DNA from: a virus
Reading direction: 5' to 3' (one strand)
IMG/VR virus record: IMGVR_UViG_3300010885_006384
Coordinates: 1 to 36,632 of that record
DNA length: 36,632 nucleotides
Both the position numbers and the translations under genes were made by a program. How positions within the stretch are numbered: the stretch's first letter is position 1; each line of letters begins with the position of its first letter. Below are positions 1 through 36,632 of this stretch, piece after piece. Below the pieces are notes generated by a model. That model had not been told where the DNA came from and made no database searches. It saw nothing but the letters and a program-made list of their open reading frames with translations.

Positions 1-1
1 C

Positions 2-1783
2 CCAACTTCGCAACAACAAGACAAACTTAATGCGTTTAAACAAACAGACCCACAAGCATATTACAACGCTGTGCTTAGTCAAAAAGCAAAAGAAATAGGC
101 TGGGATGCTGGGCAAAATAAAACCAACCAAGACAATAACGCACAATTTCAAAATTTAGCTCGAGAAGCTATGGCTGCTGGTTTGTCTAGTAATGATATAA
201 ATAATATATTTAATAGTAATTATCAAACTACAGCAAAGATGAGTGCTGAAAGGGCTGTTAAAGATGGATTAAATATTGGATCAATTATAGCTGCCGTTGT
301 AGTTGCTGTTGTTGCGCCTGAATTAGCTCCCGCCATTGGAGCTTCATTAGGATTAACTGGTGCTGCTGCAACCGCTGCTGGTACTGCTGCCATTGGAGCT
401 GGATCTGCTGCTATAGTTACCGCTGCTAACGGTGGAACACCAACTCAAATTGCTGATGCAGCTTTAATTGGAGGCGCTACTGGTGCTGTAGGCGGTGTTG
501 CTGCTCCTGTAGCTAGTGAAATATCTAGTGTTGTAGGAGCTGATGCAGCAAGTATTATTGCTAACGCAGCAACGGGTGCAACAAGATCAGCCATAAGCGG
601 TAACGATCCTATAGCTGGAGCTGCTACAGGCGCTGTTGGTACTGCTATTGCAGAAACAGGCGTTCCTTCACCGATTGCTGCTGCTGGCGCAGGTGCATTG
701 TCTGGTGCATTGACTAATAAAGATCCTCTCGCATCTGCAATTGCTTCTGGTGTAACAAATTTAGTTTCAACCAGCGGAACAAGCCCTGATGCGACTATAA
801 ATCCCGCCACTGGAGAGGCTTATACAGGTAGCGATCAAAGCGCGACGATTAGTCCTACTTTGGAAACACCCAACCCAACAACTGCTGTAGTGATGGCAGT
901 TGATCCTGTAAATCAAACTGCTGCGGTAATGGATTCAACGGGGAATGTTTTACAAGTGACGGCAACACCAGATATACAACCAGGATCAACTGTATCTGTT
1001 GACCCTAGTACAAATGTAGCCACAGTCACGCAACCCGCAGATGTAACACAACCTGCTGCCGAACCTACTGCTGGAGTAACTACACAATTTTTGCCCGAAG
1101 GAAGTCAAGTTCTAACTGATGTTGGAGGAGGAACTACTACACCTTTTGTTCCTGCCGAAATTACACCAGAAAATGAACCTATTGAACCTGCGTCTATAGA
1201 ACCTGATGCTGAAACAACTCCTACACCTGTTGAGCAAAATATCTTAGATCTTATTGCAAAGGATCAACCAGCAACTGTAACTTCTGCTCCTGTTGAACAA
1301 CCATTGCCTGTAACCTCAGAACCTGTAGAGCAACCTGCTCCTGTTGAGCAACTAGCAACTCCAGAAGCACCAATTGCTGTACCTACACCTGTTGAGCAAC
1401 CAACACCCATAGAACAACCTGCTCCTGTAGATCAATTAGCGCCTGTTGAACAACCTGCTCCAATATCTCCAGTAATATCACCTATTCAAGAGCCAGAGCC
1501 TGTTGAATCTGCTGTAATACCTCCAGATCAATCTACAGAAACGCCAACAGATACAACCGAATCTACCTATACACCATCACCAAAAACCTTCACAATAGGT
1601 GGTATCACACCTAGCACTAGTAGTGTTTTTTCTACTAGAGATCCTTTGGCATCGGCATTATTAGGTAGTCAAGGACCAGCCGTTAATCCAACTCAAGCTG
1701 CTGGAGAACCAAATATGCTAGGTGACGGAAAACGAAAAAATGTATGGAATTTGGAATCATTAAGAGGAGCGTTAGGAATATAA
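2..1783 (+). CDS. Probable internal/ejection virion protein, 5' end cut by window edge
   Basis: The frame is open from base 2, so the first in-window start (GTG at 71) is probably not the true start. The encoded protein has three zones. The first is a hydrophilic Gln/Asn-rich N-terminal part. The second is a long Ala/Gly-rich hydrophobic stretch (about nt 275-780) with repeated small-residue patterns such as GAATGAVG, which could enter or cross a membrane. The third is a Pro/Val/Glu/Gln low-complexity tract (about nt 1220-1510) with repeated PVEQP units. It is followed at once by further structural-looking genes. A role as an ejected internal protein is inferred from composition and position; no catalytic motif is seen. 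If the contig is circular, this is the 3' part of the gene that begins at 36345, giving a protein of about 685 residues. Confidence 0.75.
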   Translation, partial: PTSQQQDKLNAFKQTDPQAYYNAVLSQKAKEIGWDAGQNKTNQDNNAQFQNLAREAMAAGLSSNDINNIFNSNYQTTAKMSAERAVKDGLNIGSIIAAVVVAVVAPELAPAIGASLGLTGAAATAAGTAAIGAGSAAIVTAANGGTPTQIADAALIGGATGAVGGVAAPVASEISSVVGADAASIIANAATGATRSAISGNDPIAGAATGAVGTAIAETGVPSPIAAAGAGALSGALTNKDPLASAIASGVTNLVSTSGTSPDATINPATGEAYTGSDQSATISPTLETPNPTTAVVMAVDPVNQTAAVMDSTGNVLQVTATPDIQPGSTVSVDPSTNVATVTQPADVTQPAAEPTAGVTTQFLPEGSQVLTDVGGGTTTPFVPAEITPENEPIEPASIEPDAETTPTPVEQNILDLIAKDQPATVTSAPVEQPLPVTSEPVEQPAPVEQLATPEAPIAVPTPVEQPTPIEQPAPVDQLAPVEQPAPISPVISPIQEPEPVESAVIPPDQSTETPTDTTESTYTPSPKTFTIGGITPSTSSVFSTRDPLASALLGSQGPAVNPTQAAGEPNMLGDGKRKNVWNLESLRGALGI

Positions 1784-1784
1784 C

Positions 1785-2822
1785 ATGGCAAATATCAATG
1801 AAGCTCTAGGTACAGATTTAGCAGCTATTGCTAAATTATTACGATCTAAAGGTCGTGGTAAAGACACAGTTCTCGCTCACATTACTCCTAAAGAAGCTGC
1901 GCTCCTAAAGCGTAGAGGTGGTTCTGGCACAACAAATCCGGATACGGGTTTGCCTGAATTTGAAGATAGTTTTGACGCTGGCAGCATGGATATTGGTTTT
2001 GGTCCTGGTCAATATACACCTCAAACAAGTCCAGCAGAGATTCAAGGCTCTACATTTACACCGCAAGAAAATGCAATGTATGGGTATTCTGATCCATCTG
2101 TTGCATCACAAGCCCCTGTTCCTAGTTATGATCCTATGCAAGCTGGTCAAGAAGGATTTGCTTATTCAGGAGCGCCAGGTCAACAAATATCCCCAACACA
2201 AACTGCTTATACCCCAGATATGAAAGGTATGAGTGGCGCAGATATTTTAGCTTTGCAACAAGGAAATTATCCAATTACCCCTGCTGGCGCACCTGGTGCA
2301 ACTGGGGGCGGTGGCGGACCTAAACCAGAATCAGCTATCAGTTCTTTGGTTAATCCAAAAACATTAGCTATGCTTGGTTTAACAGGCGCTTTAGGTGCTT
2401 ATGGCGCAAATGTAGCCCGTAAAGCGGGAACTCAAACACAAGCTGCTACTGCCGAACAAAAAGCCATTGCACAACCTTATCAACAACAAGGTCAACAATT
2501 AGTTACTCAAGCGCAACAAGGATCTTTGACTCCTGCAAGCCAACAAGCATTAGATGCTGCAAAAGCCCAAATAAACCAACAAACAGCAAACAGAGGTGGA
2601 GTTGGGGCGCAACAATCAGCTAATCAAATAGCCGCTATCTATCAAACTTTGTTAGATAATCAATATAAATACGGTTTGCAAATCATGCAAATTGGTGACA
2701 ACATTAGTATTGGCGCTATTAGATCTGGTTTGCAATTAGACCGACAGCTACAGCAATCTACTAACAATTTCTATAGTCAATTGGCAAGCATTGTTGGCGG
2801 TCAACCAATAAGGGTAGCATAA
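1785..2822 (+). CDS. Probable internal virion protein, Gln/Gly-rich
   Basis: The 345-residue product starts one base after the preceding stop codon, and its own stop overlaps the next start (TAATG). The N-terminal 45 residues are helical and basic. Residues 50-180 are Pro/Gly/Gln/Tyr-rich and look disordered, with a Gly run near 172-177. Residues 191-210 form a hydrophobic segment (LAMLGLTGALGAYGANV). Residues 215-285 are a Gln/Ala-rich helix. Combining a disordered region, one hydrophobic helix and a Gln-rich helix is common in proteins ejected by short-tailed phages. I do not recognise a named family; the role rests on composition and operon position. Confidence 0.75.
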   Translation: MANINEALGTDLAAIAKLLRSKGRGKDTVLAHITPKEAALLKRRGGSGTTNPDTGLPEFEDSFDAGSMDIGFGPGQYTPQTSPAEIQGSTFTPQENAMYGYSDPSVASQAPVPSYDPMQAGQEGFAYSGAPGQQISPTQTAYTPDMKGMSGADILALQQGNYPITPAGAPGATGGGGGPKPESAISSLVNPKTLAMLGLTGALGAYGANVARKAGTQTQAATAEQKAIAQPYQQQGQQLVTQAQQGSLTPASQQALDAAKAQINQQTANRGGVGAQQSANQIAAIYQTLLDNQYKYGLQIMQIGDNISIGAIRSGLQLDRQLQQSTNNFYSQLASIVGGQPIRVA

Positions 2823-4129
2823 TGGCTGAAACAAATAATGAAAATTTAGCTCAAGCCGTTAGCACGGATTTAAAGCAATTTCCTTTTTTAAAAGAGGAAA
2901 AAGCAGCAAAAGAAAAGGCTGTTGAATCCAAAATTAAAGCTGAATCTGCTAAAGAAGGCGAAGTTCTTAAGCAAAAAGGACAAGCGTTAGAAAAAATTGG
3001 CTCTGAAGATAAGGCTGAATACGAAGAAACCATGAGCTTGATGCAACCTGCTCCTGAGTTTAAGCCTACCCAAGATAACATGATGGACATTGGTGGCTTG
3101 TTTAGTTTAGTAGCTACTATGGGAGTTGCTTTAGGTGGCAGTGGAAAACTATCATCCTTAAACGCTTTAAACGCTATGGGCGGTATGCTCAAAGGTTATC
3201 AAGCAGGTCGTAAAGATTTGTTTACTAAAGAACAAGCCATTTTTGACAAAGAAACTGCTCGTATTAAAGATGTCAATGACCGTTTAATTAAAAATTTAGA
3301 TCAATACCAAAAGTTAAGAGTTACTGACAAAGAAGCTGCTTTGATTAAAGCACAAGAGATTGCCACTACTAACCCTGGTGTTATTGCTCAATTAGTTCAA
3401 TCAGGTCGTGATGACGTAGCTGCTGAAATTGCCAAGCGCAACAGCGATATGCTGATAAAAATGAAAGAATTGGCTACTAAAAATGCTATGAGTGGAAAAG
3501 GTGGTGGCTCAAAATCAGCTATCAATGAACGCTTCCAAAACACGGTTATCCGTTCCGCAAACGAAACATTACGTTCATTAGAGCTAATGGAAAACATTGG
3601 AATTGACATTGGAAAAGGTGGTTTAGGTGGTGTTGTCGGAAAAGGAACTCTTGCATCTGAAGCTATTGCCAACCTTACTAGAACTATGACAAGTCAAGAT
3701 CAATTACGGTATAACGCTGCTGCTGGTGGTATGGCTCTTGAATTGGCTTATGTAATGAATGGTGGATATAAACCAAACGAAACGCAAATTACCGAACTTA
3801 AAAACCTTTATTTAGCAACTCCACAAGATAGTTATGAAACTGCTGCATTTAAGTTTGCAGATGTGGTTGCTAAGTTAAAAGCTGCTTTAGATGTTGCTCC
3901 AGCCTATACAGATCAACAAAAACAAAGTAATCAAATGCTTTTGGAAAAAGTTAATAAATACGCCACACCAGAAGAAATCTTGCAAAAGATTAGTGGTCAA
4001 CCACTTCAAACAGATCCGTATTTAAGAACTGGAGAAAAACCAAAGCCAACTCAAGAAGATATTGACTACGCAAAAGCACATCCTGAAGTTAGACAAAAAT
4101 TCATTGATCGTTTTGGAGTAGAACCATAA
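2822..4129 (+). CDS. Probable internal virion protein with coiled coil
   Basis: The 435-residue product is translationally coupled to both neighbours by TAATG overlaps. Residues 20-70 are Lys/Glu/Ala-rich and predicted coiled coil. Residues 88-125 form a hydrophobic Gly/Met/Leu-rich segment. Residues 130-220 are again charged helix, followed by a Gly/Ser linker (GKGGGSKSA) and a mixed C-terminal domain. No enzyme motif is visible. The layout (coiled coil, hydrophobic helix pair, long helix) fits an ejection or tail-lumen protein, which is inference from architecture and from the run of similar genes around it. Confidence 0.75.
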   Translation: MAETNNENLAQAVSTDLKQFPFLKEEKAAKEKAVESKIKAESAKEGEVLKQKGQALEKIGSEDKAEYEETMSLMQPAPEFKPTQDNMMDIGGLFSLVATMGVALGGSGKLSSLNALNAMGGMLKGYQAGRKDLFTKEQAIFDKETARIKDVNDRLIKNLDQYQKLRVTDKEAALIKAQEIATTNPGVIAQLVQSGRDDVAAEIAKRNSDMLIKMKELATKNAMSGKGGGSKSAINERFQNTVIRSANETLRSLELMENIGIDIGKGGLGGVVGKGTLASEAIANLTRTMTSQDQLRYNAAAGGMALELAYVMNGGYKPNETQITELKNLYLATPQDSYETAAFKFADVVAKLKAALDVAPAYTDQQKQSNQMLLEKVNKYATPEEILQKISGQPLQTDPYLRTGEKPKPTQEDIDYAKAHPEVRQKFIDRFGVEP

Positions 4130-5484
4130 TGGCTAATACACCTGATTGGGCATCAGAATCCCCTAAATCTACTACCGCTGAACCAGCCCCTGATTGGGCT
4201 ACATCTCGACCTGGACAATCTATTGCTAAACGTCCTGGTGACCCATCTTTTCCACAACAAATGTACGGCATGGCTTACGGTGCGGGAACAGAACTATTGG
4301 GCGCACCTGGAGAGATTGAAGAATTTTTTACTACTAGCGGTAAAGGTGAAAAATTAGGTGGAAAAGGTCAAGCGTTTCCTACTGCTGCTGAAATTCGTAA
4401 GGGAACAAGCGAAACATTCAAGCCAGCAAAAGGCACAGAAGCAATGCAGACAGTTGGTCAAGTTGGCGCTGATATTGGCATGGCAGTTCCAGCTATGTAT
4501 CGTGGCGTAGGAAAGTTAGTTGGAGGCACAACAAAAGAAGGCGAAAGAATTGCTGGAGTTGCCGAAAAGATGGGTTTTAAGCTATCACCATCTCAAGTTC
4601 GTGCTGAATCACCTGTAGCTGAAAAAGGCGCTGCTTTTTATTCTAAAGAAAATCAAGTTCTTGCTAATAGGCTTGCATCCAAAGGCACTGGAGTGCAAAC
4701 GGATGAGGTAACTGGAAAATTCATTGAAAAAAGAATTAAAGATTTAGGCAAAGAATTTGATAAGGTTTATAAAGGCAAAGAATTTAAAATTGATGCCTCA
4801 GTAGCACCAACAATTCAAAATATTCTTGCAAGAGAGCAAGATTTGGGGTTTGCTGGAGTACCTGCCGTTAAGGGTGCAGCTCAATCTATTTTAGACAATA
4901 TTGCTACTGGCAAAGTAAAGGGCGATGATGTTCAACGCTTGAGAAATGCCCTTACACAATCAGCTAGATCTGCTGGAAGTCGTGGAAAAGCTCATGAAAT
5001 ATATGAGTTGGTGGATGTGCTAGATAGGGCAGTAGAAAACTCTAATCCTGCCATGAAAGCTACTTTAGAGCGTATTCGCCCTCAATATCGCAATACCGTG
5101 ATTCTTGAAGATTTATACAATTCAGGCGGAATTAAGCATGGAAATGTCAGTTTAGAGCGTCTTGGTGGAGTTGTAGGCGATAAAAATACTTTACGCAGAA
5201 ATCCATCTGATATTGATACTCTTGGTGAAATTGGGCGTGAATTAGGATTAAGAGCAAGGTGGGAATCTGCTGGTGGAGATATTCCTGAATTAGTTGAAAA
5301 AACCACTAGAACTCACGGTCCTTTATCCACAGCCATTCGTAGTCTTGCCACGCCATTACGAACACGTTATGCTCGTGCAGCTCAAAGATCTGCTCAAAGA
5401 GGAAGCACACCACAAAAATTAGGCGAGGCTCTAGGCACTGTGCCAGCTATTGAAGAAATTATTGGACCTAAAGAAAAAAGATGA
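4129..5484 (+). CDS. Probable internal virion protein
   Basis: The 451-residue product starts at a TAATG overlap and ends four bases into the next gene. The N-terminus has two near-repeats, TPDWASESP and APDWATSRP. A Gly-rich amphipathic segment lies near residues 50-65 (GAGTELLGAPGEIEEF) and a hydrophobic one near 108-130. The C-terminal half is charged and helical, with many Arg residues. It is the last of four consecutive large, low-homology structural genes. I would expect it in the virion interior, but no catalytic or fold-defining motif supports a precise role. Confidence 0.75.
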   Translation: MANTPDWASESPKSTTAEPAPDWATSRPGQSIAKRPGDPSFPQQMYGMAYGAGTELLGAPGEIEEFFTTSGKGEKLGGKGQAFPTAAEIRKGTSETFKPAKGTEAMQTVGQVGADIGMAVPAMYRGVGKLVGGTTKEGERIAGVAEKMGFKLSPSQVRAESPVAEKGAAFYSKENQVLANRLASKGTGVQTDEVTGKFIEKRIKDLGKEFDKVYKGKEFKIDASVAPTIQNILAREQDLGFAGVPAVKGAAQSILDNIATGKVKGDDVQRLRNALTQSARSAGSRGKAHEIYELVDVLDRAVENSNPAMKATLERIRPQYRNTVILEDLYNSGGIKHGNVSLERLGGVVGDKNTLRRNPSDIDTLGEIGRELGLRARWESAGGDIPELVEKTTRTHGPLSTAIRSLATPLRTRYARAAQRSAQRGSTPQKLGEALGTVPAIEEIIGPKEKR

Positions 5485-5687
5485 ATAAAAAGCAAAAAGG
5501 ATTAAACCCCGATCTTGAAGATGCTGTAGCCAAGCTATTGCGTGAAGTGATGGCTGACGAACAGTCTTCCTTAACTGATAAATGCAAAGTTATTGACCGT
5601 ATGGTGAATATTGAAAAACTGAAGCAAAAGATTAGTGATGATGAGTGGGGTAGCGGATTTATTGCAGTAGATGATGATGAGGGTTAA
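5481..5687 (+). CDS. Small acidic phage protein; small-terminase role possible but unproven
   Basis: The 68-residue protein starts inside the end of the preceding gene (ATGA-type overlap). Its motif NPDLEDAVAKLLREVM is followed by a helical region and an acidic tail (DDDEG). The composition suggests an all-helical protein. Small proteins of this look sit next to holin genes in short-tailed phages. A small terminase subunit is one option, because no other candidate lies directly beside TerL except the helix-turn-helix protein at 23781. The evidence does not decide between them, so no function is assigned. Confidence 0.7.
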   Translation: MNKKQKGLNPDLEDAVAKLLREVMADEQSSLTDKCKVIDRMVNIEKLKQKISDDEWGSGFIAVDDDEG

Positions 5688-5705
5688 ACTATGTTTTTGT
5701 TTAAC
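5683..5705 (+). other. Small RNA hairpin before the holin-like gene
   Basis: GTTAAAC (5683-5689) and GTTTAAC (5699-5705) are a perfect 7-bp inverted repeat with a 9-base T-rich loop. It overlaps the stop of the upstream gene and lies just before the AAGGGGATA leader of the holin-like gene. It could slow translation or protect an RNA end. It lacks the GC-rich stem and trailing T run of a standard terminator. Confidence 0.3.
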
Positions 5706-5721
5706 TTTAAGGGGATATTAA

Positions 5722-5940
5722 ATGGAAGCTGTAGCACTTGTTCGTCTAGCGTTAGGAATCATCTCAGACCGTTTATTGGTGATATTGTCACTCGGTCTGT
5801 CGTTTGGTCTGGCGTGTTGGGCAATGTACGACCCACGTTGGGAAAGGCTTGCAACAATGGCTTTTTTCAGCATTTTCAGTTATCTTGTCATTAACACTAA
5901 GGACAGACTGAAAGCGAAAACTGAACTTAACACTGAATAG
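5722..5940 (+). CDS. Holin-like small membrane protein
   Basis: The 72-residue protein has two predicted membrane helices at about residues 17-36 and 42-57. A short loop (YDPRWER) separates them and the C-terminal tail is charged (DRLKAKTELN). Size and two-helix topology match class II-like holins, which open or depolarise the inner membrane for lysis. Upstream is AAGGGG with seven bases before ATG, which fixes this start. It lies 3 kb before the endolysin, separated by the large tail protein, as in phages whose lysis genes are dispersed. The assignment rests on topology and position, as holins share little sequence. Confidence 0.6.
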   Translation: MEAVALVRLALGIISDRLLVILSLGLSFGLACWAMYDPRWERLATMAFFSIFSYLVINTKDRLKAKTELNTE

Positions 5941-5948
5941 GAACTGAT

Positions 5949-8540
5949 ATGCCAGATAGCATGATTGTAGTACCCCAACCAGCACAAACTGATCCCGTTG
6001 GTAAATATAGGGTTTCAACTCCCCAGTCATTGATTGACACTGACTTTGAATATGGTCAACAATCTACTAAATGGGAGCAATTGGCGTTAGAAAACAACCG
6101 TCAATCATGTTACTACTTTACCAACAACCCATTAAACATTGGATCTATTACTGGTAACGGAACAACAACTATAGTCGTTCAATCCAATTCAAACATTGGC
6201 GCTAACAAACCAATATTTTTGGAAGAAACGCTAGACCCTAATGCTAACGGGTGGTTTTATACGCAATCATCTAATGCTACGGCAATTATTGTTCAAACAA
6301 CTAGTAACACAGCTAGTGGTGCTTTATATAATCCTACCGCTACCTATGGCTATCAAGGTTTTTTCTATACCAACGCAGGTATTCCAGTAACAGCAAGTAG
6401 CTCCACTGCCATCATTCTTACTGGTAGTTTAATTGTAGTAAACACTACATACGCTCACGGTTTGTCTGCTGGTTCTTTGGTTTACATTGTTAATACAACT
6501 GGTGTTGCGGGATTAAATAACGCTTGGGTAGTTTCTGCTGTTCAATCTGCAAATCAATTTCAAATTGCCTCTACATTAACAGGTACAGCTACAACTGGTA
6601 CGGCTCAAGGTACAGTTTATGCAAGACCATCAGGATACGTTGAAACCCGTGCTTTTAACGGTTCTGTAAACTTTACTGCGGGTTCTGCTGTGCCAAATCA
6701 GCAAATGATCCGTCAAACAAGACGTTATTTCCGCTATCAATCTGGTAAAGGTATTCAGTTTTCAACTGGTTCTGTATTAAAACCAAGATTATTGACGAGT
6801 AACGTCACTGCTAGTGGATCAGTCATTACTGTGGTAACTCGTACTCCACATAACTTGACCACCAATGCAACTATTCAAGTAACTGGCGCAACAGCTAATA
6901 CTTACAATGGTATTTTTAAAATTCAAAGTATTCCTAATGCCAATACCATTACTTATAACACTGTTAATAACGTCACCCCTACAAGCAGCGTAGCGGTAAC
7001 GTCAACTGGTTTCCCACCAAACGTGTACCCTTATGGCTGGTATGGATCAAGCAACAAAATTGGCTTTTTTGATAATCAAAACGGTATGTTTTTCCAATTT
7101 GATGGTCAAACTTTGTATGCCGTTTATAGAAATAGCACCAACCAATTAGGCGGTGTTGTTGCTGCAAGCCAAGGTAACGCTACTGTTACTGGTACAGGTA
7201 CGTCATTTACAAGCCAGATCAACATAGGTGATTTTATTGTTATTCGTGGTCAATCTTATCGTGTTACCAATATTTTTAGTGACACCAGTATGAATATTGC
7301 CCCTGAATACATGGGTGCATCCGTTACACAAGCGCTAATTTCAAAAACAGTTGATTTAAAGATACCTAACTCACAATGGCTAGATCCTTGTGACGGCACA
7401 GGTCCTTCTGGATACAACATTGACCTAACCAAAAACCAAATGTGGTTTATTGATTACTCTTGGTATGGTGCTGGTGTCATTCGTTGGGGATTAAGAACCA
7501 CTAACGGCACGATCAATTACGTTTATGCCTTACAAAGCAATAACGTGCAATCTGGTGCTTATCTTCGCTCTGGTAACTTACCAAGTCGTTATGAATCTAA
7601 CGGTCAAGGTCCAATAACTACCCTTTATTCAAATATTACTAACGTAGCAAACGTCATTCCAGTAGTAAGTTCTTCTGGTTTTAGTCCTTTAGGAGGCACA
7701 GTAAAAATTACTGGATCTGCTGTAAATGCTGCTATCGAATACGCAAACTACACAGGTATTATTGCTAACTCAGCCTCAGGATTAGGCTACGATCAGTTAA
7801 CTGGTGTGACTAGAGGTGTCACAGGTGGAGCTGCTGCAACCGCATTTACTGCTGCAACTCCTGCAACTAATGCAACCCCACCAGTATCAGTAGAGTATTC
7901 TCCTCCTGATTCTGTAGCAGTAATTTCACACTGGGGTTCATCTGTTGTAATGGATGGTGGATTTTCTAATGACGTATCACTGATCTTTAACTACGGAACT
8001 ACTGCTAACGTGACAGTTGCCAATGGTGGCGTTGTTCCTATTCTTGCCATTCGTGTAGCTCCTAGCGTAGATAACGGCACAGTTGGAACTCTTGGCAATA
8101 AAGAGGTTATCAACCGTTTACAGTTGCAATTACGTGAATTAGGTGTTGTAACATCTGGTGCGTTCTTAATTCAATTGATTTTGAATGGTCAGGCAACTAG
8201 CTTTAGCGGTACTTTTGCTTCACCAACACAAAACAACACTTACACATCATCTATTTGTCAGGTGGCTGCAAACTCTAATGCTTCTGCAACCATTACTGGT
8301 GGTGAATCAATTGGAGCTGCGTTTACTAATAGCACTGGACAAACAACCCTTGATTTAACATCTATTGCAGGTATTGGTAATGCCATTTTGGGTGGTGGAC
8401 TAAACAATAACGTTCCATCTGCAACTAATGCAGGTCAATTTCCAGATGGTCCAGATATTTTGTATGTAGTGGCAAATAACGTAAGTGGTGGTAACGCAAC
8501 CATTATTGCCCGTTTAAGCTGGCAAGAATCTCAAGCATAA
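5949..8540 (+). CDS. Large tail/virion surface protein with beta-rich repeats
   Basis: The 863-residue protein is rich in Thr/Asn/Gly/Val. After an N-terminal motif (PQPAQTDPVGKYRVSTPQSL, residues 9-28) come two similar beta-type modules at about 165-210 (THAHGL-like, here TYAHGLSAGSLVYI) and 297-340 (TPHNLTTNATIQVTG...YNGIF). A related module lies at about 405-455 (GNATVTGTGTSF...IGDFIVIRG). The C-terminal 250 residues are another beta-rich domain. I recognise the N-terminal motif as typical of structural proteins in marine and freshwater short-tailed phages. The inserted modules suggest an exposed, receptor- or glycan-contacting tail component. The exact particle location is unknown. Confidence 0.8.
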   Translation: MPDSMIVVPQPAQTDPVGKYRVSTPQSLIDTDFEYGQQSTKWEQLALENNRQSCYYFTNNPLNIGSITGNGTTTIVVQSNSNIGANKPIFLEETLDPNANGWFYTQSSNATAIIVQTTSNTASGALYNPTATYGYQGFFYTNAGIPVTASSSTAIILTGSLIVVNTTYAHGLSAGSLVYIVNTTGVAGLNNAWVVSAVQSANQFQIASTLTGTATTGTAQGTVYARPSGYVETRAFNGSVNFTAGSAVPNQQMIRQTRRYFRYQSGKGIQFSTGSVLKPRLLTSNVTASGSVITVVTRTPHNLTTNATIQVTGATANTYNGIFKIQSIPNANTITYNTVNNVTPTSSVAVTSTGFPPNVYPYGWYGSSNKIGFFDNQNGMFFQFDGQTLYAVYRNSTNQLGGVVAASQGNATVTGTGTSFTSQINIGDFIVIRGQSYRVTNIFSDTSMNIAPEYMGASVTQALISKTVDLKIPNSQWLDPCDGTGPSGYNIDLTKNQMWFIDYSWYGAGVIRWGLRTTNGTINYVYALQSNNVQSGAYLRSGNLPSRYESNGQGPITTLYSNITNVANVIPVVSSSGFSPLGGTVKITGSAVNAAIEYANYTGIIANSASGLGYDQLTGVTRGVTGGAAATAFTAATPATNATPPVSVEYSPPDSVAVISHWGSSVVMDGGFSNDVSLIFNYGTTANVTVANGGVVPILAIRVAPSVDNGTVGTLGNKEVINRLQLQLRELGVVTSGAFLIQLILNGQATSFSGTFASPTQNNTYTSSICQVAANSNASATITGGESIGAAFTNSTGQTTLDLTSIAGIGNAILGGGLNNNVPSATNAGQFPDGPDILYVVANNVSGGNATIIARLSWQESQA

Positions 8541-8548
8541 GGAAAATC

Positions 8549-8764
8549 ATGAAAGACGAAAGCGGAAAAAAGAACAAGATGTTTACGGCTAAAGAATCAC
8601 AGCCTGTAAGAGTTGAAACTATTAGCGATACTTATGGTCATCATAAGCACTATCGTTTGGGAACAATGCCAGCGGGGGGTTTCCAATCTGTATGGCGTTT
8701 TGAAGATGACCAAGATACAAAAAACAGCTCAAGCTCGTTCCCAGGCGGAAAGAAGGTTTATTGA
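8549..8764 (+). CDS. Small hypothetical phage protein
   Basis: The 71-residue, polar, His- and Lys-containing protein starts eight bases after the tail protein, behind AAGGAAAATC. It has no membrane segment or signal peptide. It contains GTMPAGGFQSVWRF and ends in a Ser-rich basic tail. Its stop lies just before the next small gene. Its job is unknown; the context is the tail-to-lysis junction. Confidence 0.65.
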   Translation: MKDESGKKNKMFTAKESQPVRVETISDTYGHHKHYRLGTMPAGGFQSVWRFEDDQDTKNSSSSFPGGKKVY

Positions 8765-8765
8765 T

Positions 8766-8918
8766 ATGAAAGGCGATAAAAAAGTTGGTCTTGGTTTGAA
8801 AGCAATTGGTCAAACCATGAATCCAAAGCTAAAGCAAGGCGCTCCTGAAACTCTGCCTGTTGCTGCTGGTGTTAAATCAGCTCGTACAAGCCATAAAGCA
8901 GATTCTAAGAGCAAGTAA
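8766..8918 (+). CDS. Small basic hypothetical protein (50 aa)
   Basis: The ATG at 8766 follows GAAGG and lies one base after the previous stop codon, so I prefer it to a longer reading of the same frame that would overlap the upstream gene by about 150 bases. The product is Lys-rich (MKGDKKVGLGLKAIGQTMN at the start, SHKADSKSK at the end) with no hydrophobic segment. It may bind nucleic acid or be a minor virion component; neither is shown. The stop is immediately followed by the endolysin start. Confidence 0.55.
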   Translation: MKGDKKVGLGLKAIGQTMNPKLKQGAPETLPVAAGVKSARTSHKADSKSK

Positions 8919-9383
8919 TTGGACAGAAAGCCCGCTGCTGCTATTGTTGCAAGCGCAGCGGTGCTTGTTGGTGTGGCTGTACATGAAGGATATAAAAGCA
9001 CTGCCTATCAAGACGTAGGTGGTGTTTATACCGTAGGTTACGGTCAAGCAGACGGTGTTAAAAAGGGTGACGTTACCGATCCAGTCAGAGCTTTAGTAAA
9101 GCTAGAGCAAAGTTTGGATGAACACGCCAAGGGGATGGTGCAATGTATCAAAGTACCTGTATCTCAAGGAGAATACGATGCTTATTTGGACTTTACCTAT
9201 AATGTTGGGGTGTCTGCTTTTTGCCATTCAACCCTTAATAAAAAGCTCAATGACATGGATTATGCAGGGGCTTGCAAAGAGCTTTTAAAATGGGTTACTG
9301 CTGGTGGGAAACCACAACCAGGACTTGTTAAACGCAGACAAGAGGAATATGAAAAGTGTTCGGCTCAATCCAATACAAATTGA
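8919..9383 (+). CDS. SAR endolysin, GH24 lysozyme (muramidase)
   Basis: The 154-residue enzyme cleaves the glycan strands of peptidoglycan. The catalytic triad has the spacing of T4/P21 lysozymes: Glu23, Asp32 and Thr38 (HEGYKSTAYQD then YTVGYG). Residues 6-22 (AAAIVASAAVLVGVAVH) are a weakly hydrophobic, Ala/Gly-rich helix, as in signal-anchor-release endolysins that are exported by Sec, stay membrane-tethered and are released when the membrane is depolarised. The start is TTG at 8919, directly after the previous stop; the ribosome site is weak (GAGCAAG). The 3' end overlaps Rz by 28 bases. Cysteines are present but not near the active site. Confidence 0.92.
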   Translation: MDRKPAAAIVASAAVLVGVAVHEGYKSTAYQDVGGVYTVGYGQADGVKKGDVTDPVRALVKLEQSLDEHAKGMVQCIKVPVSQGEYDAYLDFTYNVGVSAFCHSTLNKKLNDMDYAGACKELLKWVTAGGKPQPGLVKRRQEEYEKCSAQSNTN

Positions 9384-9769
9384 TTGCTTGCTTAGTTTCT
9401 GTCACTTTGATTTTCATTGCTGGCTGGACTATCAACGGCTGGCGTTACGAAAAGAGGATTGCAAACGAGAGGACTGCTCAGGAGAAAGTCATTCAACAGA
9501 AAGAGGCTGCAAACCAACTTGTTGCCGATCAAATCAGGAAAGATAAAGATGCTCAAATCAATGCTATTAACGATCAGCTTGCTAATGCTCTTGTGCAGTT
9601 GCGCTCGCGCCCCAGTCGTAGTCAATACAACTCCAACATTGGACAAGACGGCACTGGGAGATCCCTTTCTGCCGAAGATGCAGAATTTCTTATCAGGGAA
9701 GCTACCAGAGCAGACAAAATAAGGATTGCATTAGATGCCTGTTATAAACAATATGATGAGGTCAAGTAA
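9356..9769 (+). CDS. Rz: Rz-like inner-membrane spanin
   Basis: The 137-residue protein has one N-terminal membrane helix (about 8-28) followed by a charged coiled coil (about 30-85) rich in Glu/Lys/Gln, and a soluble C-terminal part. This is the i-spanin layout: an inner-membrane protein whose periplasmic rod pairs with an outer-membrane lipoprotein to fuse the two membranes at the end of lysis. The start is GTG at 9356, inside the endolysin gene. A second reading frame inside this gene encodes the partner Rz1. The position after a GH24 endolysin supports the call. Confidence 0.85.
   Translation: MFGSIQYKLIACLVSVTLIFIAGWTINGWRYEKRIANERTAQEKVIQQKEAANQLVADQIRKDKDAQINAINDQLANALVQLRSRPSRSQYNSNIGQDGTGRSLSAEDAEFLIREATRADKIRIALDACYKQYDEVK
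9549..9722 (+). CDS. Rz1: Rz1-like outer-membrane spanin lipoprotein, nested within Rz
   Basis: This 57-residue product is read in a different frame wholly inside Rz, the classic embedded Rz1 arrangement. It has a signal peptide (MLKSMLLTISLLMLLCSC) with a lipobox whose acceptor is most likely Cys18 (L-C-S-C), or else Cys16. The mature part is short and contains prolines (ARAPVVVNTTPT, DPFLP). The ATG at 9549 is preceded by AGGAA with eight bases of spacing. The frame continues upstream without a stop, but those codons have no ribosome site and no signal sequence, so the short form is preferred. Confidence 0.8.
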   Translation: MLKSMLLTISLLMLLCSCARAPVVVNTTPTLDKTALGDPFLPKMQNFLSGKLPEQTK

Positions 9770-9993
9770 TGCCTAAAAATACTAATCTTTCTGTAGGTCG
9801 TGGTGAAAAACAATCTGTTTCTGCTGGCGGTGGATTGACTGCTAAGGGCAGACGTAAATACAATAGAGCAACAGGTAGCAAACTTAAAGCGCCAACTAAA
9901 TCAGGTCCTAGGCACAAGTCTTTTTGCGCTAGATCTAAAAGTTGGAAAGGTGAACGAGGTAAAGCAGCTAGAAGAAGGTGGGGTTGTAGATGA
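9769..9993 (+). CDS. Small basic phage protein (DUF6321-like)
   Basis: The 74-residue, very basic protein has the motif SAGGGLTAKGRRKYNRATGS followed by SFCARSKSWKG and a C-terminal RRRWGC. I recognise these motifs as those of small phage proteins commonly annotated DUF6321; this is recall, not a search. Function is unknown, and the charge suggests nucleic-acid binding or a virion component. It is coupled to Rz by TAATG and to the next gene by ATGA. Confidence 0.8.
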   Translation: MPKNTNLSVGRGEKQSVSAGGGLTAKGRRKYNRATGSKLKAPTKSGPRHKSFCARSKSWKGERGKAARRRWGCR

Positions 9994-10142
9994 AACCAGG
10001 ACTTTATGCCAATATCCATAAAAAGAGAGAGCGTATCCGCAAAGGATCAGGCGAGAGAATGAGAACGCCTGGCACTAAAGGCGCTCCTACCGCATCAGCA
10101 TTTAGAAAATCTAAAAGAACTGCAAGAAAATCTAAACGCTAA
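9990..10142 (+). CDS. Small basic phage protein (50 aa)
   Basis: The ORF starts in an ATGA overlap and ends at 10142, two bases from the end of the convergent glycosyltransferase gene. The product begins MKPGLYANIHKKRERI and contains GSGERMRTPGTKGAPTA, then a Lys/Arg-rich tail. Proteins of this pattern are widespread in short-tailed aquatic phages and usually follow the preceding family, so the pair looks like a conserved unit. No function is known. No intrinsic terminator is visible after it. Confidence 0.8.
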   Translation: MKPGLYANIHKKRERIRKGSGERMRTPGTKGAPTASAFRKSKRTARKSKR

Positions 10143-10144
10143 TT

Positions 10145-10942
10145 TTATTCAGTAGCAATTAGTTGACCTTCAAAAGCATACGTGCCAACGTGGGCTAATC
10201 TAACCCAAGGCGCTGCAAATACTTTCCCACCAATCAAACGCCATTCACGGCAAAAGTGATAGTCCTCAGACAATAAACGATTGGTTTCTGGTTCAATTGA
10301 AGTAGCAAAATATTCTGCAATTTGATCTCCTTGTAGCATTGTTTTATTTAGATCAACTACGTCATTAGAATAAGACGGTACATGAGGTCTTAATTTATCA
10401 AACACTTCACGCTTAATCATCATAAATCCAGTGCCACCATTAAAGATTTCTACTGGTTCATTCATTGGCACAGTAACTTCTCCTACATAATCCACTAAAT
10501 TTACTACAAAACTTCCTGTATGAAATTTAAGCTGATCTTCTGGTACGCCTTCATCCATGGCTCTTTTGACGCTATTCCAATTGATTTCTTTTTTTGGATA
10601 AATACCACAAATAACATCTTTGTCAGCTTGTAGCATCGTAACAATGTCTATTGGGTTAAACAAAATGTCAGCATCAATAAACATTAGATGAGTGCAATTA
10701 GATTTTAAAAATGCTTGGGCTAATGAGTTTCTTGCACGAGTAATTAAGCTCTCATTGAACATAAAGCTAAATGACAATTGAATATTATTGTCAGCACATA
10801 TTTTAGTCATTTGCAATAAAGATTGGGTGTAGTAACCAGCGCACATACCTCCATACATCGGAGTAGCCAACAATATATTTGGCTGTACAGGTTCTTTTTT
10901 ATCTTGAAATTGTTTCAAATCTAATTTTTTCTTCTTAGCCAT
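10145..10942 (-). CDS. GT-A fold glycosyltransferase-like protein
   Basis: The 265-residue protein has an N-terminal nucleotide-binding pattern (NILLATPMYGGMCAGYYTQS, residues 22-41). A DXD-type metal/nucleotide-sugar motif follows a hydrophobic strand (LMFIDADILF, Asp90 and Asp92). Later motifs are NGGTGFMMIKREVF and SEDYHFC, the latter typical of the second acidic site in GT-A enzymes. The likely reaction is sugar transfer from a nucleotide sugar, in the cytoplasm. The acceptor (DNA base, capsid, lipopolysaccharide or a small molecule) is unknown. It is the last gene of the leftward operon, eight bases after the radical SAM gene with its own AAGGAAAATC ribosome site. Confidence 0.8.
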   Translation of the reverse strand: MAKKKKLDLKQFQDKKEPVQPNILLATPMYGGMCAGYYTQSLLQMTKICADNNIQLSFSFMFNESLITRARNSLAQAFLKSNCTHLMFIDADILFNPIDIVTMLQADKDVICGIYPKKEINWNSVKRAMDEGVPEDQLKFHTGSFVVNLVDYVGEVTVPMNEPVEIFNGGTGFMMIKREVFDKLRPHVPSYSNDVVDLNKTMLQGDQIAEYFATSIEPETNRLLSEDYHFCREWRLIGGKVFAAPWVRLAHVGTYAFEGQLIATE

Positions 10943-10950
10943 GATTTTCC

Positions 10951-12045
10951 TTAAATGAAGTTATCGGTACTAGCGTTTACATAATCGTTAATCAATATGT
11001 TCTTTCCATCGTTAGAACATTCGTGCATACAAGTAGTTTTGGCATTAAATTTATTAAAGTATTCCTTGGTTTCTTTGCTAAACCATAAGTCTGTAAACCT
11101 TTTGCCGTTAATAGAGCCTATGCAACCAGTGCTATCGTAGGCTTTGTTATGACAGGCATACACATTAAGATCCGCACCGATGACTGGCACGGTTTGCATG
11201 ATGTAACATCTTTTATAGCTTCGTACACTAGAGTGACTGCTGCCAGGAGTAATGTTATAAGTGCTATTAACACTAAAGTTTTCAGAAGTAATAGTTTGAA
11301 TTTTTGCAAGTTGCTCATTGACTTCATCTGCTATTTCCTTATGGTAATCATAAAAATCTGGCACATACATTGGACTAAAACGCACATTTTCAACACCACA
11401 GTCTTTTAATAACTGACTGTACCCCCATAAATTTTTGTAATTGTTGCGATGCACAATATAATTCACCCCTAAATCACAGTTTGCATCTTTAATGGCAGCA
11501 AAATTTTTAATATTCTTAATAACAGAGTCAAAGCTCTTTTCAGGCACGTTCCTAAATCGCTTCATTTCAGCGCCATCGGTGTAGTCCATACTGACCCTTA
11601 CCCATTTAGCTTTTGACAGCACCTCGGCACGTTCTTTGGCTAAATTTTGACCGTTAGTGATGATGGATAGATCAAGACCTAACTCTAATGTTCTACGCAT
11701 GATTGGCACAATGTCAGGGTGCATCAATGGCTCACCACCACCAGAATAGGTCACTGCTTTAGTACCTATACGTTGCAAGTCATAAAGAATTTCCATCATC
11801 TTTTCAGTGGGGATGACATCATCTTCTTTCATATCTTCGTGCATCCCACTAATGATGTGCTGCTCATCCCCGCCATCTTTCACCCTAAAACCAGTGCTAT
11901 ACACGCAAAAAAAACATCCGTGATTGCAAATGTTAATTGGCTTGATGCGAACATATAGCGGTGCTAAAACCTCCCCCGCCCCAAAAGATTTCAGCTTTTC
12001 TGGAAAATAAAATATCTTAAAATTGCTGTATTTGTTGTTTTTCAC
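10951..12045 (-). CDS. Radical SAM enzyme with SPASM-like C-terminus
   Basis: The 364-residue protein has the radical SAM cluster motif Cys40-X3-Cys44-X2-Cys47 (CNHGCFFC) and the GGE-type SAM-binding motif (SGGGEP, about 101-106). C-terminal Cys280, 298, 308, 339 and 343 resemble a partial SPASM/twitch domain that could hold an auxiliary Fe-S cluster or bind substrate. Such enzymes start radical chemistry from S-adenosylmethionine; the substrate here is unknown. The GTG start at 12045 follows AAGGA and overlaps the upstream stop (GTGA), so it is coupled to the E1 beta-like gene. SPASM members often modify peptides, but others act on sugars or small molecules. Confidence 0.88.
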   Translation of the reverse strand: MKNNKYSNFKIFYFPEKLKSFGAGEVLAPLYVRIKPINICNHGCFFCVYSTGFRVKDGGDEQHIISGMHEDMKEDDVIPTEKMMEILYDLQRIGTKAVTYSGGGEPLMHPDIVPIMRRTLELGLDLSIITNGQNLAKERAEVLSKAKWVRVSMDYTDGAEMKRFRNVPEKSFDSVIKNIKNFAAIKDANCDLGVNYIVHRNNYKNLWGYSQLLKDCGVENVRFSPMYVPDFYDYHKEIADEVNEQLAKIQTITSENFSVNSTYNITPGSSHSSVRSYKRCYIMQTVPVIGADLNVYACHNKAYDSTGCIGSINGKRFTDLWFSKETKEYFNKFNAKTTCMHECSNDGKNILINDYVNASTDNFI

Positions 12046-12557
12046 ATTAAATCCTTGTATTCAACAATGATGCAAGATTTTTTTCTTGACATTGCCAGCC
12101 CATAGGCAGTTTTGACAAAATTCTCATTTAGCACGTTATAAATAGGTATTTCAACCATATCACGTAATGGCGCAGTAAAATTTTGAACGTGTGTTGCACC
12201 CGTGTAGAGTGGTTTTGTGATATTACCTACAATGCAGCGAATGATGACAACAGGATCAAACTCATCATTGCTAATGTCTTTGATTTTGTCTAAATGATTG
12301 ACTATTGCATCCATTGCGTTCATCAAAAAATCCATTCTTTCAATAAAAACAACGGGTTTTAGCCCTGTTAGCGCCATTCCAATAGCAACTCCCATCATTA
12401 AATTTTCCGCTACTGGCATTTCTATAATTTGACCATCTGGCACGTTATTTAAAGTGCCTAATGCACGACCCTTTTGCAGCCCATAGCCAATAAAACGCGT
12501 TTTAGGATCTTTTGCAAGCTCAGTATTTGAGTTAGTGATCTGCTCTTTGTATGTCAT
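12042..12557 (-). CDS. Thiamine-diphosphate enzyme, E1 beta-like Pyr domain subunit
   Basis: The 171-residue protein resembles the N-terminal pyrimidine-binding domain of transketolase and pyruvate dehydrogenase E1 beta. It has a short strand and loop (RFIGYGLQKG) and a motif EMPVAEN, whose Glu51 should correspond to the Glu that activates the cofactor. MGVAIGMALTGLKPVVF is typical of this domain. The C-terminal transketolase domain is absent; full E1 beta chains are about 325 residues. Start and stop overlap both neighbours (ATGA, GTGA). It probably forms a heteromeric enzyme with the next-upstream alpha-like chain. The donor substrate cannot be inferred. Confidence 0.82.
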   Translation of the reverse strand: MTYKEQITNSNTELAKDPKTRFIGYGLQKGRALGTLNNVPDGQIIEMPVAENLMMGVAIGMALTGLKPVVFIERMDFLMNAMDAIVNHLDKIKDISNDEFDPVVIIRCIVGNITKPLYTGATHVQNFTAPLRDMVEIPIYNVLNENFVKTAYGLAMSRKKSCIIVEYKDLM

Positions 12558-13174
12558 TTTTTTTCTTTGAAAATAATGTGTTTTTTTGTGCCGTTACCAG
12601 CATGAGGATAAGTAGCGGTATATTCATTGCGTATTACGCAAGATGGCATTTCAAACCTAAATTTATTAGGATTACGTTCTTCAAGAGTGGTATCTACTGA
12701 TCTGTTGTTATCTTCAATAATGAACATACAAGGTAAATCTTGACCCTCTACAAACATCACAGCCTCGTAAAAGTGACCTTGCTCCTCAGCTCCATCACCT
12801 AAAAAGCAATATACCCAGTTATCACTGCCTGATGCTTTTAGTGAATAAGCTACACCTGCTGCAATACCACAAGTGCCAGCCAAAATGCTCGAAGTAAAAA
12901 AATGACGATTACTGTCGAAAACAAACATAGAATTGCCATGCAAAATACGTTCCATAAGCTCAGGTTCGGGTATTCCAGCCAATAAAGCGTGATGATGATT
13001 CCGATGAGTGCTGAAAATCCAATCTCCATCTTTGATATCCTGTTTGAATAAATCAATCAAAAAATCTTCATTACCGCCTGATAGGTGTATGAGATAAGGC
13101 AGATCACCGTTTTCCCAGTGTTCCGATACCTTTTTCTCAAACGCAATAAGCTGTTCTTTTGTGCAGTATTCCAT
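12554..13174 (-). CDS. Thiamine-diphosphate enzyme, E1 alpha-like PP domain subunit
   Basis: The 206-residue protein carries the diphosphate-binding signature GDG (126-128) followed 27 residues later by NN (156-157), the GDG-X27-NN pattern of these enzymes. HRNHHHALLAG (57-67) resembles the His-containing loop of E1 alpha. It is about 120 residues shorter than a normal E1 alpha (about 330). With the beta-like gene it looks like a two-chain mini transketolase or decarboxylase. The gene is coupled to the upstream membrane-protein gene by TAATG and to the beta-like gene by ATGA. Reaction type is known at superfamily level (C-C bond cleavage or transfer next to a carbonyl); substrate unknown. Confidence 0.85.
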   Translation of the reverse strand: MEYCTKEQLIAFEKKVSEHWENGDLPYLIHLSGGNEDFLIDLFKQDIKDGDWIFSTHRNHHHALLAGIPEPELMERILHGNSMFVFDSNRHFFTSSILAGTCGIAAGVAYSLKASGSDNWVYCFLGDGAEEQGHFYEAVMFVEGQDLPCMFIIEDNNRSVDTTLEERNPNKFRFEMPSCVIRNEYTATYPHAGNGTKKHIIFKEKK

Positions 13175-13365
13175 TAGTAGCGCTCAATAGTTAACCAAAA
13201 ACAATATGCAAATATCGCTACAAACACTAACACCCCCATAAAAGCCCAAAAACCATCGTATTGACCTGTTTGCGGTTTCTCTATGGCAGTTGCATAGTCA
13301 GCATCTCTAAACGCCTCAGAAGCGCTCCTATACGTTTTACCTTCTCCGTAATTCCATTGGCTCAT
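13174..13365 (-). CDS. Small single-span membrane protein
   Basis: The 63-residue protein is polar for the first 40 residues and has one hydrophobic segment near the C-terminus (about 42-60, FWAFMGVLVFVAIFAYCFWL). The start is set by AAGGGGATAAC just before ATG. The stop overlaps the E1 alpha-like start (TAATG). It is the first gene of the metabolic cassette. It might place the cassette products at the membrane or be unrelated. No family recognised. Confidence 0.65.
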   Translation of the reverse strand: MSQWNYGEGKTYRSASEAFRDADYATAIEKPQTGQYDGFWAFMGVLVFVAIFAYCFWLTIERY

Positions 13366-13383
13366 GTTATCCCCTTAAATAGT

Positions 13384-13410
13384 GCCAGCTTGCCCAAGTA
13401 GTTGGCTGGC
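13384..13410 (-). other. Hairpin between rusA-like gene and metabolic cassette
   Basis: GCCAGC (13384-13389) and GCTGGC (13405-13410) form a 6-bp GC-rich stem with a 15-base loop in the intergenic stretch. It lies between the RusA stop and the AGGGGATA leader of the membrane-protein gene. No T run follows on the minus strand, so it is not a standard terminator. It may separate cassette expression from the recombination genes; that is inference. Confidence 0.3.
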
Positions 13411-13429
13411 GCAACCCCTAACTACCTAC

Positions 13430-13813
13430 CTAATTGACGGCAGATTCCCCTTGAGCTGGTGATTGATCCATTACATCTAACATTACTACGCAGCCACCGC
13501 CCTTTTTTGTAGGACCTCTTGTAATTGATACTCGTTGCACCTGGCAATCATCATCAAATACTCCAGCATCTTGTAGCGCATCCAATATGGGTTTGATACA
13601 GTTATCAATATCCATCAATTTTTTAGATCTTGGATGTAAAACAATTTCAACCCACATGGCAGAGTTTCCAAACTTAGGAACACGCCACTCCACAACATAA
13701 TCTGCAACAAACGCTTTAAAATCCCTGCCACGCTGACTAATAAACCTACGATGCCCACTAGCTATCCAATAATTGTTGATTGATGGTGGGTAAGGTAGGT
13801 TTATATAAATCAT
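13430..13813 (-). CDS. rusA: RusA-family Holliday junction resolvase
   Basis: The 127-residue protein (E. coli RusA is 120) starts YINLPYPPSINNYW, the usual family start. It keeps the acidic metal-binding residues: Asp68 and Asp70 (MDIDNCIKP) and the Asp cluster 87-89 in GVFDDDCQV, matching Asp70, Asp72 and Asp91 of RusA. It cuts four-way DNA junctions, resolving recombination or replication intermediates before packaging. It lies downstream of RecT and a YqaJ-type nuclease, completing a recombination set. The start is coupled to the upstream Cys-rich peptide gene (TAATG). Confidence 0.92.
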   Translation of the reverse strand: MIYINLPYPPSINNYWIASGHRRFISQRGRDFKAFVADYVVEWRVPKFGNSAMWVEIVLHPRSKKLMDIDNCIKPILDALQDAGVFDDDCQVQRVSITRGPTKKGGGCVVMLDVMDQSPAQGESAVN

Positions 13814-13953
13814 TAGCAGTTAATCGGTTTAAAAGGTCCTTCTGTGTTGGTATCCCAACAACAAATGCCACCTGTGTAGTCACGCTCACACTTGGTAGCT
13901 GCGTAAGACAAAGAAAATACCATAACTAAGATCAGAGTAATAAATGTTTTCAT
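13813..13953 (-). CDS. Tiny predicted exported Cys-rich peptide (46 aa)
   Basis: The ORF is joined to both neighbours by TAATG overlaps (stop overlaps the RusA start, start overlaps the upstream stop), which strongly suggests it is translated. The peptide begins MKTFITLILVMVFSLSYAAT, a good signal peptide with a probable cut after YAA or SYA. The mature part of about 27 residues has four cysteines (22, 31, 32, 46) and could form disulfides in the periplasm. No family is recognised. An exported peptide inside a DNA recombination operon is odd; superinfection exclusion or lysis control are possible but unsupported. Confidence 0.65.
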   Translation of the reverse strand: MKTFITLILVMVFSLSYAATKCERDYTGGICCWDTNTEGPFKPINC

Positions 13954-14216
13954 TAGAATGGCACTTCACCGTCATTAACACGACCTACTTCTTTTGGATA
14001 AGTACCGCCATTATCAGGCTTCCAGTTATCCTCAGATAAACTGATTAAGCTACCCTTAGGGGTTTGCTTAGTCCAACCAGCAATTTTGAGTGTTTGACCT
14101 GCTTTATAGTCCTCAGAAAGCAATAACGTGCCTTTCCAATCAGGTGAACGCTCATGTTTCTTTTCGTTTTGAAATAAAACGCCTTTGCCCATCTGGGCGA
14201 TATGTCCATTAGCCAT
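13953..14216 (-). CDS. Small protein with SSB-like acidic C-terminal tip
   Basis: The product from the ATG at 14216 has 87 residues (MANGHIAQMGKGVLFQNEKK at the start). I chose this start because it overlaps the RecT stop by eight bases; a longer reading would run 90 bases into recT. The body has the pattern GTLLLSEDYKAGQTLKIAGW, like small single-domain beta proteins of phages. The end, NDGEVPF, resembles the acidic tip (DDDIPF) by which SSB proteins recruit partners. With RecT just upstream, a single-stranded-DNA-binding role is plausible but inferred. Confidence 0.72.
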   Translation of the reverse strand: MANGHIAQMGKGVLFQNEKKHERSPDWKGTLLLSEDYKAGQTLKIAGWTKQTPKGSLISLSEDNWKPDNGGTYPKEVGRVNDGEVPF

Positions 14217-15033
14217 TATTGATTTCCTTTCTAATTGCTTGGAGTTTTGATAAGAACTTCGCTGTTGTATTGCCATCAAATGTTTTTGTATAGGCTTCAT
14301 TGACTTCTCTAAATGCTTTTATCTTGGCAAACTTTTCCTCTGCCGTGAACTTGGAAGATTCATGGATCTTGGCATGAATCTCTGCGTAACCATCAATCCA
14401 GTCAGATTGACAAATATAACGAGCATACGGCTCATCTTGACCTGGAACGAACATAGGCAATGCCATATCGGGAATATCATCAGGTATAGCGGATAGATCA
14501 GCTACATTCGGTATGATTGATCCCATGTCTTTTAATACGCTAGGCTTGGAGGTCTGGCTTTCAAAGTTCTCGACTTCATCGGGTGAGTAGAACCCCGTAA
14601 CAGATCCTGGGAAAACTGATCTAATGCCCTCTGAAATACAACGGCTTCTAAGCATCGCTCTTGGGAATTTCTGCCATCCACTCCCAGGCTTAACAAGACC
14701 GATTTTGGTAGCTTGTCCGATAGTCCATGTAACCGCAAGATTACCCCCGTTGGGATGTGAAAAAACTCCTGTAACTTGCTCATCTGTATATTCCTTCCAT
14801 TCGACCTTACCACCTGCGTTTTGAAAACGTGCCAGCATTGCATCTGCTTTTAATGCTGGTCTGCCTTGAATAATGTGAAAGTCTCTAGCAGCCGTAGCAG
14901 GGTGTAATCCTTCTGCCTGTGCGACTGCCATCAATGCAAGAACGCTATTCTTGTCCTTCATGCCAAATAAACCACTAGCAGCAATAGCCGTAGCCATCTG
15001 CTCCATTTCTGAATACGCTACTAAATTACTCAT
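14209..15033 (-). CDS. recT: RecT-family single-strand annealing protein
   Basis: The 274-residue protein from the ATG at 15033 follows GGAG plus eight bases; an in-frame upstream ATG has no ribosome site and lies in other small genes. RecT hallmarks are ALMAVAQAEGLHPATAARDF, the IIQGRPALKADAMLARF segment and PRAMLRSRCISEGIRSVFPG. RecT coats and anneals single-stranded DNA during recombination. The nuclease partner is the YqaJ-type gene upstream at 15522. The C-terminal 100 residues are more variable. The protein probably supports recombination-dependent replication or concatemer formation. Confidence 0.93.
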   Translation of the reverse strand: MSNLVAYSEMEQMATAIAASGLFGMKDKNSVLALMAVAQAEGLHPATAARDFHIIQGRPALKADAMLARFQNAGGKVEWKEYTDEQVTGVFSHPNGGNLAVTWTIGQATKIGLVKPGSGWQKFPRAMLRSRCISEGIRSVFPGSVTGFYSPDEVENFESQTSKPSVLKDMGSIIPNVADLSAIPDDIPDMALPMFVPGQDEPYARYICQSDWIDGYAEIHAKIHESSKFTAEEKFAKIKAFREVNEAYTKTFDGNTTAKFLSKLQAIRKEINNG

Positions 15034-15116
15034 GATAATTTCTCCATAATAGTTAGGATCGTGTCTATGACAGAACTGGCTGTCATCACCCATATTGCTA
15101 AATCAAGATTATTCAT
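15030..15116 (-). CDS. Very small hydrophobic ORF (28 aa) coupled to recT
   Basis: The 28-residue peptide (MNNLDLAIWVMTASSVIDTI then LTIMEKLS) begins in an overlap with the upstream gene (15109-15116), and its stop overlaps the recT start as ATGA. It fills an otherwise empty 75-base gap. The sequence is mostly hydrophobic and could be a short amphipathic or membrane helix. Coupling at both ends is the main support. Translation may chiefly deliver ribosomes to recT. Confidence 0.45.
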   Translation of the reverse strand: MNNLDLAIWVMTASSVIDTILTIMEKLS

Positions 15117-15525
15117 GTTTTATAGCCTCCGCTGCGTAAGTAGGTCTGTCCTTATAAAACTTAGCGTGTACGTCCTCAAAATGGACATAATGACCATCAA
15201 AGCGCATAGTCTCACCCCTAAACGTCCATACGTTATGATGTATTGAGCATTTAGGATCATTAACAAACTGTTTACCTAAACTGGTGATTTGCCAAAAGCC
15301 ATTAGCACGTTTAGTTACTGTATCTTGGCATTGCTCTACTAATCCCCAATAGCGTAACTTTTGAAAGTTAGTCCATTGTGTACGTGTCAATTCAAGATCA
15401 GTTAAGGCAACAGGCTCTAAAGATAAATATATTTGCCATAAGCTGTTAGCTAATCCAGCGTTAAAGCTATGTTTGTATTCCACAACCTTAGCACCGCAAC
15501 ACTCGCAATAGATGTCTTTATTCAT
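15109..15525 (-). CDS. Hypothetical phage protein with N-terminal Cys cluster
   Basis: The 138-residue protein opens with a possible half zinc-binding motif (CECCG, Cys7, 9, 10). The central part reads like a winged-helix fold (LTDLELTRTQWTNFQKLRYW, then GFWQITSLGKQFV). A His/Cys pair (CSIHH) could complete a metal site. It is coupled to the upstream nuclease gene by ATGA. DNA binding or transcription control is a reasonable guess from the winged-helix pattern, not established. Confidence 0.7.
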   Translation of the reverse strand: MNKDIYCECCGAKVVEYKHSFNAGLANSLWQIYLSLEPVALTDLELTRTQWTNFQKLRYWGLVEQCQDTVTKRANGFWQITSLGKQFVNDPKCSIHHNVWTFRGETMRFDGHYVHFEDVHAKFYKDRPTYAAEAIKHE

Positions 15526-16421
15526 TTGACTAAGAACCTCCGTGATCCTGGAGTGTCCATGACAAACTGATCGTAAATATCAGGCATAGCTGACTGAAAT
15601 AAACTTGAGTTAAAACGCTTAGAACTTTTGGCTGACTTCCAGCTCACCAGCGTAGTACCATCAACCGCTCTGATCTCCTGATACTCTCCCATCAAGTTAC
15701 GCACCTGAACTTCAATTTGCTCCTCTGCTGCCTCTAAGTGCTTGATCTGCGTCTTGATGTCTTTGAGCTGCGTTATCGCCCTCTCAACCTGCTGCGTGGC
15801 AGTAATAAACCCATCTTTTGATTCGGGGTAGATGATCTTGGTCTGCTCAATAGTCTCTGCTGGCGGGAGCGTATTAGCTTGGCAATAACCCCAAACGGCT
15901 GCCATTTTCTTGATGAGATCGTCTTTTTCTTGGTCTGTAATGTGGAATTGGAAAGTATGAAACTCTTGACCGCCAAATAACACAGCCAAAACGACATCAT
16001 TAACATTGTGACAAGCTGCTTCGTGGACAAGTTGGGCATAATCAGCATCAGGAATCCGATTAGATTCGGGATCAAACTTAGAACGAACACTGGCGTTGTA
16101 GTTTTTAGCCTCAACAAGCATATTACCGTCAGCACTAATGAAATCGAAATGGGAACGAAACCAATCATGCTTAGGATGGGTAAGTGCATAATCTGCTTCC
16201 TTGAGTTCTTTCTTAAGTTTTTGTTGGGCTAGTTTGCCGACAATAGGCTGCATGACATGACCCATTTGTACCGCTTCAATACCTGATAGGTCTAGGATCT
16301 CTTTCTTGCCTTGTTTCTCCAAAATGACATCTACCATCTTGCCATTGGCTACCTTACGGCTATCACCTGACCAGATCGCACTACGCCTTACTTCTGGTGC
16401 AAAATCGTTTTGATCGTTCAT
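15522..16421 (-). CDS. YqaJ/lambda-exonuclease-type nuclease
   Basis: The 299-residue protein has the PD-(D/E)XK signature: Asp93 in HFDFISADGN and Glu104-X-Lys106 in VEAKNYN. It also has an upstream MGHVMQPIVGKLA segment like the GxxxEP region of YqaJ recombinases, here with Gln in place of Glu. Residues about 205-245 are a coiled coil. YqaJ enzymes resect double-stranded DNA 5' to 3' to make the single strand that RecT anneals. The gene order nuclease then RecT fits. GGGAGATAAGC precedes the ATG at 16421. Exonuclease polarity cannot be read from sequence. Confidence 0.85.
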   Translation of the reverse strand: MNDQNDFAPEVRRSAIWSGDSRKVANGKMVDVILEKQGKKEILDLSGIEAVQMGHVMQPIVGKLAQQKLKKELKEADYALTHPKHDWFRSHFDFISADGNMLVEAKNYNASVRSKFDPESNRIPDADYAQLVHEAACHNVNDVVLAVLFGGQEFHTFQFHITDQEKDDLIKKMAAVWGYCQANTLPPAETIEQTKIIYPESKDGFITATQQVERAITQLKDIKTQIKHLEAAEEQIEVQVRNLMGEYQEIRAVDGTTLVSWKSAKSSKRFNSSLFQSAMPDIYDQFVMDTPGSRRFLVK

Positions 16422-16423
16422 GC

Positions 16424-16636
16424 TTATCTCCCAAAAGGTACTTGTGAAAGATCATCGAGATCATCTTGATCGTGGTCTTCAAACCATTGTGCTATTTCAC
16501 CGCATCCGCTAATGGGTAAATTACGGCAGTGAATAGCTGTCCATGTTTGAACTTGCCCCGTAACCATGTGACGGGGTACTTCGGGAGCTTTACAGAGATC
16601 ACCTGATAGGTGTTTGCAATCAATACAATATTTCAT
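16424..16636 (-). CDS. Small Cys-rich, probably zinc-binding protein
   Basis: The 70-residue protein has Cys4, 7, 15, 37 and 45 in a pattern (YCIDCKHL...LCKAPE...HCRN...GCGE) seen in short zinc-binding phage proteins. The C-terminus is very acidic (DHDQDDLDDL) and ends QVPFGR. The start follows AAAGGAATTAAGC. It lies two bases before the nuclease gene, so is probably co-expressed with it. Function unknown. Confidence 0.72.
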   Translation of the reverse strand: MKYCIDCKHLSGDLCKAPEVPRHMVTGQVQTWTAIHCRNLPISGCGEIAQWFEDHDQDDLDDLSQVPFGR

Positions 16637-16709
16637 GCTTAATTCCTTTATATAGTTAGGTTTAGGTACTACAGATAGAACATTACTACATTACAACGAT
16701 TAGTGCAAT

Positions 16710-16886
16710 TTATTTGTTAAGTGTTGTTTTTTCCTCCATTGGCTTATTTGGATCGTGAATAATTACATCTCCATTGGCGTTGATATAATAGAGATCTCCC
16801 AGCTCTTTCGCTCTAATAAGCTCTCGCTGTTGTACTTTAGCGTTCATTTCCATCCACTTTGCTGCATCATCATCTGCTTTACTCAT
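16710..16886 (-). CDS. Small hypothetical protein (58 aa)
   Basis: I start this gene at the ATG at 16886 because GGGGGAA lies just upstream and because ATGA overlaps the methyltransferase stop. An ATG four codons earlier is less well placed. The product is charged and helical at the N-terminus (MSKADDDAAKWMEMNAKVQQ), with a short beta-like segment (LYYINANGDVIIHDPN). No family recognised. About 70 bases of AT-rich sequence separate it from the next gene. Confidence 0.65.
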   Translation of the reverse strand: MSKADDDAAKWMEMNAKVQQRELIRAKELGDLYYINANGDVIIHDPNKPMEEKTTLNK

Positions 16887-17467
16887 AAATTCCCCCATTG
16901 ATCTGCCATAGCTTCAGCAATACCTTCAAAAGTCTTAGCACGATTCTTTTGTCGGTCTTTGCCACCTTTGTTAAACCAATTTCCTGCTATCTTGGTGCTT
17001 TCCTTCACCTCTACTATGTTTGTGGGCGTAAGATCTGGCAACCCTCTAAGCCATAAACAAGTCTTTTTCTTGTATGGGTGTCCGTATTCATAAGGCTGTA
17101 TTGTTTGCGTATAGCGTGGCAATTCAAATACAGTAGATGGAATAGGGTTTTCTATACATATTTTGGGAATTGATGCGTTATAAAGAGCCAAGAAAAACTC
17201 TTTAGCTTCCATTCCTTTAGACAGACGATCAGGGTTTAAAATTCCTTTAGGGTATAAATGCCTTGCACCTGCATTGGATAGATATGTGCATGGAGGGTGA
17301 GCAATCATTAGATCCCAATCCCATTGCAACACATCTCTAATATCGCCTTGATAGTGGTTTCCAGCCTTATCAGTTGGCAAGATGTCGCAACTCATAGCGT
17401 AATGCCCTGCTTGCGTGAAAGCATCTCTCACTCTGCCTGAGTATTCACAAGCTACTAAAACCCTCAT
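16883..17467 (-). CDS. DNA cytosine methyltransferase-like protein
   Basis: The 194-residue protein from the ATG at 17467 (GGAG eight bases upstream) has a Rossmann-like SAM site (MRVLVACEYSGRVRDAF) and an acidic residue after strand 2 (SCDILP). A Pro-Pro-Cys motif follows (HPPCTYLSNAG, Cys60), then ENP (IENP, 106-108) where m5C enzymes have ENV. The family is common in phages and usually called DNA cytosine methyltransferase, but it is much shorter than typical enzymes (more than 300) and lacks a clear target-recognition domain. Activity should be treated as likely methyl transfer to DNA, target unknown. Confidence 0.75.
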   Translation of the reverse strand: MRVLVACEYSGRVRDAFTQAGHYAMSCDILPTDKAGNHYQGDIRDVLQWDWDLMIAHPPCTYLSNAGARHLYPKGILNPDRLSKGMEAKEFFLALYNASIPKICIENPIPSTVFELPRYTQTIQPYEYGHPYKKKTCLWLRGLPDLTPTNIVEVKESTKIAGNWFNKGGKDRQKNRAKTFEGIAEAMADQWGNL

Positions 17468-17507
17468 TTGTTGCACTCCTTTAAAAAATATGTTTTAATC
17501 CGCTTAA

Positions 17508-17601
17508 GTTTGTTTTAGTGGTGGTTTTAGGTTAGTTATGCGATGGGGGCATCCATGACGATTTAAGACCACTCACCATTAAAACCACCATTAAAGCAAA
17601 C
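17508..17601 (-). repeat. Long imperfect inverted repeat spanning a gene end
   Basis: The arms 17508-17530 and 17580-17601 are inverted copies with 20 of 22 pairs when folded (GTTTG/CAAAC at the base and GGTGGTTTTA against TAAAACCACC at the top). They enclose about 49 bases. On the leftward transcript the stem contains the last codons of the 17563-17793 ORF and the loop contains its stop codon region. A GATGCCCCCATC mini-hairpin lies in the loop. It may terminate, protect or process the leftward mRNA between the PP-loop and methyltransferase genes. There is no long T run after it. Confidence 0.6.
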
Positions 17602-17793
17602 TAATACGGGGCATTTACCCAGCCCTCCTAAACATTGTGGTGATGGATAGGGATAAACGAGGTGGCTTTCATCTGTCAGACCTTTACAGGAACGCACTGG
17701 CTTAGTTAAGCACCAACCGATAAACGATAACCACTCTCTTTTTGAGAACTTCCGCCCTAAGCGGGTTTGGGGCTTAGCTCTTTTCTCAATCAC
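17563..17793 (-). CDS. Possible small protein downstream of the PP-loop gene (76 aa)
   Basis: The likely start is GTG at 17793, overlapping the end of the PP-loop gene by eight bases. The frame runs further upstream only inside that gene. The product is basic then Cys-rich (EKRAKPQTRLGRKF at the start, CLGGLGKCPVLVCFNGG near the end). Its last codons lie in the inverted repeat described at this position. No family recognised. Tight overlap supports expression, but no clear ribosome site is seen. Confidence 0.5.
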   Translation of the reverse strand: MIEKRAKPQTRLGRKFSKREWLSFIGWCLTKPVRSCKGLTDESHLVYPYPSPQCLGGLGKCPVLVCFNGGFNGEWS

Positions 17794-18607
17794 CACAAAA
17801 ACACGCAATACCTTCTTCATCTGCAAACAGGTCATCTTGCTTTCCCACATTGTCAAACATCTGTTGGTAACTTGGTCGATCTTTTCTAAACCTTGCCCCA
17901 TCCCCTGTAAATTGACCAGCAGAGTGGATTCGAGCTTCCTGAGTAGCCCACCAGATCGCACGAGATGGTTTTTCAGCAATAAGGGATTGAATTTGATGAC
18001 GACCTTTTAAAAAGCATAGGTCACAATTACCATGAACAGTTTTACCCCCTCTGTTAGGTAATCCCAAATCAAAGGGTTGCTCTTGCCAAAACTTGCCAAC
18101 ATCGGCAGCAGTAACTCCTGCCGTATAAAGTGGCACACGCTCACGTGACATTTTGACTGCTCTGCGGGGTTCATCGGCTCTAATGCCAACCCAATCCATG
18201 TTTTCGTTGTGTTCCCAACCTAATGATTTTAAGTAGCGGTGAATGGTTCTAATCTTGAGTTCTATGGTGCAAAACCTCGTTACAGGGTTTGGAAGATAGT
18301 TTTTCTTGGTAATTAAGGCTTCAAACGGCTCTCCAGACCTGCTGGCAGTTAAAAAGTCCACCACCTTAAACTTGGGATCGGTTGGCAAATACTCAACCCA
18401 TGCGATAGGTACTTTCCAATGCTCTGAGCAATCCTGAACGAATCTGAGTGTTGCTTCTTCTTCCTTACCTGTATTTGCAAAACAAACCACAGCTTCTTCT
18501 GGTAACCCGTCATTGGACTGCAACACCCGCCAAAGCATATAAGCGGAAGTTCTGCCACCGCTAAAGCTAATCACAGTCGGTTCTAATATCTTAAAGGGAT
18601 CACTCAT
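17786..18607 (-). CDS. PAPS reductase-like PP-loop protein with Cys cluster
   Basis: The 273-residue protein has the PP-loop ATP pyrophosphatase motif SFSGGRTSAYML (residues 14-25), followed by CFANTGKEEEATL, as in the CysH/DndC superfamily. Five cysteines (113, 195, 198, 269, 271; GNCDLCFLKG and ACFCGD) could bind an Fe-S cluster. Members either reduce PAPS in sulfur assimilation or activate a substrate for sulfur transfer, as DndC does for phosphorothioate DNA. Lack of the CysH C-terminal redox motif argues against simple PAPS reduction. Proximity to a DNA methyltransferase-like gene makes nucleic-acid modification possible, but this is inference. Confidence 0.85.
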   Translation of the reverse strand: MSDPFKILEPTVISFSGGRTSAYMLWRVLQSNDGLPEEAVVCFANTGKEEEATLRFVQDCSEHWKVPIAWVEYLPTDPKFKVVDFLTASRSGEPFEALITKKNYLPNPVTRFCTIELKIRTIHRYLKSLGWEHNENMDWVGIRADEPRRAVKMSRERVPLYTAGVTAADVGKFWQEQPFDLGLPNRGGKTVHGNCDLCFLKGRHQIQSLIAEKPSRAIWWATQEARIHSAGQFTGDGARFRKDRPSYQQMFDNVGKQDDLFADEEGIACFCGD

Positions 18608-18665
18608 TAAAACTCTTTCTAAGGGGTTTTCTCACAGGCGTGATACTTACCCCTTCTCTGATAGT

Positions 18666-18758
18666 TTAAAGGGCTAGAATAAGCCATATAAGAGGAATTA
18701 CCGCTATTGCACAAGCAATAAGGATAAGTTTGTCGGTAAAGCTATCTTCTTTATACAT
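18666..18758 (-). CDS. Tiny membrane peptide (30 aa)
   Basis: The ORF starts at 18758, inside the end of the upstream small gene (overlap ATGTATAA), with AAAGG eight bases before. The peptide has a polar start (MYKEDSFTDK) and one long hydrophobic segment (LILIACAIAVIPLIWLILAL). It is a single-span membrane peptide by composition. No family recognised; roles such as superinfection exclusion or lysis tuning cannot be told apart from sequence. Confidence 0.5.
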   Translation of the reverse strand: MYKEDSFTDKLILIACAIAVIPLIWLILAL

Positions 18759-18867
18759 ATAAAGAACCTTTCTTAACGGTTGAACTCCAGGCATTGAACG
18801 ACAAGGGGTTTTCCCCTTGCTTCATGCACCAATAGACATAAGCGGTATATTTGTCGGTTTTGCTCAT
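18751..18867 (-). CDS. Small hypothetical protein (38 aa)
   Basis: The ATG at 18867 overlaps the upstream stop (ATGA) and is preceded by AGAGGTGA, an excellent ribosome site, so translation is likely. The product (MSKTDKYTAYVYWCMKQGEN then PLSFNAWSSTVKKGSLYV) is polar and aromatic with no membrane segment. It contains a DNA-level 7-bp palindrome with a four-base loop (18802-18819, CAAGGGG/CCCCTTG). Function unknown. Confidence 0.6.
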   Translation of the reverse strand: MSKTDKYTAYVYWCMKQGENPLSFNAWSSTVKKGSLYV

Positions 18868-19073
18868 GCTTTCACCTCTTTAGATGTCCAAAAGCCTTCA
18901 AGGCACTTCGTGCCGTCATCTTCCAACATATCGTCAACAGAGTTGTACATTCCGACATATTCATCGGATACGCAAAGAACTTTGCCGTTTGATAAATGGA
19001 GGATGTCAACCATACATCCACCGCCTGTGTTCCATGTTTCTTGTTTAGTGATGTGGTACATGATTAGATCCAT
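18864..19073 (-). CDS. Small hypothetical protein (about 65-69 aa)
   Basis: The frame starts at ATG 19073 or at ATG 19061; neither has a strong ribosome site and both lie at the end of the upstream gene, so the start is uncertain by four codons. The product is mixed alpha/beta with a Gly-Gly-Gly-Cys segment and a central motif GKVLCVSDEYVGMYNSVDD, and an acidic middle (DMLEDDG). It is coupled to the next gene by ATGA. No family recognised. Confidence 0.6.
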   Translation of the reverse strand: MDLIMYHITKQETWNTGGGCMVDILHLSNGKVLCVSDEYVGMYNSVDDMLEDDGTKCLEGFWTSKEVKA

Positions 19074-19381
19074 TCGTGGCGATATTGTTTAGAAGGGTTT
19101 ACAGCTCTTAGGATGTTGTGAACGATATGGAATCCCATATCCATGCCACAACCACGCACAACTATGCCGTTGTGTTTGCCTTGCTTCATTCCTAAAGCTG
19201 TAGATACGAGGTAGTCCAAATGAATGATCCGACCCGCATCAATCATCTTTACGCTGATTTCTCGTTGCATACCTGAACCGCTAACATGGCGTAAAACTGT
19301 GTAAATAGTATCGCTAGAAATATCACGCAAAATTTTGTCTAGCTCGGTTCTTGCGTTCTCTTGGTCTTGCTTCTTGCTCAT
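19064..19381 (-). CDS. Conserved-looking hypothetical phage protein (105 aa)
   Basis: This is the first gene of the long leftward operon. AAGGAGAATTAA precedes its ATG. The N-terminal part is a charged helix, followed by VLRHVSGSGMQREISVKMID and the motif VVRGCGMDMGFHIVHNI. I recall this motif from many phage hypothetical proteins but know no function. The position right after a candidate promoter suggests early expression. Confidence 0.72.
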   Translation of the reverse strand: MSKKQDQENARTELDKILRDISSDTIYTVLRHVSGSGMQREISVKMIDAGRIIHLDYLVSTALGMKQGKHNGIVVRGCGMDMGFHIVHNILRAVNPSKQYRHEWI

Positions 19382-19447
19382 TTAATTCTCCTTAAAAGGT
19401 GCGGGTTCTCACCGCTGTTTTACTACTGATTAGACTGCATAGATGTG

Positions 19448-19477
19448 ATTATAAACATATAACGATTATAGAAACAA
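19448..19477 (-). promoter_or_regulatory. Candidate sigma70 promoter for the leftward operon
   Basis: On the minus strand TATAAT (19448-19453) lies 18 bases after TTGTTT (19472-19477). A second TATAAT-like box (19465-19470) overlaps the spacer. Transcription would start about 60 bases before the ATG of the first leftward gene and drive the operon down to 10145. The -10 is perfect, but the -35 matches only three of six bases. Confidence 0.5.
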
Positions 19478-19783
19478 TAGGTTTACACAAATATTTTTAA
19501 ATTATTTTTTTAACTGTTTGAGTGCCTGCAGCGATGACCGCAGCGTTGTGGATAGCTATTTTCTATTGTCTATATAGACTATACTTCTATATATAGATGT
19601 TTATAGACTTCTAGCTTCTATTGTTTATAAGTTAGTTTATATAGTGGTGTAGTAGATAGATTTATAGATGGTTAGCCAGATCAAATGATGGGCGGATAGA
19701 TTGCCTACACGCCCCCCTCTGTCGTTTTATAGATTCTTATTGGGGTAGCCATCAATTAAGCATAACCATAGCTTAGACTGACA

Positions 19784-19809
19784 TTGGGATGGTCAGTTGG
19801 GATGGTCAG
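19784..19809. repeat. Exact tandem 13-base direct repeat
   Basis: TTGGGATGGTCAG occurs twice back to back (19784-19796 and 19797-19809) in the non-coding region. A relaxed match to the GGTCAG core is not obvious elsewhere in the region. It could be a protein-binding iteron or a simple slippage duplication. Confidence 0.7.
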
Positions 19810-19902
19810 CGATTACAGAACACAGCACAGACAGTTAGTCCTTTGAGATGGACTTAGACTTGCTAAGGGAGGAGACCCATTCGCAGCTCCCCCCAAAAAA
19901 AA

Positions 19903-20619
19903 TTACAGTTTATTTAGCGTTACGGTATTGTCAGTTAAATTGACTGTTTGATGACCGCAGTAAAACTTACGGCTTAAGATATTGTTTTGATTAAAGATAT
20001 TGAACGTAGTCCACATCGGACCAGTAGCTACGCCCTCTATGTGCTGGCAATATTTACTGATTGCGCCTATGCCAGTCACGTCTAAACCCCAGTCTAGGGT
20101 GCAAGAAACCATCCCTGTAGGGGCAGTTGTGACTACTTTTAGCCCCTGATTTGACAATTCCCGTACCCGTTTTTCAAAAAATTTGGGGGTAAAGTCTGGT
20201 AATTGCCCAGATGACGGGGATGAGTTAATGACCAGGACATCAAAATCAATGTCATACGGTTCATTTAGGGCGGGGTAATCGAATAACAGATCTTCCCTGC
20301 AAGCCATAGGAGAGGAAATCTCAAGGATGTTAGATAGATGATCGAACCATTCTAAGTAAAAAGCTACCCAATCATGCTGTAGTGGATGGCTGTAGAAGTA
20401 GTTATCCCTACCAATCCAAGCATTATGTGCGCCACTCGGGATACTTAGCCCTTGCAAGCTGATAGGCATATCCTCTACAAGAGGGGTTAGCTGGTCAATA
20501 TGAGCAGGATTGACATGGTGCGTGAACTCTAGATGCGGTTCTTGCTTGCAAACTCTGCGTAAATAGTTAAGATGAACTAGGTTATCCCCTAGACGATATT
20601 CATTGTATGTGTGTATCAT
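19903..20619 (-). CDS. GT9-like glycosyltransferase (heptosyltransferase-type fold)
   Basis: The 238-residue protein begins with MIHTYNEYRLGDNLVHLNYL, a pattern like the N-terminal GDxLVHLxFLR segment of GT9/GT-B type proteins. It has a Rossmann-like second half (FDVLVINSSPSSGQ, then GLKVVTTAPTGM) ending with a short ligand-contact region (GIGAISKYCQHIEGVATGPM). It is shorter than bacterial heptosyltransferases (about 320-350), so it may be a reduced or divergent member. The acceptor is unknown. It is transcribed leftward, divergent from the 20658 operon, and has no clear ribosome site. Confidence 0.65.
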   Translation of the reverse strand: MIHTYNEYRLGDNLVHLNYLRRVCKQEPHLEFTHHVNPAHIDQLTPLVEDMPISLQGLSIPSGAHNAWIGRDNYFYSHPLQHDWVAFYLEWFDHLSNILEISSPMACREDLLFDYPALNEPYDIDFDVLVINSSPSSGQLPDFTPKFFEKRVRELSNQGLKVVTTAPTGMVSCTLDWGLDVTGIGAISKYCQHIEGVATGPMWTTFNIFNQNNILSRKFYCGHQTVNLTDNTVTLNKL

Positions 20620-20630
20620 GGTGGTATGAT
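20603..20630 (+). promoter_or_regulatory. Candidate rightward promoter for the packaging/structural operon
   Basis: TTGTAT (20603-20608) is followed after 16 bases by an extended -10 (TGG-TATGAT, 20622-20630). Transcription would start near 20637, about 20 bases before the ATG at 20658. It overlaps the first codons of the divergent GT9-like gene, so the two directions may interfere. The -10 matches five of six bases and the -35 three of six. Confidence 0.45.
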
Positions 20631-20657
20631 GAGTTAAGTTATAAGGAGAATATCACA

Positions 20658-20873
20658 ATGAGTATTGAGGTGGAAAAAAATATACCAATACCCCCTGAGA
20701 AAAAGCGCAACGTGTACCCATATAAGATATTAGAGGTCGGAGAATCATTCTTTGTGCCAACGGGGAAAATTCAGATTGTCTGCAATGCAAACTACCGCAC
20801 AGGCAAACAATTAGGTAAAAAATTTATAGCTAGAAAAGAAAGTGAAGGGGTAAGAGTATGGCGAACGGAATAA
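20658..20873 (+). CDS. Small phage protein (71 aa), first gene of the structural operon
   Basis: The ATG at 20658 follows AAGGAG with about ten bases of spacing; the upstream in-frame ATG at 20607 lies inside the divergent gene and promoter. The product (MSIEVEKNIPIPPEKKR at the start) has the pattern LEVGESFFVP and ends GVRVWRTE, a pattern common in small phage proteins of unknown function with a beta-rich, possibly nucleic-acid-binding fold. It overlaps the next gene by 16 bases. Confidence 0.78.
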   Translation: MSIEVEKNIPIPPEKKRNVYPYKILEVGESFFVPTGKIQIVCNANYRTGKQLGKKFIARKESEGVRVWRTE

Positions 20874-21091
20874 AAGATGCTCAATCAGTACAACAGTACA
20901 TTGAGAAAGCAGGTGATCTTGCCAAGAAGCAATATATGCAACGGGTGTGGGAAATGACGAAAGAACAAATCTTTCATGAGCTGATGCGGGTTCATGCCAA
21001 GTCAGCCGAGTTGATGTTGCAAGCAGAAGCCGAGCTGCAATACCTCAGATCTTTGTTAGATGGTCCTGAGGATGGGGATGCAAGACACTGA
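20858..21091 (+). CDS. Small helical hypothetical protein (77 aa)
   Basis: The ATG follows GGGGTAAGAGT. The product is almost entirely helical (IEKAGDLAKKQYMQRVWEMT then HELMRVHAKSAELMLQAEAE) with an acidic end (DGPEDGDARH). Charged amphipathic helices suggest oligomerisation. The gene overlaps both neighbours. Because it lies upstream of TerL it could relate to DNA packaging, but no family is recognised. Confidence 0.65.
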   Translation: MANGIKDAQSVQQYIEKAGDLAKKQYMQRVWEMTKEQIFHELMRVHAKSAELMLQAEAELQYLRSLLDGPEDGDARH

Positions 21092-21317
21092 TCGGTTAAG
21101 AAAAGAAAGACTCTTGTATAAGACTGAAATGTTAAGGGCGTTATCTTGCCGAACCAAGAAGCAGAAAATAGCGCTTGCAAGCGAGTGGAAGGCGAAGTAC
21201 AGCCCAATGACCTATGACGGTCTTATCAGCCTGGCTAAGAACCATGTAGCACGTTTAAAGGTGGCTTATTGGGATTTACCTAACTTTGAAGAAAAACGGA
21301 TGGAGAAGCACAATTGA
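21078..21317 (+). CDS. Small basic helical hypothetical protein (79 aa)
   Basis: Three in-frame ATGs exist (21060, 21072, 21078). I prefer 21078 because GAGG lies six bases before it. The product (MQDTDRLRKERLLYKTEMLR at the start) is Lys/Arg-rich and helical, with the later segment SPMTYDGLISLAKNHVARLK. Its stop overlaps the TTG start of the glycosyltransferase gene (TTGA). A nucleic-acid-binding role is possible from charge alone. Confidence 0.62.
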   Translation: MQDTDRLRKERLLYKTEMLRALSCRTKKQKIALASEWKAKYSPMTYDGLISLAKNHVARLKVAYWDLPNFEEKRMEKHN

Positions 21318-22024
21318 AAACCGCAGCCGTAGTAACCGTAACTAGGGGTGATCGCCCTTGGGAGCTATCCAATTGCATCGCTTCAGTCAAAGCTCAAACG
21401 TATCCTGCAAACCATTACATTTTGTGTGACGGTGATTTTGATAATTTTGTAAAGATTAAAAAAGATTATCCAGAAGCAAAAGTCTGTTATTGGGATGCCA
21501 AGATTGGCGGTGATGGTTATGCGGGGCAACGCTGGTTAGCTGCTGCGCCTCAGTTATTGACTGAGGAAGTCGCTTTCTTTTGTAACGATGACGATTGGTA
21601 CGATCCTGACCACGTAGCATCCATCATGAGCAAGATTGAGCAAGGGTATGATTGGGCGTATAGCCTTAGGTCAATCTATGACAAGGAGGGGAACTTTTTG
21701 TTTGATGACAACTGCGAAGCCCTCGGAGAGCTACACGATTCATGGAATATCCCAGGTCATCACTTTGTTGACTGGTGTATGTGGGGAATGAAAACCTCAT
21801 TCCTAAAACAACTAGCAATTATTCTCAATCAACCTAGCCCACAAGTGGATCGGCAGTTTTATGAGGCTGCAACGCAGATTGTTCCTAATTTCACCTCTAC
21901 CAACAAGCACACGTTTAATTTTAGGCTTGGCGGGGAATGTGGCGTACAAAAAGAATTCTTTGAGATGGGCAACCACTCCCTGCTACAACGGTTTAATGGC
22001 AAATTGCCTTGGATCATTACATGA
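21314..22024 (+). CDS. GT2-like glycosyltransferase coupled to the terminase gene
   Basis: The 236-residue protein has a GT-A layout: N-terminal strand AVVTVTRGDRPWELSNCIAS, then a DXD-type motif after a hydrophobic strand (FFCNDDDWYDPDH, Asp92-94). SLRSIYDKEGNFLF and a later HHFVDWCMWGMK segment follow. It likely transfers a sugar from a nucleotide donor. The start is TTG at 21314 (GGAG eight bases upstream, overlapping the upstream stop), and the stop overlaps the TerL start (ATGA). A glycosyltransferase welded to terminase suggests a function needed with late genes, for example sugar addition to a virion protein or the DNA. The acceptor is unknown. Confidence 0.8.
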   Translation: MKTAAVVTVTRGDRPWELSNCIASVKAQTYPANHYILCDGDFDNFVKIKKDYPEAKVCYWDAKIGGDGYAGQRWLAAAPQLLTEEVAFFCNDDDWYDPDHVASIMSKIEQGYDWAYSLRSIYDKEGNFLFDDNCEALGELHDSWNIPGHHFVDWCMWGMKTSFLKQLAIILNQPSPQVDRQFYEAATQIVPNFTSTNKHTFNFRLGGECGVQKEFFEMGNHSLLQRFNGKLPWIIT

Positions 22025-23784
22025 ACCAGTTTAATCTCAAGCATTTTTATAATTTTTGTAAGCAGCTCAAGATTGAAACCAAGGAGCAAGGCTTACGCAA
22101 GATGGACCATTTACTAGGTACGCAAACCTATGTGATGGATGAAATCAATAAAGGATTGGCAGACGGATGCCATTTTTTTGTCATTCTGAAAGGAAGGCAG
22201 CTTGGAATCACAACTATTTCACTCGCACTCGATCTCTATTGGCACTTTATGCACCCAGGGCTTCAGGGAACACTTACAACGGATACGGAAGAAAACAGGG
22301 ATATGTTCCGATCAACCCTTGCCATGTATATGGATGGTTTGCCCAAGGAGTATAAAATCCCACTCCTTGCTCACAACCGAAATCAGCTTTCCCTCAAGAA
22401 CCGCAGCCGTCTCTTTTATCAAGTCGCTGGGCTTAGAGCAAAAGGAAGTCTGGGTCGTGGTAAGGCTATTACATACCTACATGGAACAGAAACAAGTTCT
22501 TGGGGTGACGAAGAAGGACTAGCTTCTCTCTTGGCGTCATTGGCTGAAACCAATCCTGACCGTCTGTACACGTTTGAGAGTACGGCACGGGGCTTTAATA
22601 TGTTTCACGATATGTACGTGACCGCTAAAAAAGCCCGTACTCAACGTGCCATTTTCTGTGGCTGGTGGCGTAATGAGCTGTATATGCTAGATCCTAAAGA
22701 CAAGACCTATGAAGTCTATTGGGATGGCAAGCTGACAGGCGAGGAAAAAGAATGGGTTAGGGATATTAAGAAACTTTACAATGTAGAGATCAATTCCCGT
22801 CAAATAGCATGGTGGCGTTGGAAACTGTACGAAGGTATCAAAGACGATAGCCTAATGTACCAAGAGTTTCCGCCTACTGAGGACTATGCCTTTGTGATGA
22901 CGGGTACATCATTCTTTTCTAATGCACGGTGTACGGATGCCGTTAAGAAATTAAAGAAACGCACTTATGATTCTTACCGCTATAGCTTTGGTGCTAACTT
23001 TCAAGATACTGAAGTTCTTAAATCAACAGAGCGCTTGGCAACTCTTAAAGTCTGGGAAGAACCAGTTGACACGGCTTATTATGTTATTGGTGCTGATCCT
23101 GCTTATGGATCTAGCGATTGGGCTGACCGATTTTGCATCCAAGTATTTAGGTGCTACGCAGATGGACTAGAACAGGTCGCTGCCTTTGCAACTTCAGAAT
23201 TAAACACTTACCAGTTTGCTTGGATCATTGCTCACTTAGCGGGTGCATACAAAAACTCCACCCTGAACCTTGAAATCAATGGTCCAGGTCAGGCGGTCAT
23301 CAATGAATTGCGTAACCTTAAGCGTCAGGCTGCCAGTATGGGTACAGCCTTAGGCAAAGACTTGCTTGATGTGTACGGCAATATGCAAAACTATATTTGG
23401 CGTAGGAACGATACCCTTGGTGGGGTGTCCAATTCTATTGGCTGGATGACTACGCAAGCAACCAAAGAACGGATGCTGACCTACATGAAAGATTATTTTG
23501 AGCGTGGGATGATGGACATTTGGGATATGGATACCATTGAAGAAATGAAAACCACTATCCGTGATGGTAGCTCCATTGAAGCTTCAGGTCGCAATAAAGA
23601 CGATAGGGTGATTGCTACCGCCTTGGCAAGCGCTGCTTATGCCGAACAAGTACAACCTAGATTGATTACAGCAAAGCTCACACGTCCAATGTCTAGGATG
23701 CAAGATGACTTTACGCCAGAACAGCTTACTGTTGGCAGAAATGTAAGCGATTACTTAAAAAGAATTGGGGTTTACGGTAAATGA
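22021..23784 (+). CDS. terL: Terminase large subunit
   Basis: The 587-residue motor pumps DNA into the procapsid and cuts it. The ATP-binding motif is LKGRQLGITT (about 56-65), followed by a second motif YLHGTETSSW (152-161) in place of a standard hhhhDE Walker B, as in the HxSE-type terminases. The RNase H-like nuclease has Asp359 (GADPAYG), Glu418 (LEINGPG) and Asp527/528 (NKDDRVIATALA). I start at 22021 (ATGA overlap with the glycosyltransferase); ATG at 22009 would add four residues. The stop overlaps the next gene (ATGA). Confidence 0.95.
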   Translation: MNQFNLKHFYNFCKQLKIETKEQGLRKMDHLLGTQTYVMDEINKGLADGCHFFVILKGRQLGITTISLALDLYWHFMHPGLQGTLTTDTEENRDMFRSTLAMYMDGLPKEYKIPLLAHNRNQLSLKNRSRLFYQVAGLRAKGSLGRGKAITYLHGTETSSWGDEEGLASLLASLAETNPDRLYTFESTARGFNMFHDMYVTAKKARTQRAIFCGWWRNELYMLDPKDKTYEVYWDGKLTGEEKEWVRDIKKLYNVEINSRQIAWWRWKLYEGIKDDSLMYQEFPPTEDYAFVMTGTSFFSNARCTDAVKKLKKRTYDSYRYSFGANFQDTEVLKSTERLATLKVWEEPVDTAYYVIGADPAYGSSDWADRFCIQVFRCYADGLEQVAAFATSELNTYQFAWIIAHLAGAYKNSTLNLEINGPGQAVINELRNLKRQAASMGTALGKDLLDVYGNMQNYIWRRNDTLGGVSNSIGWMTTQATKERMLTYMKDYFERGMMDIWDMDTIEEMKTTIRDGSSIEASGRNKDDRVIATALASAAYAEQVQPRLITAKLTRPMSRMQDDFTPEQLTVGRNVSDYLKRIGVYGK

Positions 23785-24176
23785 AGTCTGTAATACCAAA
23801 AATGGAACTCAAGCGGATTATGAAACGCTTTTTGCAAGATAAAAACCGAGGAATATCTGTAAAGCTGTTTGCTGAGTTGGCTGGCGTGTCCGAAGCGCAT
23901 ATACGGGATGTTTTTTTGGATGAATCAGAACCATTGACCGAATATATGCAAAGACGTGTGAGTAAAGCCTACATTGAGTGGGTAAATGGAGAAATATCTA
24001 TTATGCAGAACCGTGATAACACTAGGTTTGTGCAATATCGTAAAGAAGCTAAACCTGACATGGCTAAAACTACGGGATTGCACTTAGTTAACGGAGAGAT
24101 TAAGATTAAGGTGGGTATTACAAATAGATCTGATTATTCTGTTTTAACACTTGACGAACAATTAAAGGGGAGATAA
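23781..24176 (+). CDS. Helix-turn-helix-like protein downstream of TerL
   Basis: The 131-residue protein starts in the terminase stop overlap. Residues 24-46 (GISVKLFAELAGVSEAHIRD) look like a helix-turn-helix of the phage Cro/XRE type; the rest is charged. It could be a DNA-binding packaging component (small terminase subunit candidate by position and DNA-binding motif) or a transcription factor. The sequence alone does not decide. The stop is two bases before the next gene's ATG, which has GGGGAGATAAC upstream. Confidence 0.75.
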   Translation: MKSVIPKMELKRIMKRFLQDKNRGISVKLFAELAGVSEAHIRDVFLDESEPLTEYMQRRVSKAYIEWVNGEISIMQNRDNTRFVQYRKEAKPDMAKTTGLHLVNGEIKIKVGITNRSDYSVLTLDEQLKGR

Positions 24177-24178
24177 CA

Positions 24179-24730
24179 ATGGCAGTTGTAAATGATTTTC
24201 ACTGTGCAAAGCACGGATACTTTGAATCTAGGGAGGCTAAATGCCCCATGAAAGGTTGTCATGAAGAAGTTATGGTCGTATTTTTGCAAGCTCCTAACCT
24301 TATCAGCCAAAAAACTAGATTCACAGATAAGTCAACAAAGCAACTTGCAATCGAGTTCGATATGTCAGACATCAAAACCACCCGTGAAGGTGAAAACCAA
24401 GCAGGTTACCTCACCCGCAAAAACAAGTTCAAAGAAAAAGACTACGCAGAAGCCGAAAAGTACGCAACTCGTAAAAGAGGCAACAAAGACAAACTTAAAC
24501 CAGTTCCCACTCAAGAAGCGCCAAAAGAAAGCCGTCCAGGGGATGCAGCGATCTGGGGCGGGGGAATGAAGGGAATGAATATGCAATCCATTCTTGCAGG
24601 TCAGTTTGCTAAACCTGTAAGAGATGAGCAAGTGGGCTTGACACCTAATCAAGCTGGCATTATAAAAGGACCTACAACCCTTGCTGGCGGTACAATGAGA
24701 GATCCCGATAACTTGCAAATTAAAAAATGA
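24179..24730 (+). CDS. Hypothetical protein with N-terminal zinc-binding motif
   Basis: The 183-residue protein begins with Cys9, His12, Cys22 and Cys27 (HCAKHGYFESREAKCPMKGC), a probable zinc ribbon. The middle is a charged Lys-rich helix (KNKFKEKDYAEAEKYATRKR) and the C-terminal third is Gly/Pro-rich. It is coupled to the portal gene (ATGA). The location between terminase and portal is typical for small head-associated proteins, but no named family is recognised. Confidence 0.72.
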   Translation: MAVVNDFHCAKHGYFESREAKCPMKGCHEEVMVVFLQAPNLISQKTRFTDKSTKQLAIEFDMSDIKTTREGENQAGYLTRKNKFKEKDYAEAEKYATRKRGNKDKLKPVPTQEAPKESRPGDAAIWGGGMKGMNMQSILAGQFAKPVRDEQVGLTPNQAGIIKGPTTLAGGTMRDPDNLQIKK

Positions 24731-26352
24731 AAATTCCGTCATCACCTGAAGCTAGAGAAGAATTATATTTGGACATCATCAATAAGTGCATGGTGTCCAA
24801 AGAAGCTAGAAAGGGTGATTACACAACACTAAGAGCATATTATTTATTTGGCGCAGGTCCAGAACAACCACCAGCGTATTTCAATAAGATTCATCCGCAC
24901 TTAGATCAACTTACTTCATTTTTATATTCAGCAGAAACAACACGATTCTCTATTGCGCTAGGCGCATCGGTACATCCAGCCGAACATCACAAAGCACCAA
25001 CATTAACTCAAGCACTCAATGATGAGTGGCTTAACTCTAATGCAGACCAAGTATTTTCAACTGCACTGACATGGGCGCTTGTGTACAACACCACTTTTAT
25101 TAAGCTGGTGTACAACAAAGGTATTCATCCTTACATGATTGAACCGTCATCTATTGGCGTGTTGCGTGAGGATACCCCATATACAGACAGGCAAGAAGCC
25201 ATAACACAAACTTACTACATTACTAAATCGGAGCTGTACGCCCGTCTGTATTCCCATCCAAAGCGTGAGCAGATTGTTTCACGTATTACTTCAGGAACAA
25301 AAACATCTGATTCAGAGATTCCTGATGCAGTAAACCGTATTGTGATGAGCCAAACCAATCCAACAATCTACGGCAACATCAATTTAGATTTGTACGGCAT
25401 GAACCGTTACAAAGCTCAGGTTGCTGAAGAAACTGTTGAGATGACTGAGTTGTGGCTATGGAATGATGACACTGAGGATTATCAAGTAGTCACAATGGCT
25501 GCTCCTGACATCATTGTTTACGACAGACCTGGTGCAAGCCTGTTCCTTAAAGGTGAGTGTCCTTTTGTACAGATCGCACCGAATCCTTTGCCTGATTACT
25601 ATTGGGGAGCATCTGAAGCTCAGCAGTTGATCTTGTTACAAGAGTTACGCAATACCCGCATGGTAGAGATTCTTGATCTTTTATCTAAACAAGTAGCGCC
25701 ACCAACAGCATTTAGTGGTTTTAGCGGTATTACAGATGAAAAATACTTTGCTATGCAACGTGCTGGCTCATTGATTGCGTCTGATATGCCTGGCGGTAAA
25801 GTAGATCGCTTATCTCCTGAAATGCCACCTGATCTATTTGAGGTTATTCATGAGATTGACCTAATGTTTTCTGAAGTATCAGGTATCAGCAACGTATTAA
25901 GCGGTAAAGGTGAATCAGGCGTTAGAAGCCAAGGTCATGCAAGCCAACTAGCTCGTCTTGGAAGTTCAAGAGCTAAAAAACGGGCTTTGATTGTAGAAGA
26001 TAGTCTTGAAAAGGTAGCAACCTTGTATATGAAGCTATTGCAAGCCTACGATGACACGCATTTTAAAGATGAAGATGGCAAAGCCTTTATTGCCGAGCAA
26101 TTTACTAAAGATTTTGTAGTTAAAGTAGATGCTCACTCTAATAGCCCTATTTTCACAGAGGATTTGAAACAATTAGCATTTAATCTGTTTAAAGCTAAAG
26201 CAATTGATGCTGAATCACTGCTTGACTTGACAGAACCACCAATGAAACAATTGCTTAAAGATAAATTGAAACGCAGAGAGAAGATGGAAGCATCGCAACC
26301 TAAAAAACAAGCTCCTGCGCCTAAAGGCAAGAAAGAACCAGAGGTCGGATAA
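24727..26352 (+). CDS. Portal protein
   Basis: The 541-residue protein sits between terminase and scaffold. The motif PFVQIAPNPLPDYYWGASEA, then QQLILLQELRNTRMVEILDL, LSGKGESGVRSQGHASQLAR and LIVEDSLEKVATLYMKLLQA, resemble portals of short-tailed phages. The dodecameric ring is the DNA entry and exit channel at one capsid vertex and the seat of the adaptor. The last 25 residues are Lys/Pro-rich. The stop overlaps the next start (TAATG). Confidence 0.9.
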   Translation: MKIPSSPEAREELYLDIINKCMVSKEARKGDYTTLRAYYLFGAGPEQPPAYFNKIHPHLDQLTSFLYSAETTRFSIALGASVHPAEHHKAPTLTQALNDEWLNSNADQVFSTALTWALVYNTTFIKLVYNKGIHPYMIEPSSIGVLREDTPYTDRQEAITQTYYITKSELYARLYSHPKREQIVSRITSGTKTSDSEIPDAVNRIVMSQTNPTIYGNINLDLYGMNRYKAQVAEETVEMTELWLWNDDTEDYQVVTMAAPDIIVYDRPGASLFLKGECPFVQIAPNPLPDYYWGASEAQQLILLQELRNTRMVEILDLLSKQVAPPTAFSGFSGITDEKYFAMQRAGSLIASDMPGGKVDRLSPEMPPDLFEVIHEIDLMFSEVSGISNVLSGKGESGVRSQGHASQLARLGSSRAKKRALIVEDSLEKVATLYMKLLQAYDDTHFKDEDGKAFIAEQFTKDFVVKVDAHSNSPIFTEDLKQLAFNLFKAKAIDAESLLDLTEPPMKQLLKDKLKRREKMEASQPKKQAPAPKGKKEPEVG

Positions 26353-26516
26353 TGGCAAGAGGAAACGTAGCACCTAAAGCAGATCAACCGAGAGTTACTA
26401 CCGAATCTTTAAAAAGAGATGCGAAACCAACAAATTTGCAGTATCGTACTCAAGGTGTAAAGAGTTTTGATAGATCCTCTAAAACGAGAGATCTAGGTCG
26501 TTCAGTCAGGGGATAG
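26352..26516 (+). CDS. Small basic protein after portal (54 aa)
   Basis: The ATG overlaps the portal stop (TAATG). The product (MARGNVAPKADQPRVTTESL at the start, KTRDLGRSVRG at the end) is basic and disordered-looking. No signal or hydrophobic segment. It precedes the tiny basic ORFs and could belong with them. Function unknown. Confidence 0.7.
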   Translation: MARGNVAPKADQPRVTTESLKRDAKPTNLQYRTQGVKSFDRSSKTRDLGRSVRG

Positions 26517-26612
26517 TTATTTTGGAGAGCAAAATGGCACGTAAGACAAAAAAAGGTCGTAAAAGCTGCAAATAAACAAATTAGGGGATAGCTTAATTTG
26601 GAGATCAAAATG
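26508..26612 (+). repeat. Duplicated leader ahead of tiny basic ORFs
   Basis: Two near-identical leaders lie at 26508-26536 and 26583-26612. Each has AGGGGATAG, a TTA/TTT stretch, TTTGGAGA, then CAAAATG, about 75 bases apart. Each ends with the start of a basic micro-ORF. The repeat includes both an AGGGGATA element and a separate GGAG ribosome site. The third micro-ORF at 26740 has a different leader with TATAGGAGAAATCTC. Confidence 0.75.
26534..26575 (+). CDS. Micro-ORF 1: basic 13-residue peptide
   Basis: The peptide is MARKTKKGRKSCK: Lys/Arg make up 7 of 13 residues, with one Cys. GGAG lies seven bases before ATG. It has no homolog I can name. The core KKGRKS is shared with micro-ORF 3. 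Short Arg/Lys peptides could neutralise packaged DNA or mediate protein contacts, as the J protein does in microviruses (analogy only). Confidence 0.6.
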   Translation: MARKTKKGRKSCK

Positions 26613-26654
26613 TACGGTAAAAAAGCCAAGCGTGGTCGCAAATCCCGCAGATAA
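26610..26654 (+). CDS. Micro-ORF 2: basic 14-residue peptide
   Basis: The peptide is MYGKKAKRGRKSRR: eight of 14 residues are Lys or Arg. GGAG lies seven bases before ATG, in the duplicated leader. It shares the RGRKS-type core with the neighbouring micro-ORFs, so it is a member of a small paralogous set. No other support exists for translation. Confidence 0.6.
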   Translation: MYGKKAKRGRKSRR

Positions 26655-26739
26655 GTTTCTCGCTCCTTCACACGAAAGAGAAAAGGGGTGTGTTGCTCTC
26701 CCTATAAAATGAGTAGCTAAACGCTATAGGAGAAATCTC

Positions 26740-26778
26740 ATGCGTGGACGTAAAAAAGGTCGTAAATCTCGTAAGTAA
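26740..26778 (+). CDS. Micro-ORF 3: basic 12-residue peptide
   Basis: The peptide is MRGRKKGRKSRK: eight of 12 residues are Lys or Arg. A ribosome site (TATAGGAG) lies seven bases before ATG. The 85 bases before it (26655-26739) hold no other ORF of note; a TAGC/GCTA hairpin sits upstream of the ribosome site. A GUAA-loop hairpin begins at its end (26774). Confidence 0.55.
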   Translation: MRGRKKGRKSRK

Positions 26779-26793
26779 TCCGTAAGGATTGCT
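26774..26793 (+). other. GNRA-loop hairpin at the end of micro-ORF 3
   Basis: The RNA AGUAAUCC-GUAA-GGAUUGCU folds into an 8-bp stem (one G-U pair) with a GUAA tetraloop, which fits the stable GNRA class. It overlaps the stop codon of micro-ORF 3. Only three T follow, so it is a weak terminator at best; RNA protection or translation control are alternatives. Confidence 0.5.
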
Positions 26794-26816
26794 TTGGGAG
26801 ACCAAACTAGTCCTAC

Positions 26817-26845
26817 GGGGAGGAGGAAACTAAATAAACCTCCCC
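26817..26845 (+). terminator. GC-rich hairpin, possible partial terminator
   Basis: GGGGAGG (26817-26823) and CCTCCCC (26839-26845) form a perfect 7-bp stem with a 15-base AT-rich loop. No T run follows, so it does not meet the intrinsic-terminator rule. It lies immediately before a candidate promoter, which would separate the portal segment from the scaffold and capsid segment. Confidence 0.4.
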
Positions 26846-26847
26846 AC

Positions 26848-26875
26848 TTGACAATTGATAGATTAAGATTACGAT
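26848..26875 (+). promoter_or_regulatory. Candidate sigma70 promoter before the scaffold/capsid segment
   Basis: TTGACA (26848-26853, perfect) is followed after 16 bases by TACGAT (26870-26875, four of six). A start near 26882 would give a short leader to the ATG at 26901 (ribosome site AGGAAAA). This would raise expression of the scaffold and capsid genes, needed in large amounts. The weak -10 lowers confidence. Confidence 0.5.
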
Positions 26876-26900
26876 TAGCAATAATTTCATAGGAAAATAT

Positions 26901-27401
26901 ATGGGCGTACCGTCAGACAAGCTAATGGAAATGATTAAATCCCAAAAGGATGGTGCAACTCCTGGTGGGTTACCGCAAGCGCCAGAAGGTCCTGGCAACA
27001 TTTCTGACAATTCTGCTCCTCCTATGGGATCGCCTATGTCCACTCCTGAACCTAAGATGGGTAATCGGGAAGCCTCAATGATTAACATTTCGATGGCTAT
27101 GGATTTACTTGAACAAGCCTTACCCGCTATTGGTAGCGAATCACCAGAAGGGCAAAAACTGCTTGCTGCTATTCGCACCATGACAGGAATTATCGGTCCT
27201 AAGAAGTCTAAGGTTAACGAACTTCAACCTACCGAAATCATGCAAATGCTTCAAACATTACCCCAAGCTGGTGGCGCAACGGCTGAAGGCAAAGCAATGC
27301 AACAAGCGCCACAAATCCCAGGTATGTCTGCCCCAACACCACCTCCAGCAATGCCAGGTGGTATGCCAGGTGGCGCACCTTCCGCAACTCCAAAAATGTA
27401 A
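26901..27401 (+). CDS. Hypothetical Met/Pro/Gly-rich protein (166 aa)
   Basis: The start follows AGGAAAATAT. The N-terminal part is Pro/Gly-rich and disordered. The centre (ASMINISMAMDLLEQALPAI then GQKLLAAIRTMTGII) is a helical segment. The C-terminal 40 residues are Pro/Met/Gly repeats (PGGMPGGAP). The layout resembles small scaffolding-associated or minor head proteins; its place just before the scaffold gene fits. No family recognised. Confidence 0.68.
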   Translation: MGVPSDKLMEMIKSQKDGATPGGLPQAPEGPGNISDNSAPPMGSPMSTPEPKMGNREASMINISMAMDLLEQALPAIGSESPEGQKLLAAIRTMTGIIGPKKSKVNELQPTEIMQMLQTLPQAGGATAEGKAMQQAPQIPGMSAPTPPPAMPGGMPGGAPSATPKM

Positions 27402-27410
27402 GGAATCATT

Positions 27411-27596
27411 ATGGAATTATTTAAACCACGTGGCGCTGCATTACCACGCAGACCAACTGATAACAACCAAAAAAACGGTCAGATTATCAACACACCTCGT
27501 TTCTCACAGTTCGGTGGCTTAACTTCTGCTTCTAAAGCAGGTTTTAAGAACATGATGACTATGAGCCATCCTGGTGACACTAAAAAAGTAATCTAA
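27411..27596 (+). CDS. Small hypothetical protein (61 aa)
   Basis: AAGGAATCATT precedes ATG. The product (MELFKPRGAALPRRPTDNNQ then KNGQIINTPRFSQFGGLT) is basic and unstructured-looking, ending HPGDTKKVI. It sits between the Met/Pro-rich protein and the scaffold candidate. Function unknown; a minor virion protein is likely from context. Confidence 0.65.
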   Translation: MELFKPRGAALPRRPTDNNQKNGQIINTPRFSQFGGLTSASKAGFKNMMTMSHPGDTKKVI

Positions 27597-27614
27597 AGAA
27601 AAAGGGGATAAATT

Positions 27615-28136
27615 ATGTCTTTAGAAGATCTTTCATTAGAACAGCGTGATGAGTTGGCATTATTAGCCAAGCAATTGTCTGACAATCCAAACACACGTAA
27701 AGAATTTTTACGCATGACCAAAAAGGTTCGCCCTGAGCTTTCAGTACCAGAACTCGACATTGAGGAATACACTAACTCTAAAGTTAATGATGCCGAAAAA
27801 AGAGTGATGGCTTTGGAATCTAAATTACGTGAGCGTGATGCAGTTGAAGAACTAAACAAACGCAGAGCAAGATTAGGTCGTAGCGAAGAAGAAGTTGCTG
27901 AGATTGAAAAGTTAATGCTTGAAAAGGGTATGACTAATCACGAAACAGCATCTGAATATTTTGATTGGATGAAGCAAGCAGCAACGCCTACTCCGATGGG
28001 ATACAGCTCTAGCCCAATGAATAAGTTTAACCTTGAGAAGTATTGGAAGAACCCACAAATGGGCGCTAGAGATGAAGCACAAAAAGCGCTGATGGAATTG
28101 AAAAACCAAAATTCAAGACCTATCGGTTTTAAATAA
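27615..28136 (+). CDS. Probable scaffolding protein
   Basis: The 173-residue protein directly precedes the major capsid gene. It is charged and helical, with a long coiled-coil segment (about 60-100: NDAEKRVMALESKLRERDAV then EELNKRRARLGRSEEEVAEI), and has a more basic C-terminus (NPQMGARDEAQKALM, RPIGFK). Acidic coiled-coil proteins with a basic C-terminal end just upstream of the coat are scaffolds in many tailed phages; here that is inference from position and composition. The leader AGGGGATAAATT serves as the ribosome site. Confidence 0.7.
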   Translation: MSLEDLSLEQRDELALLAKQLSDNPNTRKEFLRMTKKVRPELSVPELDIEEYTNSKVNDAEKRVMALESKLRERDAVEELNKRRARLGRSEEEVAEIEKLMLEKGMTNHETASEYFDWMKQAATPTPMGYSSSPMNKFNLEKYWKNPQMGARDEAQKALMELKNQNSRPIGFK

Positions 28137-28138
28137 GT

Positions 28139-28159
28139 AGTAAATAGGGGATATTTACT
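28139..28159 (+). other. Hairpin with AGGGGAT loop before the major capsid gene
   Basis: AGTAAAT (28139-28145) and ATTTACT (28153-28159) form a 7-bp inverted repeat whose loop is AGGGGAT. The capsid ribosome site (TAGGAG) lies just after. The same motif occurs in other leaders of this phage, so the structure may control translation or bind a protein. Confidence 0.5.
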
Positions 28160-28172
28160 TTAGGAGTTTATT

Positions 28173-29183
28173 ATGCCAATAGGCGGAGGAATAGTTCCAG
28201 CCTCGGGTTCATCGCAATATACTGAGTTAACTTACGTAACTCGTAGAGCGTTTATCCCCAAGCTGGTCGTACAGCTTTACAACAGCACACCTTTGATGGC
28301 TGCTTTGATTGCAAACAGTCAACAAGCTTCAGGTGGTGTATCCCAAGTAACCGTGCCAGTTCAAGGCGCTCAATTTGTTAACGCACAGTGGTCTGACTAC
28401 TCTGGTTCTTTTAACCAGCCAGCAGTTCAGCAAGGTGCATTTAACGCTGAATTTAACTTAAAGTTAATGATTGCTCCAGTACCTTTCTTAGGTATGGAAG
28501 GTGCAGTTCAGCAAGATTACGCCATTATTCCATTGATCGAAGCTCGTATGAACGATGCGACCAACGTAATGATGGATGCAATGGCTACTGCGCTTTATAA
28601 CAACTACACCAACACACAACAGTTTATTGGCTTGCCAGGCGCTATTGATGATGGTACAAACTTAACAACTTACGGTAACATCAATCGTTCTACTTACACT
28701 TGGTGGAAGTCAACACGTTATGCAGCAGGTAACGTAAACCCAACACGTCAAAACGTATTGCAGTACATTTCTGGCACTGTCAAAAAAGGTGCTGAAGTTC
28801 CTACTTTTGCCGTTTGCGGTTTTGGTACATGGACTTTGTTAGCACAAGACTATGTAGGTCAAGAGCAATACGTTATCACCCCAGGAAACGCTTTTGATGG
28901 CGATTCCAACGGTCCTCAAGCAGCTTTCCGTGCATTGATGGTCGCTGGTGTTCCTGTTTATCCAGATCCATACTGTCCTGAAGGTATCATGTACTTCATC
29001 AACAGTAACTACTTGAACCTCTATATCCACGATCAAGGTTCTTTCGTATTTACTGGTTTTGAATCTACATTACCAAACTGGCAGATCGGTTATGTTGGCG
29101 CTGTCTTGATGATTGCCGAATTGGTAAGCACCAAGCCTAAGTCAATGACTGTGGTGTCTGGTTATAACTCTATTTCACTATAA
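28173..29183 (+). CDS. Major capsid protein (HK97-like fold, inferred)
   Basis: The 336-residue protein follows the scaffold candidate and starts MPIGGGIVPASGSSQYTELT. It has ALIANSQQASGGVSQVTVPV, a helix-rich stretch with MNDATNVMMDAMATALY and QFIGLPGAIDDGTNL, typical of capsid proteins of short-tailed aquatic phages. YAAGNVNPTRQNVLQYISG and PVYPDPYCPEGIMYFI are in the C-terminal half. A strong leader (TAGGAG), its size and the position between scaffold and decoration-like genes support the call. HK97 fold is expected for tailed phages, not shown here. Confidence 0.85.
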   Translation: MPIGGGIVPASGSSQYTELTYVTRRAFIPKLVVQLYNSTPLMAALIANSQQASGGVSQVTVPVQGAQFVNAQWSDYSGSFNQPAVQQGAFNAEFNLKLMIAPVPFLGMEGAVQQDYAIIPLIEARMNDATNVMMDAMATALYNNYTNTQQFIGLPGAIDDGTNLTTYGNINRSTYTWWKSTRYAAGNVNPTRQNVLQYISGTVKKGAEVPTFAVCGFGTWTLLAQDYVGQEQYVITPGNAFDGDSNGPQAAFRALMVAGVPVYPDPYCPEGIMYFINSNYLNLYIHDQGSFVFTGFESTLPNWQIGYVGAVLMIAELVSTKPKSMTVVSGYNSISL

Positions 29184-29195
29184 GGAGCTGATAAC

Positions 29196-29537
29196 ATGGC
29201 ACTCGGTTTAAATAAAATCCTCATCGCTGGTACTTATGAAAATACGCCTGGTGCGTATTGGCAAGCTGCCACAAACATCTCTGTAACTACCGCAGGTAAC
29301 GTAGTTCCTGCTGGTACTTACTTGATGTTCAATACATCAAACGTAGTTATCCAAGCCGTTTCTAATTACAACGCTACAAGTAACGTGGCTACATTCTCAA
29401 ACGTGTATCCAGTTAACTCTGGCGGTGTAGTTATTTCTGACGGTGTAAACGTACAATTATTGGCAACCACTAACACTACAGCTCAGTTGATTACTGTAAA
29501 CGGTGGTATTCCTGTAACTGGTACATTTAACACTTAA
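29196..29537 (+). CDS. Small beta-rich protein, probable capsid decoration/fibre
   Basis: The 113-residue protein starts 13 bases after the capsid gene with AAGGAGCTGATAAC. It is rich in Val/Thr/Asn/Gly with alternating beta strands (ISVTTAGNVVPAGTYLMF, VVIQAVSNYNATSNVATF), no Cys, and looks like a small beta sandwich. Placement directly after the coat suggests a decoration or vertex protein; this is inference. Confidence 0.7.
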   Translation: MALGLNKILIAGTYENTPGAYWQAATNISVTTAGNVVPAGTYLMFNTSNVVIQAVSNYNATSNVATFSNVYPVNSGGVVISDGVNVQLLATTNTTAQLITVNGGIPVTGTFNT

Positions 29538-29547
29538 GGAGCAATAA

Positions 29548-30018
29548 ATGGCTAATGCTGATTCAGTATCACAGTTTTATTTGGATAGTTTTGGCTATGG
29601 TCGTGTTGCTGTTATTAAAGCCACTGCTTTAAATACATCTGGAAATGGCGCTACTACTGGTATCACTATTCCATTTTTAAGCGGTGGTTTAACTAATGCA
29701 AATGCTACAGTTGGATCTGGAAGCGTTATTCTTAAAACAATTCGTGTGCAAAATCCTACAGGTAATGTAGCTTTAGCAAACGTGTCTATCACAACAAGTA
29801 ATGACGGTAACATTTCAAACGTAGTAGTAGCAAACGTAGTTTTAAGCACTGTGTCAGCAGCTGGTAGATACCAAGACCTGACTATTGCTGGAGCTTACGG
29901 TGCTAACACAGCCATATCTGGATTCACAACCCAAGCCTTATTTGTCAACGTCAATACTGTAAGCGGTAACGCAAACACTGTTGATATTGCCATTTATGGT
30001 GATGTAGTCAGTTTCTGA
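29548..30018 (+). CDS. Small beta-rich virion protein, probable decoration
   Basis: The 156-residue protein, behind AAGGAGCAATAA, is Thr/Ser/Asn/Val-rich (TTGITIPFLSGGLTNANATV, ANVSITTSNDGNISNVVVAN), similar in composition to the preceding gene and probably a paralogous or companion surface protein. Its stop overlaps the next start (TGATG). No named family. Confidence 0.68.
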   Translation: MANADSVSQFYLDSFGYGRVAVIKATALNTSGNGATTGITIPFLSGGLTNANATVGSGSVILKTIRVQNPTGNVALANVSITTSNDGNISNVVVANVVLSTVSAAGRYQDLTIAGAYGANTAISGFTTQALFVNVNTVSGNANTVDIAIYGDVVSF

Positions 30019-30353
30019 TGTCTAATATTTTTGTAACCAATCACACTGACAAACTCCATAAAGATGGATATGGCGGTGTGTTTTATAACTTTGAGCCAGG
30101 TAAAACAGTAGAAATACCTGTTGAAATTGCTAGGCACATATTTGGTTATGGAGAGAACAACAAAGAGCCTTACTTGGCTAGGCTAGGATGGATTACAACT
30201 TTTAATGATTTAGATAAGGGTTTAGAAATCCTGGCTAAATGGGAGTTGTCCACCGAACCACCAAAAAAGAACCAATCGTTATCCCCGTTGGTGGAGAGAG
30301 TACCCTTGCCCATTAAAAAGGCAGGGGGAAAAATCCTTCAAGCGGTAGCATGA
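30018..30353 (+). CDS. Small head-tail region protein (111 aa)
   Basis: The ATG overlaps the upstream stop. The product (HTDKLHKDGYGGVFYNFEPG, then TVEIPVEIARHIFGYG) resembles small conserved phage proteins found between capsid and adaptor genes. No motif gives a function, and its C-terminal 30 residues are Lys/Pro-rich. A minor head or connector role is inferred from location. Confidence 0.68.
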   Translation: MSNIFVTNHTDKLHKDGYGGVFYNFEPGKTVEIPVEIARHIFGYGENNKEPYLARLGWITTFNDLDKGLEILAKWELSTEPPKKNQSLSPLVERVPLPIKKAGGKILQAVA

Positions 30354-30367
30354 ACTATGGCAAATAA

Positions 30368-31252
30368 ATGGCAACCCTTTCAAGCTATATCACGGATGTA
30401 CGCAGATTGTTGCATGACGCTAACGCAAACTTTTATACAGATTCACAGTTAACGGATTACATCAACGCTGCAAGACAAAGAACAGTCAGAGATACTGGAT
30501 GCTTACGCACTATACAAATAGCGCAAGTTCCTTATAAAGTGCCATCTTCAAGTGTTATTAACGGTGCTACGCCAGCAAACCCTACACAATGGGTAGCTAA
30601 CACAGCAGTCACAATTAACACTTTTGTATTTAGCAATATTTATATTTATCAATACGCTACAGGCGGAACTTCAGGTTCTAGCGCACCACCCTATCCTGAT
30701 GCTACTACAAACAATTACAACAACTATCCACCAAGCATTCCGTTTGCTGATGGCAGTGCTACTTTGCAATATGTGGGTAATTGTGAAAATATTTATTATT
30801 CGAGCCTACCTCAAGGATCGAACACTTTAGACATTATTAACGTCAATTTGTACTGGGGGAATACCCGTGTTCCGTTGGATTATTTATCTTGGTCTGACTT
30901 TAATGCTCGTTTACGGTTTTGGCAAAATTATATCGGCAGACCTTTGGCATTTACCATATACGGTCAAGGTCAGATATATTTCGGACCTGTACCAGATCAA
31001 ACCTATCAGTTAGAGATTGATACCGTTGTATTGCCAACGGATTTAACTTTAAGCACTTCAACGGCTACAGATCCAATAAACGATCCTTATACAGTTTGCG
31101 TTAAATTCTACGCTGCTTATCTTGCTAAGTTTTATGAGCAAAGTTTTGGTGAATCCGAAATATTCAAGCAAGAATATCAAAAACAAATCGCTTCTGTTCT
31201 CAATACCGTTTACACCAGGAGAATACCGAGCGCCTACAGTAGTCCTAATTAA
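30368..31252 (+). CDS. Head-tail adaptor protein, SU10-like
   Basis: The 294-residue protein begins MATLSSYITDVRRLLHDANA then NFYTDSQLTDYINAARQRT, the N-terminal pattern of phage adaptor proteins that bind the portal. The C-terminal half has IYFGPVPDQTYQLEIDTVVL then AAYLAKFYEQSFGESEIF, typical of that family (Pfam calls it a SU10-type adaptor; from recall). Residues about 70-150 are Thr/Pro/Asn-rich and may be an insertion. It joins the portal to the nozzle and has no separate strong ribosome site. Confidence 0.8.
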   Translation: MATLSSYITDVRRLLHDANANFYTDSQLTDYINAARQRTVRDTGCLRTIQIAQVPYKVPSSSVINGATPANPTQWVANTAVTINTFVFSNIYIYQYATGGTSGSSAPPYPDATTNNYNNYPPSIPFADGSATLQYVGNCENIYYSSLPQGSNTLDIINVNLYWGNTRVPLDYLSWSDFNARLRFWQNYIGRPLAFTIYGQGQIYFGPVPDQTYQLEIDTVVLPTDLTLSTSTATDPINDPYTVCVKFYAAYLAKFYEQSFGESEIFKQEYQKQIASVLNTVYTRRIPSAYSSPN

Positions 31253-31254
31253 AT

Positions 31255-33249
31255 ATGGCTGCTGCCGAACAGAAAAAATCGTACCAAGTAATTAAGCAAT
31301 TTAAAGGGCTTAATACTAAGGCTAACCGTACAGCAATTGAGGAAGATGAGTTTTCTTGGATTGAAAACGCTCATCCTATCGGTTATGCCAACATCAAAAT
31401 TGTTCCAACTTATAACCAGATAAGCAATTCTTCTAACGTAGCAGTTACTTGGTCAAATACAGTCAGCCAATTATCATCAATCAATATTGGTTTGTATGAC
31501 TATATTGTTGCTTTTTTAACAGACGGATCTGCACAATATTACAATATTCAAACCTCTGCTACAGGAAACGTAGCTGTTGCAGGTACATTTTCTAGTGATG
31601 GCATAAGTTATGCCCAATGGTATAACGACAGAATGTTGATTTTAGATCCCTCAAAAGGTCTATCTTCGTGGGATGGAAACAACGTAGTTTCAATTGGTTC
31701 TGTTGGCGTGGTAGCTATCACCAATAAAGGTTCTGGATACAATACCGCCCCTACAGTCACTATTTCAGCCCCTAATCAAACTGGTGGCGTACAGGCTAAC
31801 GCTACAGCATCTTTAACTAGCGGTGCAAACACCGTTGGTTTTGTGAGCTTGTCTAATGCGGGTTCAGGATATAACGCTGCTCCAACTATTACTTTTACAG
31901 GTGGCGGAGGATCAAATGCTGCTGCTGTAGCTGCCTACACTACCTTTGCTACTGGCACGGTCACGGTAAACGTCATTTCAGGGGGTGCTGGATATACCAA
32001 TGCTTCCAACATTACCGTATCTATTACGGGTGGTGGCGGATCAGGCGCAGTAGGCAATGCTGTTGTTAGCGGTAACGTGGTTACTCAAGTGGTCATGACT
32101 AACCCAGGATCAAATTATACTAATAGCGCTAATATTGTAGTAACGATTTCAGGCGGTGGGGCAAGCAATAATGCCGTATTACAAGGCATTGTTAATACCA
32201 CGCAAAACGTCAGCGTAGCGACTTTTTCAGGTCGAACATGGGTGGCAGCAGGTCGAACCATTTATTACAGCGCTGCGGGGTCTTATAGCGACTTTACAAG
32301 CGTTTCTGCTGGATCAATCACCCTTACGGATTCAACCCTTCATGGAAACATTCAGCAGCTTCTTTCTGCTAATAACTTTTTGTATATTTTTGGCGATGAT
32401 TCGATCAACGTCTTTTCGGATGTTAGGGTTACTACTAGTGGCACTACTATTTTTACTAACACAAACGTAAGCGCTTCTGTAGGATCAAAACGCCCTAACG
32501 CCATATTCCCGTACTTCCGTTCTGTACTGTTTATGAACGATTACGGTATGTACGCCCTTGTCGGTTCTACCACTTCTAAGCTCTCCGATAGCTTAGACGG
32601 TATGTTCCCCAACATTGACTTTAATAGCCCTATTTATGCTGGTCAGGTGCTGATTAACAACATTTTATGCGCTGCCTTTAACTTTCGTTACTACGATGCC
32701 GTCTTTACGCAAAGCTATCGGTACATCCAAGCAGTGTTTTTTGAGAAAAAATGGTTTTTGACTAGCCAGGGAAACAACCTTGCTTACATAACCTCTGTAC
32801 CCGTTGGCGGTAAAATTACTTTGTATGGATCTGCTGGACAAAATCTATACCAGTTATACGCCAACGCTACCTCCACTATTACTAGCCGTATTCAAACCGC
32901 CTTGATGCCGATGGGTGATCCCATTAGGACTAAACAAGCGTTAAAATTTGCTATTGAAGCTACTAACAGTAATGTGGTCGCATTATCCGCTACAGTTGAC
33001 AGTGAAATTGGTTCTAGCCCTGTATATTCCTTAGCCAGTACCGTTATTTGGCAAAATAATTCGTTTGTCACAATTCCTTGGACTAATAATGCTGGTGCAA
33101 CAATTAGTTGGGATTCTGTAGGCTATGAATTGTATAAATCTGATGCTTCTCAGTATGGAAAATACTTGGGGTTAACTGTAACATCTAATAGTGCGGGATT
33201 TGTCTATAACGGTTTTGAATTTGAACATGAACTGAGAGTGAGATTCTAA
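31255..33249 (+). CDS. Tail nozzle-like protein with inserted Gly-rich beta repeats
   Basis: The 664-residue protein starts VIKQFKGLNTKANRTAIEED, then FSWIENAHPIGYANIKIVPT, a start typical of tail nozzle or stabilisation proteins of SU10/P22-like phages. Residues about 158-310 hold four repeats (GSGYNTAPTVTISAP, GSGYNAAPTITFTGGGG, GAGYTNASNITVSITGGGG, GSNYTNSANIVVTISGGG), spaced about 40-47 residues, probably an inserted surface domain. The remaining C-terminal half has beta-propeller-like strands (FSGRTWVAAGRTIYYSAAG). It ends in a TAATG overlap with the fibre gene. Confidence 0.8.
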   Translation: MAAAEQKKSYQVIKQFKGLNTKANRTAIEEDEFSWIENAHPIGYANIKIVPTYNQISNSSNVAVTWSNTVSQLSSINIGLYDYIVAFLTDGSAQYYNIQTSATGNVAVAGTFSSDGISYAQWYNDRMLILDPSKGLSSWDGNNVVSIGSVGVVAITNKGSGYNTAPTVTISAPNQTGGVQANATASLTSGANTVGFVSLSNAGSGYNAAPTITFTGGGGSNAAAVAAYTTFATGTVTVNVISGGAGYTNASNITVSITGGGGSGAVGNAVVSGNVVTQVVMTNPGSNYTNSANIVVTISGGGASNNAVLQGIVNTTQNVSVATFSGRTWVAAGRTIYYSAAGSYSDFTSVSAGSITLTDSTLHGNIQQLLSANNFLYIFGDDSINVFSDVRVTTSGTTIFTNTNVSASVGSKRPNAIFPYFRSVLFMNDYGMYALVGSTTSKLSDSLDGMFPNIDFNSPIYAGQVLINNILCAAFNFRYYDAVFTQSYRYIQAVFFEKKWFLTSQGNNLAYITSVPVGGKITLYGSAGQNLYQLYANATSTITSRIQTALMPMGDPIRTKQALKFAIEATNSNVVALSATVDSEIGSSPVYSLASTVIWQNNSFVTIPWTNNAGATISWDSVGYELYKSDASQYGKYLGLTVTSNSAGFVYNGFEFEHELRVRF

Positions 33250-34928
33250 TGTCAGTACCCTATACCTTTGCTACGGCTACTACAGCCTTACCCCTTTCCC
33301 AACTAGATTCTAACTTTGCCACGCCCATTACTTTGGGCAATACTGCTGTTTATTTAGGCAATACTACTACCAGTATTGGCAATTTAACCCTTGCAAACGC
33401 AACAATTACAGGCGGATCGGTTACTTTAAGCAACGTGAGCACCACAAACGCTACTGTAACTAACTTTACAAGCTCAAACGTATCAATTACTGGTGGTACT
33501 TTAAGCAATGTGGCACTGACTTTAGATGCTATCAATAGCACTCCAATAGGTAATGCTACACCGAGTACTGCTGTATTTACTACAGTTAGCTCTACCACCT
33601 CAAACGTCACTAACGAAACTGTTACCAATTTAATTGCAACTAATGACGCTTCTATTTCAGGTCTTACTGTTGGTAAAGGTGGTGGTAGTGTAAGCACTAA
33701 TACTGCTTTGGGTAATGGTGCTTTATTCTCAAACACCACCGCCTCTCAAAACACAGCAGTAGGTTATCAGGCTGGGTATAGTAATACGACTGGTAGCTTA
33801 TTAACAGCAGTCGGTTATCAAGCTGCATATACAAATACTACAGGCACTTCTAACTCTGCTTTTGGTCTTGGTGCTTTATTTGGCAACTCAACTGGTTCAG
33901 CAAATACAGCAGTAGGGCAACAATCATTGAATAGTAATACGACAGCCTCTAACAACACCGCAATAGGTTATCAGGCTGGGTATGCTAATACTACAGGTAA
34001 TTTATTAACTGCAATAGGAAACCAAGCTGCTTTGGCAAACACTACAGGAGCACAAAATACTGTCGTTGGTCAACAAGCATTTTCAACAAACACAACTGGT
34101 AATTATAATGTTGCTGTTGGTAGAGCTTCATTATATAGTGCCACTACTGCTGATTTTAATGTTGGAGTTGGAACTGATGCTGGTTTTTACACTACAACAG
34201 GCACACAAAATGTGGCAATAGGTAATCGTTCTTTTAGAACAAATACTACAGGAAGTTACAATTCTGTTTTAGGACATGAAGCCCTTTATTCAAACACCAC
34301 CGCATCTTACAATACCGCAGTAGGCTATCAAGCTGGTTATAGTAACACTAATTCCAACAACACAGCCGTTGGTTATCAGGCTGCTTATAATAATACAGCT
34401 ACAAACAACACCTCTGTTGGTTATCAAGCTGGTTATAGCAACTCTGTTGGTAACTATCAAACAGCAATTGGCTATCAAGCTGGATATAGCAACAACGCTG
34501 GAAGTGGCACTTTTGTTGGAACAACCTCTGGGTATAATTCTACGGGATACGGAAATACTTGTATTGGATTTAATGCAATAAATAACCAAGGTGCTGGTTA
34601 TGCAATGACTTCTGGAAATGTAAACACAATATTAGGTGGATTTTCAGGAAATCAAGGCGGTGTAGATATTCGCACATTAAGTAACTACATTGTGTTGTCT
34701 GATGGTGCTGGCAATCCTAATGCGTATTGCAATAGCAATAAAGACTGGGTGTTTGCAGCAACCGCAAGAGAAGCTGGATATTTAGTAGCAAATTTACCAA
34801 CTGGTGTTACAGGTATGCGAGCTTACGTCACAAACGCACTAGCTCCTACTTTTGGCTCTACCGTTGTTGGTGGTGGAGCAGTAACAATTACCGTATTTTA
34901 TAACGGATCTAACTGGATCGTAGCTTAA
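33249..34928 (+). CDS. Repeat-rich tail fibre/receptor-binding protein
   Basis: The 559-residue protein has an N-terminal virion-anchor-like segment (MSVPYTFATATTALPLSQLD), Asn/Thr/Val-rich beta region (about 40-140), then about 16 tandem repeats of 16-17 residues (153 to about 425) such as AVGYQAGYSNTTGSLLT. The recurring A-x-G-x-x-A pattern is like the YadA head beta-roll. The C-terminal domain (about 430-559) has different sequence and probably contacts the receptor. The coupling to the nozzle gene supports a tail role. Trimeric shape is inferred. Confidence 0.8.
   Translation: MSVPYTFATATTALPLSQLDSNFATPITLGNTAVYLGNTTTSIGNLTLANATITGGSVTLSNVSTTNATVTNFTSSNVSITGGTLSNVALTLDAINSTPIGNATPSTAVFTTVSSTTSNVTNETVTNLIATNDASISGLTVGKGGGSVSTNTALGNGALFSNTTASQNTAVGYQAGYSNTTGSLLTAVGYQAAYTNTTGTSNSAFGLGALFGNSTGSANTAVGQQSLNSNTTASNNTAIGYQAGYANTTGNLLTAIGNQAALANTTGAQNTVVGQQAFSTNTTGNYNVAVGRASLYSATTADFNVGVGTDAGFYTTTGTQNVAIGNRSFRTNTTGSYNSVLGHEALYSNTTASYNTAVGYQAGYSNTNSNNTAVGYQAAYNNTATNNTSVGYQAGYSNSVGNYQTAIGYQAGYSNNAGSGTFVGTTSGYNSTGYGNTCIGFNAINNQGAGYAMTSGNVNTILGGFSGNQGGVDIRTLSNYIVLSDGAGNPNAYCNSNKDWVFAATAREAGYLVANLPTGVTGMRAYVTNALAPTFGSTVVGGGAVTITVFYNGSNWIVA
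33705..34560 (+). repeat. Tandem protein-coding repeats, about 51 bases per unit
   Basis: About 16 diverged copies of a 45-51-base unit encode GYQAGYSNTTG-type repeats inside the fibre gene. Units differ by substitution, so they are old, but several are nearly identical (GGTTATCAGGCTGGGTATAG and GGTTATCAAGCTGGTTATAG). This could allow slippage or recombination that changes fibre length. Confidence 0.85.
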
Positions 34929-34936
34929 GGAAAATT

Positions 34937-35263
34937 ATGTCAAATACTTACACAACAACCATTAACGCAATGTACACAGTACCTAATCCTACTGGATACG
35001 TTGTCAATGTTTTGTTCACCGTATCTGGTACAGACGGTTCTCACACAGCTTCAATTGATGGCAACATTAACTTTAATCCACAAGAGGCTGAACTTAATTT
35101 CACGCCTTATGACCAGTTAACTGAAGCGATTGTGCTTGGCTGGATCAACACTGCTACTGACAATCAAGCCAATTATTACGCCAACATTGATGGACAGATT
35201 TCTTCATTGGTGACTCCGCCCGTGTCACCATCTAACACAGCGCTGCCTTGGGCAACAGCATAA
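34937..35263 (+). CDS. Small hypothetical virion-operon protein (108 aa)
   Basis: AAGGAAAATT precedes ATG. The product (MSNTYTTTINAMYTVPNPTG, then VVNVLFTVSGTDGSHTASID) is a small beta-rich protein with the later motif LTEAIVLGWINTATDNQANY. It follows the fibre and may be a fibre chaperone, a small tail protein or a surface component. No family is recognised with certainty. Confidence 0.72.
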   Translation: MSNTYTTTINAMYTVPNPTGYVVNVLFTVSGTDGSHTASIDGNINFNPQEAELNFTPYDQLTEAIVLGWINTATDNQANYYANIDGQISSLVTPPVSPSNTALPWATA

Positions 35264-35273
35264 GGGGATTTAC

Positions 35274-35432
35274 ATGGCAATTGCATTAGACTTAGAAATC
35301 AACGAAGTGAACTATATTCTTCAGACTTTAGGTGAACTTCCAACTAAAACTGGAGCTTGGACATTATTGGCTAAGATTAAAACTCAAGCCGATCCACAAG
35401 TGCCAGCCGAACCAGAGCAACCACAAGGCTAA
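35274..35432 (+). CDS. Small hypothetical protein (52 aa)
   Basis: The ATG at 35274 follows AAGGGGATTTAC. The product reads MAIALDLEINEVNYILQTLG, then ELPTKTGAWTLLAKIKTQAD, with a Pro/Glu/Gln tail. I recall this pattern from many phages, without function. It is translated as part of the fibre-downstream cluster. Confidence 0.78.
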   Translation: MAIALDLEINEVNYILQTLGELPTKTGAWTLLAKIKTQADPQVPAEPEQPQG

Positions 35433-35434
35433 CA

Positions 35435-35656
35435 ATGGATTTTCAATTACTCTTTAATGTCGCTTGTTCAATTGTAGGAACAATAGCTGGATGGCTATTT
35501 AAAGTTCTTTGGGATGCTATTTCTGATCTGAAAGAGGACATTAAAGAGATTGAACGTGGCTATGTTATGAAAGACGATTACCGAATTGACATTGCAGAGA
35601 TCAAAGGTTTGTTAGCTCGTATCTTTGATCGTCTGGACACTAAAGCTGACAAATAA
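35435..35656 (+). CDS. Small membrane-anchored coiled-coil protein (73 aa)
   Basis: The product has an N-terminal hydrophobic helix (about 4-26: LLFNVACSIVGTIAGWLFKV) then a charged helix (LWDAISDLKEDIKEIERGYV, later IAEIKGLLARIFDRLDTKAD) that could be a coiled coil. It is of the kind common in tailed phages and in membrane-associated lysis or tail proteins, for example XhlA-like. No function is assigned. The gene is three bases after the previous stop and the stop overlaps the next start (TAATG). Confidence 0.72.
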   Translation: MDFQLLFNVACSIVGTIAGWLFKVLWDAISDLKEDIKEIERGYVMKDDYRIDIAEIKGLLARIFDRLDTKADK

Positions 35657-35997
35657 TGAATATGGAAACTCTCTCTATTGTGAAATTTGGGGATAAAGAA
35701 TCCTTAGGAGAGTTTTTGTTTGAAAATGGCACTCAACATCTGTTATTTTGGGAAACATTGACCGATGTTGGTCAAACTTACGCAAAATTCCCTATTACAG
35801 ATGCAAATGTTGACAACCTAGATGACTGGTTATTGGCTCATCAAGTGGAGCATCAAGCCCTTGCAAGCTATTTGAATTTAAGTAATCCGTTCAATATGCT
35901 TGACGTAGATTTTAATAAAGAAGAACAATTTTATGATTGGCTCGGTACACATTTAACCATTCATGAACAAATAGCTTCTGCCCTAGGATTGACATAA
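35656..35997 (+). CDS. Hypothetical protein (113 aa)
   Basis: The start overlaps the upstream stop (TAATG); an ATG two codons later is an alternative. The product (LSIVKFGDKESLGEFLFENG, then TQHLLFWETLTDVGQTYAKF) is acidic and soluble, with His residues in LLAHQVEHQALASYL and HLTIHEQIASALG. Both ends overlap neighbours. No family recognised. Confidence 0.7.
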   Translation: MNMETLSIVKFGDKESLGEFLFENGTQHLLFWETLTDVGQTYAKFPITDANVDNLDDWLLAHQVEHQALASYLNLSNPFNMLDVDFNKEEQFYDWLGTHLTIHEQIASALGLT

Positions 35998-36302
35998 TGG
36001 CAAATATCCCTGTTTCCCCGCCCCAAAAAAAATCGGCAAATCAAGCCGTAATGGAGGCTAAAGAAAATTTAAAAAAATTGTTAAAAACTAACAATATTGA
36101 TCCTAATTCATTGATTCAATTAGGAAACATGGCGGAACAATCTGTACAAAATAAACACTTGTATCCAATGGTGGTGCAAGAAGCGATTAAAGCCAAGTTA
36201 ATTGATGAAAAGAAAATTCAAAAAAATATTGATTACAAACTCATTGGAACTTTAGTTGGCGCTGGAAAATTATCTCAAATGATTGTTAAGGAGGGTTTCT
36301 AA
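35997..36302 (+). CDS. Hypothetical protein (101 aa)
   Basis: The start is a TAATG overlap. The product is basic and helical (MANIPVSPPQKKSANQAVME at the start, NLKKLLKTNNIDPNSLIQLG in the middle) with no membrane segment. The stop overlaps the next ATG at 36302. It could be a minor virion protein; no motif decides. Confidence 0.68.
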   Translation: MANIPVSPPQKKSANQAVMEAKENLKKLLKTNNIDPNSLIQLGNMAEQSVQNKHLYPMVVQEAIKAKLIDEKKIQKNIDYKLIGTLVGAGKLSQMIVKEGF

Positions 36303-36352
36303 TGCCTGGAAGAAATCCCAATTTCATGGCGCTACAGAATCAAAATGGCTAA
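36302..36352 (+). CDS. Possible 16-residue leader peptide ORF
   Basis: AAGGAGG, the strongest ribosome site in this part of the window, lies seven to eight bases before ATG 36302. The frame gives only MPGRNPNFMALQNQNG and its stop (36350-36352) overlaps the next ATG at 36345 by eight bases. It may deliver ribosomes to the downstream gene, which has no good ribosome site of its own. A sequencing frameshift between the two is another explanation. Confidence 0.45.
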   Translation: MPGRNPNFMALQNQNG

Positions 36353-36632
36353 TCAAACATATTCCGACCCTAGCACATGGCAATCTGTCAACTTCAATCC
36401 TTTTCAAAATTTAGAAGGTAATGGTGGCTCGACTTACTATTTAGACCCTACTTCAGGAAATTTATTCGGTAGTCAAGATGCTACTTCTCCGCTTTTAACT
36501 AAAGAAGCACTTGATTTTAGTAAATCTTTATCAAATGTGTCAGTCCCCAATATGGTAAATATGGGCGATAGTGGTATGCAACAGTCTGGAATGAAAAACC
36601 AATATTTTTTGGGAGAAGACCCAACTCAAATA
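36345..36632 (+). CDS. 5' part of a virion protein gene, cut by the window edge
   Basis: From ATG 36345 the frame is open to the last base (96 codons: MANQTYSDPSTWQSVNFNPF at the start, FLGEDPTQI at the end). The sequence is Asn/Ser/Thr/Gln-rich and soluble. It lacks a strong ribosome site and is probably coupled to the ORF at 36302. Joining the window ends at their shared CCCAACT makes this the N-terminus of the 2-1783 gene. That is suggestive, not proven. Confidence 0.7.
   Translation, partial: MANQTYSDPSTWQSVNFNPFQNLEGNGGSTYYLDPTSGNLFGSQDATSPLLTKEALDFSKSLSNVSVPNMVNMGDSGMQQSGMKNQYFLGEDPTQI

Follow-up and report, generated by a model that had tools for sequence, protein, structure and literature searches.

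The window analysed here comprises 36,632 nt (positions 1 to 36,632 of the IMG/VR virus record IMGVR_UViG_3300010885_006384). As described in the initial annotation, it carries five genes that overlap or lie at most 8 bases apart, and each of them could be confirmed as an open frame, the coding strand being the minus strand. They code for a 63-aa membrane peptide (13174-13365), located 5' of an E1-alpha-like ThDP chain with a PP domain (alpha; 206 aa, 12554-13174), an E1-beta-like Pyr-domain chain (beta; 171 aa, 12042-12557), a radical SAM (rSAM) enzyme with a GTG start (364 aa, 10951-12045), and a GT-A-like glycosyltransferase (GT) of phrog_1574 (265 aa, 10145-10942). The peptide and alpha genes overlap by 1 base, alpha and beta by 4, and beta and rSAM by 4, with a gap of 8 bases between rSAM and GT. 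A RusA-like resolvase (13430-13813, minus strand) flanks the alpha-beta-rSAM trio on the side opposite the GT. Relatives of alpha at 52 to 97% identity keep the reading frames and cofactor residues, so the genes are conserved above chance. The scan of the window's ORFs also revealed a DNA methyltransferase, and several larger ORFs had no family match in the profile scan, so a sugar gene may have been overlooked.

Both ThDP chains contain the cofactor motifs initially reported. In alpha, the GDG motif (126-128) is followed after 27 residues by N156-N157; across its relatives, H57, R58, H62, D127, P190, and H191 are invariant, N156 is nearly so, and a loop, HR.HHHALL, is conserved. Glu51 and His123 are invariant in the alignment of beta relatives, and the 34 fused homologues show the same pattern (D123 and E272, equivalent to D127 and E51, are invariant, and N152, equivalent to N156, nearly so). 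The chains are indeed stripped of other domains, as Transket_pyr (PF02779; 1e-9) is the sole family matched by beta, and alpha matches E1_dh (4.6e-18) only over positions 8-170 of 300. Beta lacks the transketolase C-terminal domain and alpha the C-terminal part, so the pair falls short of a full-length E1. Nor does it have the transketolase/DXS architecture (PP, Pyr, and C-terminal domain in one chain), as no C-terminal domain was found in either the split or the fused forms. Both chains score best against pyruvate dehydrogenase E1 (alpha, TIGR03182 at 2e-26 versus 2e-6 for transketolase; beta, PRK09212 at 9e-15 versus 1e-4 for dxs), with all these scores far below the curated cut-offs, and judged by sequence the pair is of the E1 type, not the transketolase type. 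The structural model of a fused homologue (pLDDT 91.9, pTM 0.92) resembles transketolase and E1 in their PP and Pyr domains, its Pyr half matching E1-beta at Z 23 and the PP-Pyr region matching human transketolase at Z 20.8 over 348 residues. If the cassette proposed below is borne out, its ThDP enzyme would be, to our knowledge, the smallest of the E1 type.

The rSAM enzyme matches Radical_SAM (3e-20), and in 22 sequences C40, C44, and C47 (CxxxCxxC), together with C280, C298, C339, and C343, are invariant. The last four are probably ligands of one auxiliary cluster in a twitch-type domain, and the SPASM profile scores just under its cut-off (20.9 versus 21.5 bits). The assignment to radical SAM enzymes holds, but the SPASM-like cysteines do not make up a full SPASM set, being the four expected of a one-cluster twitch domain. 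The fold is predicted to resemble those of DesII and BlsE, which are among the nearest solved structures (Z 25.5 and 24.1), and that of BtrN (Z 17.1 over 224 residues). DesII and BlsE act on nucleotide-linked sugars, the former by deamination and the latter by decarboxylation, and we know of no ThDP partner for either. BtrN oxidises an alcohol of a cyclitol (PMC9012708). It shares with our enzyme the CxxxCxxC motif and four auxiliary cysteines, although the phage enzyme is about 100 residues longer, is partnered by a ThDP enzyme, and is matched better by DesII and BlsE.

Alpha, beta, and rSAM form a conserved three-gene module. The trio is present in 19 clusters of the window's phage lineage, in the order alpha-beta-rSAM-GT, and in other, unrelated phages, one of them of 735 kb, in the order beta-rSAM-alpha. 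In archaea, a few tiny members of which carry the ThDP/oxidoreductase pair, alpha and beta are fused or split and lie beside rSAM genes. A search across the phylum to which the Kaiserbacteria genome belongs recovered the enzyme from only 1 of 286 genomes, and that one had been identified before. The search for the same gene order thus bears out the pairing of the ThDP chains with rSAM, which is kept in relatives. Two findings had been named beforehand as grounds for dropping the idea, namely, genes not conserved together in relatives and chains unable to form a ThDP site; neither holds, as the three genes are co-conserved and the fused homologue is predicted to have the PP/Pyr fold. What had to be abandoned is the five-gene operon as a unit. 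In a related phage without the trio, the GT directly follows RusA; it belongs to the resident genes of the lineage, with the trio next to it, and is not part of the module. Its D90 and D92 (D-x-D) are invariant among relatives, and it matches the phrog_34859 glycosyltransferase (1.2e-6) and, just below the cut-off, Anp1 (27.9 versus 28.8 bits). The membrane peptide is local, and we place it outside the module because, of the 24 viral relatives scanned (L002-L025), just the 11 closest were found to have it.

In 8 of the 19 representatives of the window lineage, the gap between alpha and beta exceeds 100 bases. We considered a missing enzyme at this position, but the intervening genes are unrelated ORFs. 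Two of them look like DNA methyltransferase or modification proteins.

Cyanophages and many other viral contigs carry alpha and beta as one fused gene; they lack rSAM there and have a zinc alcohol dehydrogenase (Zn-ADH) of the MDR family next to it. One viral ORF (L230, about 716 codons in one frame) even has matches to ADH, alpha, and beta together. Among the 64 non-redundant clusters listed, 30 have rSAM within 6 kb, 32 have Zn-ADH, none has both, and 2 have neither, proportions that are not natural frequencies because the loci were drawn from two scans that kept 80 of the 279 and 80 of the 410 relatives. The two clusters with neither carry weaker, distant rSAM paralogues, and no ADH-profile match was found within 8 kb in the rSAM-type clusters. 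On the 64-row tree, the rSAM/ADH label requires at least three changes, all forced by well-supported branches. One ThDP enzyme (L143) is nested among those of the ADH type, and the rSAM beside it is 75% identical to that of other phages. The oxidising partner has been swapped between two unrelated enzyme types, although rSAM and Zn-ADH beside the same ThDP gene need not share a substrate. The BtrN step is performed elsewhere by NAD-dependent zinc dehydrogenases, and the exchange indirectly suggests that the phage rSAM may act as a two-electron alcohol dehydrogenase. Its fold is common to other chemistries (the decarboxylase BlsE, the ammonia-lyase DesII, and peptide maturases), and BtrN ranks below these in the model comparison. 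A different kind of glycan tailoring could be imagined, with the ThDP enzyme as a decarboxylase or in acyloin cleavage and the rSAM converting the same nucleotide sugar as an epimerase, ammonia-lyase, or decarboxylase. DesII and BlsE are the top structural matches, and a fold does not reveal what reaction results; however, replacement by an MDR-family zinc dehydrogenase is what one would expect of a simple redox step between alcohol and ketone, and we consider these chemistries improbable.

Every informative context among the scanned neighbours is one of glycan or nucleotide-sugar biosynthesis. Glycosyltransferases and an oxidoreductase, which would form a keto-sugar, adjoin the ThDP genes, and further neighbours include epimerases, C-methyltransferases, and additional GTs. 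A small neighbour in the rSAM-type phages (cl6) matched no Pfam or NCBIfam family and has only weak matches, for one member, to PHROGs of unknown function; its motifs (LGDN...STGPSW) might be GT9-like. These surroundings argue against the diversion of host carbon by a virus-encoded pyruvate dehydrogenase or transketolase. Family scores do name E1 and transketolase, the latter being also the annotation of the cyanophage copies, but both chains are truncated (beta has lost its C-terminal domain and alpha its C-terminal part), no E2/lipoyl family is among those shown for the neighbours scanned, and the constant partner in these sugar clusters is rSAM or Zn-ADH. We consider this role extremely unlikely and discard it on domain content and neighbours. 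DNA hypermodification, in which the enzymes would build a sugar for the GT to place on DNA, is just as hard to credit: a GT adjoins the trio and the phage codes for a DNA methyltransferase, but the scan of the window's ORFs showed no hydroxymethylating or other base-modifying enzyme, and the cyanophage and archaeal homologues lie in polysaccharide-type clusters. Of the early proposal that an unusual sugar is built and attached to virion, host glycan, or DNA, the glycan part agrees with the context, while the DNA target finds no support and was rejected.

The neighbourhoods also raise a linear alternative, as ADH clusters often contain a heptose-kinase-like gene, which might indicate a linear C7 ketose product instead. 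A ketol or acetyl unit would be joined to an aldose or aldose phosphate, and the resulting C7 or 1-deoxy ketose would feed a pathway of the heptose type (isomerase, HldE-like kinase, nucleotidyltransferase, and heptosyltransferase), with rSAM or ADH adjusting the oxidation state before or after. A PfkB/heptose (HldE-like) kinase lies within 6 kb in 25 of the 32 ADH clusters listed (in L164, the heptose-7-phosphate kinase profile reaches 285 bits, with a cut-off of 345), the clusters of S-SM2 and P-TIM68 contain a phosphoheptose isomerase and nucleotidyltransferases, and heptosyltransferase-like genes neighbour L037 and L035. However, the kinase is found in 0 of the 30 rSAM clusters and among none of the window ORFs scanned, E1 outscores transketolase and DXS, and transketolase needs no dedicated dehydrogenase. 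We regard a linear product as rather unlikely, though not negligible.

We slightly favour, over all alternatives combined, a two-step sugar tailoring in which a dehydrogenase makes a keto-sugar, the small E1-type enzyme adds a C2 unit, and GTs use the product. The chemistry is our inference; the analysis itself shows the gene structure, the conserved trio and its cofactor residues, the folds as predicted, the glycan context, and the fact that the two oxidoreductases exclude each other. The BtrN-like rSAM, or the zinc alcohol dehydrogenase in related viruses, would oxidise a secondary alcohol to a ketone by two electrons on a host-supplied sugar or nucleotide sugar. Alpha and beta would then join a C2 unit, most likely derived from pyruvate, to the keto-sugar without transfer to a lipoyl-E2, giving a C2-branched or C2-extended sugar. 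In many Zn-ADH clusters, a nearby short-chain dehydrogenase (present in 16 of the 32 listed) might reduce the new branch ketone. Finally, GTs, here that of phrog_1574, may put the product on a host surface glycan or the virion, possibly to block superinfection or change a receptor. The order of these steps is suggested by the neighbouring genes.

Carboligation onto a keto-sugar has precedents among the alphaKADH2 E1-like sugar-branching pairs. AviB1/AviB2, Pau11/Pau12, and EvdU5/EvdS3 are proposed to add an acetyl group (C2 from pyruvate) to a keto-sugar, and C2 addition to ketones has been shown in vitro for another such pair, KbDH-alpha/beta (PMC12247030, PMC4425429, PMC4753412, PMC10338323). 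These systems likewise combine two E1-type chains with GTs in sugar clusters, but the chains are longer (Pau11, 325 aa; Pau12, 345 aa) than the 206 and 171 aa found here, and the ketone is in most cases generated by NDP-sugar 4,6-dehydratases or by a GlcA decarboxylase rather than by rSAM or Zn-ADH. The window chains also lack the C-terminal parts, many of their homologues are fused, and the carriers are mainly viruses. The split-gene transketolases of miharamycin and amipurimycin are comparable in that an oxidoreductase precedes a split ThDP enzyme with proposed keto-sugar branching (PMC12247030); they differ in being transketolase-type, streptomycete, and proposed rather than proven in vitro.

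We found no description of the module in open-licence PMC text. The claim that no phage system with this combination has been described holds for functional accounts in that literature, but a cyanophage homologue had already been deposited: the "transketolase central region-containing protein" of S-SM2 and P-TIM68 (phrog_34187) corresponds to alpha and beta in one chain and is 45 to 52% identical. It differs in being fused, with a zinc alcohol dehydrogenase in place of rSAM, in large LPS-type clusters whose function was left open by Sullivan et al. 2010 (PMC3037559). We propose tentatively, at somewhat less than even chances, an undescribed cassette spread by viruses that would make C2-branched sugars for surface glycans by means of a minimal E1-type carboligase of two domains and exchangeable dehydrogenases (rSAM or zinc). 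If so, nature would have exchanged rSAM and NAD/zinc dehydrogenases for one another several times, with both acting on one substrate, and these alternative oxidants make the substrate question directly testable. The small ThDP carboligase, with its two genes, may act on ketones, which would be both scarce and useful as an activity, and C2-branched sugars would be expected in small archaea as well as on bacterial surfaces altered by phages. Automatic annotation could count the ThDP half as central-carbon auxiliary metabolism; since it gave 410 matching stretches in one environmental viral contig scan, a whole chemical step of virus-host glycan warfare may hide in hundreds of viral contigs under the labels "transketolase" or "pyruvate dehydrogenase".

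All five genes that the initial annotation had placed at 10145-13365 of the window, a 36,632-base virus record from IMG/VR, are present on the minus strand, with the motifs and spacings that it described. The 206-aa alpha chain aligns to positions 8-170 of the 300-position E1_dh profile, Transket_pyr is the sole family matched by the 171-aa beta chain, and both score highest with pyruvate dehydrogenase E1, well over transketolase and DXS, at values far under the curated cut-offs. One half of phrog_34187 (405 aa), a PHROG without assigned function, is matched by alpha and the other by beta. The radical SAM enzyme (rSAM) matches Radical_SAM, with SPASM slightly under cut-off, and the glycosyltransferase (GT) strongly matches phrog_1574, with Anp1 slightly under cut-off. 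Elsewhere, the window codes for a family 2 GT directly ahead of the packaging genes (21314-22024, plus strand; Pfam, 6.9e-9), a PAPS-reductase-like protein (17786-18607, minus strand; phrog_424), and a DNA methyltransferase (16883-17476, minus strand; phrog_757). The window ORFs scanned included no recognisable sugar-activating gene, and four sizeable ORFs (570, 345, 435, and 238 aa; 71-4129 and 19903-20619) had no Pfam or PHROG matches.

The expectation that alpha, beta, and rSAM (the trio) are conserved together was borne out by a search for the gene order in relatives. Clustering at 90% identity gave 19 clusters in the window lineage; alpha is followed by beta in all of them and rSAM comes next in 18 of the 19 representatives, the gene being truncated where the L015 contig stops. 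The GT is present in 15, and the contigs of the other four (including L075) stop before its position. In the 24 viral relatives L002 to L025, alpha, beta, rSAM, and GT follow the phage RecT/RusA region in a single order where the contig extends that far, and 11 carry the 63-aa membrane peptide. Eight of the 19 representatives have an unrelated insert between alpha and beta. Unrelated inserts at this position were read in L022 (8615-9745), L023 (8615-9172), L004 (3011-3708), and L021 (2233-2780). Read from their sequences, one inserted protein appears to be cytosine methyltransferase-like and another modification-like, and a small protein family, with members mostly starting MNNEPVAW, is repeated among the inserts.

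The GT family occurs in 63 phage records, the closest database members (69% identical) being those of Manatee Spring phages. One of these phages codes for RecE, RecT, a 115-aa protein, and RusA, followed directly by the GT, and alpha, beta, rSAM, and the peptide had no match at E 1e-3 in either Manatee Spring phage stretch. As RusA and the GT are adjacent without the trio in a related phage, the GT probably preceded the trio in this lineage. Insertion of the trio between RusA and an already resident GT would explain this most simply, the alternative being loss of the trio.

Structure prediction bears on the proposed ThDP (thiamine diphosphate) site. The model of a fused homologue (L097, 34 sequences; pLDDT 91.9, pTM 0.92), with an alpha part 57% identical to that of the window, matches E1-beta with its second half (Z 23, 170 residues, 1.7 Å) and human transketolase with the whole chain (Z 20.8, 348 residues, 3.8 Å), so the chains can adopt the PP and Pyr domain arrangement; by analogy with transketolase, the full active site would form only in a dimer. 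The window rSAM model (pLDDT 85.9, residues 51-62 poorly predicted) matches DesII, SkfB, BlsE, and MoaA, with BtrN lower (Z 17.1 over 224 residues). Its auxiliary domain aligned weakly to BtrN by profile (E 0.002), and seven cysteines are shared by all 22 sequences aligned; in excerpts of PMC9012708, four auxiliary cysteines mark BtrN and three mark MoaA.

In the 735-kb phage genome LR756501, the order is beta-rSAM-alpha (47 to 57% identical), as in other phages where these genes adjoin a two-part GT. In cyanophages S-SM2 and P-TIM68, alpha and beta form one chain within sugar clusters; of 410 relatives from a scan with fused sequences, the best 80 were used as loci. Fused ThDP genes adjoin a zinc-dependent (MDR) alcohol dehydrogenase (Zn-ADH), and in L230 (7008-9158) a single frame of ~716 codons is matched by the profiles of Zn-ADH, alpha, and beta alike and is predicted from its sequence to be a naturally occurring fusion of the dehydrogenase with the ThDP enzyme.

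The two oxidoreductases exclude each other. Only loci with both chains at full length were counted, 211 in all, and their 64 clusters comprised 30 clusters with rSAM only, 32 with Zn-ADH only, none with both, and two with neither, frequencies that are not natural ones, the loci having been selected by similarity to two seeds. The last two (L034 and L039) contain weaker rSAM paralogues and were labelled as rSAM-type for the tree. Among sub-threshold hits, none to an ADH profile lay within 8 kb in any rSAM-type cluster, and two of the 32 ADH-type clusters had weak rSAM hits (25 and 36 bits). The oxidoreductase label changes three times in the maximum-likelihood tree, each change forced by well-supported branches. 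The clearest swap is L143, with a ThDP enzyme within the ADH-type clade and an rSAM 75% identical to those of the beta-rSAM-alpha phages.

According to Pfam, the 106 neighbours of 15 ADH-type loci include PfkB kinases (10), short-chain dehydrogenases (7), sugar epimerases/dehydratases (5), FkbM methyltransferases (4), and GTs, and the 71 neighbours of those rSAM-type loci that do not belong to the window lineage include radical SAM proteins (12), epimerases (6), FkbM (4), C-methyltransferases (2), and GTs. The chain lengths, E1-type sequence, missing C-terminal parts, and constant dehydrogenase partner in glycan clusters suggest a scheme, with putative substrates, step order, product, and target, in which alpha/beta would be a carboligase adding a two-carbon unit to a keto-sugar. 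A review (PMC12247030) describes E1-like pairs of this kind as apparently dedicated to C2 branches that derive from pyruvate, and excerpts of PMC4425429, PMC4753412, and PMC10338323 describe the pairs AviB1/AviB2, Pau11/Pau12 (325 and 345 aa, compared with 206 and 171 aa in the window), and EvdU5/EvdS3, as well as reduction of the branch by the ketoreductase Pau7, an aldo-keto reductase. Beside the viral enzymes, a short-chain dehydrogenase may reduce the branch; its profile was found in 16 of 32 ADH clusters versus 2 of 32 rSAM-type clusters. A linear-heptose route by the ThDP enzyme is kept as a rival because heptose-type kinases lie near the module, an HldE-like kinase profile matching within 6 kb in 25/32 ADH clusters and 0/30 rSAM clusters.

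The mini-E1 with exchangeable dehydrogenases, spread mainly by viruses, represents a novel, pared-down version of the E1-type enzymes and not a new catalytic principle. We found no description of the module in open-licence PMC text; Sullivan et al. 2010 noted cyanophage LPS clusters and left open whether they work (PMC3037559).

Cellular copies came from seven assemblies (two Nanoarchaeota, one other archaeon, Desulfobacterales, two CPR bacteria, and Prochlorococcus AG-402-G19), and the same scan gave eight further loci that matched only distantly (25 to 34% identical) and were not used. Among 279 genomes of the archaeal group, six matched, one of them already known; an rSAM match lies beside the pair in four of the five new loci, Zn-ADH in none of the five, and one of the five has alpha alone, containing stops. 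The Desulfobacterales and archaeal loci (L034 7547-10935, L039 8696-10880, and L251 to L253) have at least two diverged rSAM genes near alpha/beta. In several rSAM-type phages, the gene immediately upstream of beta or rSAM codes for an unannotated protein of ~250 aa (L101 7634-8380 and six relatives) with motifs that look GT9-like. Another, distinct phage sugar cluster (L031 7995-12658; MW202801), which is inserted among the head genes, contains an rSAM (23% identical), a GT, a PhyH dioxygenase, a methyltransferase, a NodB-like protein, and another GT.

Follow-up and report, generated by a model that had tools for sequence, protein, structure and literature searches.

The window, by which we mean the whole 36.6-kb virus record that was analysed, carries genes for a large terminase, an SU10-type portal, an SU10-type adaptor (PF24175) and a podovirus-type capsid protein, and no tRNA genes were found in it. 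The portal gene is followed by a 54-aa ORF, three tiny ORFs, an inverted repeat, a promoter-like site and the gene for a 166-aa protein, and then by a 61-aa ORF, a 173-aa helical protein and the capsid gene. The features on which the analysis rests are as follows.

24727–26352, plus strand: portal protein, SU10-type (PF23899 above cut-off; PHROG 1216, portal)
26352–26516, plus strand: 54-aa basic ORF, MARGNVAPKADQPRVTT...GRSVRG, overlapping the portal stop; conserved neighbour
26534–26575, plus strand: tiny basic peptide 1, MARKTKKGRKSCK, 13 residues, 54% Lys/Arg; GGAG at 26524–26527
26610–26654, plus strand: tiny basic peptide 2, MYGKKAKRGRKSRR, 14 residues, 57% Lys/Arg; GGAG at 26600–26603
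26664–26727, plus strand: candidate hairpin and H-type pseudoknot with compensatory changes, between peptides 2 and 3 (gap 26655–26739)
26740–26778, plus strand: tiny basic peptide 3, MRGRKKGRKSRK, 12 residues, 67% Lys/Arg; GGAG at 26729–26732
26817–26845, plus strand: G+C-rich inverted repeat GGGGAGG..CCTCCCC, 3′ of peptide 3; similar hairpins in relatives
26848–26875, plus strand: predicted sigma-70-like promoter, TTGACA-16-TACGAT, 5′ of the gene that follows the array
26901–27401, plus strand: 166-aa Pro/Gly/Met-rich protein directly 3′ of the array, earlier called scaffold
27615–28136, plus strand: 173-aa helical protein, likely scaffold by predicted fold and by its position ahead of the capsid gene
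28173–29183, plus strand: major capsid protein (NF033394 capsid_maj_Podo, 148.9 bits, cut-off 80; PHROG 9953)

A sequence-only reading of this DNA had described three ORFs for Arg/Lys peptides, each with GGAG before its ATG, and this is what we observe: the sequences and coordinates are exactly as given, Lys and Arg form the majority of every peptide, and the distance from the end of GGAG to the ATG is 6, 6 and 7 nt for peptides 1, 2 and 3. When a tiny basic ORF is defined by a length of 8–22 aa, at least 50% Lys/Arg and a Shine-Dalgarno-like site, three are found in 26517–26900 as against a mean of 0.0032 per dinucleotide shuffle (maximum 1; 5,000 shuffles). On both strands of the whole window the only such ORFs are the three array members, and 30 shuffles of the whole window gave none. 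Elsewhere in the window, the gene for a DUF6321 protein (9769–9993, plus strand) is followed by a 27-aa basic ORF, MRTPGTKGAPTASAFRKSKRTARKSKR (10059–10142, plus strand), which is the sole other short basic ORF with a Shine-Dalgarno site among the window's listed ORFs.

The array had been placed between portal and scaffold. It does lie downstream of the portal gene, but the 54-aa ORF separates the two, and the 166-aa protein that comes next is probably not the scaffold. The 54-aa ORF is kept in the window's clade, with the N-terminal sequence PKADQPRVTTESLKR, and has no match in PHROGs, Pfam or NCBIfam. The 166-aa protein likewise has no match in the family libraries, and its AlphaFold2 model, with a low-confidence mean pLDDT of 61.5, has two central helices. 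The 173-aa protein, for which the family libraries gave nothing above cut-off, is modelled by AlphaFold2 with seven helices, one of them of 42 residues (mean pLDDT 77.5), and because of these predicted long helices and its place next to the capsid gene it is probably the better scaffold candidate. Away from the head genes, an island at 10951–13174 on the minus strand encodes a radical SAM protein and proteins with Transket_pyr and E1_dh domains (a split thiamine-diphosphate enzyme) and adjoins a glycosyltransferase-like gene; such metabolic genes are unusual for a 36-kb phage. A PAPS-reductase-type protein (PF01507) is encoded at 17786–18607, also on the minus strand.

For the relatives, contigs were gathered by portal or capsid similarity or by the peptide pattern, and ORFs were counted if they had an ATG, a Shine-Dalgarno-like site, 8–22 aa and at least 38% Lys/Arg. 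In the portal-to-head gap of related phages, where the sequence-only reading had proposed to search, 208 of the 211 distinct sequences hold one or more such ORFs (372 ORFs in 122 kb), as against 10 in 4,499 kb of other sequence on both strands; contigs derived from the pattern favour presence by construction, whereas those derived from similarity do not, yet the two agree. The phages that have them, a large uncultivated group of tailed phages, carry one to three tiny genes of 9–21 codons. Of 80 portal relatives, all those whose contigs extend far enough past the portal gene have tiny Lys/Arg-rich ORFs, and the pattern SD-ATG-..KGRKxxRK-stop occurs in at least 120 stretches of IMG/VR, all of those listed lying in contigs with the portal, neighbour or capsid genes of this group. 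The nearest annotated records, MW202753 (L082) and MW202825 (L083), are metagenome-assembled phages from Manatee Spring with 75–76% portal and 87% capsid identity to the window. Each has two tiny ORFs at the same place, none of them annotated; what is annotated there is two wrong-strand hypothetical ORFs in MW202753 (L082 4740–5038) and one in MW202825 (L083 6779–7039), in line with the earlier expectation that gene callers would miss such genes.

The array persists at capsid identities of 37–40% and portal identities of 27–31%, and it is also kept in the L201 clade. In L110 and L187, deep relatives reached through the peptide pattern (portal 27–28%, capsid 40% identity), the portal gene is on the opposite strand, and a tiny ORF still directly precedes the Pro/Gly/Met-rich gene. 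The array thus goes with the head genes even when the portal is inverted, as the proposal that the peptides are made with the head genes would have it, and to judge by gene order the tiny genes are tied to the head genes. Scans that started from the L110 clade and from an intermediate clade gave tiny ORFs almost throughout, their peptides including MKRRKHKRK, MARRRKHRRK, MRGRRRGRRK, MAARTKRRTCR, MFNIETAIDKRGRKMSRKGRK, MYKSVKRGSRKGR and MRRKGRKARR. Part of a GC-rich clade (capsid 51% identity) has Arg-rich versions before the Pro/Gly/Met-rich gene, with Arg replacing Lys (MFTKELVAYRRKRRGRRK in L318, MDKELVRDRRRGRRGRRRR in L314 and MFTEIIRSRQGRRGRRKGR in L304); no clear typical member was seen in L315–L317 of this clade. 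The GC-rich clade also has, after the tiny ORF and ahead of the Pro/Gly/Met-rich gene, a second very basic ORF of 33–40 aa (L318 ~2219–2330, L304 1037–1140, L314 ~4580–4690; ARLSxxHxxAARxNLxxARxRRHxGR..).

The three gaps that fail the counting rule are those of L227, whose MTNLPVLDARHKGRKGRK falls just below threshold, L302, which retains only MYGKMPKPMKKPPMRDGKRS, and L306. The last (4520–4775), from a bin labelled Alphaproteobacteria, has a shortened gap with no tiny ORF, with a capsid 92% and a portal 65% identical, and on this comparison it is a natural loss, the one clean loss found. Thus, the tiny genes are not indispensable in every phage. Loss of the ORFs while nearby noncoding DNA is kept had been named as the outcome that would speak against them; what is found is the opposite: the ORFs are retained, and it is the intervening DNA that varies. 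No tiny basic ORFs were present in the stretches read of Mx9, BUCT555, Mwe-JY13, ppBjS10J-1 and a TM7 phage, which are recognised tailed phages with similar capsid proteins, or in that of SU10, so packaging in general needs no such peptides. The relatives that bear the array are all metagenomic sequences, and their bins are labelled as beta-proteobacteria, Saccharibacteria, Balneolaceae, Chloroflexi and others, with binning errors likely.

A comparison of synonymous sites had also been suggested, and in 92 nonoverlapping nearest ORF pairs 133 of the 160 codons with a single difference are synonymous, where 50.3 would be expected (binomial p 2e-41). The dN/dS of these close pairs is ~0.09, and third positions hold 152 of the 212 nucleotide differences. 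Purifying selection thus acts at the amino acid level, and start, ribosome site and stop are conserved, as expected of protein-coding genes and as the sequence-only reading had supposed. Among 46 amino acid differences, 37 are between nonbasic residues (mostly A/S, G/S and S/T), 8 exchange Lys or Arg with another residue and 1 is Lys to Arg, an exchange that is also limited by the mutation paths from AAR to CGN. In these comparisons, charge is the feature that is kept. The 161 distinct peptides average 57% Lys plus Arg (R 31.5%, K 28.6%, G 9.5%, S 6.6%, A 5.9%), have almost no acidic, hydrophobic or Pro residues and end in Lys or Arg in 98.8% of cases.

Three C-terminal ends recur, [ST]C[KR], RKSRR and GRKxRK. 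The peptide 1 class (end S-C-K) is found in a minority of relatives (L009, L032, L045, L049), and peptides with a penultimate Cys occur in other clades as well. The peptide 2 class (end [ST]-R-R) is present in most relatives and shows third-position bias, with 84% synonymous changes, and the peptide 3 class (end GRK-[SAG]-RK) is the most widely kept of the three. That the three are duplicated genes, as had been proposed, is not proven, because peptides 2 and 3 belong to separately conserved classes (..RKSRR and ..GRKxRK) that occur together in relatives, and the sequences are of low complexity. It is virtually certain, as far as sequence can establish it, that the array ORFs are genuine genes of a widespread, fast-diverging family of ultra-short polycationic peptides.

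In the window's clade, the gap between peptides 2 and 3 is 70–95 nt long and appears to contain a hairpin followed by an H-type pseudoknot, with a counterpart in MW202825 (L083) at 6852–6928. The pseudoknot's stem 1 would pair 26684–26687 with 26700–26703, and stem 2 would pair 26692–26698 with 26711–26717 (GUUGCUC/GAGUAGC in the window). Among 91 distinct gaps, stem 2 also occurs with pairing restored as GGCUGCU/AGUGGCC, GGCUGAC/GUUGGCC, AGCUGCC/GGUGGCU and CCUGCUC/GAGUAGG, and imperfectly as the common GGCUUCC/GGUCGCC, with two central mismatches, and as GGCUGCC/GGUGACC, with one. In 33 representative sequences, 88.6% of cells pair and changes on both sides number 32 cells as against 7.8 in shuffles that ignore the kinship of the sequences; slid controls were all far lower. 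A covariance model, which covers only stem 2 and sequence, matches the window with 52.7 bits, the window being among the model-building sequences, and it finds one copy per genome searched of the window's clade, always at this site. The same model gave nothing convincing in the L201 and L110 clades and one weak match (E 0.43) in L258, and Rfam searches were negative, both with gathering thresholds and, for two relatives, with E values as high as 5. The hairpin and pseudoknot are therefore offered as a candidate new RNA family. A 7-codon ORF in the same gap (MAAFPLK/MAALPYK), seemingly conserved in many relatives, was rejected as a gene and read as RNA because its frame is not kept in the window and its changes track the pseudoknot pairing. 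In L262–L273 (e.g., L267, 120–265 after the portal), the complementary stretches GGGAAGGUGAA/UUCACCCUUCCC flank the first tiny ORF, as seen by eye, and in L273 these stretches appear by eye to have changed on both sides (GGUUA/UAACC).

The ORFs could be by-products of a conserved RNA that are unselected as peptides, or chance ORFs, and their absence from family libraries and public annotation and the RNA structure nearby would fit this. We find it barely credible, since chance ORFs are ruled out by the shuffles (0.003 expected) and by the rarity of such ORFs elsewhere, a coding-free RNA explanation is ruled out by the synonymous excess, with its low dN/dS and third-position bias, and the ORFs are kept where the pseudoknot is absent. 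If they are translated, they could still be cis-acting leader peptides, where translation of a short Lys/Arg ORF tunes ribosome flow or attenuation downstream and the peptide is irrelevant; very short ORFs, strong ribosome sites and structured RNA between the ORFs are what such leaders would look like. A leader should hold a constant 5′ position and conserve its codons. In the window's clade, however, 110 of the 113 distinct sequences have TTGAC 3′ of peptide 3, where shuffles give 13.7; 63 of the 113 match a whole promoter there (1.3 in shuffles), and no such full match precedes the array. In the L110 clade, by contrast, TTGAC comes ahead of the first tiny ORF in 31 of 38 sequences (6.6 in shuffles). 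On these predicted promoters, the array would end the portal transcript in the window's clade and start the head transcript in the L110 clade, with read-through possible, so the head transcript does not always have it as a leader. The gene after the array is also a different one in L262–L273, two or three different peptides stand in tandem, and the amino acids stay while codons vary freely, most codon changes being synonymous. The swap of promoter side, the differing next gene and the free codon variation argue together against a leader peptide, which we regard as improbable, and for peptides that very probably act in trans.

What the peptides act on is less firmly indicated. They could be RNA-binding regulators, arginine-rich-motif peptides that bind the surrounding structured RNA, the pseudoknot in the window's clade and different helices in that of L201, and set the translation or stability of late transcripts. 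The compensatory-change pseudoknot just upstream of the peptide 3 ribosome site, in single copy per genome searched, makes RNA-based control a serious rival, and the stretches flanking the first tiny ORF in L262–L273 and the precedent of T4 gene 32, which is under autogenous control by a 5′ pseudoknot operator (PMC3014915), point the same way. Yet the L201 and L110 clades have the peptides and no convincing copy of the pseudoknot, and no common RNA target was found across clades; we therefore think this somewhat unlikely. Unlikely, too, is a cofactor of procapsid assembly that links the proteins of scaffold, capsid or portal by bridging their acidic surfaces. The head genes are constant neighbours of the array, the proteins encoded downstream tend to be slightly acidic, with mean net charges of −3.6 and −2.3, and there is a precedent in P22, where portal incorporation is reported to depend on a basic portal motif and scaffold (PMC13386823); but extreme drift with charge retained suits a nucleic-acid polycation better than a protein interface, and the next gene in L262–L273 is not the usual one. 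The more specific suggestion of a tether between portal and scaffold finds no particular support and has lost ground, because the peptides stay with the head genes where the portal of the L110 clade is inverted and so short a polycation suggests no two separate binding parts. Phage peptides that are small and basic can target the machinery of the host, and host-directed effectors that bind, for example, the ribosome or nucleoid could lie beside the head genes by happenstance. This seems very improbable for genes with a fixed place among late head genes in four clades, and the peptides have almost no hydrophobic residues for membrane action.

The reading that we prefer is that translation of the three ORFs, at the edge where the head-gene block starts, yields ultra-short (9–21 aa) polycationic peptides, which would be disordered and would act in trans by binding nucleic acid. 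That they bind nucleic acid we consider likely. Their main target may be phage DNA while heads assemble and fill; inside the head or next to it, they would condense this DNA or neutralise its charge. We propose action on packaged DNA or in the head tentatively, as a plausible but insecure assignment. The two or three variants (..S/T-C-K/R, ..RKSRR and ..GRKxRK) would be made together, perhaps each with a separate contact or partner; in the window's clade, the pseudoknot just before the peptide 3 ribosome site probably sets peptide 3 output. By arithmetic, one +8 peptide offsets 8 of ~73,000 phosphates, and offsetting 10% of 36.6 kb needs ~900 copies. That several C-termini are conserved points to a specificity beyond mere charge, and these ends, together with the Cys class and the pseudoknot, leave it doubtful that the role is purely unspecific.

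The J protein of microviruses such as phiX174 had been named as an analogue. Like J, a peptide of ~25–40 aa, the array peptides are small, basic and encoded with capsid genes, and nucleic-acid binding is proposed for them. J belongs to ssDNA microviruses and has a capsid-binding end, whereas the array belongs to dsDNA tailed phages and has one to three variants of 9–21 aa that lack an aromatic C-terminus; no homology is shown. The window has a large terminase, an SU10-type portal and a podovirus capsid protein where a J gene would sit with Microviridae capsid and spike genes, and its three peptides, like nearly all of their relatives, end in basic residues rather than in a hydrophobic or aromatic C-terminus. 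Because both virus type and C-terminal anatomy differ, the array peptides are not members of the J family, and DNA neutralisation in the manner of J would be an analogy. T4 gene 32 is like the array in having a pseudoknot upstream of the ribosome site and a product that binds nucleic acid (putatively so in the array), and the H-type pseudoknot before the ribosome site with its compensatory changes is a feature of the window's clade only. The T4 regulator is a 301-aa ssDNA-binding protein, whereas the array would have a 12-aa peptide, an unrelated pseudoknot and putative regulation. In composition the array peptides are protamine-like, with Arg and Lys dominant alongside Gly, Ser and Ala and with disorder expected from that composition. 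Baculovirus P6.9, which is several times longer, is also a virus-encoded, strongly basic polycation. P6.9 is reported to condense dsDNA in insect viruses and to be phosphorylated (PMC12159748, PMC6163548), and for the array DNA condensation would be an analogy. Kuravirus SU10 has portal (PF23899) and adaptor (PF24175) families related to those of the window in its head module, but what lies between its portal and scaffold genes is a 237-nt ORF, without any tiny basic one. A literature search covering few subscription papers found no published equivalent of the tiny basic peptide genes. Small phage genes have been predicted in bulk (Fremin et al. 2022, as cited in PMC11364881), and these predictions and the GMSC small-protein catalogue share with the array that unannotated short genes are concerned, found there by systematic prediction; GMSC starts at 30-nt ORFs, and its taxonomy database excludes phages (PMC11364881).

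The array may quite possibly represent a kind of gene product in tailed dsDNA phages that has so far gone unrecognised, namely sets of separately encoded polycations of 9–14 residues. As the head fills, these would enter it along with the genome or be placed on the genome, or else they would govern the switch to head production by way of an RNA pseudoknot. Default gene calling misses genes this short and tryptic proteomics would destroy peptides this rich in Lys and Arg, so comparable peptides may be overlooked elsewhere. If tied to virion assembly, the array genes, which are kept at ~40% capsid identity, would rank with the smallest of its genes that are conserved and independently translated. 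Binding to packaged DNA would mean that tailed phages, too, rely on a protamine-like strategy, one hitherto linked to other viruses; with binding to RNA, a 12-residue peptide and a pseudoknot operator would make up a minimal autoregulatory unit.
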